A stretch of DNA of 64,000 nt, from contig NZ_FMTP01000001.1 in the NCBI RefSeq assembly GCF_900100155.1, forward strand, positions 496,001-560,000, read 5' to 3'. Both the position numbers and the translations under genes were made by a program. Below the pieces are notes generated by a model. That model did no database searches. It was not told the DNA's origin and saw only the letters and a program-made list of their open reading frames with translations. Position 1 is the stretch's first letter, and the number at the start of each line of letters is the position of its first letter. Positions 1-64,000 of this stretch are shown here, piece after piece. The stretch comes from Ancylobacter rudongensis (GTDB lineage Bacteria; Pseudomonadota; Alphaproteobacteria; Rhizobiales; Xanthobacteraceae).

Positions 1-234
1 GCCAGCGCGGTGGAGCAGCAGAACTCCGCGACGCAGGAGATCGCCATCAACACCAGCCAGGCCGCGAACGGCACCACCATGGTGAGCGAGAACATCGTCG
101 GCGTCGGCCGTGCGGCCGAAATGACCGGCGCGGCCTCCGCCCAGCTGACCTCGCTGTCCGGGGCGCTGGCCGGTCAGGCCGGCGATCTCAAGCAGCAGGT
201 GACGGAACTCGTGCGCAGCCTGCGCGCGGCCTGA
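1..234 (+). CDS. methyl-accepting chemotaxis protein, C-terminal fragment
   Basis: The reading frame is open from base 1 and ends at 234, so only the last 77 residues of a chemoreceptor are present; the ligand-binding and membrane parts lie upstream of the window. The visible stretch (VEQQNSATQEIAINTSQAA and the following alanine/glutamine-rich helix) is the descending arm of the antiparallel coiled-coil signalling domain that contacts CheA/CheW. No C-terminal CheR-tethering pentapeptide is seen; the protein ends VRSLRAA. Which receptor class it belongs to cannot be judged. Confidence 0.85.
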   Translation, partial: ASAVEQQNSATQEIAINTSQAANGTTMVSENIVGVGRAAEMTGAASAQLTSLSGALAGQAGDLKQQVTELVRSLRAA

Positions 235-430
235 TCTGCCCGCACCGACCAACCTTGCCGCGCGCCGCCCCCACCGGCGCGCGGTTTGCGTTGTGCCCCT
301 TCCTGCGGCGCGGGTGGCGGCACCCCGGCGGGGGTTGACATCGCCGGCTGCATCCACGACTTCGACGGCTCTCCCGCGCCGCCGTGCAGACACGCGCGCC
401 GCGCCAGATCCGTTGCGCGGTGGTGTGCCG

Positions 431-1102
431 ATGAAACTCATCCTGTTCGATTGCGATGGCACGCTGGTGGACAGCCAGCACGTCATTGTCGCCGCCATGG
501 GCCGCGCCTTCGCCCGCGCCGAGCTTGCCGTGCCGCCGCGCGAGGCGGTGCTCGGCATTGTCGGCCTGTCGCTGGTGGAGGCGATGCAGCGGCTGGGCGA
601 AGACGACCCGCGCTTTCCCGCCGAACGGCTGGCCGATCTCTACCGCCAGGCCTTCCGCGAACTGCGCACCGAGCCGGATTTCAGCGAGCCGATGTTTCCC
701 GGCATGCGGGCGTTGATCGACACGCTGTCGGCCCGCGACGACGTGCTGCTCGGCATCGCCACCGGCAAGTCGCAGCGCGGCGTGGCGGCGGTGCTCGGCC
801 ATCACGGGCTGGAGGGCCGCTTCGTCACCATCCAGACGGCCGACGACGGCCCCTCCAAGCCGCACCCGGCCATGGTGCACCAGGCGATGGCGGCGACCGG
901 CGTCGCGGCGGGGGATACGGTTCTCATCGGCGATACCAGCTTCGACATGGTGATGGCCCGCGCCGCCGGCGCCGGCGCCATCGGCGTCAGCTGGGGCTAT
1001 CACGCGCCGGAGCTGTTGCGGCAATCCGGCGCGCAATGGCTGGTCGATGATGCCGACGAGCTGCTGCGGGCGATCGACACTCAATGGGAGACGGTGGCGT
1101 GA
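431..1102 (+). CDS. HAD-superfamily hydrolase (phosphoglycolate phosphatase-like)
   Basis: A 223-residue HAD-IA phosphatase. Motif I is DCDGTLVDS at residues 7-15 with nucleophile Asp7 and acid/base Asp9; motif II lies in IATGKS and motif IV is GDTSFDM, which carries the Mg2+ ligands. The cap is a helical insertion between motifs I and II. The frame opens upstream, but the ATG at 431 puts the hydrophobic strand MKLILFD exactly at motif I, so longer starts are rejected. The 3' end overlaps the GTG start of the ATP12 gene by four bases (GTGA), which implies translational coupling. The substrate is unknown: the family includes Gph and beta-phosphoglucomutase-like enzymes. Confidence 0.85.
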   Translation: MKLILFDCDGTLVDSQHVIVAAMGRAFARAELAVPPREAVLGIVGLSLVEAMQRLGEDDPRFPAERLADLYRQAFRELRTEPDFSEPMFPGMRALIDTLSARDDVLLGIATGKSQRGVAAVLGHHGLEGRFVTIQTADDGPSKPHPAMVHQAMAATGVAAGDTVLIGDTSFDMVMARAAGAGAIGVSWGYHAPELLRQSGAQWLVDDADELLRAIDTQWETVA

Positions 1103-1863
1103 GCGAGATGACCCCCGACGCGCCTCAGGCGCCGGCGCGGCCGGGCTTCACCGAACGGCCGCCTTTGCCCAAGCGCTTCTACAAGCAGGCACGCGCGGCG
1201 GCGACGGAGAACGGTCTGTTCCGCATCGAGCTCGACGGGCGCCCGGTGCGCACGCCGGGGCGCAACCTCGTCGCCGTGGCGGGCGAGCGGCTGGCGCAGG
1301 CGCTGGCGCAGGAATGGGACGCGCAGGGCGAATTCATCGACCCCGTGACCATGCCGATCACCCGGCTGGCCAATTCCGCCATTGACGGCGTCGCCTCGGC
1401 GATGACGGAGGTGGGCGAGGAGATCGTGCGCTATGCCGGCAGCGACCTGCTCTGCTACCGCGTCGATACGCCGGCGCAGCTGGTGGCGCTGCATGCCGAG
1501 CTGTGGGACCCGCTGCTCGCCTGGGCGCGCGAGCGCTTCGGCGCCACCTTCATGCTGAGCGAGGGCGTGGTGCATGTCGCCCAGCCCCCGCGCACGCTGG
1601 AGGCGCTGTCCGCCGCGCTGCCGGGCGACCCGCTGCGGCTGGCGGCGCTGAACCTGATGACGACGCTCAGCGGCTCGGCCATTCTCGCGCTGGCCGTGGC
1701 GCATGGCCGCTTGTCCCCGGAAGAGGCCTGGCGCGCCGCCCATGCCGATGAAGAGGTGCAGGAAAAGCTCTGGGGCAGCGATGCCGAGGCGCTGGCGCGC
1801 CGGGCCACCCGCTTCCGCGACTTCGAGGCGGCGGCACGGGCCTACGCGCTGCTGGAGGGCTGA
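1099..1863 (+). CDS. ATP12 family F1-ATPase assembly chaperone
   Basis: 254 residues matching the ATP12 family, which in mitochondria and alphaproteobacteria holds the F1 alpha subunit until it joins beta. Recognisable parts are the N-terminal RFYKQARAAATENGLFRIEL block, the PITRLANSAIDGV block and the C-terminal EEAWRAAHADEEVQEKLWG helix. The GTG at 1099 is chosen because it overlaps the preceding stop as GTGA; ATG 1108 is the alternative. ATP synthase genes themselves are not in the window, but another F1 accessory protein, the DUF1476 inhibitor, lies at 32720. Confidence 0.88.
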   Translation: MSEMTPDAPQAPARPGFTERPPLPKRFYKQARAAATENGLFRIELDGRPVRTPGRNLVAVAGERLAQALAQEWDAQGEFIDPVTMPITRLANSAIDGVASAMTEVGEEIVRYAGSDLLCYRVDTPAQLVALHAELWDPLLAWARERFGATFMLSEGVVHVAQPPRTLEALSAALPGDPLRLAALNLMTTLSGSAILALAVAHGRLSPEEAWRAAHADEEVQEKLWGSDAEALARRATRFRDFEAAARAYALLEG

Positions 1864-1878
1864 GGGCAGCCTTCGCCC

Positions 1879-3066
1879 TCACGCCGCCGGGCGCAGCAGG
1901 CGCAGCGTGTGCAGGGCGATCATCCGCTCCTCGTCGGTGGGGATGACAAGCACATGCGGGCCGGGCCCCTCGGCGTCGATCCAGGTGTCGCCAGCCGCAT
2001 TGGCCGCCGCGTCGAGCGCGACGCCGAGCAGGCCAAGCCGGGCGCAGATGCGGGCGCGGATCTCGGGGGCGTGCTCGCCAATGCCGGCGGTGAAGACCAG
2101 CGCATCCAGCCCGCCGAGCGTCACGGCCAGCTGCGCCACCGCCTGCGCGACGTGCAGGGTGAAATAGTCCACCGCCAGCGCGGCGGCGGGCACCTCGCTC
2201 GCCAGCAATTCGCGCATGTCGCTGGAAAGGCCGGAAAGCCCCTTCAACCCGCTGTCGTGATAGAGCATGTGGCCGACCTCGGCCGCGCTCATGCCCTTCT
2301 GCTCGATGAGATGCAGCACCACGCCGGGGTCCAGCGACCCGCAGCGCGTGCCCATCGGCAGCCCGTCCAGCGCGGTGAAGCCCATGGTGGATTCCTGGCT
2401 CCGCCCGTCGAGCAGGCCACAGGCCGAGGCGCCCGAGCCGAGATGGCAGATGACCACGCGCCCGCGCGCCAGATCAGGCGCCAGCTCGCGCAGGGCGCCG
2501 GAGACATATTCATAGGACAGGCCGTGGAAGCCGTAGCGGCGCACCCCGGCCTCGTAGAGCTCGTCCGGCAGGGCGAAGCGGTCGGCGATCTCAGGATGGC
2601 CGCGGTGGAAGGCGGTGTCGAAGCAGGCGACCTGCGGCAGGTCCGGCCGGCGCTCGGCGATGACGCGGATCGGGTCCAGATTGGTCAGCTGGTGCAGCGG
2701 TGCCAGCGGGATGAAGCTTTCCAGCGTGCGCAGCACCTCGTCGTTCACCCGCTCCGGGTGGGAATAATGCGGCCCGCCATGCACCACGCGGTGGCCGACG
2801 CCGATCAGCTCGACATCGTTCAGATGCGGCAGCACCCATTCGCTGATGGCGTGCTGGGCCTCAGGCGCCTTGGCGATCTCATCCGGCGCGAAGCGGCGGT
2901 CGACCAGCACCGTGCCGACCTCGTCCTTCGCCTGCAGGCGCGGGCGGGTGCCGATGCCGTCAAGCGCGCCGCCGAGCAGGAGGGCGACATCGCGGCCGAC
3001 CACGCGGTAGAGCTTGAACTTGATGCTGGACGAGCCGGCATTGACGACGAAGATGGCCTCGTTCAC
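1879..3066 (-). CDS. ackA: acetate kinase
   Basis: Interconverts acetate plus ATP and acetyl phosphate plus ADP. The 395-residue product has the usual length and the ASKHA-fold signatures: an N-terminal VNAGSSSIKFKLY phosphate-binding loop, FDTAFHRGHP, YGFHGLSYEYVS, HLGSGAS and the C-terminal FTAGIGEH adenosine loop. The frame opens further upstream, but GTG 3066 (V-N-E-A-I-F) is taken as start because it directly precedes the conserved strand and lies 4 bp after the stop of the phosphate acetyltransferase gene. It is the second gene of a pta-ackA operon for acetyl-CoA/acetate exchange or acetyl phosphate recycling. Confidence 0.93.
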   Translation of the reverse strand: MNEAIFVVNAGSSSIKFKLYRVVGRDVALLLGGALDGIGTRPRLQAKDEVGTVLVDRRFAPDEIAKAPEAQHAISEWVLPHLNDVELIGVGHRVVHGGPHYSHPERVNDEVLRTLESFIPLAPLHQLTNLDPIRVIAERRPDLPQVACFDTAFHRGHPEIADRFALPDELYEAGVRRYGFHGLSYEYVSGALRELAPDLARGRVVICHLGSGASACGLLDGRSQESTMGFTALDGLPMGTRCGSLDPGVVLHLIEQKGMSAAEVGHMLYHDSGLKGLSGLSSDMRELLASEVPAAALAVDYFTLHVAQAVAQLAVTLGGLDALVFTAGIGEHAPEIRARICARLGLLGVALDAAANAAGDTWIDAEGPGPHVLVIPTDEERMIALHTLRLLRPAA

Positions 3067-3070
3067 CCGA

Positions 3071-4039
3071 TCAACCTCCCAGTCCCGGCTGGCGCAGCCG
3101 CGCCTGCGCATAGAGCACCGCCACCGCGCAGGAGGCGAGGCGGGTCTTCAGCGTGTCGGCGCGGCTGGTGAGGATGATCGGCACCCGCGCCCCGAGCACG
3201 AGGCCGGCGGCATCGGCGCCGGCCATGAAGGTGAGGTTCTTCGCCAGCATGTTGCCGGCCTCAAGATCCGGCACGACGAGGATTTGGGCCCTTCCGGCGA
3301 CGGGGGAGACGATGCCCTTGATTCGCGCGGCTTCCGGCGAAATGGCGTTGTCGAGCGCCAGCGGCCCGTCGAGATCGCCGCCGGTAATCTGGCCGCGATC
3401 GGCCATCTTGCACAAAGCGGCGGCCTCGATGGTGCTGGGAATCGAGGTGGTGACGGTTTCCACCGCCGAGAGGATGGCGACGCGCGGGCGCCCGAGGCCG
3501 AGCCCGACATGCAGGTCGATGGCGTTCTGCACGATGTCGCGCTTGGCATCGAGGTCGGGAAAGATGTTCACCGCCGCATCGGTGATGAACAGCGGCTCGG
3601 CATAGCTCGGCACGTCCATGACGAAGACATGGCTGATGCGCCGCCCGGTGCGCAGGCCGGTGTCGCGTGCGGTGACGGCGGCGAGCAGTTCGTCGCTGTG
3701 CAGGCTGCCCTTCATCAGCAGGCTGACACGCCCCTCCCGCACCAGCTCCACCGCCCGCGCCGCCGAGGCGGCGCTGTGGGGGGTGTCGATCATCTCGATG
3801 CCGGCAAGCTCCAGCCCCTCGGCTTCCGCCACCGCCCGGATGCGGGCGACCGGGCCGACCAGGATCGGGAGGATGAAGCCGGCCGTGGCGGCGTCGAGCG
3901 CGCCGCGCAGCGAGGCGGCGTCGCAGGGATGGGCGATGGCGGTCTCCAGCGCCGCCACCTCGCCGGCGCGGGCGACCAGGCGCTCATAATTGCCATGGTC
4001 GATGGGGGGGACAGTGCCGGGCCGTGTGGCCGTGTCCAT
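3071..4039 (-). CDS. pta: phosphate acetyltransferase (PTA/PTB family)
   Basis: Transfers acetyl between CoA and phosphate and so feeds AckA, whose gene follows 4 bp later. The 322 residues form a stand-alone PTA_PTB domain: SLLMKGSLHSDELL, RRISHVFVMDVPSY, ITDAAVNIFPDL and PVAGRAQILVVPDLEAGNML are typical. There is no N-terminal DRTGG or MaoC module, although many rhizobial relatives annotated as enoyl-CoA hydratase/phosphate acetyltransferase carry MaoC. Start ATG 4039 has a good GGAGG-type site seven bases before it. A phosphate butyryltransferase-like specificity cannot be excluded, but pairing with ackA favours acetyl. Confidence 0.87.
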   Translation of the reverse strand: MDTATRPGTVPPIDHGNYERLVARAGEVAALETAIAHPCDAASLRGALDAATAGFILPILVGPVARIRAVAEAEGLELAGIEMIDTPHSAASAARAVELVREGRVSLLMKGSLHSDELLAAVTARDTGLRTGRRISHVFVMDVPSYAEPLFITDAAVNIFPDLDAKRDIVQNAIDLHVGLGLGRPRVAILSAVETVTTSIPSTIEAAALCKMADRGQITGGDLDGPLALDNAISPEAARIKGIVSPVAGRAQILVVPDLEAGNMLAKNLTFMAGADAAGLVLGARVPIILTSRADTLKTRLASCAVAVLYAQARLRQPGLGG

Positions 4040-4083
4040 GTGCTCGCCTCCGTGCCGCCGGCGCCGTGCCGATCGTGTCGCTT

Positions 4084-4111
4084 GCCATATGGTCGCTGCC
4101 ATATGGTCGCT
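4084..4111. repeat. 14-bp tandem duplication, two copies
   Basis: GCCATATGGTCGCT occurs twice head to tail at 4084-4097 and 4098-4111, in the 5' region of pta. The copies are identical and may be a recent slip duplication or a paired binding site. Confidence 0.8.
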
Positions 4112-4180
4112 TGCAGTGTCGCCGCATGTACTGACGACAGGACGACACAGACCGGCCCCCGGCGCCAGCGTCCATGATCT

Positions 4181-4219
4181 GACGCAAACGCCCGACGCAA
4201 ACGCCTGACGCAAACGCCT
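4181..4219. repeat. 13-bp tandem repeat, three copies
   Basis: GACGCAAACGCC(C/T) is repeated at 4181-4193, 4194-4206 and 4207-4219 in the gap between ridA and pta. The first copy differs only in its last base. Confidence 0.85.
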
Positions 4220-4234
4220 GGGGTGGGAGGTCGT

Positions 4235-4627
4235 TCAGCCCGGGCGGCGGGCGACGAGGTCGATCTCCACCAGCGCGTCGCGGGCGAGGCCGGTGACGCC
4301 GACGCAGGTGCGGGCCGGGCGGCGGTTGCCAGGGAAATAGGAGGCATAGGCCGCGTTCATGGCGGGGTAGTCGCCCTTGAAATCGGTGAGGTACACCCGC
4401 GCCTGCAGCACATGCGACAGATCCAGCCCGATGCCGCCGAGGACCAGGATGAGATTGTCCATCACGCGGCGCGTCTGCGCCTCGACCCCTTCGGGCAGCG
4501 GGCGGGAATCATCGTCCGGCCAGGTCGGCATCTGGCCGGTGATGAACACCCAGCCATCGGCCTCCACCGCATGGCTGAAGGGAGCGACCGGCGTGGGGGC
4601 GCCGGCGATCATGTGGAACTGCGCCAA
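4235..4627 (-). CDS. RidA family protein (reactive imine/enamine deaminase)
   Basis: 130 residues with the trimeric YjgF/YER057c/UK114 fold. Visible are SHAVEADGWVFITGQMP, the VMDNLILVLGGIG helix, VYLTDF and the terminal RPARTCVGVTGLARDALVEI, where Arg and the following Cys line the imine-binding cleft. The frame runs open upstream, but TTG 4627 is the best start: it has an AGGAG motif eight bases before it and gives M-A-Q-F-H. RidA proteins protect PLP enzymes from 2-aminoacrylate; the sequence cannot tell whether this is true RidA or a Rid2-7 relative. It lies upstream of and co-directional with pta, about 195 bp away. Confidence 0.85.
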   Translation of the reverse strand: MAQFHMIAGAPTPVAPFSHAVEADGWVFITGQMPTWPDDDSRPLPEGVEAQTRRVMDNLILVLGGIGLDLSHVLQARVYLTDFKGDYPAMNAAYASYFPGNRRPARTCVGVTGLARDALVEIDLVARRPG

Positions 4628-4813
4628 GGTCTCGTCTCCTGATTGGCAAAACGCCGTCCGAGCTTCCAACGGCGGCGCCCGCGCCGTCAATGCGCGGTGC
4701 GCTCTCGCGCTCGCCGGGGCTGGCATTCGCGGTGGGACCGGGGGACAATGCGCACGTTGAAGGCCGTGCCGGGCCCGCCCGAGGGCGTACCCGGAATTTC
4801 TTGAGTAGTGAGC

Positions 4814-5896
4814 ATGAACCAGCATGGGGGCGCCCGGATCCGGCGCGAGCCTTTCGGCAGGCTGCCGGATGGAACTGAGGTCCAGCGTTTCCGCCTTCTC
4901 GGCGAGGGGGGATTCGAGGTCGCGGTGCTCGATCTCGGCGCCATCGTGCAGGCGCTGCATGTTCCCGACCGGGATGGCCTTCTCGCCGATATCGTGCTCG
5001 GCCATGAGGCGCCGGGCGCCTATGTGACCGAGCCGCGCTTCTTCGGCGCGGCGGTGGGGCGCTATGCCAACCGCATCGCCGGCGGGCGTTTCGCGCTTGA
5101 TGGCACGGAGTATCGCGTTCCCGCCAATGATGGCGACCATGCCCTGCATGGCGGCCCGCAGGGTTTCGACCAGCGGGTGTGGGCGCTGGCCGAGCTGTGC
5201 GAGGGGCAAGCACCGTCGCTGCGCCTCGCCCTGACCAGCCCGGCGGGCGACCAGGGCTTTCCAGGCACGCTGGCGGCGAGCGTGACCTATACGCTGAGCG
5301 GGGCGGGCGAACTGACCATCGCCTTCGAGGCGACGACGGATGCGCCCACGATCGTCAACCTCACCCATCACGGCTATTTCAACCTTGGCGGGGTGGAGGC
5401 GGGGGGCGACGTGTTCGACCACCTGCTGACGATCCACGCCGACGATTATCTCCCCGTCGACGCGGCGGCGATTCCGCTGGGCGGGCCGGAAAGCGTGCAC
5501 GGCACGCCGTTCGACTTCTGCACGCCGCACCCGATCGGCGCCCGCATCCGCGAGGCCCATCCGCAGCTGCAGCGCGGGCGCGGCTATGACCACAATTACT
5601 GCCTCGACGCGCGGGCCGCGCCGGCGCCGCGCCTCGCCGCCAGGGTCGAGCACCCCGGCTCCGGCCGGGTGATGGAGCTTTTGACCGACCAGCCGGGGCT
5701 GCAATTCTATTCCGGCAATTTCCTCGACGGCACGGCGGTGGGCAAACAGGACCGGCTCTACCGCCAGTCCGACGGCTTCTGCCTGGAGCCGCAGACCTGG
5801 CCCGACGCGCCGAACCGGGCGGATTATCCCACCGCCCGGCTCGACCCCGGCCAGACCTACCGGCACGTCTCGGTCTACCGATTCTCGACCTCCTGA
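4814..5896 (+). CDS. galM: aldose 1-epimerase (mutarotase)
   Basis: Interconverts alpha and beta anomers of hexoses. The 360-residue product shows the beta-sandwich galactose mutarotase signatures: GRYANRIAGGRF, ALHGGPQGFDQRVW, NLTHHGYFNL with catalytic His, PIGARI, and the C-terminal QPGLQFYSGNFLDG followed by CLEPQTWPDAPN, whose Glu is the expected catalytic base. ATG 4814 is preferred over GTG 4808. It is divergent from ridA and convergent with the M32 peptidase gene. No gal or xyl sugar operon is adjacent. Confidence 0.92.
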   Translation: MNQHGGARIRREPFGRLPDGTEVQRFRLLGEGGFEVAVLDLGAIVQALHVPDRDGLLADIVLGHEAPGAYVTEPRFFGAAVGRYANRIAGGRFALDGTEYRVPANDGDHALHGGPQGFDQRVWALAELCEGQAPSLRLALTSPAGDQGFPGTLAASVTYTLSGAGELTIAFEATTDAPTIVNLTHHGYFNLGGVEAGGDVFDHLLTIHADDYLPVDAAAIPLGGPESVHGTPFDFCTPHPIGARIREAHPQLQRGRGYDHNYCLDARAAPAPRLAARVEHPGSGRVMELLTDQPGLQFYSGNFLDGTAVGKQDRLYRQSDGFCLEPQTWPDAPNRADYPTARLDPGQTYRHVSVYRFSTS

Positions 5897-5911
5897 GGCG
5901 CCGGCCGGCGC

Positions 5912-7402
5912 TCAATCCGCGAGATAGCGCCGGGCGAGATGGGCCTTGAACACGCCGGCATCCAGCGGGCGGCCGGTGGCGCGGGTCAGCAGCTCGTCGG
6001 TGTCGAGCAGCGCGCCCTGCCCATGCACATGGGTGCGCAGCCAGCCGACCAGCGGGGCGAAATCGCCGCGCGCAATGCCCGGCAGCGCGTCCGGTTCGGC
6101 CCGGCAGGCGGCGTCGAACAGCTGGGCGGCGGCTATGGCGCCGAGCGTGTAGGTGGGGAAATAGCCCCAGCCGCCGCTCGGCCAGTGAATGTCCTGCAGG
6201 CAGCCGAGCCGGTCATTGGGCGGCACCGTGCCGAGCAGTTCCTGCATGCCGGCATTCCACGCCGCCGGCAGCTCGGCCAGCGGCATCGCGTCGGCGATCA
6301 GCGCCTTTTCCAGCCGGTAGCGCAGGATGACATGGGCGGGGTAGGTGACCTCATCCGCGTCGACGCGGATGAAGCCGCGCTCGATTCGGGTGTAGCGCCG
6401 CCAGAGCGCGTCCGCCTCCCAGTCCGGCCCGGAGCCATTGAACGCCTCGCGCATCAGCGGCGCGGCAAAGCCGAGGAATTCCCGGGAACGGCAGGCCTGC
6501 ATCTCCATCAGCAGCGACTGGCTTTCATGCAGCACCATGCCGCGCGCCTGCCCGACGGGCTGGCTCATGAAGGCGGCGGGGCGCCCCTGCTCGTACAGCG
6601 CATGGCCGGTCTCGTGGATCACCCCCATCAGCGCCTTGGAGAAGTCGGCCTCGTCATAGCGGGTGGTGATCCGCACGTCGTTATCGGCGCCGCCGCAGAA
6701 GGGGTGGGTGGAGATATCGAGCCGGCCGCGGTCGAAATCATAGCCGAGCGCCGCCATCATCCTTTGCCCGAGGCCGCGCTGGGCCTCGACGGCGAAAGGG
6801 CCGGCAAGCGGGGCGGGCGTGGGTCGGCGGGCCTGCGCCGCCAGCGCCTCTTCGGTGAAGCCCGGCAGGAAGGCGGCGAGATCGTCGAACAGCGCGTCGA
6901 TCGTCGCGGACCGCCCGCCCGGCTCATAATCGTTCAGCAGCGCGTCATAGGGGGAGAGGCCGAGCTTCTCGCCCTTGGCGGCGCCGGCCTCGCGCTGCAG
7001 GCGCAACACCTCGGCGAGATAGGGCAGCAGCGCGGGGAAATCCGCATCGGCGCGCGCCTGCCGCCACGCCATCTCGCAGGCGGAAATCGCCTTGCTGGAG
7101 GCCTCCACCAGATCGGCGGGCAGGGCGGTCTGCGCGGTGAAGACGCGGCGCATCTCGCGCAGATTGGCCTGCTCCCACGTCCCGAGGCTGGCCTCGTCGC
7201 CCGCCGCCTGCAGCCAGTCACCGAGGTGGGGGTCGACCGCCATCTCGTGCTGCATCACCCGCAGCAGAGCGAGGCTTTCCGCCCGGCTGGCGGCGGCGCC
7301 CTGCGGCATCATCGTGTCACTGTCCCATTGCAGGATGCCGATGGCGTTCGACATCGCGCTGATGCGGCCGAAATGGACGGTGAGGGAGGCATAGGCGGAC
7401 AT
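5912..7402 (-). CDS. M32 family metallocarboxypeptidase (Taq/Pfu type)
   Basis: A 496-residue zinc carboxypeptidase that removes C-terminal residues from peptides. The zinc site HETGH is at residues 263-267 and the third ligand is in HESQS at 292-296. Other family marks are DPHLGDW, FCGGADNDVRITTRYDE and the PTYTLGAIAAAQLF block. ATG 7402 (M-S-A-Y-A) starts the family-typical N-terminus although the frame is open upstream. It lies 46 bp downstream of the oxyR-type regulator on the same strand, so readthrough from oxyR is possible. Confidence 0.92.
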   Translation of the reverse strand: MSAYASLTVHFGRISAMSNAIGILQWDSDTMMPQGAAASRAESLALLRVMQHEMAVDPHLGDWLQAAGDEASLGTWEQANLREMRRVFTAQTALPADLVEASSKAISACEMAWRQARADADFPALLPYLAEVLRLQREAGAAKGEKLGLSPYDALLNDYEPGGRSATIDALFDDLAAFLPGFTEEALAAQARRPTPAPLAGPFAVEAQRGLGQRMMAALGYDFDRGRLDISTHPFCGGADNDVRITTRYDEADFSKALMGVIHETGHALYEQGRPAAFMSQPVGQARGMVLHESQSLLMEMQACRSREFLGFAAPLMREAFNGSGPDWEADALWRRYTRIERGFIRVDADEVTYPAHVILRYRLEKALIADAMPLAELPAAWNAGMQELLGTVPPNDRLGCLQDIHWPSGGWGYFPTYTLGAIAAAQLFDAACRAEPDALPGIARGDFAPLVGWLRTHVHGQGALLDTDELLTRATGRPLDAGVFKAHLARRYLAD

Positions 7403-7448
7403 GGAGGCTCTCCGGCAGGTGGCGGCGCGGGCCGCCCTGCGGCCTGTT

Positions 7449-8385
7449 CTAGCTGAGGTGCCAATCGGGCGGAACAGCGCTGGCGCCGGCGACGGCGCCC
7501 GCAAGCCCCACCGCGCCGACGATGATCGCCATCTGCTCGAAGGAGCCGGCGAGCGGGTTGGTCCGGCGCCAGACCATGCCGATGGTGCGCGAGGGGCGGG
7601 GTTCCGCCAGCCGCGCCACCGAGACGGCGGCGGAGCGGGTCTCAATGGCCACCGCCATTTGGGGAATGAGCGTGACGCCGATGCCAGCGCCGACCATCTG
7701 CACCAGCGTGGTCAGCGAGCTGCCCTCCATGAGGTCGCGCGGCAGCTGCGAGGCGAGGTTGCAGAAGGAGAGCGCCTGTTCGCGGAAGCAGTGGCCCTCC
7801 TCCAGCAGCAGCAGGCGCATGGTGCGCAGCGTGTCGGGATTGGGCACCGGCAGCGCCGCCTCGTGCAGCGGACGCACCAGGACGAACTCCTCCTCGAACA
7901 GGGCATGCTCGGTCAGCGAGGGCTCGGAGACCGGCAGGGCGACGATGGCGGTGTCGAGCCGACCCTCGACCAGCTCGTCCACCAGCCGCTGCGTCACCGC
8001 TTCGCGAGGCCGCAGGTCGAGCTCGGGGAAGCGTTCGCCCAGGCGCTGCATCACGGCGGGCAGCAGATAGGGGGCGACGGTGGGGATCACGCCGATGCGC
8101 AGCCGGCCGGCGAGCGGGCTGTGCGAGGCGCGGGCGAGCTCCTCCAGTTCATCGACCGCCTGCAGGATGGCACGCGCGCGCTGGGCGAACGCGTCGCCGA
8201 GCCGGGTGAGCCGGATGTTTCGCGTGCCGCGCTCGACCAGCGGCGCGCCGAGGATTTCCTCCAGCTCCTTGATCTGAAGCGACAAAGCCGGCTGGGAAAT
8301 CGAACAGGCCTCGGCGGCCCGGCCGAAATGACCGTGATGAGCCAGCGCCTCGAAATAGCGCAGGTGGCGCATGGAAATGTCTGTC

Positions 8386-8387
<2 letters not shown>
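7449..8387 (-). CDS. oxyR: OxyR-type LysR transcriptional regulator
   Basis: 312 residues with an N-terminal winged helix-turn-helix (about 5-60, RHLRYFEALAHHGHFGRAA) and a periplasmic-binding-protein-like effector domain. The redox pair of OxyR is present: Cys200 in EEGHC and Cys209 in LSFC, nine residues apart exactly as Cys199/Cys208 of E. coli OxyR. It is divergent from katG, so peroxide-activated control of katG is the natural reading. The ATG lies at the edge of a 15-bp palindrome, which suggests autorepression by blocking its own initiation region. Confidence 0.93.
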
Positions 8388-10728
<2,341 letters not shown>

Positions 10729-10881
10729 GGCCGGTTTTCCCCCGCTGCCTTCGGGAGGGCGGGGGAGGCACCAGCGCCGGCCGATGCCGGCCAAAAGCCC
10801 GTTGCGCAAAACGCTGCGGGCTCCTACCCCTTAAACTCCGGGCGGCGCAGGGCGCCCGCACCGGCAGCGAGGGGCATGCGC

Positions 10882-12384
10882 ATGAGTGACCCTGTCCTCA
10901 TCGTCGGGGCCGGCCCGGTCGGGCTGGTGATGGCGCTTGAACTGGCGCGCTACCAAGTGCCGGTACGCATCGTCGACGCCATGACCGAGCGGGCGACCAC
11001 CTCGCGCGCAGTGGCGATCTGGCCTCGCACGCTGGAGCTGATGGAGCGCGGCGGCGACGGGCTTTCCGCCGAGCTGGTCGGGCTCGGCAACAAGGTGACG
11101 GCCGCCAACATGCTGGCCGACGGCAAGCACCTGGCCCGGGTGCCGCTCGACGAGATCGAAACCCCCTATCCCTTTGTGCTGATGCTGCCGCAGAGCGAGA
11201 CCGAGCGGGTCCTGCTGGCGCATCTGCAGGCGCGCGGCGTCGAGCCGGAGCTCGGCGTCTCGCTCGCGGACTTCACCCAGGAGGGGGAGGTCGTCACCGC
11301 CACGCTGCGCCAGGCGGACGGGAGCGAGGCGACCGCCCGCTATGCCGCGCTGGTGGCCTGCGACGGCGCCCACAGCCCGGTGCGGCACCGGCTCGGCCTC
11401 GTTTTCGAGGGCGACACGCTGGGCAGCGACTGGGCGCAGGGCGATTTCCATCTCTCGGGCCTGCCGTTCCCGGTGAACGAATTCGCCACCTGCCTGCACG
11501 CGGAAGGCCCGGCGGTTCTGTTTCCGCTGGCGCCGGGCCGCTGTCGCGTCATTGTCGGCCTCGGACCGTCCACCACCGATGCTCCGCCGCCGCCGCCCGA
11601 CAGGGCCGGCTTCCAGGCGCTGCTGGACCGGCGCGGGCCGGGCGGCATCACCCTGCACGACACGCTGTGGTCGACCTCCTTCCGCATCAATGAGCGGCAG
11701 GTGGAGAACTACCGGGTCGGGCGCGTCTTCCTCGCCGGCGATGCCGCCCATGTGCACAGCCCGGCCGGCGGGCAGGGCATGAACACCGGCATGCAGGACG
11801 CGGTGAACCTCGCGTGGAAGCTGGCGCTGGTGCTGCGCGGGCTCGCCACCGCGCCGGTGCTGCTTGACAGCTACGACCCTGAGCGGCGCGCGGTGGGGGC
11901 GGAGGTGATCGCCACGTCAGGCCGTCTGACCCGGCTGGCGACGCTGAAGAACCCGCTCGCCCGCCATATCCGCAACACGGTGATGCCGGCCGTGCTCGGG
12001 CTGGCGCCGGTGCGGCACAAGCTGGAAGGCGACCTCACCGAGACCGCGATCCACTACCGCGACAGCCCGCTCAACGGCATCTCCTGGGGTGCCGGCCCGC
12101 GCGCCGGCGATCGCATGCTGCCGGCCGACGGCGAGCCGCCCTATGGGGTCGGCGACACGCCGCGCTTCACCCTGCGCGCCGGGCCCGGCGCCGGGGCGCC
12201 GCCCGGCGATCTGCCCGCCGCGCTGGTCTACCCCATGGTGCGCCCGCACGCGGTGGCTGGCGGCATCCAGCTGATCCGGCCGGACGGCTATCTCGCCTTG
12301 TCGGTTGCGGAAGGGGAATGGGCGCCGATCACGGACTATCTCGCGCGCCTCGGCCCGGCCCGATCCAAAGGGGTGTCCGCATGA
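10882..12384 (+). CDS. FAD-dependent aromatic-ring monooxygenase (PheA/TfdB-type)
   Basis: 500 residues of a class A flavoprotein hydroxylase. The FAD dinucleotide fold is VGAGPVGL near the N-terminus, the DG motif is ACDGAHSPVR and the second FAD motif is FLAGDAAHVHSPAGGQGMN. A C-terminal thioredoxin-like segment follows, as in phenol hydroxylase relatives. ATG 10882 is preferred to ATG 10876 because the GAGGGG ribosome site at 10869-10874 is seven bases before it. The stop overlaps the cupin start (ATGA), so the two are coupled. The aromatic substrate is unknown and no ring-cleavage gene is nearby. Confidence 0.88.
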   Translation: MSDPVLIVGAGPVGLVMALELARYQVPVRIVDAMTERATTSRAVAIWPRTLELMERGGDGLSAELVGLGNKVTAANMLADGKHLARVPLDEIETPYPFVLMLPQSETERVLLAHLQARGVEPELGVSLADFTQEGEVVTATLRQADGSEATARYAALVACDGAHSPVRHRLGLVFEGDTLGSDWAQGDFHLSGLPFPVNEFATCLHAEGPAVLFPLAPGRCRVIVGLGPSTTDAPPPPPDRAGFQALLDRRGPGGITLHDTLWSTSFRINERQVENYRVGRVFLAGDAAHVHSPAGGQGMNTGMQDAVNLAWKLALVLRGLATAPVLLDSYDPERRAVGAEVIATSGRLTRLATLKNPLARHIRNTVMPAVLGLAPVRHKLEGDLTETAIHYRDSPLNGISWGAGPRAGDRMLPADGEPPYGVGDTPRFTLRAGPGAGAPPGDLPAALVYPMVRPHAVAGGIQLIRPDGYLALSVAEGEWAPITDYLARLGPARSKGVSA

Positions 12385-12818
12385 GCGTGTCCTTCCTGCT
12401 GTCACGCGGCGACGAGCCGCCGATCAAGATCCCGGCGATCGGGCTCGACCTGTTCGTCCGCCTGCCGCCCGCGATCAGCGGCGGCGAGTTCTGCTTCATC
12501 GAGACCATCAACGCCCCCGGCGCCGGCCCGCCGCGCCACCGGCACCGCGAGGCGGAGATTTTTCGCGTGCTCGAAGGGCGTTATCTCTACGAGGTCGACG
12601 GGCGGCGCTTCTTCGCGCAGGCCGGCGACGTGGTGAGCATTCCCGGCTGGGCGGCGCATGGCTTCGTCAATGTCACCGACGCACCGGCCCGCCAGTATAT
12701 CCTCATGGCCCCGGCGCTGGACGCGGTCGCCTTCTTCACCGAACTCGCCGGGGTGATGCGTGACGGCCTGCCCGACACCGCCGCGCTGAACGCTACACCT
12801 ACTGCACGGTGGGTGTGA
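12381..12818 (+). CDS. cupin domain protein, apparently altered at its C-terminus
   Basis: 145 residues with a single cupin barrel: motif 1 is PRHRHREAEIFRVLEGRY with metal ligands His/His/Glu, and motif 2 is PGWAAHGFVN. The ATG is coupled to the monooxygenase stop, so it probably acts in the same pathway. The end is odd: after GLPDTAALNA the last residues TPTARWV do not continue like a normal cupin tail, and the stop falls inside the neighbouring IPT-repeat coding sequence in another frame. I infer that the native 3' end was replaced at a junction near 12790. The barrel itself is complete, so the protein may still work. Confidence 0.8.
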   Translation: MSVSFLLSRGDEPPIKIPAIGLDLFVRLPPAISGGEFCFIETINAPGAGPPRHRHREAEIFRVLEGRYLYEVDGRRFFAQAGDVVSIPGWAAHGFVNVTDAPARQYILMAPALDAVAFFTELAGVMRDGLPDTAALNATPTARWV

Positions 12819-14044
12819 CCGGGCTGCAGCCGCCGGCGGGACCAGCGGGAACATCTGTGCAGATCACCGGGGAGGGCTTTGGCACGAACCCCTCCGTGGC
12901 CTTCGGCGGGGTGGCCGCCACCGGCGTGTCCGTTAACAGCGCGGGCACGCAGATCGTCTGCACCGCTCCGGCCGGCAAGGGCGCGGTCAATGTGTCGGTG
13001 ACGGCGAGCGGGGCGACCAGCCCGGCCGTCGAGGCCAGCCGCTACTGCTATGCCCCGGTTCTCACCGCGCTTTCCAACTACACCGGCAAGCCGCTCATCA
13101 CCCAGGTCACCCTTATCGGCGAGGGCTTCATCGCGCAGTCGGTGATGTTCGGCGCCTTGTCTGCCCGGCAGGTCCAGCCCTCGACGACAAGCTCGGTCAC
13201 CGTGTGGGCGCCGGTCACTCTCGGCCGGGTGCCGGTGGTCGTCATGACCCCGGGTGGCACAAGCAATGCGCTGGACTTTACCTATGTGCCGGCGGTGCTC
13301 TCGATCACGCCGAGCTATGGCACCCAGGGAACGGTCGTGCGGATCGTCGGGGCGGGGCTGAGCGTGGATGGCCAGCCGCTCAACGTGCAGAGCGTGACCT
13401 TCGGCATCACCCCTGCGCTCAATGTCTGGACCAAGGGCACCGATGAGGTATGGGCGGAGGTTCCCGCAGGGGCCGGAACCGTTCCGGTGGTCGTCAAGAC
13501 CGCCGGCGGCAGTACCGCCAATTGGAGCGGGGCGCTTTTTGGCGGCGCGCCTGCCGGCGGCACGCCGCTGAAGATCACCGGCAGCGGCTTCACCGGCGCG
13601 ACCGCCGTGATGTTCGACGGTGTCCCCGGCCTCTATCTGAACGTGCCGAACGACAATGAACTCACCGTCACCACCCCTCCCGGGACCGGGGAAGTGCCCG
13701 TCGTCGTCCGGCTCCCGCTGGCTGTGAGCGGGCCGCATGAAGGCGCGACCTTCACCTACGGGCCGGTGGTCAAAAGCCTCGATCCCAACAGCCTTTCCGT
13801 GCAGCGGAACGGGCGTGTGTGGATCACTGGCAAGGGCCTCGACAGGATCCTCTCCATCGACTTTTGCGGCACCCGCTATGGCGCGGAGACCTATGGCACC
13901 TGGTGGGCGCACGGTATGCTGAACGGCGCGCGCACCGTCCATCTGCAGGCGACGCCGCCGACGGACGGTCCCGGCACCTATGACGTCACCGTCACCACGC
14001 CGGAGGGCACCAGCGCGCCGGTGAGCTTCACCTGGACCACGTAG
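12809..14044 (+). CDS. IPT/TIG-repeat protein, probably missing its 5' part
   Basis: 411 residues made of four to five immunoglobulin-like IPT/TIG domains: each begins with a pattern such as VTGLQPPAGPAGTSVQITGEGF, with further repeats at LSITPSYGTQGTVVRIVGAGL, GGTPLKITGSGF and VKSLDPNSLSVQ. Such domains form rods on surface or tail-fibre-like proteins. There is no signal peptide, no ribosome site before GTG 12809, and the frame is open back to 12764 where RYTYCTV resembles the end of a preceding IPT domain. These points suggest the start has been lost by rearrangement against the cupin gene. The tail-collar gene follows after 155 bp. Confidence 0.65.
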   Translation: MGVTGLQPPAGPAGTSVQITGEGFGTNPSVAFGGVAATGVSVNSAGTQIVCTAPAGKGAVNVSVTASGATSPAVEASRYCYAPVLTALSNYTGKPLITQVTLIGEGFIAQSVMFGALSARQVQPSTTSSVTVWAPVTLGRVPVVVMTPGGTSNALDFTYVPAVLSITPSYGTQGTVVRIVGAGLSVDGQPLNVQSVTFGITPALNVWTKGTDEVWAEVPAGAGTVPVVVKTAGGSTANWSGALFGGAPAGGTPLKITGSGFTGATAVMFDGVPGLYLNVPNDNELTVTTPPGTGEVPVVVRLPLAVSGPHEGATFTYGPVVKSLDPNSLSVQRNGRVWITGKGLDRILSIDFCGTRYGAETYGTWWAHGMLNGARTVHLQATPPTDGPGTYDVTVTTPEGTSAPVSFTWTT

Positions 14045-14054
14045 AGCTCTTCCC

Positions 14055-14076
14055 GATCAGGTGGAAGCACCTGATC
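14055..14076. repeat. 9-bp-stem palindrome
   Basis: GATCAGGTG (14055-14063) and its complement CACCTGATC (14068-14076) flank the loop GAAG. It lies just after the IPT-protein stop; without a T-run it is not a clear terminator and may be a REP-type element. Confidence 0.75.
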
Positions 14077-14108
14077 CGGAAGAAAGTGAGCGTTAGTCAA
14101 TAAGTTAA

Positions 14109-14154
14109 AGCGTTTTCTCGTCGCGAACGTCTGTCAATCTTCGCGGAAAACGCT
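14109..14154. repeat. long interrupted inverted repeat
   Basis: AGCGTTTTC (14109-14117) pairs with GAAAACGCT (14146-14154), and inside it CGCGA (14122-14126) pairs with TCGCG (14141-14145). The two nested arms make a stem of 14 bp with an internal bulge. Confidence 0.75.
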
Positions 14155-14199
14155 CCAGACACCACAGGCGGCCGCGCCGCCCGCCCGGGGGGAGACCGC

Positions 14200-14817
14200 A
14201 TGGAAAGCTATATCGGCGAGGTGCGTGCCTTCGCCTTCGGATTCGCTCCCCAGGGCAATGACGAGGAATGGGCAATCTGCGACGGCTCCTCGCTTTTGAT
14301 TACCGAGCATGCCGCCCTTTACGCGGTGATCGGCGAAGCCTTCGGCACGGCGGGGCCCGGCACGTTTCACCTGCCGAACCTGATGGGGCGGGCGGTGGTC
14401 GGCGTGGGGAAGAACCCGAACACGCCCCGCTACGCCGTCGGCCGGCCGGTCGGGGCGGCGGCCCTGACGGTGACATCCGTGCCCGCCCACAACCATGTGC
14501 TCACCGGCGCGGTGGTGGTAAGCGCGCCCTATCCCGGCCTGACCGACACGCCGTCGCCGACCGCGCGGCTGTCGCGGGCGACGCGGCGAAACACGCAGAA
14601 CCCGGCGAGCCCGGGCACGTTCTCGCGCGCCTATGCGCCCGATGATGGCGAGGACGACACCGTCCTCGGCGCCGCCACGCTGTCGCCGGTCGGCGGGACG
14701 GCACAGCCGCATGAAAACCGGCAGCCCTATCTCGCCGTCACCTATTGCATCTGCACGCAAGGCGCCTTCCCGGTGCCCCCGATCGCGCCGGAACCGCCGG
14801 CCGCCATCGATTCCTGA
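14200..14817 (+). CDS. phage tail-collar / microcystin-dependent-type protein
   Basis: 205 residues. The N-terminus [17 protein letters not shown] followed by [32 protein letters not shown] and SVPAHNHVL is the tail-collar (PF07484) domain, and the ending [16 protein letters not shown] is typical of the microcystin-dependent (Mdp) branch. A G-rich ribosome site (GGGGGGAG) precedes ATG 14200. Tail-collar proteins form short tail fibre tips in phages; bacterial Mdp paralogues are of unknown function. No other phage structural gene is present, so a prophage is not supported. It pairs with the IPT-repeat protein upstream. Confidence 0.85.
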
Positions 14818-14882
14818 CGCCCGCGCGAGACGGCCGGGCGAGGGTCTTGCCGGACTGCGGGAATATAGACCGCGGGGCGCGA

Positions 14883-14897
14883 GAACATATTGCGAAC
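14883..14897. promoter_or_regulatory. SOS (LexA) box upstream of recA
   Basis: GAAC (14883-14886), seven bases ATATTGC, then GAAC (14894-14897): the direct-repeat GAAC-N7-GAAC form recognised by alphaproteobacterial LexA. It lies 77 bp before the recA start. A further GAAC is at 14901. Confidence 0.9.
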
Positions 14898-14974
14898 ATC
14901 GAACAAAACGAGTACGTTCGCGGCAGTCCTTGAGCTATCCCCCTTTTCCCTTGCGTACAGCCCGGAGCCCGGCA

Positions 14975-16051
<1,077 letters not shown>

Positions 16052-16407
16052 GCCTGCGGCGGCGGGCTCAGATGGGGCGCGCCATGTGGGGGGGGGCGCT
16101 GCGTCTCGCCACGCGCGCCTGATGGCGCCGGTACGTAGCGGTAGGCGTGTCGGGCGGGTCGGCGCCTTGCCGCCAGCCTTGTGGCCAAGCCGTGTGACTT
16201 AGTCTTGTGACTAAGCCGTGCCGCGCCGCATTGCCGTCACCTCTTGGCGGCGGCGTTGGCCGGACGAGATGCAGCGCGGCCGGGGACGACGTCCTGCTGC
16301 TTTCTGGACAAGGTGTTGATGCGCCGTTAGAACCGTTGCGCCCGCGCCCGATGGTGCGGGCCGGCGCTTCTGCGGCGCCGGTATCTGGCATCGGCGGACC
16401 CGGGTTC
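16052..16407. other. recA-alaS intergenic region
   Basis: 356 bases without a convincing gene. Contents: a run of nine G at 16088-16096, a hairpin CTTAGTC-ttgt-GACTAAG at 16198-16215 and an 11-bp palindrome GGACGACGTCC at 16284-16294. No terminator with a T-run follows recA. The alaS promoter probably lies in the 3' half. Confidence 0.6.
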
Positions 16408-19059
<2,652 letters not shown>

Positions 19060-19090
19060 TCGTCCCAAGCGGGCGGGGGAGTGGCCGTTG

Positions 19091-20347
19091 ATGACGGCAC
19101 ACAGGCGCGAGGGCGGTTGGTTCACGGCATCGCGCTGGCTGGCGCGGCGCCGGCGCTGCTACGAGATTTTGGAGCGCGATGCCGCGCATGACCGCACGGC
19201 CTCCCGGGTCGAACTAGGCCTGATCGCGCTGATCGTGCTGAACGTCATCGTCGCCGTGCTGGAGACGGTGCCGAGCCTGTATCTGCGCGATTATGTCGCC
19301 TTCCTCGTCTTCGAGCGGCTGTCGCTTCTCGTCTTTGCCAGCGAGTACGCCCTGCGCATCTGGGTCGCGCCGGAAAATCCGCGCTACCGCGGCGTCTCGC
19401 CACTGCGGGCACGGCTGCATTATGCCCGCACGGCTGTTGCCATCGTCGATCTCATCGCCTGGCTTCCCTTCGTGGTGTCGGCGCTGTTCGGGGTCAATCT
19501 CGTGACCCTCGCCATCTTCCGCCTGCTGCGGTTCATCAAGCTGGTGCGCTATTCGCCGGGCATGCAGTCGCTGCTCGAAGTGCTGCACCGCGAGAGCCAG
19601 TCGCTGATGGCGTGCTTCTGGCTGCTCTCCGCCGCGGTGCTGATCGCCGCCTCGGCGATGTATGTCGCGGAAGGGCATATCCAGCCCGAGCATCTCGGCT
19701 CGATCCCGGCGGCCATGTGGTGGGCGATGGCGACAGTGACGACGGTGGGCTATGGCGACGTCTATCCGCTCACTGTGGCCGGCCGGATCATCGCCAGCCT
19801 GACCATGGTGACGGGCATCGTGATGATCGCGCTGCCGGTGGGCATCATCGCCACCTCCTTTGTCGATGTGATCAAGCGGCGCGACTTCGTCATCACCTGG
19901 GGGATGGTGGCGCGGGTGCCGCTGTTCGCCGATCTCGACGCCGCCGGCATCGGCGAGATCCACAAGATGCTCTCGGCCCATACCGCCCAGCCGGGCGAGG
20001 TGATCGCCCGCCGTGGCGAGGTGGCGCGCTCGATGTATTTCATCGCCTCGGGCGAGGTGGAACTGGAACTCGACGACGGCCTTCATCTGCTGGGCGAGGG
20101 GCAGTTCTTCGGCGAGATGGCGCTGCTGCATTCGGCCCGGCGTGCGGCAACTGCCCGGGCGCACACGCGCTGCATGCTGCTGATGCTGGAGGCGGACGCG
20201 CTGGCGGATGTGATCCGCCGCCACCCGGAAATCGGCAAGCGCATCCATGCTATGGCGCGGGATGACGAAGGCCCGCATCCGGTGCGGCGCAGCGCCGATA
20301 TCGCCGATGATGAGCTGAGCGTCGGGCCGGGCGGCGCGGCGACCTGA
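19091..20347 (+). CDS. cyclic-nucleotide-gated potassium channel (MloK1-like)
   Basis: 418 residues. Six transmembrane segments occupy about 40-260. S4 AIFRLLRFIKLVRY has basic residues every third position (144, 147, 150, 153). The selectivity filter TVGYGD is at 218-223. A C-terminal cyclic-nucleotide-binding domain follows directly with a short linker, its phosphate-binding cassette reading FFGEMALLHSARRAATA with Glu342 and the Arg at 350-351. This is the architecture of the Mesorhizobium MloK1 channel, which opens on cAMP. It starts 31 bp after alaS in the same direction; the physiological role is unknown. Confidence 0.9.
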   Translation: MTAHRREGGWFTASRWLARRRRCYEILERDAAHDRTASRVELGLIALIVLNVIVAVLETVPSLYLRDYVAFLVFERLSLLVFASEYALRIWVAPENPRYRGVSPLRARLHYARTAVAIVDLIAWLPFVVSALFGVNLVTLAIFRLLRFIKLVRYSPGMQSLLEVLHRESQSLMACFWLLSAAVLIAASAMYVAEGHIQPEHLGSIPAAMWWAMATVTTVGYGDVYPLTVAGRIIASLTMVTGIVMIALPVGIIATSFVDVIKRRDFVITWGMVARVPLFADLDAAGIGEIHKMLSAHTAQPGEVIARRGEVARSMYFIASGEVELELDDGLHLLGEGQFFGEMALLHSARRAATARAHTRCMLLMLEADALADVIRRHPEIGKRIHAMARDDEGPHPVRRSADIADDELSVGPGGAAT

Positions 20348-20472
20348 CCGGGGCGACGTCGTCGCGGCGCGGGAAAGCACGGCGATCAGGCCGGGGCGCC
20401 TAGAACAGTGCGGGCGCGCGGGATGGTCGTAGTGCCGGGCGCGCGCGGGCGCGCCTGAAACAAGGGTCGTCT

Positions 20473-20496
20473 CCGGGGCGCGCCGGCGCGCCCCGG
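20473..20496. repeat. 24-bp perfect GC palindrome
   Basis: CCGGGGCGCGCC at 20473-20484 is followed at once by its complement GGCGCGCCCCGG at 20485-20496. It lies between the convergent K+ channel and icd genes and may act as a transcription barrier; there is no T-run. Confidence 0.7.
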
Positions 20497-20518
20497 TAAC
20501 GGGCGAAGGCGGGGCGGC

Positions 20519-21730
20519 TCAGGCGAGCGCCTTGCTCAGGTTCTCCGAGATCTTGTCGAGGAAGCCGGTGGTGGAGAGCCACTTCTGGTCGGCGCCAACG
20601 AGCAGGGCGAGGTCCTTGGTCATGTAGCCGCTCTCGACCGTGTCGATGCACACCTTCTCCAGCGTGGCGCAGAAGGCGGCGAGTTCGGCATTGTCGTCGA
20701 GCTTGGCGCGATGGGCGAGGCCGCGGGTCCAGGCGAAGATCGAGGCGATGGAGTTGGTCGAGGTCTCCTTGCCCTTCTGGTGCTCGCGGTAATGGCGCGT
20801 CACCGTGCCGTGCGCGGCTTCGGCTTCCACCGTCTTGCCGTCCGGGGTCATCAGCACCGAGGTCATCAGGCCGAGCGAACCGAAGCCCTGTGCCACGATG
20901 TCGGACTGCACGTCGCCATCATAGTTCTTGCACGCCCAGACATAGCCGCCGGACCATTTCAGCGCCGAGGCGACCATGTCGTCGATCAGCCGGTGCTCGT
21001 ACCAGATCTTGTTCTTCTCGAACTCGGCCTTGAAGTCGGCCTCGTAGATCTCCTGGAAGATCTGGCGGAAGCGGCCGTCATACTGCTTGAGGATGGTGTC
21101 CTTGGTGGAGAGGTACACCGGGTATTTGCGCATCAGGCCGTAATTGAGCGAGGCGCGGGCGAATTCGGCGATGGATTCGTCGATATTGTACATCGACAGC
21201 GCCACGCCGGCGCCAGGGTACTTGTAGACCTCGTGCTCGATCACCTGGCCGTCATCGCCGACGAACTTGATGGTCAGCGTGCCCTTGCCGGGAACGAGGA
21301 AGTCGGTGGCGCGGTACTGGTCGCCGAAGGCGTGGCGGCCGACGATGATCGGCTGGGTCCAGCCCGGCACCAGGCGCGGCACGTTCTTGCAGATGATCGG
21401 CTCGCGGAAGATGACGCCGCCAAGGATGTTGCGGATCGTGCCGTTGGGCGAACGCCACATCTTCTTGAGGTTGTATTCGGTCATCCGGCCGGCATCGGGG
21501 GTGATGGTGGCGCACTTCACGCCCACGCCCACGCGCTTGATCGCCTCGGCGGCGTCGATGGTGACCTGGTCGGCCGTCGCGTCACGATTCTCGACGCCGA
21601 GATCGTAATATTCCAGCGCCACGTCGAGATAGGGGTGGATCAACTTGTCCTTGATGTACTGCCAGATGATCCGGGTCATCTCGTCGCCGTCGAGCTCGAC
21701 GACCGGATTCGCCACCTTGATCTTCGCCAT
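20519..21730 (-). CDS. icd: NADP-dependent isocitrate dehydrogenase
   Basis: Oxidative decarboxylation of isocitrate to 2-oxoglutarate with NADP in the TCA cycle. 403 residues of the eukaryote-like type II homodimeric subfamily: [13 protein letters not shown] at the start, [22 protein letters not shown] (substrate Ser/Asn), [23 protein letters not shown] and the metal-site block [21 protein letters not shown] ribosome site AGGTG precedes ATG 21730. Convergent with the K+ channel gene and divergent from trmJ. Confidence 0.97.
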
Positions 21731-22010
21731 GAATTGTCACCTCGCACGGAAATCGTTGTCGGAGGGGTCGCGGCGCGTGTCCGCGCGGGCAGACGCCGGA
21801 TGCGCGGGTGATACCGCGCGGGGCGCAACAGGGGAAGCAGGTAACGGGCCAAATCGCGGAGAAAGCGGCGGCAAATGCGCCTTCTCCCCCCAAGCTGTTC
21901 TGGCATTCCGTATGCCTTGCGCGTGCCGTGGCGGCGAGACCGCGCCGCTTCGCAAGTGCGACCCGGCCGGCTATAGGAGCACACCCATCGCCACCCAGGA
22001 GAAAACCGCC

Positions 22011-22853
22011 ATGTCCGGCACCGACAGCACCAAGCCATGGCTGGAAGGCGGGCCGGTGGTCATCCTGGTCGAGCCGCAGCTCGGCGAGAATATCGGCTCG
22101 GCGGTGCGGGCCATGGGCAATTTCGGCCTGTCGCGGCTGCGCCTGGTCAATCCGCGCGAGGGCTGGCCGAACCCGAAGGCCGTGACCTTCGCCTCCGGTG
22201 CCGACCGCATCCTCGACCATGCGCAGGTGTTTCCCGATCTGCGCGCGGCGCTGGCCGATCTCAATTTCGTCGTGGCCGCCACGGCGCGCGAGCGCGGCAT
22301 GCAGAAATCCGTGCTCGGCGCCGATGAAGTCGCGCGCGAAGTGGTGGGGCGCATGGCCGGGGGCGAGGAGGTCGGGCTGGTGTTCGGGCGCGAGCGCACC
22401 GGGCTCTATACGGAAGAGGTGTCGCTCGCCGACGTGATCCTCACCTTGCCGGTCAATCCCGCCTTCGCCTCGCTCAATCTCGGCATGGCGGTCGCGGTGG
22501 TGGCCTATGAATGGTTCAAGCTTTCCTCTGGCGGCGCGCTGCCGTTCCAGCCGCCGGACCGCTACAAGAACGCCGACAAGGCCGATCTGCTGGCCTTTTT
22601 CGACCATCTCGAGCGTGAACTCGACGCGGCGCTGTTCTTCCGCTCGCCGACCAAGAGGCCCGTCACCATCCGCAACATCCGCAACATTTTCCACCGCATC
22701 GGGCTGACGCGGCAGGATGTGGCGACGCTGCACGGCATTGTGGGCGCGCTGGTGGAGGGCAGGGGCCTACGCGAGGCACGCACCGCCGCCCGGCTGGAGG
22801 GACGGCGCGAGGAGGGCACCGACGCGCCTGGCGAGGGCGAAGCGGACGCCTGA
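22011..22853 (+). CDS. trmJ: SPOUT tRNA 2'-O-methyltransferase, TrmJ type
   Basis: 280 residues. The knotted SpoU/TrmH fold is visible from VVILVEPQLGENIGSAVRAMGNFG, through GLVFGRERTGLY to LPVNPAFASLNLGMAVAVVAYEW, the three SAM-binding motifs. TrmJ methylates the ribose of nucleotide 32 in several tRNAs. ATG 22011 follows an AGGAG site by eight bases. The C-terminal extension of about 40 residues is charged and poorly conserved. TrmH-like rRNA methylases are the alternative, but the N-terminal ENIGSAVRAM form favours TrmJ. Confidence 0.85.
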   Translation: MSGTDSTKPWLEGGPVVILVEPQLGENIGSAVRAMGNFGLSRLRLVNPREGWPNPKAVTFASGADRILDHAQVFPDLRAALADLNFVVAATARERGMQKSVLGADEVAREVVGRMAGGEEVGLVFGRERTGLYTEEVSLADVILTLPVNPAFASLNLGMAVAVVAYEWFKLSSGGALPFQPPDRYKNADKADLLAFFDHLERELDAALFFRSPTKRPVTIRNIRNIFHRIGLTRQDVATLHGIVGALVEGRGLREARTAARLEGRREEGTDAPGEGEADA

Positions 22854-22915
22854 TCGTCTGCAACGAAGCGTTCACCAAGATGCGCCACAATGATGCCTGG
22901 GATGGAGGACATCAG

Positions 22916-23839
22916 ATGCGTATCGAGGCTTCTCCCGTAACCGCTGCCGGCGTGCACGGCGTCTCGTCACCCGCTTCGTCCACCGGGGCTGCCGCCGTGT
23001 CGTCTGTCCGTACGCCTGCCGCCCTGCGCGCGCCGACCATCCTCGTATTCGATTCCGGGCTCGGCGGGCTGTCGGTGTTCCGCGAGCTGGCGCGCACGCG
23101 TCCGGATGCGCGTTTCATCTATGCTGCGGACGACGCCGCCTTTCCCTATGGCGCGCTGAGCGAGACGGCACTCGTCGCGCGGGTGATGGCGGTGATGGAG
23201 CATCTGATCGCCCGCACCGCCCCCGATGCCGTCGTCGTCTCCTGCAACACCGCCTCGACGCTGGTGCTGCCGCCGCTGCGGGCGCGCTTCCCCATTCCCT
23301 TTGTCGGCACCGTGCCGGCGATCAAGCCGGCCTGCGAAAGCTCGCTCACCCGGCAGGTCAGCGTGCTGGCCACCCCCGGCACGGTGCGGCGCGACTACAC
23401 GCAGAAGCTCATCCATGATTTCGCCGGCGATTGCCGGGTGACGCTGGTCGGCTCCACCCGGCTGGCGCCGCTGGCCGAGGCGGCGATGCGCGGGGACGCG
23501 GTGAGCGACGAGGAGATCGCCGCCGAGATCGCCCCCGCCTTCGTGCGCGAGGGGCGCGCGCGCACCGATACCGTCGTCCTCGCCTGCACCCATTACCCGC
23601 TGCTGCTCGACCGGCTGCAGAAGGTGGCGCCGTGGCCGGTGCGCTGGATCGACCCCGCGCCGGCGATCGCCCGCCGCCTGTCCTCGCTGATCGGCCCGGT
23701 CGCCTTCGCCGCCAGCCCGGCGCCGATGCGGCTGTTCTCCACCGGCCAGCCGCTCGATCCGGCGCTGGTCGAGCGCATTGGCGGGCGGCGCACGCGGGCG
23801 GGCGAGATCCTGGTCATGGACGCGCCCGCTCCCGCGTGA
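22916..23839 (+). CDS. murI: glutamate racemase
   Basis: Makes D-glutamate for peptidoglycan. 307 residues with the two catalytic cysteines Cys110 in VSCNTAST and Cys224 in LACTHYPLL, and the FDSGLGGLSV loop at 45-54. The first 40 residues are an extra Ala/Ser/Val-rich N-terminal extension before the enzyme core. ATG 22916 has GGAGG seven bases before it, so the extension seems to be translated. The gene follows trmJ by 62 bp and precedes a lytic transglycosylase, a cell-wall pairing. Confidence 0.94.
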   Translation: MRIEASPVTAAGVHGVSSPASSTGAAAVSSVRTPAALRAPTILVFDSGLGGLSVFRELARTRPDARFIYAADDAAFPYGALSETALVARVMAVMEHLIARTAPDAVVVSCNTASTLVLPPLRARFPIPFVGTVPAIKPACESSLTRQVSVLATPGTVRRDYTQKLIHDFAGDCRVTLVGSTRLAPLAEAAMRGDAVSDEEIAAEIAPAFVREGRARTDTVVLACTHYPLLLDRLQKVAPWPVRWIDPAPAIARRLSSLIGPVAFAASPAPMRLFSTGQPLDPALVERIGGRRTRAGEILVMDAPAPA

Positions 23840-23909
23840 TCCACTGGCGAAGGCGCCTTGTCGGCGCCGTGATCCCTGCCCAACATGCCGTAACGGCAGG
23901 AGCCTTGAC

Positions 23910-25175
23910 GTGACGCGCGATCCTTTCAACGCCCCTCATCCGGCGATGCCTTCAACCCGCCGGGCCTTCCTTTTCGCTGCGGCGGCGAGCCTTGGCAGCC
24001 TCGCGCTCGGTGGCGACGCCGGCGCCCAGGTGGCCAAGCAGCGATTCGAGGCCTGGGTGGTGACGTTCCAGTCCCGCGCCCGGGCCAAGGGCATCTCCGA
24101 TGCCGTCTATGAGCGGGTGATGGGCGGGCTGCGACCCGATACCTCCGTCTACGCCAAGGACAGCGCCCAGCCAGAATTTCGCGAGCAGCTCTGGCAATAT
24201 CTCAACCGCCGCATTTCTGACTGGCGGCTGATCACCGGCCGGGCGGCGGCGAAGGAGAACGCCGCGCTGATGAAGCGCCTGCAGAAGGACTTCGGCGTCG
24301 AGCCGGACGTGCTGCTCGGCCTGTGGGGCATGGAAAGCGCCTTTGGTGAGCTGGTGCTGGACGAGGACCACATGAAGCCGGTCTTCCCCGCGTTGGCGGC
24401 GCTGGCCTGGGGCGAGCCGCGCCGGCGCGCCTATTGGGAAACCGAGCTGCTCAACGCCCTCGCCATCGTCCAGCGCGGCTGGGCCAGCGCCGACGAGATG
24501 CTCGGCTCCTGGGCCGGGGCGATGGGGCACACGCAATGGATGCCGGAAGTCTGGCTCAATCTCGGCGTCGACTATGACGGTAATGGCGCGCCCTCGCCCT
24601 ATAGCGTGCCGGACGCGCTGGCGGGCTCCTCGCTCTACCTGATCAAGCGCGGCAAGTACCAGCGCGGCCTGCCCTGGGGCTTCGAGGTGCGGATGGACGG
24701 CGTGCCGGAGAAATACGCCGATGCCAAGGCGTGGCGCACCGTGGCGGAGTGGAGCAAGCTCGGCGTGACGCCGGCCGGCGGCGGGCGCTTTTCGCTGCCC
24801 AAGGCGCGCGCCCGGCTGTGGGCGCCGGTGGGGCCGGAAGGCCCGTGCTTCCTGCTGACGCAGAATTTCTACGCCGTGCGCAGCTACAACCCGTCGATGA
24901 ACTACGCCCTCGCCGTCTGCCATCTCGGCGACCGGGTGCTGGGCGGCGATCCCTTTATCACCCCCTTCCCGGGCGGCGAGCGCCCGCTGACCCTGGCCGA
25001 AATCCAGGACGTGCAGCGCCGGCTGACCCGTGCGGGTTTCGACACCGGCGGCGTCGATGGCCGGGTCGGCAACATGACCATGCGGGCGGTGGCGAATTTC
25101 CAGCGCAAGATGGGGGTGGAGCCCGACGGCTATGCCAGCCTTGAAGTGCTCGCGGCGCTGCGCGGGGGACGGTAA
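23910..25175 (+). CDS. lytic murein transglycosylase, MltB family, with peptidoglycan-binding domain
   Basis: 421 residues. A secretion signal with twin arginines (STRRAFLFAAAASLGSLALGG) ends in AGAQ. The catalytic SLT-type domain has GLWGMESAFGELV, with the Glu acting as acid, and the MltB blocks WAGAMGHTQWMPE and DALAGSSLYL. A PG_binding_1 domain closes the protein (LAEIQDVQRRLTRAGFDTG). GTG 23910 is chosen because AGGAG lies seven bases before it; ATG 23946 gives a shorter signal peptide. It cuts glycan strands in the periplasm with 1,6-anhydro product. Confidence 0.9.
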   Translation: MTRDPFNAPHPAMPSTRRAFLFAAAASLGSLALGGDAGAQVAKQRFEAWVVTFQSRARAKGISDAVYERVMGGLRPDTSVYAKDSAQPEFREQLWQYLNRRISDWRLITGRAAAKENAALMKRLQKDFGVEPDVLLGLWGMESAFGELVLDEDHMKPVFPALAALAWGEPRRRAYWETELLNALAIVQRGWASADEMLGSWAGAMGHTQWMPEVWLNLGVDYDGNGAPSPYSVPDALAGSSLYLIKRGKYQRGLPWGFEVRMDGVPEKYADAKAWRTVAEWSKLGVTPAGGGRFSLPKARARLWAPVGPEGPCFLLTQNFYAVRSYNPSMNYALAVCHLGDRVLGGDPFITPFPGGERPLTLAEIQDVQRRLTRAGFDTGGVDGRVGNMTMRAVANFQRKMGVEPDGYASLEVLAALRGGR

Positions 25176-25187
25176 GCGATTTGATCG

Positions 25188-25278
25188 CGTCATCCCGGCC
25201 GCAGCGAACCGGAGAGCCGGGATCTTTCCCATCGCGACGAGCGATCCCGGTTCGGCCTATCGGCCGTCCGGGATGACG
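25188..25278. repeat. REP-like intergenic inverted repeat
   Basis: CGTCATCCCGG (25188-25198) is inverted as CCGGGATGACG (25268-25278). Within it AGCCGGGATC and GATCCCGGTT form an inner stem. The CGTCATCCCGG...CCGGGATGACG form is a common extragenic palindrome in alphaproteobacteria. It fills most of the 301-bp gap before rpsD; the rpsD promoter and leader follow. Confidence 0.8.
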
Positions 25279-25476
25279 GAATGGCGACAGGAGCTTGACC
25301 TCCAGGCCTTTTGTGCCTATGCACCCGACCACGCGCGGGGCTGGAAACGGCCCCGTGTCGTGTTTCACGCACCCGTGGGTCGGTCCGGCGCGTTCGGACC
25401 ATCCTGTCGGCTCCCGAAATGGGGGTAGAGGAGGGGGCGCGATCCAACCCGCAACGATATGCGAGAGGACCAGCGC

Positions 25477-26094
25477 ATGAGCAAGCGCATTTCGGCCAAG
25501 CACAAGCTTGACCGTCGTATGGGCGAAAACATCTGGGGTCGCCCGAAGAGCCCCATCAACAAGCGTGAATACGGCCCCGGCCAGCACGGCCAGCGCCGCA
25601 AGGGCAAGGTTTCCGACTTCGGCGTGCAGCTGCGCGCCAAGCAGAAGCTGAAGGGCTATTACGGCTCGATCGGCGAGAAGCAGTTCTATGCGGTCTATGT
25701 CGAGGCCTCGCGCCTCAAGGGCGACACCGGCGCCAACCTGATCGGCCTGCTCGAGCGCCGTCTCGACGCGGTGATCTACCGCGCCAAGTTCGTCCCCACC
25801 GTGTTCGCCGCCCGCCAGTTCGTGAGCCACGGCCACATCAAGGTGAACGGCCGCCGCGTCAACATCCCGTCCTACCAGGTGAAGGTCGGCGATGTGATCG
25901 AGGTCAAGGAAGCTTCCCGCCAGCTCGTTCTGGTGCTGGAAGCCGTTGCCTCCGGCGAGCGCGACACCCCGGACTATCTCGAAGTTGACCACTCCAAGAT
26001 GACGGCCAAGTTCGTCCGCATCCCGGAGCTCAACGAGGTGCCCTATCCGGTCGTGATGGAGCCCAACCTCGTCGTCGAATTCTATTCGCGCTGA
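25477..26094 (+). CDS. rpsD: 30S ribosomal protein S4
   Basis: 205 residues with the S4 N-terminal domain ([19 protein letters not shown]) and the S4 RNA-binding module ([36 protein letters not shown]). S4 nucleates 30S assembly by binding the 5' domain of 16S rRNA. It is monocistronic here, as in many Rhizobiales, and is followed by a strong intrinsic terminator. ATG 25477 starts the canonical [10 protein letters not shown]. Confidence 0.98.
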
Positions 26095-26118
26095 TCCCTC
26101 ATCGGATCGCGAGAAACG

Positions 26119-26156
26119 AAAAGCCGCCCGGTTGGGCGGCTTTTTTGTTGGGCGGG
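26119..26156 (+). terminator. rpsD intrinsic terminator, first copy of a 38-bp repeat
   Basis: Stem GCCGCCC (26123-26129) and GGGCGGC (26134-26140) around GGTT, then six T. Bases 26119-26156 are identical to 26687-26724. Confidence 0.92.
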
Positions 26157-26686
26157 CGTCGGGGCGGCTTCCCCATGAGGATGCCAGCATCCGCCGCATG
26201 AGCGTCCTGCCGCTGGAGCCGAATGACGAGGGAGCCATCCAGCGTGCCCGCCACAGGACACTTGAAACCACCGCCCCGCTGTGGTCGATGGTGCCGGCGT
26301 CAGCATGCCCGCTGCGGCACCCTGATCAGCAAGGTCCGCGCCGGGCGGCACGCTGACGGCCAAAGACAGCCTCACCAGCTGGTGGGACACGATCTGGTTA
26401 ATGGAAGTGAAGTGCACATGAGTGGAAATAAAGTGAGCGTCATCCGGAAGATCTGGCGCGCGCCGCAGCTGAAGGTCATCGGTCTGCCTGTCGCGACACT
26501 ACAGTTTAACGGTGGCGCGGGGGATGCCACCACCGGCAGCTGAGGTGCCTCTGGCGCGTCTGCCCAAGGTCCCGGGCGGGTGTTCCACAGCCGCCCTTGT
26601 GTGTCACACGGTCGTCTTCACCGTGCCTCTGCGAACTTCCCGCAAGCTGGCCGGGTCACGCGGGCTGTATCCAGCTCTCTCGTACA
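26157..26686. other. segment between the two terminator copies
   Basis: 530 bases with one candidate gene, the 41-codon peptide at 26418. The remainder has no open frame that resembles a protein family on either strand and may hold the decayed remains of coding DNA. GTGTGTCACAC-like and GGCGG...CCGCC dyads occur after the peptide stop. Confidence 0.5.
26418..26543 (+). CDS. small peptide with lasso-leader-like WxxPxL motif (candidate RiPP precursor)
   Basis: A 41-residue open frame beginning MSGNKVSVIRK and ending NGGAGDATTGS. Its centre reads W-RA-P-Q-L-KVI-G-LPVA-T, close to the (Y/W)xxPxLxxxG...T leader pattern that B1-type recognition proteins bind in lasso-peptide precursors. The glycine-rich tail contains an Asp, but the possible core is very short and no cyclase, protease or recognition-element gene is nearby. 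The ribosome site is weak (GGAAG about ten bases before ATG). I cannot show that it is expressed; it may be an orphan leader, a relic, or a chance frame. Confidence 0.4.
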   Translation: MSGNKVSVIRKIWRAPQLKVIGLPVATLQFNGGAGDATTGS

Positions 26687-26724
26687 AAAAGCCGCCCGGT
26701 TGGGCGGCTTTTTTGTTGGGCGGG
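26687..26724. terminator. second copy of the rpsD-type terminator, bidirectional
   Basis: Identical over 38 bp to 26119-26156. Here it also sits about 20 bp beyond the stop of the minus-strand HEAT-like gene, and its A5 tract gives a U-run in that direction, so it could end transcripts from both sides. Confidence 0.85.
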
Positions 26725-26738
26725 GCGGCCAATATGTC

Positions 26739-27443
26739 TCACTCCGTGGCTGGCAACCGCGGCGCAGATGGAATGCGCCGCCGCTTTTGCCTGAGGTGGA
26801 GAGAGTGTTCCAACCCGCACAACACGAAGCTGTCTTCTTCCGCAATCGTGGTTCGAATGTTGCGAATGCTCTCTCCTGACCTTACACGCCGTGCAATGGC
26901 GAGCGCTCGATCGGATCGCTGAAGGGCCTCGGCCCGCCAGATGTCCAGCCATCGACGGTTAGAGGGCCTCGGTGTTGGTAAAGATAGGCCAGCCCCGGTG
27001 CTTACCAGCGTGCAGAAGTGGTCGAACGAGCCGGTGGGTGCATCTATCGCCCAACGGATGCTGCACAGCCGTACGGTCAAATCCCTATCGTGAAGGCATT
27101 TTGCCAACGCGTCGGCGATCCTCGCATCGTACAGGCGCGTATCTGTCACGAACTTTACGAAGGCGCGGCGGCAGTCGGAGAGGTTGTCATCGGCGAAGCC
27201 GACAATAGCCTCGTACAGCGCCTCGTGAGCGGTTGCGGCTTCCTCAATGAGGAAGGCTGCCCGGCTCCGCGCGGCACTGCTTTCCGATTGCATCAGCGCG
27301 ACCAACAGCGGCAGATCGATGCCTGCCCTGCAGCGCTTGATGAGTTCCCAATCGGCTTCGTATCGCGAGTCGGGGTCGCACGAGGGCGACGCACCTTGGG
27401 CGATCAGTTCGGCGGTCGAAACGCCGGAGATTGCGCTGGGCAT
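26739..27443 (-). CDS. HEAT-repeat-like protein of unknown function
   Basis: 234 residues from ATG 27443 (GTG 27464 is also possible; a stop lies just above it). The middle shows paired amphipathic helices in HEAT/ARM style, for example DLPLLVALMQSESSAARSRA, EALYEAIVGFADDNLSDCRR and DARIADALAKCLHDRDLTVR. I do not recognise the family. The DNA uses many A/T-ending codons, unlike the GC-rich genes on both sides, which suggests acquisition. No ribosome site is evident, and the start is only about 30 bases after the grxD terminator. A scaffold or immunity-type role would be a guess. Confidence 0.65.
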   Translation of the reverse strand: MPSAISGVSTAELIAQGASPSCDPDSRYEADWELIKRCRAGIDLPLLVALMQSESSAARSRAAFLIEEAATAHEALYEAIVGFADDNLSDCRRAFVKFVTDTRLYDARIADALAKCLHDRDLTVRLCSIRWAIDAPTGSFDHFCTLVSTGAGLSLPTPRPSNRRWLDIWRAEALQRSDRALAIARRVRSGESIRNIRTTIAEEDSFVLCGLEHSLHLRQKRRRIPSAPRLPATE

Positions 27444-27475
27444 GCATACAGCCCGCGAGCGCACGGGCGATTAGA

Positions 27476-27517
27476 GCAAAAAGCCCCGCCACTCGAACAC
27501 GAATGGCAGGGCTTTGC
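27476..27517 (-). terminator. grxD intrinsic terminator
   Basis: On the minus strand AGCCCTGCCA pairs with TGGCGGGGCT (one G-U pair) and is followed by five T. It lies about 60 bp past the grxD stop and directly before the HEAT-like gene. Confidence 0.85.
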
Positions 27518-27577
27518 AATGTTTGGCCTCGGACAGCCCGCTGTCAGAAAGCTCCAGCCGCAGTAGAGTCAGAAACC

Positions 27578-27916
<339 letters not shown>

Positions 27917-27988
27917 GGCGTGCCTTTCGCCCTTGCGGGCCTCACGAGAGGGGGTCGTGGCGGCGCGGGTGGGGGGCGCCGGCCGCCT

Positions 27989-28222
27989 TCAGTCGGGTAC
28001 ATTGGTCTGAAGGGCGAGGGCGTGCAACACGCCGCCCATCTGGCCCTTCAGCGTCGCATAGACCATCTGATGCTGCTGCACGCGGCTCTTGCCGCGAAAG
28101 CTCTCGGCGATCACGGTCGCGGCATAGTGATTGCCGTCGCCGGCGAGATCGCGAATCTCGACCGAGGCGTCCGGCAGGCCTTCCTTGATCAGCCTCTCGA
28201 TTTCGGCTGCTTCCATTGCCAT
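27989..28222 (-). CDS. BolA family protein (Fe-S/glutaredoxin partner)
   Basis: 77 residues of the BolA/IbaG fold with EIRDLAGDGNHYAATVIAESF and the helix RVQQHQMVYATL; His51 matches the conserved cluster-ligand histidine in Grx-BolA complexes. It is located between purL and grxD, all on the minus strand; the 13-bp gap to purL suggests one transcript. It is likely the BolA2/YrbA type rather than the morphogene BolA1, given its short length. Confidence 0.92.
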   Translation of the reverse strand: MAMEAAEIERLIKEGLPDASVEIRDLAGDGNHYAATVIAESFRGKSRVQQHQMVYATLKGQMGGVLHALALQTNVPD

Positions 28223-28235
28223 CAGACAGGCTCCC

Positions 28236-30449
<2,214 letters not shown>

Positions 30450-30494
30450 GCGAAGGCCGTCATTCCGTTACGCGGTCGGGCAGGGCGGGCGAGG

Positions 30495-31193
30495 TCACGC
30501 CTTTTCCAGCGCGCCGACGAGGCTCTCGAACAAAGCGCGGCCGTCGGTCGGGCCGACCAGCGGGTCCACATGGTTTTCGGGGTGCGGCATCAGGCCGAGC
30601 ACATTCAGCTTCTCGGAGACGATGCCGGCAATGGAATTGGCGGCGCCGTTCAGCACCTGCGCGTCGTCGCGGTGCCCGTCCGGCATCACATAGCGGAACA
30701 GCACCCGGCCTTCCTCCTCCAGCCGCTTCAGCGTGGTGGCATCGGCGGTGTAGTTGCCCTCGCCATGGGCGACGGGATAGCGCACGATGGCGCCCCGTGC
30801 GTAGCGGCGGGTGAAGGGGGTGTCGTTGCGCTCGACCTTCAGCAGCGCCTCGCGGCAGATGAAGCGCAGCCGGGCATTGCGCACGAGCACGCCGGGCAGC
30901 AGGCCGCTCTCGCACAGGATCTGGAAGCCGTTGCAGATGCCGAGCACCAGCCCGCCGCGCGCGGCATGGGCGCGCACCGCCTCCATGATCGGGGCGCGGG
31001 CGGCGATGGCGCCGCAGCGCAGATAGTCGCCATAGGAAAAGCCGCCCGGCAGGACCACGAGGTCGGTGCCCTGGGGGAGCGCGGTGTCGGCGTGCCAGAC
31101 CATGGCCGGCTTGACGCCCGACACCATGTGGAGCGCGCGTGCGACATCGCCCTCGCGGTTGGAGCCGGGAAAGACGAGGACGGCGGATTTCAT
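30495..31193 (-). CDS. purQ: phosphoribosylformylglycinamidine synthase subunit PurQ
   Basis: Class I glutamine amidotransferase subunit (232 residues) that supplies ammonia to PurL. The nucleophile Cys is in LGICNGFQIL and the His/Glu pair in GLMPHPENHVD. It begins MKSAVLVFPGSNREGD, the family-typical start. It lies 4 bp after purS and 45 bp before purL. Confidence 0.97.
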   Translation of the reverse strand: MKSAVLVFPGSNREGDVARALHMVSGVKPAMVWHADTALPQGTDLVVLPGGFSYGDYLRCGAIAARAPIMEAVRAHAARGGLVLGICNGFQILCESGLLPGVLVRNARLRFICREALLKVERNDTPFTRRYARGAIVRYPVAHGEGNYTADATTLKRLEEEGRVLFRYVMPDGHRDDAQVLNGAANSIAGIVSEKLNVLGLMPHPENHVDPLVGPTDGRALFESLVGALEKA

Positions 31194-31197
31194 GGCG

Positions 31198-31440
31198 TCA
31201 GTCCACGAGCTCGATGCGGTAGGTTTCGATCACCGTATTGGCGAGCAGCTTCTCGCAGGCGTCCTTGAGGGTCGCCTCGGCCTTGGCCGCATCGCTGGTG
31301 TCCAGCTCGACATCGAAGACCTTGCCCTGGCGGACACTGGAGACGCCGGGGACGCCGAGCGAGCGCAGGGCGCCCTCAATGGCCTTGCCCTGCGGATCGA
31401 GCACGGCGGATTTCAGGGTGACGAGGACGCGCGCCTTCAT
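31198..31440 (-). CDS. purS: phosphoribosylformylglycinamidine synthase subunit PurS
   Basis: 80 residues; MKARVLVTLKSAVLDPQGKA and the terminal ANTVIETYRIEL are characteristic of PurS, the dimer that bridges PurL and PurQ. It is the first gene of purS-purQ-purL and is separated from purC by a terminator. Confidence 0.95.
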   Translation of the reverse strand: MKARVLVTLKSAVLDPQGKAIEGALRSLGVPGVSSVRQGKVFDVELDTSDAAKAEATLKDACEKLLANTVIETYRIELVD

Positions 31441-31478
31441 GGATCACTCTCGGGCAGGTTCGTGCGACAGAAGCAGCG

Positions 31479-31511
31479 GAAAAAACAGAAACGGGGGCTT
31501 TGAGGCCCCCG
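31479..31511 (-). terminator. purC intrinsic terminator
   Basis: CGGGGGC (31492-31498) pairs with GCCCCCG (31505-31511); on the minus strand it is followed by GTTTCTGTTTTTT. It separates purC from purSQL. Confidence 0.85.
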
Positions 31512-31592
31512 CCTACCATTTGGCCGCGAACGGCTCAATGCTGGAATGCGGAATGGCTGACCCGAGGGCAGCGCATCGCGCATCCGGCATCA

Positions 31593-32372
31593 TCACTCTT
31601 CGGGTTCGGACTTCACCAGAACCGGGCCGCCCGTCTGGACGCGCTCGTTCTCGGACATGATGCCGAGGCGACGGGCGACTTCCGAATAGGCTTCGACCAG
31701 CCCGCCCATGTCGCGGCGGAAACGGTCCTTGTCGAGCTTGTCGTTCGACTTGATGTCCCACAGCCGGCAGGAATCCGGGCTGATCTCGTCGGCGACGACG
31801 ATGCGCATCATGTCGTTTTCCCATAGGCGGCCGCATTCCATCTTGAAGTCCACAAGACGGATGCCGACGCCGAGGAAAAGGCCGGAGAGGAAATCGTTGA
31901 CGCGGATCGCCAGGGCGATGATGTCGTCGATTTCCTGCGTCGTGGCCCAGCCGAACGCGGTGATGTGCTCTTCCGACACCAGCGGGTCGTTGAGCGCGTC
32001 GTTCTTGTAATAGAACTCGATGATCGAGCGCGGGAGCTGGGTGCCTTCTTCGATGCCGAGACGGGTCGACAGCGAGCCGGCGGCGACATTGCGCACGACG
32101 ACTTCCAGCGGGATGATCTCGACCTCGCGGATGAGCTGCTCGCGCATGTTCAGCCGCTTGATGAAATGCGTGGGGACACCGATCTCGTTCAGTCTCAGGA
32201 AGACATATTCCGAGATGCGGTTGTTCAGCACGCCCTTGCCGTCGATGACATCGTGCTTCTTGTTGTTGAAGGCGGTGGCGTCATCCTTGAAGTGCTGGAT
32301 CAGGGTGCCGGGCTCAGGACCTTCATACAGGACCTTCGCCTTACCTTCATAAATGCGGCGGCGGCGGCTCAT
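31593..32372 (-). CDS. purC: SAICAR synthetase
   Basis: Ligates aspartate to CAIR in purine synthesis. 259 residues: [14 protein letters not shown] start, [38 protein letters not shown] and VDFKMECGR, ending with [15 protein letters not shown] 32372 (M-S-R-R-R) is favoured over ATG 32402 because it matches the family N-terminus. The divergent upstream region is shared with the DUF1476 gene. Confidence 0.95.
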
Positions 32373-32719
32373 GGGTGGGTACCGTCGGTTGAGGAAGTCC
32401 ATTAGGATGCCGGGGCTCCGGTTCCGGGTTCACGGCTGGGGGCGCCGCACGTCTGCGCGAACTCTCGGCGCTCTGACGATTCGTCTCGCATTGGTGCTGA
32501 CACCCACGCGCGGACACTAGCCCATCGGGGGGGCGGATACAAACGCCGCCACGCGCTACCGCGCCAGAGGTGCCGGCCGGTGCGGCGTCATCCACCGCGA
32601 AGCGATGCCGGTGAGCGTCACATTGCCGTAGGGCAATGCGCGCGGCGTCGACGGCGTTGATTTGGAACCGGGGTCGCGATAATCAAGCCCACGCTTTTAC
32701 CGAGACACGGGGCGATCAC
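32373..32719. other. divergent region between purC and the DUF1476 gene
   Basis: 347 bases. It must carry promoters for both neighbours. No open frame in it looks like a protein; I see no convincing -35/-10 pair, riboswitch or repeat. Confidence 0.5.
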
Positions 32720-33043
32720 ATGAGCACGTTCGACGAGCGCGGAGATGCGTTCGAGTCCAAGTACGCCCACGACCAGACCCTGCGCTTCAAGGCGATGGCG
32801 CGGCGCAACAAGGCCCTCGGCCTGTGGGCGGCCGAGAAGCTCGGCCTGACGGGCGAGGAGGCGAGCGCCTATGCCGGCTCCGTCGTCGCGGCCGATCTGG
32901 AAGAGGCCGGCGACGAGGACGTCTACCGCAAGCTGAAGGCCGACTTCGACGCCAAGGGCGTCGATGTTTCCGAGCACCGCATCCGCCGGACCATGGACGA
33001 GCTGCTGGCCGAGGCGATCGAGACACTGAAGAAGGACGGCTGA
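32720..33043 (+). CDS. DUF1476 protein, F1-ATPase inhibitor zeta subunit
   Basis: 107 residues of the alphaproteobacterial zeta-subunit family, described as an inhibitor of ATP hydrolysis by F1 in Paracoccus. It begins STFDERGDAFESKYAHD; the N-terminal segment is the inhibitory one and the rest is a four-helix bundle (FKAMARRNKALGLWAAEKLGL). ATG 32720 is preferred over the open frame upstream. It stands alone and far from ATP synthase genes; the ATP12 chaperone at 1099 is the other F1 factor in the window. Confidence 0.92.
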   Translation: MSTFDERGDAFESKYAHDQTLRFKAMARRNKALGLWAAEKLGLTGEEASAYAGSVVAADLEEAGDEDVYRKLKADFDAKGVDVSEHRIRRTMDELLAEAIETLKKDG

Positions 33044-33395
33044 CGCTTCGCTCCAGCTGCCACGAGGCACGAGCGCCGGCCGGTGACACCCGGCCGGCGA
33101 GGCATTACCGGCCGGCCCAGCTCGCGCGCCGTGCTGCCCATGGCGGGCCCGTTCGCCCCGCCCGGCAAGACCCTTTCCCTGTAGCTCTCTCCCGCCTGCC
33201 GCCCCGCTTCGGATGCGGGACGCAGGCGCCCGCCCACCGTCTCGCCGGCTGCGGCCCAGACGCCTGCGCGGCCCGCGCTGCCGGCAGTCGATAGGTAATG
33301 CAACCAATTTCGCCCGATTCGATTGGTACCGAGGATGGATATCGATCGGGTCCGCCGGGAAACGTGGCCTCAGGCGCTCCCGCAGGGAGGTTCAC
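33044..33395. other. intergenic region after the DUF1476 gene, with GC hairpin
   Basis: 352 bases. A strong hairpin CGCCGGCCGG (33074-33083) / CCGGCCGGCG (33090-33099) with loop TGACAC follows the stop, with a further CCGGCCGG at about 33108; no T-run. From about 33290 to 33350 it becomes AT-richer and probably holds the promoter of the SH3 protein. Confidence 0.6.
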
Positions 33396-34079
33396 ATGCA
33401 AAAAATCTTCAAGACGCTGGCACTCGCGGCCAGCCTGCTCGTCGGCGGAGCGGTGTTCACTGCCGCGTCGGCGGCCGTGGTGACGCGCGATCTCAATGTA
33501 CGCAGCGGCCCGGGGACAAATTATCGTGTCATCGGCACGCTGCCGGGCGGCACGCGGGTCGCCGTGGGTGGCTGCCGCGGCAATTGGTGCCAGGCGGCCG
33601 GTGGCTGGGTGAGCGCCAACTATCTCGCCGGCGGCAACCAGACTGTGATGGTCAACCCCAACTATGTCGCTGACGATGTCGCGCTCGGCGTCGGCGCCTT
33701 CGCGCTCGGCGCGGTGGCCGGCTCGGCCTGGGGGCCGGGCTGGGGCGGTTATTATGGCCCCGGTCCCGGCTGGGGCTATTACGGTCCGGGCTGGCGCCCG
33801 CGTCCGGTGTGGTGGGGCCGTCCGGGCTGGGGTCCGCGCCCGGGTTGGGGGCCCCGTCCCGGCTGGGGTCCGCGTCCGGGCTGGAACGGCCCGCGCCCCG
33901 GTTGGGGACCGCGTCCCGGTCGTCCGGGCTGGGTGGGTCCGCGTCCGGGTCGCCCGGGCTGGGGAGGTCGTCCCGGCTGGGGCGGGCGCCCCGGCATGGG
34001 TCCGCGTCCGGTCATCGTTCGCGGCGGCGGCTTCGGTGGCGGCCCGCGCGGCTTTGGCGGGCGGGGCGGCTGGCGCTGA
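33396..34079 (+). CDS. secreted bacterial SH3 protein with Pro-Gly-Trp-Arg repeats
   Basis: 227 residues: signal peptide 1-26 (LALAASLLVGGAVFTAASA), an SH3_3 domain at about 28-80 (VTRDLNVRSGPGTNYRVIGTLPGG and WVSANYL), a glycine/alanine-rich hydrophobic stretch near 95-112, then a low-complexity tail built from PRPGWGP-type units with Tyr/Gly at first and Arg/Gly at the end. SH3_3 domains usually bind cell wall peptides; the tail may form a polyproline-like or aggregation-prone coat. GGGAGG lies five bases before ATG. A bidirectional terminator follows. Confidence 0.85.
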   Translation: MQKIFKTLALAASLLVGGAVFTAASAAVVTRDLNVRSGPGTNYRVIGTLPGGTRVAVGGCRGNWCQAAGGWVSANYLAGGNQTVMVNPNYVADDVALGVGAFALGAVAGSAWGPGWGGYYGPGPGWGYYGPGWRPRPVWWGRPGWGPRPGWGPRPGWGPRPGWNGPRPGWGPRPGRPGWVGPRPGRPGWGGRPGWGGRPGMGPRPVIVRGGGFGGGPRGFGGRGGWR

Positions 34080-34101
34080 ACGTCAGCCCTTAGCGTTCAA
34101 G

Positions 34102-34133
34102 AAAAAGGCCGGGGAAACCCGGCCTCTTTTTTT
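34102..34133. terminator. bidirectional terminator
   Basis: AGGCCGGG (34106-34113) and CCCGGCCT (34118-34125) around GAAA, with five A before and nine T after. It serves the SH3 protein gene and convergent purB. Confidence 0.92.
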
Positions 34134-34140
34134 GGTGCGT

Positions 34141-35448
34141 TCAACTGCGGCCGAAAACCCGCTGGAAGATCGTATCGACATGCTTGAGGTGGTAGCCGAG
34201 GTCGAACTTCTCGGCGATTTCCTCTTCCGACAGATAGTTGCGCACATCCGGGTCGGCGGTGAGCAGCGTCTGGAACTCGCCCTCGCCGCGCCAGACCGGC
34301 ATGGCGTTGCGCTGCACGAGGCGATAGGCGTCCTCGCGGCTGGCGCCCTTCTGGGTCAGCGCCAGCAGCACGCGCTGGGAATGTACCAGCCCGCCGAGGC
34401 GGTCGAGGTTCTTCTGCATGGTCTCGGGATAGACCAGCAGCTTCTCCACCACGCCGGCCAGCCGGTTCAGCGCGAAGTCGAGCGTCACCGTGGCGTCGGG
34501 GCCGATCATCCGCTCCACCGAGGAGTGCGAGATGTCCCGCTCGTGCCAGAGCGCCACATTCTCCAGCGCCGGCGTGACCATGCCGCGCACGAGGCGGGCG
34601 AGGCCGGTGATGTTCTCGGTCAGCACCGGGTTGCGCTTGTGCGGCATCGCCGAGGAACCCTTCTGGCCGGCGGAGAAGAACTCCTCGGCCTCCAGGACTT
34701 CCGTGCGCTGCAGATGGCGGATCTCGATCGCCACCCGCTCCATCGAGGAGGCGACGACGCCGAGCGCGGCGAAATAGGCGGCGTGGCGGTCGCGCGGGAT
34801 GACCTGGGTCGAGACCGGCTCCACCGTCAGCCCCATCTTGGCCGCGACATGTTCCTCCACCCGCGGGTCGATCTGGGCGAAGGTGCCGACCGCGCCTGAA
34901 ATGGCGCAGGTCGCCACTTCCTCACGCGCCGCGACAAGGCGGGCGCGGTTGCGCTGGAACTCGGCATGGGCCTGGGCGAGCTTGAGCCCGAAGGTGGTCG
35001 GCTCGGCATGGATGCCATGCGAGCGGCCGATGGTGGGGGTGAGCTTGTGCTCGAAGGCGCGGGTCTCCAGCGCCTTCAGCAGCCGGTCGACATCGGCGAT
35101 GAGGATATCGGCGGCGCGCACCAGCTGCACCGAGAGGCAGGTGTCGAGCACGTCCGAGGAGGTCATGCCCTGATGGACGAAGCGCGCCTCCGGGCCGACG
35201 ATCTCGGCCAAATGGGTGAGGAAGGCGATGACGTCGTGCTTGGTGACGGCCTCGATTTCGTCGATGCGCGCGACATCGAAGGTCACGTCCTTCGCCATCT
35301 CCCAGATCTTCGCGGCGGCTTCCTTCGGCACCACGCCGAGCTCGGCCAGCGCGTCGGTCGCGTGCGCCTCGATCTCGAACCAGATGCGGAAGCGGGTCTG
35401 CGGCTCCCAGATGGCAGCCATTTCGGGGCGGGTATAGCGCGGGATCAC
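34141..35448 (-). CDS. purB: adenylosuccinate lyase
   Basis: Cleaves SAICAR and adenylosuccinate, releasing fumarate, in purine synthesis. 435 residues: KHDVIAFLTHLAE, HQGMTSSDVLDT, GRSHGIHAEPTTFG (catalytic His) and the fumarase-family signature GSSAMPHKRNP. Start GTG 35448 (M-I-P-R-Y-T-R-P-E-M) reproduces the family N-terminus; the upstream open frame is rejected. Convergent with the SH3 protein gene and divergent from the amidase gene. Confidence 0.96.
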   Translation of the reverse strand: MIPRYTRPEMAAIWEPQTRFRIWFEIEAHATDALAELGVVPKEAAAKIWEMAKDVTFDVARIDEIEAVTKHDVIAFLTHLAEIVGPEARFVHQGMTSSDVLDTCLSVQLVRAADILIADVDRLLKALETRAFEHKLTPTIGRSHGIHAEPTTFGLKLAQAHAEFQRNRARLVAAREEVATCAISGAVGTFAQIDPRVEEHVAAKMGLTVEPVSTQVIPRDRHAAYFAALGVVASSMERVAIEIRHLQRTEVLEAEEFFSAGQKGSSAMPHKRNPVLTENITGLARLVRGMVTPALENVALWHERDISHSSVERMIGPDATVTLDFALNRLAGVVEKLLVYPETMQKNLDRLGGLVHSQRVLLALTQKGASREDAYRLVQRNAMPVWRGEGEFQTLLTADPDVRNYLSEEEIAEKFDLGYHLKHVDTIFQRVFGRS

Positions 35449-35584
35449 GGGCGGGCTCTTTCGTCGTGGGCCGGGGTCAGGCGCGGCATTAGCAGGGCGT
35501 CGGACCGCACGCAACCAAACCGGGCTGTCTGGGCGTCGGCAACTATTTAGTGTATTTAGTTACCCCTCAACTAGGGGGGGTGAA

Positions 35585-36190
35585 ATGGGTTTCGACATAA
35601 AGGGACACAGGCTCCGTCGGGACGGCGAAAATGTGCGCTTTGTCAGCACGCCCAATCAGGGTGGCAAGGTGCAGCCGCTCTATCTCATCATGCACTACAC
35701 GGCGGGGCCGGCCGCGGAGGGGGCGATCAGCTGGCTGGCGAATCCGGCGGCAAAGGCTTCGGCGCATCTCGTCATCGACCGCGACGGCACGGTCACGCAG
35801 ATGGTGCCGTTCGACCGCGTTGCCTGGCATGCCGGCAAGTCGCGCTGGCAGGACCTGGAGGGCATGAACAGCTATTCGATCGGCATCGAGCTGGTGAATG
35901 CGGGCAAGCTGAAGAAGGTCGGGGGCAAATGGGTAAGCTGGTCCGGCAATGTCATTACCGATGCCGACGTGATGGAGGCCACCCACAAGAACGAAACCAG
36001 CCCGGCCGGGTGGCACACCTATCCGCAGGCGCAGATCGAGGTGGCGATCGACGTCGCGGTCGCGCTGAACAAAAGCTACCGATTTCTCGACGTGCTCGGG
36101 CATGAAGATGTCTCGCCCAAGCACAAGGTAGATCCTGGTCCGGCCTTTCCCGTGGGGAGTTTCGAGTCCCGCGTGATCGGCCGCGCCTGA
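35585..36190 (+). CDS. N-acetylmuramoyl-L-alanine amidase, AmpD/amidase_2 type
   Basis: 201 residues. Zinc ligands are His37 (LIMHYTAGP), His173 (LGHEDV) and Asp183 (KVDPGP), the same spacing as His154/Asp164 of AmpD; Lys181 is close by. There is no signal peptide, so it is cytoplasmic or needs a holin-like route. The gene has more A/T-ending codons than its neighbours and an AT-rich upstream region with TATTTAGT twice at 35544 and 35553. It may recycle muropeptides or be a phage-type endolysin captured by the chromosome. Confidence 0.85.
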   Translation: MGFDIKGHRLRRDGENVRFVSTPNQGGKVQPLYLIMHYTAGPAAEGAISWLANPAAKASAHLVIDRDGTVTQMVPFDRVAWHAGKSRWQDLEGMNSYSIGIELVNAGKLKKVGGKWVSWSGNVITDADVMEATHKNETSPAGWHTYPQAQIEVAIDVAVALNKSYRFLDVLGHEDVSPKHKVDPGPAFPVGSFESRVIGRA

Positions 36191-36194
36191 AGGC

Positions 36195-36881
36195 TCACAC
36201 CAGCTCGCCGCGCGCCCGCAATGCGGCGCTGCGGATGGCGTCGATATTGCCGGCATAGGCGTCCGCGCCGCCCTTGAACACGGCGGAGCCGGCGACCAGC
36301 GCGTTGGCGCCGGCCTTGATGCAGGCGGCAGCGGTGTCCTTGGTGACGCCGCCGTCGATTTCGATATGGATCGGCCGCTCGCCCACCATCGCGGCCAGCT
36401 GGACCACCTTGTCCATGACCGAGGGGATGAAGGCCTGGCCGCCAAAGCCGGGATTGACCGTCATCACGATGATGACGTCGATCAGGTCGAGCACATGTGC
36501 CACCGCATTCGCCGGGGTGGCGGGGTTGAGCGCGACGCCGGCCTTCTTGCCCAGCGCCCGGATCGCCTGCAGCGAGCGGTGCAGATGCGGCCCGGCCTCG
36601 GCATGGACGGTGATGTGGTCGGCACCCGCCTTGGCGAAGGCTTCCAGATACGGGTCCGCCGGCGCGATCATCAGATGTACGTCGAAGGGCTTGGTAGAAT
36701 AGGGCCGCACCGCCTTCACCACGTTAGGGCCGAAGGAGATGTTGGGCACGAAATGCCCGTCCATCACGTCGATATGGATCCAGTCCGCGCCGGCGGCGTC
36801 GACCGCGCGCACTTCCTCGCCAAAGCGCGCGAAGTCGCAGGCGAGGATGGAGGGGGAGAGGATCAGCGGGCGTGTGGTCAT
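36195..36881 (-). CDS. rpe: ribulose-phosphate 3-epimerase
   Basis: Interconverts ribulose 5-phosphate and xylulose 5-phosphate. A 228-residue TIM barrel with [31 protein letters not shown] (metal His/Asp), [20 protein letters not shown] and EIDGGV. ATG 36881 is the family-typical start. Convergent with the amidase gene, only 4 bp apart. Confidence 0.96.
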
Positions 36882-36960
36882 GGCGCGGGGCTCCGGCTGT
36901 TTGCCGGGGCGTAGCATCAAGGCGCCGGGGCGGCAATGCCGTCCCGGCGTTCTCCAGGGC

Positions 36961-39126
36961 TCAGAGGCCGCAGGAGGCGGAGAGCGTGCCGGCCGGCACC
37001 GTGGCGCCGCCGATGGCGAAGACCTGCCCGCCGGTCTGGATCAGCTCGGTGCCGGACCATTGGCCGGCATCGGCCGAGCAGGGGGCGGGGACATCGGTGG
37101 TGGCGATGTCGCCGGAAATGTCCTGGATCGGGCCCGAGACATAGACGGCGGAGCTGCCGCTGCCGCTCACCTCGACATCGGTGAAGCTCACCCCCGTCAC
37201 CGGGCCGCCGGCGAAGCCATAGGCGTCGCCGTAGAAATAGACGCCATAGCTGCCGGGATTGACGATGGTGACATTGGTGAAGCGGATGTCGCTCGACGGG
37301 TTGAGGAAGATGCCGGAGCGGTAGGTATCCTCGATCCAGGCATTGGACACCGCGATGTCGGTGGTCTCGCCCGGCAGGTTGAAGGAGGAGGCGAACATCA
37401 GCCCGTTAATGCCGCCCTTCAGCGTCAGGTCGTCGAGCGTGGCATGCGAGGTCTTCTGCAGCACGATCAGGTCCATCGAGCGCTCCATGGCGGAGTTGTC
37501 GATGCTGACCGAGCGCAAGCTGGCGCCGTCGACGCCGACCAGCAGGATGCCCTCGCGGCGGCTGTTGACGATGGAGAGGTTCTCCACGGTGAGGTTGCCG
37601 CTCTGGCCGGTGATGGTGTTCTCCCAGTCGATCTCCTCATACTGGCTGCCGACGAAGAGGCCGTAGGTGACATTCTCCATCGTCACGTCGCGGATCGTCA
37701 GGTCCTCCACCGCCAGCGCGGCGATGCCGGCATTGCGCACCACATTGGGGTTGAAGATCGACCATTCGCATTCCGTGTTGTTCTCGCAGAAGGCGAGGTT
37801 GTGGATACGGGTGGCGGCGATGGTGGCGCCGGAAACGCTTTCCAGCGCGATGCCGTGCTCTTCGGTGCCGGAGATATCAAGATCGCGCATGACGATGTTG
37901 GAGACGCCTTCCGCCACCACGCCGGAGCGGCCGCCACGGAGGGCGAGCGAGGCCACCGCGCTGCGGTCGCCGTCGAGGGAGAGCACATCGTCGAGCGGGT
38001 CGGTGCCGTTCAGCGTCGCCGCCGGCAGGGCGTTGCGGAACACCGCCGTGCCGCCGCTCACCGCGCCGCGCACGGCGAGCGCGCCGCCGCCGCCGAGCAG
38101 ATACTGGTCGGTGCCGAGCGAGACGGTGGAATCGACATCGACCGTGCCGGAGGCCAGCACCAGCGCGCCATCCCCGGCCGTCACCAGCCGGGCATTGATG
38201 GTGCCAGCATCGTCGCCGGCGCCGATCGCGACCACCCGGCCGGCAACCGCGCCGGTCTCGGTATAGACCGCCGCTTCCGCCGCGCCGGTGGCGCCGACAT
38301 GGGTGCGGATCGCGTCCGAGCGCTCGACCCGGCGGTAGAGCGGATCATAGGGCGCCTGGCCAGAGGTGTCGCCGAGCGGCACGCGCAGCCGGGCGAGGAA
38401 GATGCCCTGCGTGTCGTACTGCTCGTCATAGGTCAGGCCGGCGACAAGGGTGAGGCGCGAGCCATTGCCGAAGGCGGGAAGGCCGGCGCGCGACAGTTCC
38501 ACCCGGGCGGAGACGCCCGGCGCGTCCTCGACACCCTCGCCGGTGTACCAGTAGCCGCCGGCGAAGAGCTTGATCTGGGTGAGATCGTCCGGGGTGAGGA
38601 AGGGCAGGCGATAGCCGATCTCGCCGTCGAAGCCCTGCAGCGCGGTTTCCTCGCCAGCGCGGAACACCAGCCTCCCGGCTTCGATCAGCGCGGCATTGGC
38701 ACTGGCCAGCGCCGCCTCGATGTCGCCGACCGGGAGATAGCCATTGGCGCGCAGCTCCCAATCCTGGCTCAGCGCCTCGACGCCGACGCCCAGCTGGGTG
38801 AAGCCATTGTCGTACTGGCTGTTGAGATAGTCGAAATAGCCATTGAAGCCGTAGACCCAGCCATTCTCGTGCCGGAAGCGGTAGCCGAGGCCGACCGAGC
38901 CCTGCTCGATCTCCTGCTCGCTGCCGAAGCTGGCGCGGGCATCGAGGAACAGCAGCCTGTCCGTGTCGCCCAGCATGGGCAGGAACAGGTCGAAGCTGCC
39001 AAAGGCTTCGTCTCCAACGCTGCCGAGCGTGGCTTCCACCGAGGCGGGGGAAATGCCCCGCGGGTCGGCCATCGCCGGCAGACTCACCGTTGCCGCGAGC
39101 ATCACGGGAAATACGGCGCGTCTCAT
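36961..39126 (-). CDS. inverse-autotransporter-type outer-membrane protein with beta-helix passenger
   Basis: 721 residues. A signal peptide ends LPAMA-DP. Residues about 25-265 look like the intimin/invasin-type beta barrel (IAT_beta): [39 protein letters not shown] and [13 protein letters not shown]. From about 290 to 650 there are right-handed parallel beta-helix turns ([60 protein letters not shown]), not the Ig-like domains of classical intimins. Start ATG 39126 has AGGAGA seven bases before it. Likely surface display; the helix could be an adhesin or a polysaccharide lyase-like domain, but I see no lyase catalytic set. Confidence 0.8.
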
Positions 39127-39428
39127 GTGCACTCTCCTGGGAATGTGTCGGAGCGTTTCCGAGCCCCGACCCAGCGCGTGCGATAGCACCTCTTTCCGCC
39201 ACAAAGAACGACGAAAGACTCTAAGTTATTGATAACAAATGTATCTTAGAATTATTCGTACTCTAATGAAGCCTTGCTCGACAAGCGTCTCAGGCAGGAG
39301 CTGCGGGCCGCACGGGACGTTGCGGAACTCCCTTATTGCCGTGCGGGGGGAAAAGGCGTCCCATTACCGCAGCGAATCCGCTGCGCGCGAGGCGGCGCCG
39401 GAGGCGTGGTCCTGAGGAGGGAAATGTC
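39127..39428. promoter_or_regulatory. AT-rich divergent promoter region
   Basis: 302 bases between the inverse autotransporter gene and the small secreted protein gene. Bases 39200-39275 are far richer in A/T than the rest of the window and contain TTATTGATAA and an inverted repeat TCTAAG (39220-39225) / CTTAGA (39245-39250). It probably contains both promoters and a regulator site; the regulator is unknown. Confidence 0.6.
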
Positions 39429-39812
39429 ATGATGAAGAAGAGCGTGCTTGCCGCGCTGGCGGTGCTGTCCACCGCCGGTCTGTTCGGCATGGTGCAGGAA
39501 GCCAGCGCCTGGCGCGCCGCCGGTTGCGGCGGACGCGGTTGTGGCGTTGCGTGGGGCGGTGGCTGGCATGGCCCCGGCCATTATTACGGCCCTGGCCGCT
39601 ATTACGGCCCGGTGCCGCGCGGTGGCGGTGTGGTCGTGGTCAATCCGCGCCCCTATTGGCCGCCCGGCGGCGCGGTCGCGGCCGGTGCCGCCCTCGGCTT
39701 CCTTACCGGCGTTGCCGCCGCCAATCTCGCCGGCCCGCCGCCGCAGCCGAACTATTGCTGGTTCTACACCAACCCGCAGCGCACCCAGGGCTTCTGGGAG
39801 CCGTGCCCCTGA
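39429..39812 (+). CDS. small secreted Gly/Tyr/Pro-rich protein
   Basis: 127 residues: a signal peptide (KKSVLAALAVLSTAGLFG, ending EASA), then two Cys in a glycine-rich segment (CGGRGCGVAWGGGWHG), HYYGPGRYYGP repeats, a hydrophobic glycine/alanine stretch (AVAAGAALGFLTGVAAANL) and a C-terminal CWFYTNPQRTQGFWEPCP with two more Cys. This layout resembles the rhizobial family of short envelope proteins with a glycine-zipper-like segment; function unknown. GAGGAG lies nine bases before ATG 39429; ATG 39432 is the alternative. Confidence 0.75.
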   Translation: MMKKSVLAALAVLSTAGLFGMVQEASAWRAAGCGGRGCGVAWGGGWHGPGHYYGPGRYYGPVPRGGGVVVVNPRPYWPPGGAVAAGAALGFLTGVAAANLAGPPPQPNYCWFYTNPQRTQGFWEPCP

Positions 39813-39824
39813 TCCTCGCCTGAC

Positions 39825-39856
39825 AAAAAAGGGCGGCCGGAACATGCCGGCCGCCC
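39825..39856 (-). terminator. terminator for the betaine transporter operon
   Basis: GGGCGGCCGG (39831-39840) and CCGGCCGCCC (39847-39856) with six A on the left give a U-run on the minus strand. A second hairpin CCCGACCGG / CCGGTCGGG lies at 39870-39893. Confidence 0.8.
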
Positions 39857-40053
39857 AAGGGGAGGCAAACCCGACCGGCACGACCCGGTCGGGCTCGTTC
39901 ACGAGAGCGGGGCGAGGCCCGCGCACTCGTGCCGACGCTCGCGCGTCGATTTCGTTGCGGCCGGCGCGGCATGGCGCCCGTGCTGTTCCTAAGCGGGCAC
40001 GTCGTCGCGCCCGCTTCGCTTCATGAAGGCTGACGCGGCATCCCGCGCCTGGA

Positions 40054-40908
40054 TCACTTCATCCAGGCGTCGACCTTGGCCTTGTTGGCGGCGACCCAGG
40101 CCTTGGCGGTGGCGGCCGGATCGGCGCCGGGCTTGTTGTTCTCGACCATCACCTTCTGCTCGTCGTCGAGCGACAGGCTGAAATTGTCGAGGATCTTGTA
40201 GGCCTCGGGCGCCTCTTCCTTCAGCTTGGTGGAGACGATGGTGTTGACCGTCTCCTCGCCGCCGAACACGTTCTTCGGGTCGGCGAGGTACTTCAGGTCC
40301 CACTCGGCGAACATCCAGTGCGGCGTCCAGGTGGTGATGACGATCGGCTCCTTCTTGGAATAGGCGTCCTTGAGCGCGGCGACCATGGTGGCGTCCGAAC
40401 CCTCGACCAGCTTCACCTTCAGGCCGTATTCCTTGATCGCGTTTTCCGAGGCCTTCATCAGCCCGGCGCCGGGGTCGATGCCGATGACCTTGCCGTCGAA
40501 CTTGGCCGGGTCCTTGTTGATGTCCTCGATCGAGGTGATGTCGACATAGGTCGGCACGGCCCAGCCGATCTTGGCGCCGGACAGGTTGGGGCCGAGATTG
40601 ACCACCTTGTCCTTCAGCTTGGCGTTGTAGGCCTCATGCGTCGCCGGCAGCCAGCCGGCCACCATCGCATCGGCCTCGCCGGTCGCCACCGCCTGCCACA
40701 TGGCGGCGCCGGAGAGCGGCACGAGCTTGACCTTGTAGCCGGCCTCTTCCAGCACCGTCTTGACGATGTTGGTGGCGACCACGGTGTCGGACCATTCGAC
40801 ATAGGCGAGGGTGAGGTCCTTCTTCTCCGCCTGCGCGGCACCGGCGGCAAGGCCGAGCGCGGTGGCGGCGACGGCCGCGGTCTTCAGGAACTTGGCGAGG
40901 AATGCCAT
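40054..40908 (-). CDS. glycine betaine/proline-type ABC transporter substrate-binding protein
   Basis: 284 residues with a signal peptide ending AAQA and an OpuAC-type fold: LAYVEWSDTVVATNIVKTVL, GAAMWQAVATGEADAMVAGWLP and TTWTPHWMFAEWDLKYL provide the Trp-rich box that holds quaternary amines. Last gene of the operon. The ligand could be glycine betaine, proline betaine or choline; the sequence alone does not decide. A GGAG ribosome site lies seven bases before the ATG. Confidence 0.9.
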   Translation of the reverse strand: MAFLAKFLKTAAVAATALGLAAGAAQAEKKDLTLAYVEWSDTVVATNIVKTVLEEAGYKVKLVPLSGAAMWQAVATGEADAMVAGWLPATHEAYNAKLKDKVVNLGPNLSGAKIGWAVPTYVDITSIEDINKDPAKFDGKVIGIDPGAGLMKASENAIKEYGLKVKLVEGSDATMVAALKDAYSKKEPIVITTWTPHWMFAEWDLKYLADPKNVFGGEETVNTIVSTKLKEEAPEAYKILDNFSLSLDDEQKVMVENNKPGADPAATAKAWVAANKAKVDAWMK

Positions 40909-40972
40909 TGCGTTTCTCCATTCCGAGGGTTGTGAGGTCGGAAGTCTCGATCTGCTTCCGTTGGCGAAGGGT

Positions 40973-41827
40973 TCAGCCCTGCTGGCGGTCGCGCCGCATA
41001 TGCCGGGCGATGTGCTGGGTGATGCGGTCGAGGATGACGGCGAGCACGACGATGGCGATGCCGGCCTGGAAGCCCTGGCCCGCCTCCAGCCGTTGGATGG
41101 CCCGCCACACCTCGCCGCCGAGCCCGCCGGCACCGATCATCGCGGCGATGACGACCATGGAGAGCGCCAGCATGATGGTCTGGTTGACGCCGGCCATGAT
41201 GGTGGGAATGGCGAGGGGCAGCTGGATCTTGAACAGCTTTTGCCAGCGGCTGGAGCCGAAGGCATCCGCCGCCTCCACCAGTTCCGGCGGCGTCTGCATG
41301 ATGCCGAGCGCGGTCAGGCGAATGGTCGGCGGCATCGCGAAGACGATGGTGGCAAAGCAGGCCGACACCGCCCCCAGCCCGAAGAACGGGATGGCGGGGA
41401 TCAGATAGACGAAGCTCGGCATGGTCTGCATCATGTCGAGCCCCGGCCCGACAACGCGCCAGAACCGCTTGCTCAGCGCCGCCGCAATGCCGATCGGAAT
41501 GCCGATGGCGAGGGCGAACGCCGTCGACACCAGCACCAGCACCAGCGATTGCAGCGTTGCCCGCCACAGTTCGAGGTTCCACAGAAAGGCGAAGCCGAGC
41601 ACCGTGCCGAGGGCGATGCGCCATGTGGTCAGCCGCCACACCAGCAACCCGCAGGCGATGATGACCAGCCAGGGCGGCAGGCCGACGAGAAAGTCGGTCG
41701 TCGTCTCGATGGCGGTGCCGACCACCGCGCTCATCGCGCGGGTGACGCCGGAAAAGTGCTCCGTCGCCCAGTCGAGCGCGATGTCGCACCATTCGGCGAG
41801 GGGAATGTGCGGGATGTCGAACTCCAT
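40973..41827 (-). CDS. glycine betaine/proline ABC transporter permease
   Basis: 284 residues; about six transmembrane helices and the permease EAA loop (LVEAADAFGSSRWQKLFKIQLP). It resembles ProW/OpuAB. ATG 41827 is preferred over ATG 41830 because the GGGAGG site is then at normal distance. It lies 12 bp after the ATPase gene and before the binding protein gene. Confidence 0.92.
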   Translation of the reverse strand: MEFDIPHIPLAEWCDIALDWATEHFSGVTRAMSAVVGTAIETTTDFLVGLPPWLVIIACGLLVWRLTTWRIALGTVLGFAFLWNLELWRATLQSLVLVLVSTAFALAIGIPIGIAAALSKRFWRVVGPGLDMMQTMPSFVYLIPAIPFFGLGAVSACFATIVFAMPPTIRLTALGIMQTPPELVEAADAFGSSRWQKLFKIQLPLAIPTIMAGVNQTIMLALSMVVIAAMIGAGGLGGEVWRAIQRLEAGQGFQAGIAIVVLAVILDRITQHIARHMRRDRQQG

Positions 41828-41839
41828 CATTCCCTCCCG

Positions 41840-43039
41840 TCAGTGCGCCGTCTCGACCCGCCGCCGCGCCAGGGCGGCGATGAGGTCGGCATTGGCGATG
41901 ACGCCGAACAACTCGCCATCCGGCCCGGTCACGGCGATCTCGCCGCGCCCGGAGGCGAGGCGGGCCACCGCCTCGTTCAGCGTGGCGCTGCGCGGCACGC
42001 AGGCGTCGCGGTCGCTCAGCAGCAGGCGCAGCTCGGTGGCGCCGGCGCGGCGGAGCGTGTCGGCATCCACCGTGCCCTGGAAGCGCCCCATCTCGCAGAC
42101 CACGGTCACAACGGGCTCGCCGGACTGGGTCAGGATCGCCAGCGCCTCGTCGGCGCTGCTCTGCCAGGGACGGACGGCCACCGGCGGGCGCATGGCATCG
42201 CCGGCGGTGACGACCCCGAGCACGTCGATATGCTCGACGAAGCGGCGCACATACTCGTCCGCCGGGTCGGCGAGGAAATCGGCGGCGGTGCCCTGCTGCA
42301 CCACGCGCCCGTCCTTCATCAGTACGATCCGCCCGCCAAGCGCGATGGCCTCGTCGAGGTCGTGGCTGACGAAGACGATGGTCTTCTTCAGCCGCTTCTG
42401 CAGCGCCACCAGTTCCTGCTGCATGTCGCGGCGGATCAGCGGGTCGAGGGCGCTGAACGCCTCGTCCATCAACAGCACGTCCGGGTCCAGCGCCAGCGCG
42501 CGGGCGAGGCCGGCGCGCTGCTGCATGCCGCCGGAAAGCTGCGAGGGAAAATGCTGGTCCCAGCCCTTCAGCCCTACCGTCTCGATGGCCGCCATCGCCT
42601 TGTCGCGCCGGGCGGCGGGCGGCACGCCCTGCACCTCGAGGCCGTATTCGACATTGCGCTGGATGGTACGGTGGGGGAACAGCGCGAATTGCTGGAACAC
42701 CATGCCGAAGCGGGTGCGGCGCAACTCCATCAGGTCGCGCTCGCCGAGCGCGGTGACATCGGTGTCGTCGATATGGACCGAGCCGGCGGTGGGCTCGATC
42801 AGCCGGTTGATGCAGCGCAGGCAGGTGGACTTGCCGGACCCCGAAAGGCCCATGACGACGAGAATCTCGCCCTCGTCGACGTCGAAGGTTACATCCTGCA
42901 GGCCGATGACCGCGCCGGTGGCCTTCTGCACCTCGTCGCGATTCTTCCCGGCCTGCAGCAGCGGCAGGGCGACGTGCTGCTCATCGCCGAAAATCTTGGT
43001 GAGGCCGCGAACCCGGATGCGTGGCTTTTTCTCGCTCAT
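41840..43039 (-). CDS. glycine betaine/proline ABC transporter ATP-binding protein with CBS domains
   Basis: 399 residues. Walker A GLSGSGKST, Q-loop VFQQFALFPHRT, signature LSGGMQQRAGLARAL, Walker B VLLMDEAFSALD and switch His in VSHDLDEA. The C-terminal ~120 residues form two CBS motifs (AGDAMRPPVAV, GEIAVTGPDGELFGVIANADL), which in OpuA-type ATPases sense ionic strength and gate transport. First gene of the operon. Import is therefore likely to respond to osmotic stress. Confidence 0.93.
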   Translation of the reverse strand: MSEKKPRIRVRGLTKIFGDEQHVALPLLQAGKNRDEVQKATGAVIGLQDVTFDVDEGEILVVMGLSGSGKSTCLRCINRLIEPTAGSVHIDDTDVTALGERDLMELRRTRFGMVFQQFALFPHRTIQRNVEYGLEVQGVPPAARRDKAMAAIETVGLKGWDQHFPSQLSGGMQQRAGLARALALDPDVLLMDEAFSALDPLIRRDMQQELVALQKRLKKTIVFVSHDLDEAIALGGRIVLMKDGRVVQQGTAADFLADPADEYVRRFVEHIDVLGVVTAGDAMRPPVAVRPWQSSADEALAILTQSGEPVVTVVCEMGRFQGTVDADTLRRAGATELRLLLSDRDACVPRSATLNEAVARLASGRGEIAVTGPDGELFGVIANADLIAALARRRVETAH

Positions 43040-43233
43040 GCGCTCCCCTCATTATTGAGGTGAGTGTCAAACGCATGGCTGCCATGCAGATTGGACAGAT
43101 GCGACAAGCCGGGCTGCAAACACGACAGTAAAGGTGCAGGCACGGCGAGCGAAGATGACGGCGACGAAGCAGGCAAGGCGATAGTCAGCGATCTTGTCCT
43201 CTGTCTGACCCGGAGGCGGGCATCAGTTGGGGA

Positions 43234-44232
43234 TCAGGGGCCATGCCCCCAGCGATCGCGCCAAGCGGGAAGTGTTCCCGGCTGCGGAAGGGCGATCGCC
43301 TCGTAAACCGCCCGGGCACAGGCGCGGGCAAGGGTTCGAACCACTGTGTCGCCGATCAGTGCGAGATCGAAAATCGGATCGGCGAGGGGTTTCTTGCTCG
43401 TGGCCGCGGCGAAAATCGTGTCGCCATCGAGCGGTGAATGGACCGGCCAGATGGCGTGTGCATACCCATCATGGGCCATTACCGCAAGCCTTTTGCACTG
43501 CGCCTTGGTGAGAACCGCGTCGGTGGCGACGATGGCGATGGTGGTATTGGCCCCCGGCGGCAGCCCCTTCAGCGGTGGCCGCGCCGGTAGCGGCGGCAGC
43601 GGATGGGGCAGGCCGAGGCCGCCGAATTCGCCCGCCTGCTCAAAGGGCGCCGCCCAGAAATGCGCTCCGCCGGGGAAGTTGGTGGCGCCGCAGGCGTTGA
43701 CCGCCACAAGGGCGCCGACGGTGTGGCCAGTGGGGGCGATCATTGAGGCGGAGCCGAGCCCGCCCTTGAGGTCCACCGTCGTCGCCCCGGTGCCGGCGCC
43801 CACCGTGCCCAGCGGGAAATCGAGCCCGGCCGCGTTGGCGGCGGCATAGCCGAGATCGCGATAGGGCGGGAAGCGGCCCCAGTTCTTGTCGCCGCCATTG
43901 ATGAGGTCGAACAGCACCGCCCCGGGCACGATCGGCACCCGTGCCTCGCCGACGGGAAAGCCGATGCCGCGCTCGGCCAGCGCCGCCGCCACCCCGCCGG
44001 CGGCATCCAGCCCGAAGGCGGAGCCGCCGGAGAGGGTAAGGGCGTGGATGGCGCCCACCGTCTCGTCGGGCGCCAGCAAATCGGTCTCGCGCGTGCCCGG
44101 CCCGCCGCCGCGCACATCGACCGAGGCGACGGTGGGTTCGTCGAACAGCACGACGGTGACGCCGGAGGCCAGGACCAGATCGGTAGCATTGCCAACCGTC
44201 AGTCCGGCGACGTCGGTGATCAGGTTACGCAT
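43234..44232 (-). CDS. P1 (S58) family peptidase, DmpA/NylC-like
   Basis: 332 residues of an N-terminal-nucleophile hydrolase that cleaves itself into two chains. The family start ITDVAGLTVGNATD is followed by GGGPGTRETDLL, LTLSGGSAFGLDAAGGV and the self-processing site GANTTIAIV, where Asn229-Thr230 is the probable cleavage point and Thr the nucleophile. Relatives are D-aminopeptidase DmpA, beta-peptidyl aminopeptidases and 6-aminohexanoate oligomer hydrolase. Substrate unknown. ATG 44232 has GAGG five bases before it. Confidence 0.9.
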   Translation of the reverse strand: MRNLITDVAGLTVGNATDLVLASGVTVVLFDEPTVASVDVRGGGPGTRETDLLAPDETVGAIHALTLSGGSAFGLDAAGGVAAALAERGIGFPVGEARVPIVPGAVLFDLINGGDKNWGRFPPYRDLGYAAANAAGLDFPLGTVGAGTGATTVDLKGGLGSASMIAPTGHTVGALVAVNACGATNFPGGAHFWAAPFEQAGEFGGLGLPHPLPPLPARPPLKGLPPGANTTIAIVATDAVLTKAQCKRLAVMAHDGYAHAIWPVHSPLDGDTIFAAATSKKPLADPIFDLALIGDTVVRTLARACARAVYEAIALPQPGTLPAWRDRWGHGP

Positions 44233-44361
44233 GGGATCCTCGTTCTCGGCGCATCACGTTTCGGCGCATCACATCACGGGTAGAGGCCAAGCCGCCGCAT
44301 TGCGCAAGCCGGTATGGCGGTGCATTGGGAGGCTTCGGACAAGGCTAGGGTTGCTCATTTC

Positions 44362-45093
44362 ATGGCTGACGTCACTCTTCCGGCCGCCTTCCTGGCCGGC
44401 ATCGCCAGCTTCGCCTCCCCGTGCGTGCTGCCGCTGGTGCCGCCCTATCTGTGCTATCTCGCCGGGACCAGTCTCGACCAGATCACCCACAAGGCGCCGA
44501 CCGATGCCGCCGCGCGGCGCACGCTGGGGGCGGCGGCGCTGTTCGTCGCCGGCTTCTCCACGGTGTTCGTGGCGCTGGGGGCGGGCGCCTCGGTGGCGGG
44601 GGCGTATCTGCGGCTGTACTCGCAGGAACTCGCCATGGTGGCGGGCGTCGCCATCCTGCTGATGGGCCTGCACTTTCTCGGCATTCTGCGCTTCGGTTGG
44701 CTGACCCGGACCAAGCGGGTGCATGTCGACGCGCCGACTACCTTCCTTGGCGCCTATGTGATGGGGCTGGCCTTCGCCTTCGGCTGGACGCCCTGCATCG
44801 GCCCGGTGCTGGCGGCGATCCTCGCCGTGGCGGCGAGCGAGCAGACGCTGACCCATGGCGCGGGGCTGCTGGCGGTGTATTCCGCCGGGCTCGGCGTGCC
44901 GTTCCTGGCGGTGGCGGCGATGGCGCGGCCGGCGCTGGGGGTGCTCGGCCATGCCAAGCGCTACCTGCCGGTCATCGAGAAGGTGATGGGCGCGCTGCTG
45001 GTGCTGACCGGCATCGGCTTTCTCTCCGGCTGGATGGCGCAGGTGAGCTACTGGCTGCTGGAGACCTTCCCGGCGCTTTCCGCTTTCGGCTGA
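44362..45093 (+). CDS. ccdA: CcdA-type thiol-disulfide electron carrier
   Basis: 243 residues, six transmembrane helices. The two redox cysteines are in FASPCVLPLVPPY and FGWTPCIGPVLA, the DsbD/CcdA signature. It moves electrons from cytoplasmic thioredoxin to periplasmic thiol proteins, usually for cytochrome c maturation. Neither ccm genes nor a periplasmic thioredoxin are next to it. ATG 44362 is the family-typical start. The protein lacks the thioredoxin domains of full DsbD. Confidence 0.93.
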   Translation: MADVTLPAAFLAGIASFASPCVLPLVPPYLCYLAGTSLDQITHKAPTDAAARRTLGAAALFVAGFSTVFVALGAGASVAGAYLRLYSQELAMVAGVAILLMGLHFLGILRFGWLTRTKRVHVDAPTTFLGAYVMGLAFAFGWTPCIGPVLAAILAVAASEQTLTHGAGLLAVYSAGLGVPFLAVAAMARPALGVLGHAKRYLPVIEKVMGALLVLTGIGFLSGWMAQVSYWLLETFPALSAFG

Positions 45094-45141
45094 GCGGCAT
45101 CGGGCCTTTCCCGCGCTGCCTTCCCTGCATCGTGCAAAGAA

Positions 45142-45170
45142 AAACCCGCCGGATCGCTCCGGCGGGTTTC
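45142..45170. terminator. bidirectional terminator between ccdA and livK
   Basis: AAACCCGCCGG (45142-45152) pairs with CCGGCGGGTTT (45159-45169) around ATCGCT, with A- and T-tracts on both sides; it ends both convergent transcripts. Confidence 0.88.
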
Positions 45171-45224
45171 GTCTGTTCGCGGTGAAGGCCGGTCGCCGCG
45201 CCACAGGGGACGCGGCGGTTCGGC

Positions 45225-46325
45225 TCACATCTGCGAGTAACCGCCGTCCTTCCAGACGTACAGCACGTAGTCGAGGGTGGTGCGGTCGCCCTTCTTGTCG
45301 AAGATCAGGTCGCCAAGAACGGTCTTGAAGGTCGCGCCCGAGTGGATGTACTCGGCCAGCTTGGCGTTATCGAGCGACTTGGTCGCCTCGGCAGCCTGCT
45401 GGAACACCTGGCCGGCGGCGTAGGTGTAGAGCACGTAGCCTTCCGGATCGATGCCCTTCTTCTTGAACTCGGCGACGACCGCGGCGGCCGCCGGGCTGTT
45501 GCGCGGGTCGGGACCGAAGGTCATCAGCGTGCCGGCGGCGCCCGGACCGGCGATGGTCCAGAACTCCTTGTCGGTGATGCCGTCGCCCGAGAACAGGACG
45601 GTGGTCATGCCCTGGTCGCGCATCTGGCGCACGAGCAGGCCGGCTTCGGTGTGCAGGCCGCCGTAATAGAGCACGTCGACATTGGCGGCCTTCAGCTTCG
45701 ACACGAGCGCGGAATAGTCCTTCTCGCCCGGGTTGATGCCTTCATAGACCACTTCCGTGACGCCGGCGGCATTCATGGCTTTCTGGGTCTCGTCGGCAAG
45801 GCCCTTTCCGTAGGGGGTCTTGTCGTGGACGATGGCGACCTTCTTGTCCTTCAGGTTCTTGGCGATGTAGTCGCCGGCGACGGCGCCCTGCTGGTCGTCA
45901 CGGCCGCAGACGCGGAACACGGTGGTGAGGCCGCGCTCGGTGAAGGTCGGGTTGGTCGAGGCCGGGGTGAGCTGGAGGATGCCGGCTTCGGCATACTGCT
46001 CCGAGGCCGGGATCGACACACCGGAGTTGAAGTGGCCGAGGACGACCTTGACGCCGTCGGAGATGAACTTGTTGGCGACCGACACGCCCTGCTCGGGCTT
46101 GGAGGCGTCGTCGCCGATGATCAGCTCGACCTTCTCGCCGAGGATGCCGCCCTTGGCGTTGACGTCAGCGGCCCACTGTTCGGCGCCGTTCTTCAGCTGG
46201 GCGCCGAAGGTGGCGTTCGCGCCCGTCATGGGGCCGCCCACGCCGACCTTGATCTGCGCCGACGCCGGAGCGGCCAGCGCCGCCATGGCGCCGAGCGCGA
46301 GGCCGGCAATCAGAAGCTTCTTCAT
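45225..46325 (-). CDS. livK: branched-chain amino acid ABC transporter substrate-binding protein
   Basis: 366 residues, signal peptide ending ASAQ, then the type I periplasmic binding fold: IKVGVGGPMTGANATFG, HFNSGVSIPASE, TPASTNPTFTERG and KVAIVHDKTPYGKGLA. It is the last gene of the livHMGF operon and binds Leu/Ile/Val or related amides. AGGAGA precedes the ATG. Confidence 0.93.
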   Translation of the reverse strand: MKKLLIAGLALGAMAALAAPASAQIKVGVGGPMTGANATFGAQLKNGAEQWAADVNAKGGILGEKVELIIGDDASKPEQGVSVANKFISDGVKVVLGHFNSGVSIPASEQYAEAGILQLTPASTNPTFTERGLTTVFRVCGRDDQQGAVAGDYIAKNLKDKKVAIVHDKTPYGKGLADETQKAMNAAGVTEVVYEGINPGEKDYSALVSKLKAANVDVLYYGGLHTEAGLLVRQMRDQGMTTVLFSGDGITDKEFWTIAGPGAAGTLMTFGPDPRNSPAAAAVVAEFKKKGIDPEGYVLYTYAAGQVFQQAAEATKSLDNAKLAEYIHSGATFKTVLGDLIFDKKGDRTTLDYVLYVWKDGGYSQM

Positions 46326-46455
46326 GAACGTCTCTCCTGGTTCTGGAAGGGTGGAAAGCACGGACTTTACGGCTCGGCGGCTGTCCCCCGGGCCGATATC
46401 ATGCCTTTTTCGATGCTCTTGTCGACGAGCAAGCGAAACATGGTGACGGCGCCTG

Positions 46456-46928
46456 TCAGGACCCGCCGGAACGGGTGCCGGCGCCGCCTTCGAGCCAGCC
46501 GAAGAACCCCGACTGGCGGTAGATCCAGCCATAGCGGGTCGCCATCTGCCGCGCCCGCTCGGCACGGAAGCCGAGGGTGGCGATGGCGACCAGGAAGGCC
46601 GTATCGGTGAGGAAATAGTGCAGCGAGAGCAGCGTGCCCTCGAACAGCGCGAAATGGAAGAACCGCACCACGCAGCCCAGCAGCAGCGCATAGAGCACCG
46701 CCTGCCGGTAGGGCCGCCAGGTTGTGGCGATGGAGCGGCCGGTCAGCCATGCCGCGCCGCCGCCCAGAAACAGGGAGACCAGCACGAAGTCGGCGCGCGA
46801 CACCTCGACCACCAGCTCGGGCCTGAACGCGGCCGAGAGCAGGACGAGGGCCACCACCAGCAGCGGCAGGGCGACGGCGAGGCTGGCCGAACTGCCCTTG
46901 GAAACGAGGGTGCCGGAAACGGGTGCCA

Positions 46929-46929
<1 letters not shown>
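46456..46929 (-). CDS. DUF6867 membrane protein of the liv operon
   Basis: 157 residues with about four transmembrane segments; GGGAAWLTGRSIATTWRPY, RFFHFALFEGTLLSLHYFL and the C-terminal RARQMATRYGWIYR identify the DUF6867 family, seen inside branched-chain amino acid transporter operons of Rhizobiales. The start overlaps the livF stop (ATGA). It may be an accessory membrane subunit; no function is established. It carries about 35 more N-terminal residues than family members I recall. Confidence 0.85.
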
Positions 46930-47701
<772 letters not shown>

Positions 47702-47705
<4 letters not shown>

Positions 47706-48664
47706 GCGCCCGCTCCCGTCGGGTTGGTGTCCAGGTGAAGCTCGGCCTCGACCTCCTCCACCGCGTCCTCGTCGACGCCGAGATAGGCGGCGATGACGCG
47801 CGGGTCGTTCTTCACCGCCTGCGGCGTGCCGTCGGAGATCTTGGTGCCGTAGTCGAGCACGACTACATGGTCGGAAATCTCCATCACCACACTCATGTCG
47901 TGCTCGATCAGCAGGATCGAGGTGCCATGTTCGGCGCGAATGGCGCGCAGCAGCGTGTTGAGTTCGAGGCTTTCGCGCGGGTTGAGGCCGGCGGCGGGCT
48001 CGTCGAGGCAGAGCAGGATCGGCTCCGAGCACATGGCGCGGGCGATCTCCAGCCGGCGCTGGGCGCCATAGGGCAGGTCGCCGGCCGGGTCGTCGGCGCG
48101 GTCGGTGAGGCCGACCTTGTCCAGCCAGTACTCCGCCTTGGCGGTGGCGGCCTTCTGGGCCTTGGTCCAGCCGGGCAGGCCGAACAGCCCCTTGAGCGAA
48201 TAGCCCGAGGCGGCCATCAGCGCGTTGTGCTGGGCGACCATGAGGTTTTCCAGCACGGTCATGCCGGTGAACAGCCGGATGTTCTGGAAGGTGCGAGCGA
48301 CCTTGGCACCGCCCGAGACCAGGTAATCCGGCATCCGCTCCAGCAGGAACACGCCGGCGTCGCGCCCGACCAGCGAGCGCTCGCCGATGCGCGTCACTTC
48401 GGCGATCTCGCCGGGCGTCGGCGCGCGGCCATGCGCCAGGATCAGACGGCCCTCGCTCGGCTTGTAGAAGCCGGTGATGCAGTTGAACACCGTGGTCTTG
48501 CCGGCGCCATTGGGGCCGATCAGGGCGGTGATGTCGCCGCGCCCGACCTTGAAGCTGAGGTCGTTGACCGCGATCAGGCCGCCGAAGCGCATGAACAGGT
48601 GTTCGACGATGAGGATGGGGTCGGCTTCCCAGCGCGGGAGGCCGTTTGCGGGAGAGGTTGCCAT
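47702..48664 (-). CDS. livG: branched-chain amino acid ABC transporter ATP-binding protein LivG
   Basis: 320 residues; Walker A GPNGAGKTT, FNCITGFYKPSEG, VARTFQNIRLF and LLCLDEPAAGLNP mark LivG. It is longer than many LivG proteins because of an insert after the first 80 residues and a 30-residue acidic tail. ATG 48664 overlaps the livM stop (ATGA). Confidence 0.95.
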
Positions 48665-50097
48665 CAGCCGTGGCCCTCCTTCACGAGATCGCCCGATACC
48701 GCCTTGCGTTCCTTGAGGAAGATCGTCGGGTCGCGGGTGGAGACGAGGCCGCGCGGCTTCCACACCATGATGGCGACCATGGCGAAGCCGAAGATCAGCA
48801 TGCGGTAGAGGCTGGGGTCGAAGTCATTGCCGAAGATCTGCGTCAGGAAGCCGAGATTGCGCAGCATCTCCATGCCGCCCATCATGACCGCCGCCGCCAC
48901 CGCGACGCCGATCTGCGAGCCCATGCCGCCGAGCACGACGATGGCGAGGATCATCGCCGACACGTCGAAGGTGAAGCTCTCCGGGCTGACGAAGCCGGCG
49001 CGCACGGCGAAGAAGCAGCCGGCGAAGCCGCCGAACATCGCGCCGGTGGCGAAGGCGGACAGCTTGGTCGTCGTGGTGTTGATGCCGAGCGAGCGGCAGG
49101 CGATCTCGTCCTCGCGCAGCGCTTCCCAGGCCCGCCCGACCGGCAGGCGGCGCAGGCGCACGGTGACGAAGGCGGTCAGGAGCGCCAGCGCCAGGATGAC
49201 GAAATACAGGAAGACGATGCGGTGCATCGGGCTGAAGGGCAGCCCGAACAGCGCGGCAAAGCCGTCCGGCCCGGCATTGAAGGGAATGCCGAAAAAGGTG
49301 GCGCGCGGGATCGAGGCGATGCCCGCCCCGCCATTTGTGAAGTCCACCCAGTTGATCAGCACCAGGCGGATGATCTCGCCGAAGGCCAGGGTGACAATGG
49401 CGAGATAGTCGCCGCGCAGCCGCAGCACCGGAAAGCCCAGGATCATGCCCCAGACGCCGGCGAAGATGCCGGCCATCGGCAGGCAGATCCAGAACGCCCA
49501 ATTGGCCCAGAAGGTGGCGCCGAACAGGCCGGCGAAGAAGTCGTTGATCGGCGCCGAGGTGGCGAGCAGGGCATAGGTGTAGGCGCCCACCGCGTAGAAG
49601 GCGACATAGCCGAGATCGAGCAGGCCGGCGAGGCCGACGACGATGTTCAGCCCCCAGCCAAGCATCACATAGGTGAGGATGAGGATGCCGAGATCGATGA
49701 GATAGCGGCTCTCGTTCAGCCCGCCGAGCGAGAAGATGGCGATGGCCGGAAACAGCACGGCGAAGGCCAGCAGCGCCGGCTTGACGCCGGGGCCGATGAA
49801 CGTTCCGGCCCGGTCGAACAGGGTCGGGCCGGTGTGGGTGGACGGCTTGCGGTTCGGCGACCACAGGGTGAGGTTCAGCAGCAGCCGGCCGAAGAAGATG
49901 ATGCCGACCATGATAGCCAGCAGCGAGGGCCGGTAGGCCAGCCCCAGCGCGCCGTCGATGATGACGGTTTCGAACCCGATGAGCGGGCCGAACAGGCCCA
50001 GCGCGATCAGGCCCGCGATCAGCGCGTCCTTGAAGGCGGGGCCCAGCACGGGGATGGCAGCCGCGGGCGGAGCGGTTTCGGCGGTCTGGACAGCCAT
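48664..50097 (-). CDS. livM: branched-chain amino acid ABC transporter permease LivM
   Basis: 477 residues with an extended N-terminal part; about ten membrane helices. The LivM core has [24 protein letters not shown] split over two helices, [16 protein letters not shown] and [20 protein letters not shown] (the EAA loop). It lies 11 bp after livH. Confidence 0.95.
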
Positions 50098-50108
50098 GAT
50101 GCGCGACC

Positions 50109-51026
50109 TCAGACCTTCTCGACCTCAGGCCGGCCCAGTAGGCCCTGCGGCATGAAGATCAGCGTGATGGCGAGGATGGAGAACGCCGCGACATCCTTGT
50201 ACTCGATGGAGAAATAGGCCGACCAGAAGGTCTCGATCAGCCCGATCAGCAGCCCGCCGAGCACGGCGCCGGGAAGCGAGCCGATGCCGCCGAGCACCGC
50301 CGCGGTGAAGGCCTTGACGCCGGGAACGAAGCCGTCGGCGAAGTTCGCTACCCCGTAATACATCAGGTAGAGCGTGCCGGCGACGGCGGCCAGCGCGGCG
50401 CCGATGACGAAGGTCAGCGAGATGGTGTGGTCGACATTGATGCCGAGCAGCGCCGCCATCTTGCGGTCCTGTTCGCAGGCGCGCTGGGCGCGGCCGAGCG
50501 AGGTCTTCTGCACCAGGTACCAGAAGCCGCCGAGCAGCGCGGCGGTGATCACCATGATGATCACCTGCTTCCAGGCCAGCGTGACCTGGTAGGAGCCGTT
50601 GTCCATGAGCACGATCACATCGGTGATCATCGGCGGGATCGGCTTGTTGCGCGGACCCTGCGTCACCTGCACGAAATTGGCGAGGAAGATCGACATGCCG
50701 ATGGCGGAGATCATCGGCGCCAGCCGGAACGAGCCGCGCAGCGGCCGGTAGGCCACACGCTCGATCGCCCAGTTCAGCAGCGAGGTGAACACCATCGCCA
50801 CCACAAGCACGATGGCCAGCGCCAGGAAGATGGAGGTGATGCCCATCACCGTCGTGACCAGCAGGAAGCAGATCAGCGCGATGAAGGCGGAGACCATGAA
50901 GACGTCGCCATGGGCGAAGTTGACCATGCCGATGATGCCGAACACCATGGTATAGCCGATGGCGATCAGCCCGTAGATCGAGCCGAGCGTCAGCCCGTTG
51001 ATGAGCTGCTGAACAAAGATTTCCAT
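50109..51026 (-). CDS. livH: branched-chain amino acid ABC transporter permease LivH
   Basis: 305 residues; [20 protein letters not shown] start, [30 protein letters not shown] (EAA loop). It is the first gene of the livHMGF-DUF6867-livK operon. Its promoter lies in the 390-bp region to the right, which holds a palindrome and paired repeats. Confidence 0.95.
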
Positions 51027-51150
51027 GATTGTGCCGGCTCCCCTCAGCCGCATTTGCGCAAGCGCTGCCGTCGGGCTTTTGCACAGTTTGTAACCGTGCC
51101 CGTACGGTGTGCGCCTCTGACTCTTAGCCTGCGCCACGTTCCGATACAAT

Positions 51151-51209
51151 TCGATCGAAAGACGAAATGCAATCGATCGAAAAGCATGATACCAGGGTAT
51201 TTAAATACC
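51151..51209. promoter_or_regulatory. candidate operator: paired repeats and 14-bp palindrome upstream of the liv operon
   Basis: TCGATCGAAA occurs at 51151-51160 and again at 51173-51182, 22 bp apart (two helical turns), and GGTATTTAAATACC at 51196-51209 is a perfect palindrome. The surrounding 51027-51416 gap is AT-rich, has no plausible gene and must carry the livH promoter and that of the flavin reductase. Confidence 0.6.
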
Positions 51210-51416
51210 TTTTTCGTGAATCTCCTTGCAACTCAAACGGTTAATGTGGTGGCGCTGCGTCCGCACTGTGGCGGGACCTGTCATTTTTGTCTTCACAACG
51301 TCATGTACGAGGCTGGGGCGCGCGCGGATTTCAAATGCGCCCCGCAGAGGTTATGCACAGCGCAGCCGCGTGGCGTGGATCGTCGCCCCACGCGAGGCCG
51401 CAGGAGGCAACGCAGC

Positions 51417-51944
51417 TTGGACCAGCCCAAGGCACATGAGGGGGCACATCACGACGCGGCGCACGCGGTCGAGGCCGGGCTCTATCGCGAGGCGATGAGC
51501 CGGCTGGTGGCCGCCGTGCATGTGATCACCACCCACGGCCCGGACGGGCGGGCCGGTTTCACCGCGACCGCCGTCGCCTCGGTGTCCGATAGCCCGCCCA
51601 CATTGCTGGTCTGCCTCAACCGCCGCATCCGCTCCGCCTCCGCCTTCCGCCAGTCCGGCCGGTTCGCGGTCAACATGCTGGGCGCCGAGCAGCAAAGCGT
51701 GGCGGAGAGCTTCGGTGGGCGTGGCGGGCTGGAGGGCGAGCAGCGATTCGGCGTCGGCCACTGGCATGAGGGAGCGTTGGGCCTGCCCTGCCTCACCGGG
51801 GCGATCGCGGTGTTTCAGTGCCGCATGGTGGAAATCCGCACCGTTGCGACCCATGACGTGCTGGTCGGGCGGGTCGAGGCGGTGACGCTCGGCCCGGACA
51901 AGGCCAAGCTCGCCTATCTTGGGCGGGGGTTCCTGTCGGTCTGA
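51417..51944 (+). CDS. flavin reductase-like FMN-binding split-barrel protein
   Basis: 175 residues of the HpaC/RutF type: YREAMSRLVAAVHVITTHGP, FTATAVASVSDSPPTLLVCL, SASAFRQSGRFAVNML. Such proteins reduce FMN/FAD for two-component monooxygenases. TTG 51417 is chosen because AGGAGG lies about nine bases before it; ATG 51495 would cut into the first helix. A partner oxygenase is not visible nearby. The 3' end converges on the HI0933-type gene, 8 bp apart. Confidence 0.82.
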   Translation: MDQPKAHEGAHHDAAHAVEAGLYREAMSRLVAAVHVITTHGPDGRAGFTATAVASVSDSPPTLLVCLNRRIRSASAFRQSGRFAVNMLGAEQQSVAESFGGRGGLEGEQRFGVGHWHEGALGLPCLTGAIAVFQCRMVEIRTVATHDVLVGRVEAVTLGPDKAKLAYLGRGFLSV

Positions 51945-51952
51945 GCCTCGGC

Positions 51953-53140
51953 TCAGGCAAACTGCCCGGCGACCCAGCCGGACGACCAGGCCCATTGGAA
52001 ATTATAGCCGCCGAGCCAGCCGGTGACATCGACCACCTCGCCGACGAAAAAGAGGCCCGGCACGGTGCGCGCCTCCAGCGTGCGCGAATCGAGGCCGGCG
52101 GTGTCGACGCCGCCGAGCGTCACCTCGGCGGTACGGTAGCCTTCCGAGCCGGTCGGCTTCAGCCGCCAGCCATTCACCGCCTCGTCGATCCGCCGCAGCG
52201 CCTTGTCGGAGAGGTCGGCGAGGTTGACCGCGCCGGCCTCGCGCTCGGCGATCAGCTGGGCGAGGCGCTTGGGCAGCAGCGTGGCCAGCGCGGTGGCGGG
52301 CGACTGCCGGCCATGGGCTGCGCGTGCCTCCCTCAGCCGGGCGAAGATATCCGCGCCGGGCGCCAGGCTTAGCGCGATCTCGTCGCCCTCGCGCCAATAG
52401 GAGGAAATCTGCAGGATCGCCGGCCCGGACAGGCCGCGATGGGTGAACAGCAGCCCTTCCTCGAACCGCGTCTTGCCATGGCTCACCCGCGCTTCCACCG
52501 CCACCCCGGCGAGCGGGGCGAGGCGTTCCAGCAGCGTGGGATCGAGGGTGAGTGGCACGAGGCCGGGCCGGGTGGGCTGCAGCGTCAGCCCGAAGCGCTC
52601 CGCCACCTCATAGCCGAAGCCGGTGGCGCCCATTTTCGGGATCGACTTGCCGCCCGAGGCGATGACCAGCGACGCGCAGGCGAAGGTGCCGGCGGCCGTC
52701 GCCACGGTGAAGCCATCGGCGGTACGCTCGATGCCCGTTATGGAGGTGGCAAGCCGCAGCTCGCCGCCGGCCTCGCGCAGCTCGTCGGTCAGCATGTCCA
52801 CCACCTGCCGGGCCGAACCGTCGCAGAACAGCTGGCCGAGCGTTTTCTCGTGCCAGGCGATGCCGCGCCGGTCGATGCGGGCGATGAAATCCTGCGCGCT
52901 GTAGCGCTTCAGCGCCGAGATGGCGAAGCCGGGATTGGCCGAGAGATAATGGCGCGGGGCGGCGTCGCGATTGGTGAAGTTGCAGCGGCCACCGCCTGAG
53001 ATGCGGATCTTCTCGCCCGGTGCGCGGGCATGGTCGAGCACCACCACCCGGCGCCCGCGCCGTCCGGCCTCGATGGCGCACATCAGCCCGGCCGCGCCGG
53101 CGCCGATCACCACCACATCGACGGGGGTGGGGCGGCTCAC
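51953..53140 (-). CDS. HI0933/YhiN family flavoprotein
   Basis: 395 residues. FAD-binding fold VVVIGAGAAGLMCAIEAGRR, then the family block KIRISGGGRCNFTN, CDGSARQVVDML, ASGGKSIPKMGATGFGY, FTHRGLSGPAILQISSYW, and the C-terminal GLFFVGEVVDVTGWLGGYNF. The biochemical role of the family is not settled. GTG 53140 overlaps the stop of the KamA-like gene (GTGA), so the two are co-translated. Confidence 0.9.
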   Translation of the reverse strand: MSRPTPVDVVVIGAGAAGLMCAIEAGRRGRRVVVLDHARAPGEKIRISGGGRCNFTNRDAAPRHYLSANPGFAISALKRYSAQDFIARIDRRGIAWHEKTLGQLFCDGSARQVVDMLTDELREAGGELRLATSITGIERTADGFTVATAAGTFACASLVIASGGKSIPKMGATGFGYEVAERFGLTLQPTRPGLVPLTLDPTLLERLAPLAGVAVEARVSHGKTRFEEGLLFTHRGLSGPAILQISSYWREGDEIALSLAPGADIFARLREARAAHGRQSPATALATLLPKRLAQLIAEREAGAVNLADLSDKALRRIDEAVNGWRLKPTGSEGYRTAEVTLGGVDTAGLDSRTLEARTVPGLFFVGEVVDVTGWLGGYNFQWAWSSGWVAGQFA

Positions 53141-54225
53141 ACGCCCTCTCCATAAGCGTGCACGCTGCCGCAATAATCGGTGACGCGCCAGCCCTCCGGT
53201 GCGGGCTCCAGATAGCCCGGCCCGATCGGCACCTTGCCGTGGCCGCCGGGGATGTCGAGCACATAGGTCGGCAAAGCGAGGCCGGAGACGCGCCCGCGCA
53301 ACGCCGCCATCAGCTCCTGCCCGCGGGTGATCGGCAGCCGGAAATGGGCGGTGCCGGGGGCGAGGTCGGGATGGTGGAGATAATAGGGCTTCACCCGGCA
53401 TTCCACGAGGGCGCGGAACAGTGCCGCCAGCGTCTCCGCCGCGTCATTGACGCCCGCCAGCAGCACGCTCTGGCCGACCAGCGCGATGCCGGCATCCGCC
53501 AGCCGGGCCAGCGCCGCGCGCGCCTCGGGGCCGAGTTCGCGGGCGTGGTTGGCGTGGACGGCGACATAGGTGGTCACGCCGGGCACCCGCAGCGCCGCCA
53601 CTAGCGCCGGCGTGACGCGCTCGGGCGCGGCGATGGGCACGCGGGTGTGGAAGCGCACGATCTTCACATGGGGAAGAGCGGCGAGCCGGGCCATGAGGTC
53701 GGCAAGGCGGCGCGGGGCGGCGATGAGCGGGTCGCCGCCGGTCAGCACCACCTCCCAGATTTCGGGACGGGCGGCGATATAGGCGAGGGCGGTCTCCAGC
53801 GCCTCCTCGGAAAGGCTGGTCTCCGCGCCCGGCCCGACCATTTCGCGGCGGAAGCAGAAGCGGCAATAGACGGCGCAGACCCCGACCAGCTTCAGCAGCA
53901 CCCGGTCGGGGTAGCGGTGGACGATGCCCGGCACCGGGCTGTGCGCGTCGTCGCCGATCGGGTCGCCGCGCTCTTCCGGCCGCGTCTCCAGCTCGCGCGG
54001 ATCGGGCACGAACTGGCGGGCGATCGGGTCGGCGGCGTCGGTCGGGTCGATCAGGCCGGCCAGCACCGGCGTCACCGCCACCGCGTAGCGCGCGGCGACC
54101 GCCTCCAGCGCCGGATCGGCGTGCGCCAGCCCGGCCTGTGCCAGCTCGTCGACGCGGCGCAGCGTCCGTCCCGGCAGCGAAGCGGGGGCGGGCGGGGCGA
54201 GGTGGGAGCGGGCAGTGGAGGTCAT
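53137..54225 (-). CDS. KamA-family radical SAM protein (lysine 2,3-aminomutase-like / EpmB-like)
   Basis: 362 residues. The radical SAM cluster motif CAVYCRFC gives Cys117, Cys121 and Cys124; GGDPL follows. The C-terminal PGGHGKVP has the Lys expected to hold PLP. This length and the lack of the long LAM C-terminus point to EpmB, which makes beta-lysine for elongation factor P, rather than catabolic lysine 2,3-aminomutase. No epmA or efp gene is in the window. It is coupled with the HI0933-type gene. Confidence 0.87.
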   Translation of the reverse strand: MTSTARSHLAPPAPASLPGRTLRRVDELAQAGLAHADPALEAVAARYAVAVTPVLAGLIDPTDAADPIARQFVPDPRELETRPEERGDPIGDDAHSPVPGIVHRYPDRVLLKLVGVCAVYCRFCFRREMVGPGAETSLSEEALETALAYIAARPEIWEVVLTGGDPLIAAPRRLADLMARLAALPHVKIVRFHTRVPIAAPERVTPALVAALRVPGVTTYVAVHANHARELGPEARAALARLADAGIALVGQSVLLAGVNDAAETLAALFRALVECRVKPYYLHHPDLAPGTAHFRLPITRGQELMAALRGRVSGLALPTYVLDIPGGHGKVPIGPGYLEPAPEGWRVTDYCGSVHAYGEGV

Positions 54226-54320
54226 GCGCGGTCTTGTGATCGTTTCCGCGCGCGCCGGCAAGGCGCAGCCGCGTTGCCGCGCTATAGTGCGGCGAATGGT
54301 CGAACGCGAAGGAGGAGCCG

Positions 54321-54644
54321 ATGCTCACGCGCGAGGAAGATGTGCTGCAGGCGGCGGCGAGCTGGCGGCAGGAGGGCAGGGGCGTGGCGCTGGCGACGGT
54401 AGTGGAGACCTGGGGCTCGGCGCCGCGTCCGGTGGGCAGCCATCTCGCGATCGATGAGGACGGCAATTTCCTCGGCTCGGTGTCGGGCGGCTGCGTCGAA
54501 GGCGCGGTGGTGGCGGAAGCCGCCGAGGTGATCGCCGATGGCAGCCCCCGGCTGCTGGAGTTCGGCGTCGCCAACGAGACCGCCTGGCAGGTCGGCTTGT
54601 CCTGTGGCGGGCGCATCGCCGTCTATGTCGAGAAGGTTTCCTGA
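54321..54644 (+). CDS. XdhC/CoxI-family N-terminal domain protein
   Basis: 107 residues forming the stand-alone XdhC_CoxI domain: ALATVVETWGSAPRPVGSHLAI, GSVSGGCVEGAVVAEA and LSCGGRIAVYVE. XdhC proteins bind the molybdenum cofactor and insert it, after sulfuration, into xanthine dehydrogenase-like enzymes. GGAGG is seven bases before ATG. The stop overlaps the next start (ATG in TGATG form); the Rossmann half of XdhC is encoded there. Confidence 0.92.
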   Translation: MLTREEDVLQAAASWRQEGRGVALATVVETWGSAPRPVGSHLAIDEDGNFLGSVSGGCVEGAVVAEAAEVIADGSPRLLEFGVANETAWQVGLSCGGRIAVYVEKVS

Positions 54645-55981
54645 TGGATCTGTCGCTGCTCAATGCGCTGAACAGCGAGCGCGCCGCGCGCCGCCCCATT
54701 GTCCTTGTCACCGATCTCGATAGCGGCGGGCAGCGGCTGGTCCGTGCCGCCGAGGTGGCGGGCGACACGCTGGCGGAGCCTCTGGCCGAGGCGCTGCGCA
54801 GTGGCCGCAGCGGACGGGTGGAGGTGGAGGGTTCGCGGCTGTTCCTCACCGTGCATCTGCCGTCGCCGCGCCTTGTCATAACTGGCGCGGTGCACATCTC
54901 GCAGGCGCTGGCACCGATGGCCAAGGCCGTCGGCTTCGAGGTGATCATCGTCGACCCGCGCACCGCCTTTGCCACGGAGGAGCGTTTCCCCGGTGTCGAG
55001 GTGCGGGCGCGGTGGCCGCAGGAGGCGCTGGCCGACCTGGCGCTCGATCCGTTCACGGCGGTGGCCGTGCTGGCGCATGACCCGAAGATCGACGACCCCG
55101 CGCTGGAAGCGGCGCTGGCGGCGGGGTGCTTTTATGTCGGCGCGCTCGGCTCGCGCAAATCCCATGCGGGGCGGGTGGCGCGGCTGGCGGAACGCGGCGT
55201 GCCGCGCGCGGCGCTGGAGCGTATCCGCGCGCCCATCGGCCTCGATATCGGCGCCGCCAACCCGGCCGAGATCGCCGTGTCCATTCTCGCCCAGATCGTC
55301 GGCGAGCTGCGCCGCCGTCCGGCCCGCCCGCCGGCGGCGCTGGTGCTGGCGGCCGGGCAGGGCACGCGCATGCCGCAGGCGCACAAGCTGACCGCGCCGC
55401 TCGGCGGGGTGCCGCTGGTGCGCCGGGTGGTGGAGACGGCGCTTGCCGCGCGGGCGCGGCCGGTGATCGTGGTGACGGGGCATGAGGGGGAGGCCGTGCG
55501 GGCGGCGCTGGCCGGGCTCGACGTCACCTTCGCGCACAATCCGGATTTCGCCCAGGGGCTGTCGACCTCGCTGAAGGCTGGCGTCGCCGCGCTGCCAAGG
55601 GAGGTGGAGCGGGTGGTGGTGATGCTGGCCGACATGCCCATGGTCGAGCCTTCGCTGGTCGACCGCCTCGCCGATGCGCTCGATCCCTCGCGCGGGCGGC
55701 TGGCGGCGGTGCCGGTGGCGGAGGGGCGCCACGGCAACCCGGTGGCGCTGGCCCGCGCCCTCTTCCCGGCGCTGAAGACGCTCGCCGGCGATGTCGGCGC
55801 CCGCCAGATCCTGGCGCAGAACCCCGATTTCGTGGTCGAGGTGCCGGTGGAAGGCGAGGGCGCCTTTCTCGATATCGACACCCGCGAGGATCTGGAGGCG
55901 CTGGAAATTCACGCCATCGCCGCCGCCTCGGATATCGATGCGGATGCAGCGCTGGAGGCGATGAAGGCGGAAGACGCCTGA
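54644..55981 (+). CDS. XdhC Rossmann domain fused to MocA-type nucleotidyltransferase
   Basis: 445 residues in two parts. Residues 1-230 are the second XdhC half: RLVITGAVHISQALAPMA, VIIVDPRTAFATEERFP, YVGALGSRKSHAGR and GLDIGAANPAEIAVSI. Residues 235-430 are a GT-A nucleotidyltransferase: ALVLAAGQGTRMPQAHKL, VVMLADMPMVEPSLVD and FLDIDTREDLEAL, as in MocA, which makes molybdopterin cytosine dinucleotide. The fusion joins cofactor synthesis with delivery. No molybdenum hydroxylase gene is in the window, so the target enzyme is encoded elsewhere. Confidence 0.9.
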   Translation: MDLSLLNALNSERAARRPIVLVTDLDSGGQRLVRAAEVAGDTLAEPLAEALRSGRSGRVEVEGSRLFLTVHLPSPRLVITGAVHISQALAPMAKAVGFEVIIVDPRTAFATEERFPGVEVRARWPQEALADLALDPFTAVAVLAHDPKIDDPALEAALAAGCFYVGALGSRKSHAGRVARLAERGVPRAALERIRAPIGLDIGAANPAEIAVSILAQIVGELRRRPARPPAALVLAAGQGTRMPQAHKLTAPLGGVPLVRRVVETALAARARPVIVVTGHEGEAVRAALAGLDVTFAHNPDFAQGLSTSLKAGVAALPREVERVVVMLADMPMVEPSLVDRLADALDPSRGRLAAVPVAEGRHGNPVALARALFPALKTLAGDVGARQILAQNPDFVVEVPVEGEGAFLDIDTREDLEALEIHAIAAASDIDADAALEAMKAEDA

Positions 55982-55999
55982 ACCGGCGCGGCGCGCGGG

Positions 56000-56740
56000 T
56001 CAGAACGGCATGTAAAGGGACAGCGTGCCATAGGGACTGTCGTCGCTGTCGCTGCTCCAGCGCCAGCCGGTGGCGGCGCGCAGCTCCCAGCCTTCCAGCG
56101 GGCAGGCGATGAACAGGCCGAGACGGGCGCTCTCGTCCAGCCAGTCGGTGGTGACGCCGGTCTCCATGCCGACATTCAGCCAGCGGATGGCCTGCCAGCC
56201 GGCGGTGGCGCGGCCGTTCACGGTGCCGTCCGCGGTCGAGGCGCTGATGGCGGCGGTGAGCGTCCAGCGCTCATCCAGGCGGTAGAACCATTCGGCGACG
56301 ATCTTCGCCCCGAACTGCGTGCCCTGGTCGCGGTTGCCGGGGTCGGGATCATCGAGCCGGTTGTCGACCACATTCACCCCGCCATAGAGGGCGAGAGCAT
56401 GGGCGCCGCGCAGGAACTGCCAGCCTATCAGCACCTCGCCATCCGTCTTGTTGCCGGTGTTCCAGCCCCCCGGCACGGCCTGCGTGCGGTACTGGTAGCG
56501 CCCGCCGCCGGTCTGGGTGCGCAGCCGCAGCCCCTCCTGGTCCATCGGCGCGAACGGGGCCCACGCCATGCCGCCCCAGCCATAGCCATTGTCCCGCGCG
56601 ATATCGAGGCCGGTGTAGAAATAGAGCCGCCGACGCAGGGCCGCCTCCGCACTCTCCTCGGCTGCCGCGCAGGACATTGGGCACGCGGCGGACAAGGCCG
56701 CGAGGAGGGGCGCGAGGGTTCGCGCCGGCGAAGAAAACAT
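56000..56740 (-). CDS. bcsS: cellulose biosynthesis protein BcsS
   Basis: 246 residues: a signal peptide with two Cys near its end (ALSAACPMSCAAA), then an outer-membrane beta-barrel-like protein with the BcsS block LYFYTGLDIARDNGYGWGGM, GGGRYQYRT and GWQFLRGAHALALYGG, ending in aromatic Phe (SLYMPF). BcsS is found with cellulose synthase in alphaproteobacteria, but no bcsA or bcsB is present here. ATG 56740 or GTG 56752 may be the start; neither has a clear ribosome site. Confidence 0.8.
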   Translation of the reverse strand: MFSSPARTLAPLLAALSAACPMSCAAAEESAEAALRRRLYFYTGLDIARDNGYGWGGMAWAPFAPMDQEGLRLRTQTGGGRYQYRTQAVPGGWNTGNKTDGEVLIGWQFLRGAHALALYGGVNVVDNRLDDPDPGNRDQGTQFGAKIVAEWFYRLDERWTLTAAISASTADGTVNGRATAGWQAIRWLNVGMETGVTTDWLDESARLGLFIACPLEGWELRAATGWRWSSDSDDSPYGTLSLYMPF

Positions 56741-56886
56741 CGCCGCGCTCACGGTTGCAGATGGTCAGGAATTACCCCTCATCCGAGCACCGTATCGGAA
56801 CACCCTCAATCAACCGTGGGGCGAATTCATCCACCGATACACGCCCTGGCATGGCGCATTTTGTCGCAGGGGCTGGGCGAGCGGGC

Positions 56887-57345
56887 TCAGACCGGCGGCG
56901 CCATCAGGTGCTCGACATTTAGGCCGACCCGCTCGCAGATGAGATCGGCCACCATCTGCCGGTGGCAATGCTCGGGATGGCGCTCGAAGCAGAGCACGCA
57001 GACCCGCCGGCCCGCTTTCACCAGCGCCGTGAGTTCGTCGAGCTGTTCCTGCGCGGTGGGGGTGGCGAGGTGGGCGTCGTAGATGCGCCGCAGCTCGTCA
57101 TAATGGCCGCTGCGCGCCGCCTGCCGGCCTTCCGCCGGCGTGCCAAGGCCGCGCAGATGCAGATAGCCGATGCCGCGCGCGCTCACCCCGGCGGCGAGGT
57201 GGCTCTTGGAAAAGCCGGCGCGGCGCGAGGCGGCGACGGCGCGCACATCGACCAGAAGATCGACCCCGGCCCCGCTCAGCGTGTCGAGCACGGCGGCGGA
57301 GGAGACCTGTTCATAGCCGATGGTGAAGAAGGGCGGGGGCGACAT
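56887..57345 (-). CDS. DUF488 family protein
   Basis: 152 residues: FFTIGYEQVSSAAVLDTL, VDVRAVAASRRAGFSKSHL, GIGYLHLRGLGTP and the signature CVLCFERHPEHCHRQMVA with paired Cys and His that may bind metal. DUF488 proteins are widely conserved and of unknown biochemical role, sometimes called uroporphyrin-III methyltransferase-like in old annotations without proof. Divergent from the HerA-like ATPase gene. Confidence 0.9.
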   Translation of the reverse strand: MSPPPFFTIGYEQVSSAAVLDTLSGAGVDLLVDVRAVAASRRAGFSKSHLAAGVSARGIGYLHLRGLGTPAEGRQAARSGHYDELRRIYDAHLATPTAQEQLDELTALVKAGRRVCVLCFERHPEHCHRQMVADLICERVGLNVEHLMAPPV

Positions 57346-57552
57346 GGAGGGAAGATGACCCTAAGGACGGGGCTTGTCGAGCCGGGCCGAATCTGTGGAG
57401 TTCTTGCGCGCGCTCGGCGCGGGTCCTTGTCGCGTGCTAAAGGCAGGGCCGGGCGAGCCCTTCCGGCCGGATCCATCGGCCGAGGGACCGGATAGCGAAG
57501 CGTGCGGCCTTCACCTCGCGGGGTGAAACGTTCCAGGGATGCGTCATCGCAG

Positions 57553-59028
57553 ATGAAGATCGGTATCGAGCTCGGAAGCAGCAACGCCGGACAGCCGGTT
57601 CGGCTCGATCTGGAAGAGCTCCTGTCCACGCGCCTGCTGGTGCAGGGCAATTCCGGCTCGGGAAAATCGCATCTGCTGCGCCGCCTGCTCGAACAGAGCG
57701 CCGGCCATGTGCAGCAGGCGATCATCGATCCGGAAGGCGACTTTGTCGGGCTGGCCGAGCGCTTTGGCCATGTGGTGATCGACGCCGAGCGCACCGCCGG
57801 CGAAATCCAGCGCATCGCTGCCCGCATCCGCAAGCACCGGGCCTCGGTGGTGTTCAACCTCGAAGGGCTGGACGCCGACGCGCAGATGCGCTCGGCCGCT
57901 GCCTTCCTCAACGGCCTGTTCGACGCCGACCGCGAATACTGGTTCCCGATGCTGGTCGTGGTCGACGAGGCGCAGCTCTTCGCGCCCTCCGGCGGCGGCG
58001 AGATTTCCGACGAGGCGCGGCGCATCTCGCTTTCGGCGATGACCAATCTGATGTGCCGTGGCCGCAAGCGCGGACTCGCCGGCGTCATCGCCACCCAGCG
58101 CCTCGCCAAGCTGGCCAAGAACGTGGCGGCGGAGGCGTCCAACTTCCTGATGGGCCGCACCTTCCTCGACATCGACATGGCCCGCGCCGCCGATCTGCTC
58201 GGCATGGACAAGCGGCAGGCGGAGAGTTTTCGCGACCTCAACACCGGCTCCTTCGTGGCGCTCGGCCCGGCGCTGTCGCGTCGCCCGCTGCCGGTGAAGA
58301 TCGGCCATGTCGAGACCGCCAGCCGCAACGGGCGGCCCGCGCTGCTGCCGCCGCCTGAGATCGCCATGGCGGATCTGCAGGACCTGATCTTCGACGATCT
58401 CGGCACCGAGCCGCTGCCGGCCCCGCCGCCGCGCGCCGAGCCGCGTGCCACCGACGCCATTCTGGAGACGCTGGAGGACGCGCCGGCGCCCGAGCCGGTG
58501 CCGGTGGATCCCGAGGCCGCGGCGGCGTTCGAGGCCGAACGCGAGGCGCTGGTCGAGGAGATCGTGCGCCAGTTCGTGTCCGATCCGGAAGCGCCGTTCC
58601 GCTCCGCCGCGGCGCTCTATCCCGATTTCCTCGTGCATTGCCGGGTACGGCGGGTCGGCTCGAAAGTGCCTGATCTCGCCGCCTTCACCCGCCGGCTGGC
58701 CATTGCCCGGGCCGGGCTGGATTCCCGCCCCGGCGACGAGGGCTGGGCGCGGGCGATAGAGCAGGCGACCGGGCTGCCGGAGGAAATGCAGGGCGTGTTT
58801 CTGCTGCTGGCGCGCGCCGGCATGGAGGGCGCGCCGTCGCCCGCCGACGAGGCGCTGGCGCGGGCCTATGGCAGCCGCTCGCCCTCGCGCGGGCGCTGGC
58901 TGCTGACCTATATGGAAGAGCGCGGGCACCTGGTGTGCGAGGCGGATTTCCGCGGCCGGCGGGTGGTGCGCTTCCCCGCCCTCGGCTGGAAGACCGCGCC
59001 GGGCGACCCCAAGGCGCTCAACGCCTGA
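57553..59028 (+). CDS. HerA-like (DUF87) ATPase
   Basis: 491 residues. Walker A QGNSGSGKSH at 31-40, with IIDPEGDFVGLAERFG after it; Walker B VVVDEAQLF followed by the sensor block CRGRKRGLAGVIATQRLAKL. The region after 280 has a Pro/Glu-rich linker and a helical C-terminal domain of unknown class. ATG 57553 (M-K-I-G-I-E-L) is preferred to GTG/ATG codons upstream. HerA-type hexamers pump DNA and are partnered with NurA, or with nucleases in some defence systems; here no NurA, SIR2, DUF4297 or nuclease gene is adjacent, so a housekeeping role is more likely. Confidence 0.85.
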   Translation: MKIGIELGSSNAGQPVRLDLEELLSTRLLVQGNSGSGKSHLLRRLLEQSAGHVQQAIIDPEGDFVGLAERFGHVVIDAERTAGEIQRIAARIRKHRASVVFNLEGLDADAQMRSAAAFLNGLFDADREYWFPMLVVVDEAQLFAPSGGGEISDEARRISLSAMTNLMCRGRKRGLAGVIATQRLAKLAKNVAAEASNFLMGRTFLDIDMARAADLLGMDKRQAESFRDLNTGSFVALGPALSRRPLPVKIGHVETASRNGRPALLPPPEIAMADLQDLIFDDLGTEPLPAPPPRAEPRATDAILETLEDAPAPEPVPVDPEAAAAFEAEREALVEEIVRQFVSDPEAPFRSAAALYPDFLVHCRVRRVGSKVPDLAAFTRRLAIARAGLDSRPGDEGWARAIEQATGLPEEMQGVFLLLARAGMEGAPSPADEALARAYGSRSPSRGRWLLTYMEERGHLVCEADFRGRRVVRFPALGWKTAPGDPKALNA

Positions 59029-59051
59029 GGCGTCCTCGCCGCCGCACATGA

Positions 59052-59078
59052 AAACGGGCCCCGTCGGGGCCCGTTTCC
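59052..59078. terminator. bidirectional terminator
   Basis: AAACGGGCCCC (59052-59062) and GGGGCCCGTTT (59066-59076) around GTC, with short A and T tracts. It separates the HerA-like gene from the convergent TRAP operon. Confidence 0.88.
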
Positions 59079-59097
59079 GTTTGGCGTGGCGCGGAAT

Positions 59098-60426
59098 TCA
59101 GCCGCCATAGAGATAGTTCGGCAGCCACAGCGCGAAGTTCGGGAAGGTGTAGAGCAGGATCATCGCGAAGACGACGATGAAGATGAACGGCATCACGCCG
59201 GAGAAGATTTCCTCGATCGTCACATGCTTGGGCGCCACGCCTTTCAGATAGAAGGGCGCCATGGCGACCGGCGGGGAGAGGAACGAGGTCTGCAGGTTCA
59301 GCGCCACCAGCACGCCGAAGAAGATCGGATCGATGCCGAAATGGTCGAGCAGCGGCAGGAAGATGGGAAGGAAGATCACGATGATCTCCGTCCATTCCAG
59401 CGGCCACCCCAGCACGAAGATGATGATCTGGGTGAGGATCAGGAAGCCGATCGGCCCGATGTCCAGCCCCATGATGAACTCTTCGACCACGCGCTGGCCG
59501 CCGAGCAGCGCGAACACGGCCGAGAACACCGCCGAGCCGACGAACAGCCAGCACACCATCGCCGAGGCGCGGGCGGTGAGGAACACCGAATCCTTCAGCT
59601 TCTCGATGCTGAAGGTGCGGTAGGCCAGCGCCAGCAGGATGGCGCCGGCGGCGCCGATGGCGGCGGCTTCCGACGGGGTGGCGAGGCCGAGGATGATGCA
59701 GCCGAGCACCGAGACGATCAGGGCGACCAGCGGGAAGAAGGAGGTCAGCAGCGCCCAGATAATGGTGAGCGCGGGAACGTTGCGCTCCGACGCCGGCAGC
59801 TTCGGCGCCAGCGATGGGTTGAGCATCGCGCGGATGATCACATAGGCGATGTACATGCCGGCCAGCGCGACGCCGGGAAAGAACGCGGCGGCATAGAGCT
59901 TGACCACCGAGACGCCGGCGGTGGCGCCATAGAGGATGAGCATGACGCTGGGCGGGATGAGGATGCCGAGACAGCCGCCGGCGCACACGACGCCAGCGGA
60001 GATCTTGGTGTCGTAGCCCGCCCGCAGCATGGCCGGGAAGGCCAGCAGGCCCATCAGCGTCACCACGGCGCCGACAATGCCGGTGGCGGTGGCGAACAGG
60101 GCGCAGGTGATGAGGGTGGCCACCGCCAGCGAGCCGGGAACCCAGCCGGCAGCGAGCTGGATGGCGCGGAACAGCCGGTCGAGAATGTTCGCCCGTTCGA
60201 TCACATAGCCCATGAACAGGAACAGCGGGATCGAGATCAGCACGTCGTTCGCCATCACCGAATAGGTGCGCTGGACGAAGAGCTGGAAGATGCCGTCGCC
60301 GATCGAGAGGTAGCCGAAGGCCACGCCCAGCGCCATCAGGGTGAAGGCGATGGGGAAGCCGAGCATCAGCAGGATCAGGAAGACGACCAGCATCAGGATG
60401 CCGAGCGCGGGATCGGAAAGAAACAT
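59098..60426 (-). CDS. dctM: TRAP transporter large permease (DctM)
   Basis: 442 residues, about twelve transmembrane helices; DVLISIPLFLFMGYVIERANI, AGGCLGILIPPSVMLILYGA and the C-terminal EIFSGVMPFIFIVV are DctM-type. ATG 60426 shares one base with the dctQ stop (TGATG); GTG 60429 is the alternative. With DctQ it moves an organic acid using the sodium gradient. Confidence 0.93.
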   Translation of the reverse strand: MFLSDPALGILMLVVFLILLMLGFPIAFTLMALGVAFGYLSIGDGIFQLFVQRTYSVMANDVLISIPLFLFMGYVIERANILDRLFRAIQLAAGWVPGSLAVATLITCALFATATGIVGAVVTLMGLLAFPAMLRAGYDTKISAGVVCAGGCLGILIPPSVMLILYGATAGVSVVKLYAAAFFPGVALAGMYIAYVIIRAMLNPSLAPKLPASERNVPALTIIWALLTSFFPLVALIVSVLGCIILGLATPSEAAAIGAAGAILLALAYRTFSIEKLKDSVFLTARASAMVCWLFVGSAVFSAVFALLGGQRVVEEFIMGLDIGPIGFLILTQIIIFVLGWPLEWTEIIVIFLPIFLPLLDHFGIDPIFFGVLVALNLQTSFLSPPVAMAPFYLKGVAPKHVTIEEIFSGVMPFIFIVVFAMILLYTFPNFALWLPNYLYGG

Positions 60427-61055
60427 CACAGGGACCCCCGCGTGGTGGATTCGCGCTCAATGGCGTTGAGCCGGGCCTCTTCCTCGGCAGCCCTGGCGGC
60501 GGCCTCGTCGAGAATGACCTTCTCCAGTTCTTCAACGTCATGCAGGCGTTGCGGCCAGTCGCCGTCGCGCAGACACATCCAGCAGCGCACCACCTCGACC
60601 ATGCCCTGCAGCAGCATCATCACGCCCGTGATCGGGATCAGCGCCTTGAACGGCCAGATCACCGGCCCGTCCGGGCTGAAGGAGGAGTGCTCGTTCAGCA
60701 GGTAGGACAGGTAGAAATAGCCCCAGCCGGAATAGATCAGCGCCAGGATGCCCGGGAAATAGAACAGGAAGTAGAGAACCAGGTCGGTTTTCGCCTGGGT
60801 GCGCGGATGCCACTTCCGGTACAGGAAGTCCGCCCGCACATGGCCGTTGCGCGACAGCGTGTAGGCGCCCGCCATCATGAACAGCGCGCCATAGAGCATC
60901 AGGCTGACATCATAGGCCCAGGTGGTGGGGTCCCGCAGCACATAGCGGCAGAACACTTCGTAGCAGATGGCCGCCATCAGGATGACGATGCACCAGGCGA
61001 AAATCTTGCCGATGAGGCCGTTCAGCCGGTCGACGCCGAGTAGGATGGATTGCAT
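60426..61055 (-). CDS. dctQ: TRAP transporter small permease (DctQ)
   Basis: 209 residues with four transmembrane helices: FAWCIVILMAAICYEVFCRYVL, DVSLMLYGALFMMAGAYTL, KTDLVLYFLFYFPGILALIY and a charged 45-residue C-terminal tail rich in Glu/Ala. The start ATG 61055 gives the standard beginning; the 63 upstream codons are low-complexity and rejected. It precedes dctM. Confidence 0.9.
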   Translation of the reverse strand: MQSILLGVDRLNGLIGKIFAWCIVILMAAICYEVFCRYVLRDPTTWAYDVSLMLYGALFMMAGAYTLSRNGHVRADFLYRKWHPRTQAKTDLVLYFLFYFPGILALIYSGWGYFYLSYLLNEHSSFSPDGPVIWPFKALIPITGVMMLLQGMVEVVRCWMCLRDGDWPQRLHDVEELEKVILDEAAARAAEEEARLNAIERESTTRGSL

Positions 61056-61307
61056 GGGGAGGGGCCTCTTCGGGCAAGGCAAGGTCAGACGGGGCCAAAT
61101 CGGGCAGAGCAGCGCGGGCAAACCAGGCTCTGGCGAACCAAGGATGGACAAGCCAAGAGAAGGCAGCCCAAGCGATGACGCGCCCGACATCACGGTCGCG
61201 CAGCGGCGCCGTCGCACGCCATCGCGGTCCATTGCAGGGATCGCCAATGCTTTGCCGAAACCAAAAGCCCCTCTCCGTTGCCGGAGAGGGGCGCACGCGC
61301 AGGCAGG
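61056..61307. other. gap between dctP and dctQ
   Basis: 252 bases with degenerate AGCCAAG/CCAAGC-type repetition and the dctP terminator at its right end. No gene is seen. dctQM may have its own promoter here or depend on readthrough. Confidence 0.5.
61263..61292 (-). terminator. terminator/attenuator after dctP
   Basis: GCCCCTCTCCG (61267-61277) and CGGAGAGGGGC (61282-61292) around TTGC, with four T on the minus strand. It probably lowers dctQM expression relative to dctP. Confidence 0.85.
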
Positions 61308-62447
61308 TCAGGCTGACTTGAAGAAGTGATCGTAGGCGAACTTGGAGTCCGGCTCATATTCGAGGCGGAAGCCGACGATGCGCTTGGCCCATTCCTTCTG
61401 GCTGTCCACGACCTTCTTGAACACCGGGTCCGCCGAGAGATTGGCGATCACTGTGTCCCAGGCCTTGAGCTGGGCTTCCAGCACGGCCTTCGGCGTCGGC
61501 AGCACCTTCACGCCGCGCGCCTTGATCGCCTCAAGGTCCTTCGAGTAGCGGTCCTGCGCCTTCCACATCATGGTGGAGGAGGTGGCGTCGGACGCGCCCT
61601 TGAGGATTTCCTGGACGTCGGACGGCAGGCTGTCGAACTTGGTCTTGTTGAACAGGATCTCGAAGCATTCGAGCGCCTGGTGGTAGCTGCCGAGCATGTA
61701 GACCTTGGCCACGTCGGGGAAGCCGAGGATCAGGTCGGAGGAGGGGTTGTTGAACTCGGCGCCGTCGAGCAGGCCGCGATCGATGGCCGGCACGATTTCA
61801 CCGCCCGGAACGATCGTCACCGCCGCGCCGAACTCCTTGAACAGGTCCGCGCCGAGGCCGACGGTGCGGTACTTCATGCCCTTCATGTCGTCGGCGCTGG
61901 TGATTTCCTTCTTGAACCAGCCGAGCGGCTGGCTGGGCATCGGCCCGGTCAGCATGCCGACCACGTTCAGCTTCAGCGTGTTCTGTACCAGGTCGTCATA
62001 GAGTTCCTGGCCACCGCCGTAGCGCACCCAGCCGAGCAGTTCGTCCGCATCCCAGCCGAAGGCGGGGGCGGTGCCGAACAGCGAGAACGCCTTGCTCTTG
62101 CCGTACCAGTAGGCGGCGACGCCGTGGCCGCCGTCGAGAATGCCCGACGATACCGCGTCCAGCATCTGGAAGGCCGGGACGACCGAGCCGGCCGGCAGGA
62201 TTTCCAGCTCGACGCGCCCGCCGGTCATGGCGTTGACGCGCTTCACATAGTCGCCGGCAAACTCGTGGAAGATGTCCTTGTTCGGCCAGGTGGACTGGAA
62301 TTTCAGCTTGATGGGCGCCTGCGCATGGACCGCCGGGGCGGCGATGGTCGCGCCGGCGGCTGCCACGGCGGCGGTGGCGATGAAGCGGCGGCGGCTGGTA
62401 CGGACATCCTGACGCGCGTCCGTGCTCTTCCCTGACGTGTCGGTCAT
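61308..62447 (-). CDS. dctP: TRAP transporter substrate-binding protein (DctP, COG4663-like)
   Basis: 379 residues with a twin-arginine signal (TSRRRFIATAAVAAAGATIA, ending HAQ). The mature part reads KLKFQSTWPNKDIFHEFAGD, HGVAAYWYGKSKAFSLFG, GPMPSQPLGWFKKEI, GMKYRTVGLGADLFKEFG (with the carboxylate-binding Arg) and DGAEFNNPSSDLILGF. It resembles the TakP/FcbT1 group that binds 2-oxo acids or aromatic acids. The first gene of the TRAP operon; GGAGG is seven bases before the ATG. The ligand is unknown. Confidence 0.9.
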   Translation of the reverse strand: MTDTSGKSTDARQDVRTSRRRFIATAAVAAAGATIAAPAVHAQAPIKLKFQSTWPNKDIFHEFAGDYVKRVNAMTGGRVELEILPAGSVVPAFQMLDAVSSGILDGGHGVAAYWYGKSKAFSLFGTAPAFGWDADELLGWVRYGGGQELYDDLVQNTLKLNVVGMLTGPMPSQPLGWFKKEITSADDMKGMKYRTVGLGADLFKEFGAAVTIVPGGEIVPAIDRGLLDGAEFNNPSSDLILGFPDVAKVYMLGSYHQALECFEILFNKTKFDSLPSDVQEILKGASDATSSTMMWKAQDRYSKDLEAIKARGVKVLPTPKAVLEAQLKAWDTVIANLSADPVFKKVVDSQKEWAKRIVGFRLEYEPDSKFAYDHFFKSA

Positions 62448-62798
62448 GGGCGGTTCCTCCTATGGCGTTTCCTTGCGGGTCGAGCCCGCCGGGCGGCGCT
62501 TCAGCGCCTTGTCCCGATGACGCAAGGAGACGATGCCGCAGGGGCGAGTGCAAGCCCTAATTTCAGGCTTTCAGGACGATTTCCCTCGTCCGAAAGTCGA
62601 AGGTGGGCAGGCGCTGGCGCCGTCCGGCGCGGCGGGGGGCCTTTCGCCGACGCAACAGGCCTGTGCGGGCCGCCCCCGAGGGCCGCTGCGGTGGAATTCC
62701 CGCTCCAGCCGCCGCGTCGTCATCCGTCTGTCATCGGCGGGGACTTGAACCGCAGCAGCGCGGGCTGCCGGCCCGCTTCCCGAGAGGAGTTTCCCGCC
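62448..62798. other. divergent region between dctP and the beta-propeller protein gene
   Basis: 351 bases, GC-rich, without a plausible gene. It must hold the dctP promoter and, near 62740-62795, that of the next gene. No operator could be recognised. Confidence 0.5.
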
Positions 62799-64000
62799 AT
62801 GCGCCCTCTGTTCCTCGCCAGCGCCTCCGTCGCGGTGCTCGCGCTCGTCGCGCTCGCGTCGCCGAGCGTCGCGGCCGACGCGGTGTTCAACCGCATCGGC
62901 ACCTTCAACGTGGTCGACAACCTGCCCGCCGGTGCCGCCGCGGCCAAGTCGACCGCCGCCGAGATCATCACCTTCACCGAGGACGGCAACACGCTGATCT
63001 ACAGCGACAGCCCCGGCCAGCGCATCGGCTTCATCGACATCACCGATCCGGCGGCGCCGAAGTCGGCGGGCGTGGTCGCCCTCGACGGCGAGCCGACCAC
63101 CACGGTCGTGATCGGCGCCAAGGCCTATGTCGGCGTCAACACCTCGGAATCGAAGGCCAAGCCCTCCGGCCATCTCGCTGTGGTCGACCTCGCCACCCGC
63201 AAGGTCGAGGACAAGATCGACCTCGGCGGCCAGCCCGATTCGATCACCAAGAGCCCGGACGGCAGCTATCTCGCCATCGCCATCGAGAATGAGCGCGACG
63301 AGGATCTCAATGATGGCGCTCTGCCGCAGCTGCCGGCGGGCAACCTCACCACCTTCGAGGTCAAGAATGGCCGCGTGGTCGACGCCTCCCGGAAGGTGAT
63401 CGACCTCACCGGCCTCGCGACGGTGGCGCCGGAGGACCCGGAGCCGGAATATGTCGACATCAATGCGCGCAATGAGGTCGTGGTCACGCTGCAGGAGAAC
63501 AACCACATCGTGGTGGTCGACCTGCCCACCGGCAAGATCCTCGCGCATTTCCCCGCCGGCACGGTCGATCTCGACAAGATCGACACCAAGAAGGACGGCG
63601 TGATCGACCTCTCCGGTTCGGCCGAGGGCGTCGCCCGCGAGCCCGACACCGTGCAGTGGATCGACGACGACCGCTTCGTGATCGCCAATGAGGGCGACTG
63701 GAAGGGCGGCTCGCGCGGCTTCTCCATTTTCGACAAGACCGGCAAGCTGCTGTTCGAGAGCGGGACGGTGCCCGAGCACATGGCGGTGCGGCTCGGCCAC
63801 TATCCCGACAAGCGCAACAAGAAGGGCATCGAGATGGAGGGCGCGGAGGTTGCGACCTTCGGCGATGACCGGCTGATCTTCGTCGCCTCCGAGCGCGGCT
63901 CGCTGGTCTTCGTCTATCGTGACAAGGGCGCCGGCGCCGCGCCGGAGTTCCTGCAGGTGCTGCCCGCCGGCGTCGGGCCGGAGGGGCTGATCGCCCTGCC
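62799..64000 (+). CDS. secreted beta-propeller protein, phytase/esterase-like or choice-of-anchor I type (3' truncated by window)
   Basis: The frame stays open to the last base, so at least 400 residues are visible and the C-terminus is missing. A signal peptide (LASASVAVLALVALASPSVA) is cut before ADAVF. YVTN-like beta-propeller blades follow: IGFIDITDPAAPKSAGVVAL, GHLAVVDLATRKVEDKIDLG, NHIVVVDLPTGKILAHFPAG, DTVQWIDDDRFVIANEGDW. The acidic metal-like residues in the blades resemble esterase-like phytases and alkaline-phosphatase-type surface proteins. GAGAGGAG precedes ATG 62799. Function is not proven. Confidence 0.8.
   Translation, partial: MRPLFLASASVAVLALVALASPSVAADAVFNRIGTFNVVDNLPAGAAAAKSTAAEIITFTEDGNTLIYSDSPGQRIGFIDITDPAAPKSAGVVALDGEPTTTVVIGAKAYVGVNTSESKAKPSGHLAVVDLATRKVEDKIDLGGQPDSITKSPDGSYLAIAIENERDEDLNDGALPQLPAGNLTTFEVKNGRVVDASRKVIDLTGLATVAPEDPEPEYVDINARNEVVVTLQENNHIVVVDLPTGKILAHFPAGTVDLDKIDTKKDGVIDLSGSAEGVAREPDTVQWIDDDRFVIANEGDWKGGSRGFSIFDKTGKLLFESGTVPEHMAVRLGHYPDKRNKKGIEMEGAEVATFGDDRLIFVASERGSLVFVYRDKGAGAAPEFLQVLPAGVGPEGLIAL

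Follow-up and report, generated by a model that had tools for sequence, protein, structure and literature searches.

The locus studied here lies in a window of 64,000 nucleotides, the whole stretch of Ancylobacter rudongensis DNA that was analysed. Its features are the following:

10876..12384, + strand: FAD-dependent monooxygenase-like gene (PF01494), overlapped by the cupin start as ATGA
12381..12818, + strand: cupin gene without its own 3' end, native to 12794, then seven foreign residues (TPTARWV) and a stop
12792..12794, + strand: very probable deletion junction, GCT, a triplet found at both ends in the relative G020 (locus L031, 6738-6740 and 12584-12586)
12794..14044, + strand: probable 3' remnant of a collar-IPT/TIG fusion gene, in its native frame from TAC 12794, with possible starts at GTG 12809 and GTG 12815 and four Pfam TIG stretches
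14200..14817, + strand: separate, intact Phage Tail Collar gene of 205 aa (PF07484, E 1.2e-17), with counterparts at L031 13981-14595 and L032 6233-6874
14883..14897, + strand: GAAC-N7-GAAC, which we take to be SOS-box-like, shortly ahead of recA and close behind the end of the island
14975..16051, + strand: presumably recA (named from its protein sequence), the right flank of the island, at 96.3% nucleotide identity to G020 over 14990-16051

The first-pass annotation had described a cupin that ends with TPTARWV and a stop inside IPT coding sequence of another frame, and the open reading frames confirm it: the CDS at 12381-12818 has a Cupin_2 match (E 8.8e-18, Pfam) and the C terminus LNA-TPTARWV-stop. 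The open IPT frame reaches back to 12764 and does read RYTYCTV ahead of the first visible IPT domain, as had been noticed; the two intact orthologues described below both read YTY there. It could start at GTG 12809, or at GTG 12815, where start and cupin stop overlap as GTGA. Since the cupin and IPT frames differ, no cupin-IPT fusion protein would be made. The IPT/TIG match itself is strong (PF01833, four stretches, E 2.9e-33, 114.2 bits against a gathering score of 20.9), and Pfam found TIG families only in the remnant, with no Phage Tail Collar domain (PF07484). A promoter and terminator scan gave nothing above shuffled sequences. Among ORF lists and Pfam matches, no other phage gene was recognised between the cupin and recA, either in the window or in G020. 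Bacterial collar proteins are presumably the "microcystin-dependent" proteins; a search of the window's collar gene against solved structures found no relative (best E 0.32). The intergenic segment at 14042-14158 (117 bp) is 79% identical to L031 1281-1397, another place in the relative, and had no other match in the DNA compared.

Comparison with G020 (Xanthobacteraceae bacterium 501b) places the break precisely. By blastn, positions 8000-12794 match at 90.5% and positions 12792-14037 at 64%, the latter 5.85 kb further along G020. The homology switches sharply at 12792-12794, and the window has 5,846 bp fewer than G020. Left of the junction, G020 reads LNAFGAKWQVEFLGPPVRASDGAT; right of it, G016 reads YTYCTVGIAGLEPAAGPAGTSV (at the start of the window's native part) and G020 YTYAQLAVTGLQPAAGPPGTVV, with YTYCTVGVTGLQPPAGPAGTSV in the window. 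The IPT frame starts at the YTY position of both intact orthologues, about 807 codons into the G020 gene. The gene order in G020 is a cupin with a normal tail, a small peptide ORF, an Asn-synthase-like gene, an ORF, the collar-IPT gene, the collar gene and recA, the collar-IPT gene being whole and lying 3.4 kb beyond the cupin stop. Its large protein has 1,239 aa, with two Collar and eight TIG stretches, and that of G016, in a frame of 1,266 aa, has two Collar and seven TIG stretches (Pfam). One of these orthologues begins MAEAYIGEIRMF and the other MEPYIGAVSMF, after a possible upstream TTG. The proposal of a larger, tail-fibre-like parent protein was thus borne out, the lost front corresponding to the two Phage Tail Collar domains of the intact orthologues. 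The same annotation had pointed to the absence of a ribosome site and of a signal peptide. By eye we too see no ribosome site; the signal peptide is indeed absent, but this is no evidence of truncation, because the intact orthologues show none evident either (by eye).

The stretch present in G020 and missing from the window holds a 71-aa ORF (L031 6882-7097), the 630-aa Asn-synthase-like protein (matching Asn_synthase at E 3.1e-26 and GATase_7 at E 1.8e-13), a 268-aa ORF, sulfotransferase-like by eye, with no Pfam or NCBIfam match, and the beginning of the collar-IPT gene. At the G016 recA locus we found the collars and a 50-aa ORF resembling the 71-aa one, and no Asn-synthase-like gene beside the collars. 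Among 61 genomes, including the window's own, the IPT region matched in four: the genome itself, G016 (63%), G020 (57%) and, weakly, a single place in G001. The last was set aside, as by eye it resembles an unrelated autotransporter-type protein, in a region (L037) that shares a single 68-bp match and none to the window's flanks. G016 and G020 were again the only close orthologues of the IPT part among 391 genomes. Related genomes had been expected to tell a short IPT gene from a truncated one, and both close orthologues lie in open frames of 1,240 aa (G020) and 1,281 aa (G016). Cupin matches occur in 42 of the 61 genomes and are mostly weakly similar cupins; 14 non-self matches reach E 7.5e-39 or better. 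Thirteen of these 14 loci had a readable tail (L023 did not), and all 13 keep FGxxWxVEFLGxP, so that no cupin with TPTARWV was seen.

Seven loci of relatives were read and compared with the window by blastn. In G026, G028 and G013, the match to the recA flank follows about 100-280 bp after the cupin match, which leaves no island. In G016 the monooxygenase match ends at 12366, the collar-IPT gene is whole, and the cupin search of the 61 genomes found no close cupin. In G029 the monooxygenase and cupin match, and neither flank matches within the 12 kb read. The flanking genes are much closer to G020 (recA 96.3%, katG 95.4%) than the island is. Four gene trees of six rows each do not place the window firmly: the pair of G020 and the island-free G026 is starred on katG and alaS, the starred split of the recA tree only separates G016 and G013 from the other four, and the alaS tree groups the window and G016 together (92/97, not starred). 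Judged from these comparisons, the island is patchy and changes fast. Its genes diverged far more (57-63% amino acid identity in the remnant) than recA (96% nucleotide identity to G020), which makes it uncertain what exactly the ancestor contained.

We are highly confident that the locus is a deletion scar, in which the end of the cupin was clipped and the front of the collar-IPT gene was cut away. The earlier reading had left a choice between a deletion and an insertion that joined two genes; the deletion is supported by G020, in which both genes are whole, in the same order, with DNA between them. The colinear flanks, the sharp switch of homology, the presence of both halves whole in one relative and the failure to find the missing parts elsewhere in the assembly are all observed. 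The deletion would have taken the last 21 codons of the cupin, all the DNA between the genes and about the first 807 codons of the collar-IPT fusion gene. It probably arose by illegitimate recombination at a microhomology of 2-3 bp (GCT), a call that lets G020 represent the lost ancestor; with G016 in that role, the microhomology is CT only. If the ancestor had the gene content of G020, 5.85 kb would have been lost; if it resembled G016 around the big gene, the loss would be at least about 2.5 kb (the 5' part and the cupin tail). The size is thus most likely between about 2.5 and 5.8 kb, with roughly the front two thirds of the large gene gone. The parent protein was most likely beta-rich, a surface or secreted fibre-like protein with collar heads followed by an IPT/TIG stalk, to judge from its domains and neighbours.

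Could the two sequences have been joined in the computer rather than in the cell? An assembly chimera would have falsely united distant sequences at 12792-12794. We consider this very improbable: G020 has the same gene order and orientation with extra DNA between, the junction is deep within a 1.09-Mb contig, and 3 bp should be too short for a graph-based misjoin. A false join should also leave the missing parts somewhere else in the assembly. Protein-level searches at E 0.001 of the 18 contigs, the only genome of the species compared, did not find the missing parts elsewhere, and gave one IPT place, one cupin and, for the collar and Asn-synthase-like genes, the matches described below. The single cupin also bears on the idea that an IPT fragment from elsewhere was inserted into the cupin gene, which would leave the cupin's 3' end somewhere. 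The patchy presence of the island among close relatives and the divergence of its genes would suit such an arrival, but the fragment is followed by the collar gene and then recA, just as in G020 and G016, and we give this explanation hardly any credence.

A more serious alternative accepts the truncation and supposes that the shortened IPT protein is still made and used, with a re-start at GTG 12815 that would add it to the monooxygenase-cupin unit as a third cistron. The frame is open for 411 codons from GTG 12809, GC content by codon position is coding-like, and the GTGA overlap with the cupin stop is what such a cistron could have. The remnant is 63.1% identical in amino acids to G016 and 57.4% to G020, which are 55.3% identical to each other, and over 411 codons the lineage-specific changes at the three codon positions number 39/37/60 in the window, 50/35/83 in G016 and 59/58/87 in G020. 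This test gave no clear sign of decay over these codons, the pattern being like that of intact orthologues; a recent scar would look alike. Against continued use stand the lack of a ribosome site by eye, the loss of both collar domains and an in-frame gap of 12 residues (with 7 more absent elsewhere) that takes the start of one TIG domain kept by both orthologues. We regard a functional short protein as unlikely. Having lost its start and both collar domains, the remnant is most likely a recently made pseudogene that keeps its native frame. Structure predictions from two-row alignments were too poor to use (mean pLDDT 45.9 for the remnant and 27.0 for the collar gene).

Collar genes persist elsewhere in this genome: of its four collar places, three lie at another locus, at 960-961 kb of the contig that carries the window. 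This second, whole collar cluster (L064, G000:C7:948000-967000, at 7905-14299) includes genes for an HPr-kinase-like protein, a sulfotransferase, an Asn-synthase-like protein, an acetyltransferase and a 51-aa W-x-x-P peptide with a C-terminal Ser, as well as three collar genes. The Asn-synthase-like matches in the genome have 30-31% identity only, and none lies within the window. A small orphan ORF of the window, MSGNKVSVIRKIWRAPQLKVIGLPVATLQFNGGAGDATTGS at 26418-26543 (+ strand), has the look of a W-x-x-P peptide with a C-terminal Ser.

The association of IPT and collar sequences extends beyond this genus. In a family survey of 391 genomes, the IPT profile matched in 56 and the collar family in 132, and places were compared among the matches listed. 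Outside the genus, 33 genomes had listed IPT places; 6 had no collar match and 5 had collar matches without listed places, leaving 22 that could be compared. In 17 of these 22 genomes of other genera, an IPT and a collar match are 0.87-1.67 kb apart (coordinates compared by hand, among the matches listed); the two are on different contigs in 4 and 150 kb apart in G407. Seven IPT places were read, chosen from the stronger matches, and five (L118, L119, L120, L122 and L123) have an IPT ORF of 1,350-2,101 aa oriented divergently to a collar triad and an acetyltransferase-like gene. Of the other two, the L121 contig ends too soon and L124 has no collar. Pfam finds 16 TIG stretches in L118 and 9 in L122, and no autotransporter domain in either protein; by eye, their termini resemble a signal peptide and an outer-membrane barrel. 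Because IPT and collar genes are often adjacent elsewhere, the gene at the recA locus is a fusion of two recurring neighbours. The adjacency speaks for the two acting together at the cell surface, without proving it. At another locus (L138, 28-12503), a collar triad lies beside genes for a Calx-beta/LapA-type protein, HlyD and an ABC (C39) exporter, which suggests secreted partners of another kind.

Within the genus, the collar genes have a second set of neighbours. We surveyed collar and Asn-synthase-like matches in 14 relatives holding the cupin or IPT gene and in the window's own genome, setting aside four weak partial collar matches; collar and synthase genes in the loci were annotated by phmmer. 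Collar triads occur in 6 of the 15 genomes, and an Asn-synthase-like match lies at a distance of 0.5-0.7 kb from every one of the seven triads. Among the nine genomes without triads, seven have no such match and two have weak ones only. At the recA loci, G020 has one 1.1 kb from the collar and G016 none, and several further matches are not near any triad. Each of the seven triad clusters (L064, L108-L113) also carries genes of kinase-like, sulfotransferase-like and acetyltransferase-like type; for Hpr_kinase_C, L064's kinase-like protein reaches 30.7, just below the Pfam cut-off of 33.3. Each of these clusters has small W-x-x-P ORFs with a C-terminal Ser, as do the G020 and G016 recA loci, in a scan where 32 of 1,895 small ORFs from 20 sources had this pattern, several plainly by chance. 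In L031, the 6882-7097 ORF has WSLPVL, with Trp for the Tyr of the motif YxxPxL given for lasso precursor leaders (PMC10368454). Homologues of HPr kinase are reported to phosphorylate the C-terminal Ser of lasso precursors (PMC8498205). The lasso cyclase model NF033535 gave scores of 197 (197.4 bits, G020 recA locus) and 233, far below its cut-off of 525, and among ORFs of at least 150 aa no B protein (RRE plus protease) was recognised at the G020 recA locus. In G016, the gap at 7057-7483 of L109, between the collar triad and the Asn-synthase-like gene, holds an open frame like a PqqD-type (RRE) protein by eye.

A general link between collar and lasso-like genes was considered and rejected, since only 3 of 45 collar loci in a phylum-wide sample (L141, L146 and L148) have an Asn-synthase-like ORF. 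L146 and L147 belong to the window's genus, and outside it the count is 2 of 43 loci. L140 and L147 have kinase-like and sulfotransferase-like ORFs without an Asn-synthase-like one, and L171-L173 have none of the reference genes. Collar triads beside lasso-cyclase-like genes and small W-x-x-P peptides ending in Ser are seen in the window's genus; outside it, on the loci compared, the link to Asn-synthase-like genes is rare. Two loci of G009, L146 and L147, have long collar ORFs of 559 and 426 aa, together with kinase-like and sulfotransferase-like ORFs. Short collar-like ORFs (139-140 aa) lie beside Asn-synthase-like genes at L114 and L117, in G016 and G026, and these are possibly further decaying clusters.

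Taken alone, the scar is ordinary, a further deletion within a patchy island next to recA. Its value lies in where it points. The gene that was damaged is a member of a little-described family of phage-tail-like proteins of bacteria, which have ties to giant IPT/TIG proteins, their neighbours in many genomes and fused to them here, and in the window's genus to lasso-like peptide genes as well. These ties make the role of widespread tail-like bacterial proteins testable. As a tentative proposal, which we hold as no better than a possible one, the scar could be all that remains of one branch of a bacterial surface system not yet described. Such a system would combine collar triads, resembling the heads of phage short tail fibres, with a giant IPT/TIG stalk protein (fused here) and an acetyltransferase, and some lineages would add a lasso-type peptide whose C-terminal Ser is modified; this genome would have lost this copy and kept the second, whole collar/lasso-like cluster. 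Among the matches listed in a search of titles and abstract openings of the open-licence literature, no paper paired collar or microcystin-dependent proteins with lasso peptides, RiPPs, TIG or autotransporters.

The closest known counterparts of the remnant are the large collar-IPT proteins of G020 (L031/L067) and G016, 57% and 63% identical over the IPT part and likewise followed by the collar gene and recA. They are whole, with two N-terminal collar domains and eight or seven TIG stretches, whereas the window keeps the last part only. Among phage proteins, the short tail fibre of T4 (PDB 1ocy) matches the second collar domain of the G020 protein (E 0.003), and minor tail proteins match its collar part. 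The phage likeness is partial: matches were found in 338 phage records, of which not one spans 80% of the protein and the best ten cover 27%; moreover, the window's locus is flanked by ordinary chromosomal genes. In the G020 protein, the IPT/TIG part matches the solved domains of plexins and the HGF receptor (best E 9.2e-06), but these are animal receptors that have only the domain type in common with it. Paeninodin-type lasso clusters with an HPr-kinase-like gene (PMC8498205) resemble the clusters seen here in the protein with Asn-synthase and glutamine amidotransferase domains and in the W-x-x-P peptide ending in Ser and, at loci other than recA, also in the HPr-kinase-like and sulfotransferase genes. 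They differ in that here the cyclase and Hpr_kinase_C scores fall below their cut-offs, no B protein was recognised at the recA locus, Trp stands for Tyr in the leader motif, and collar proteins are present.
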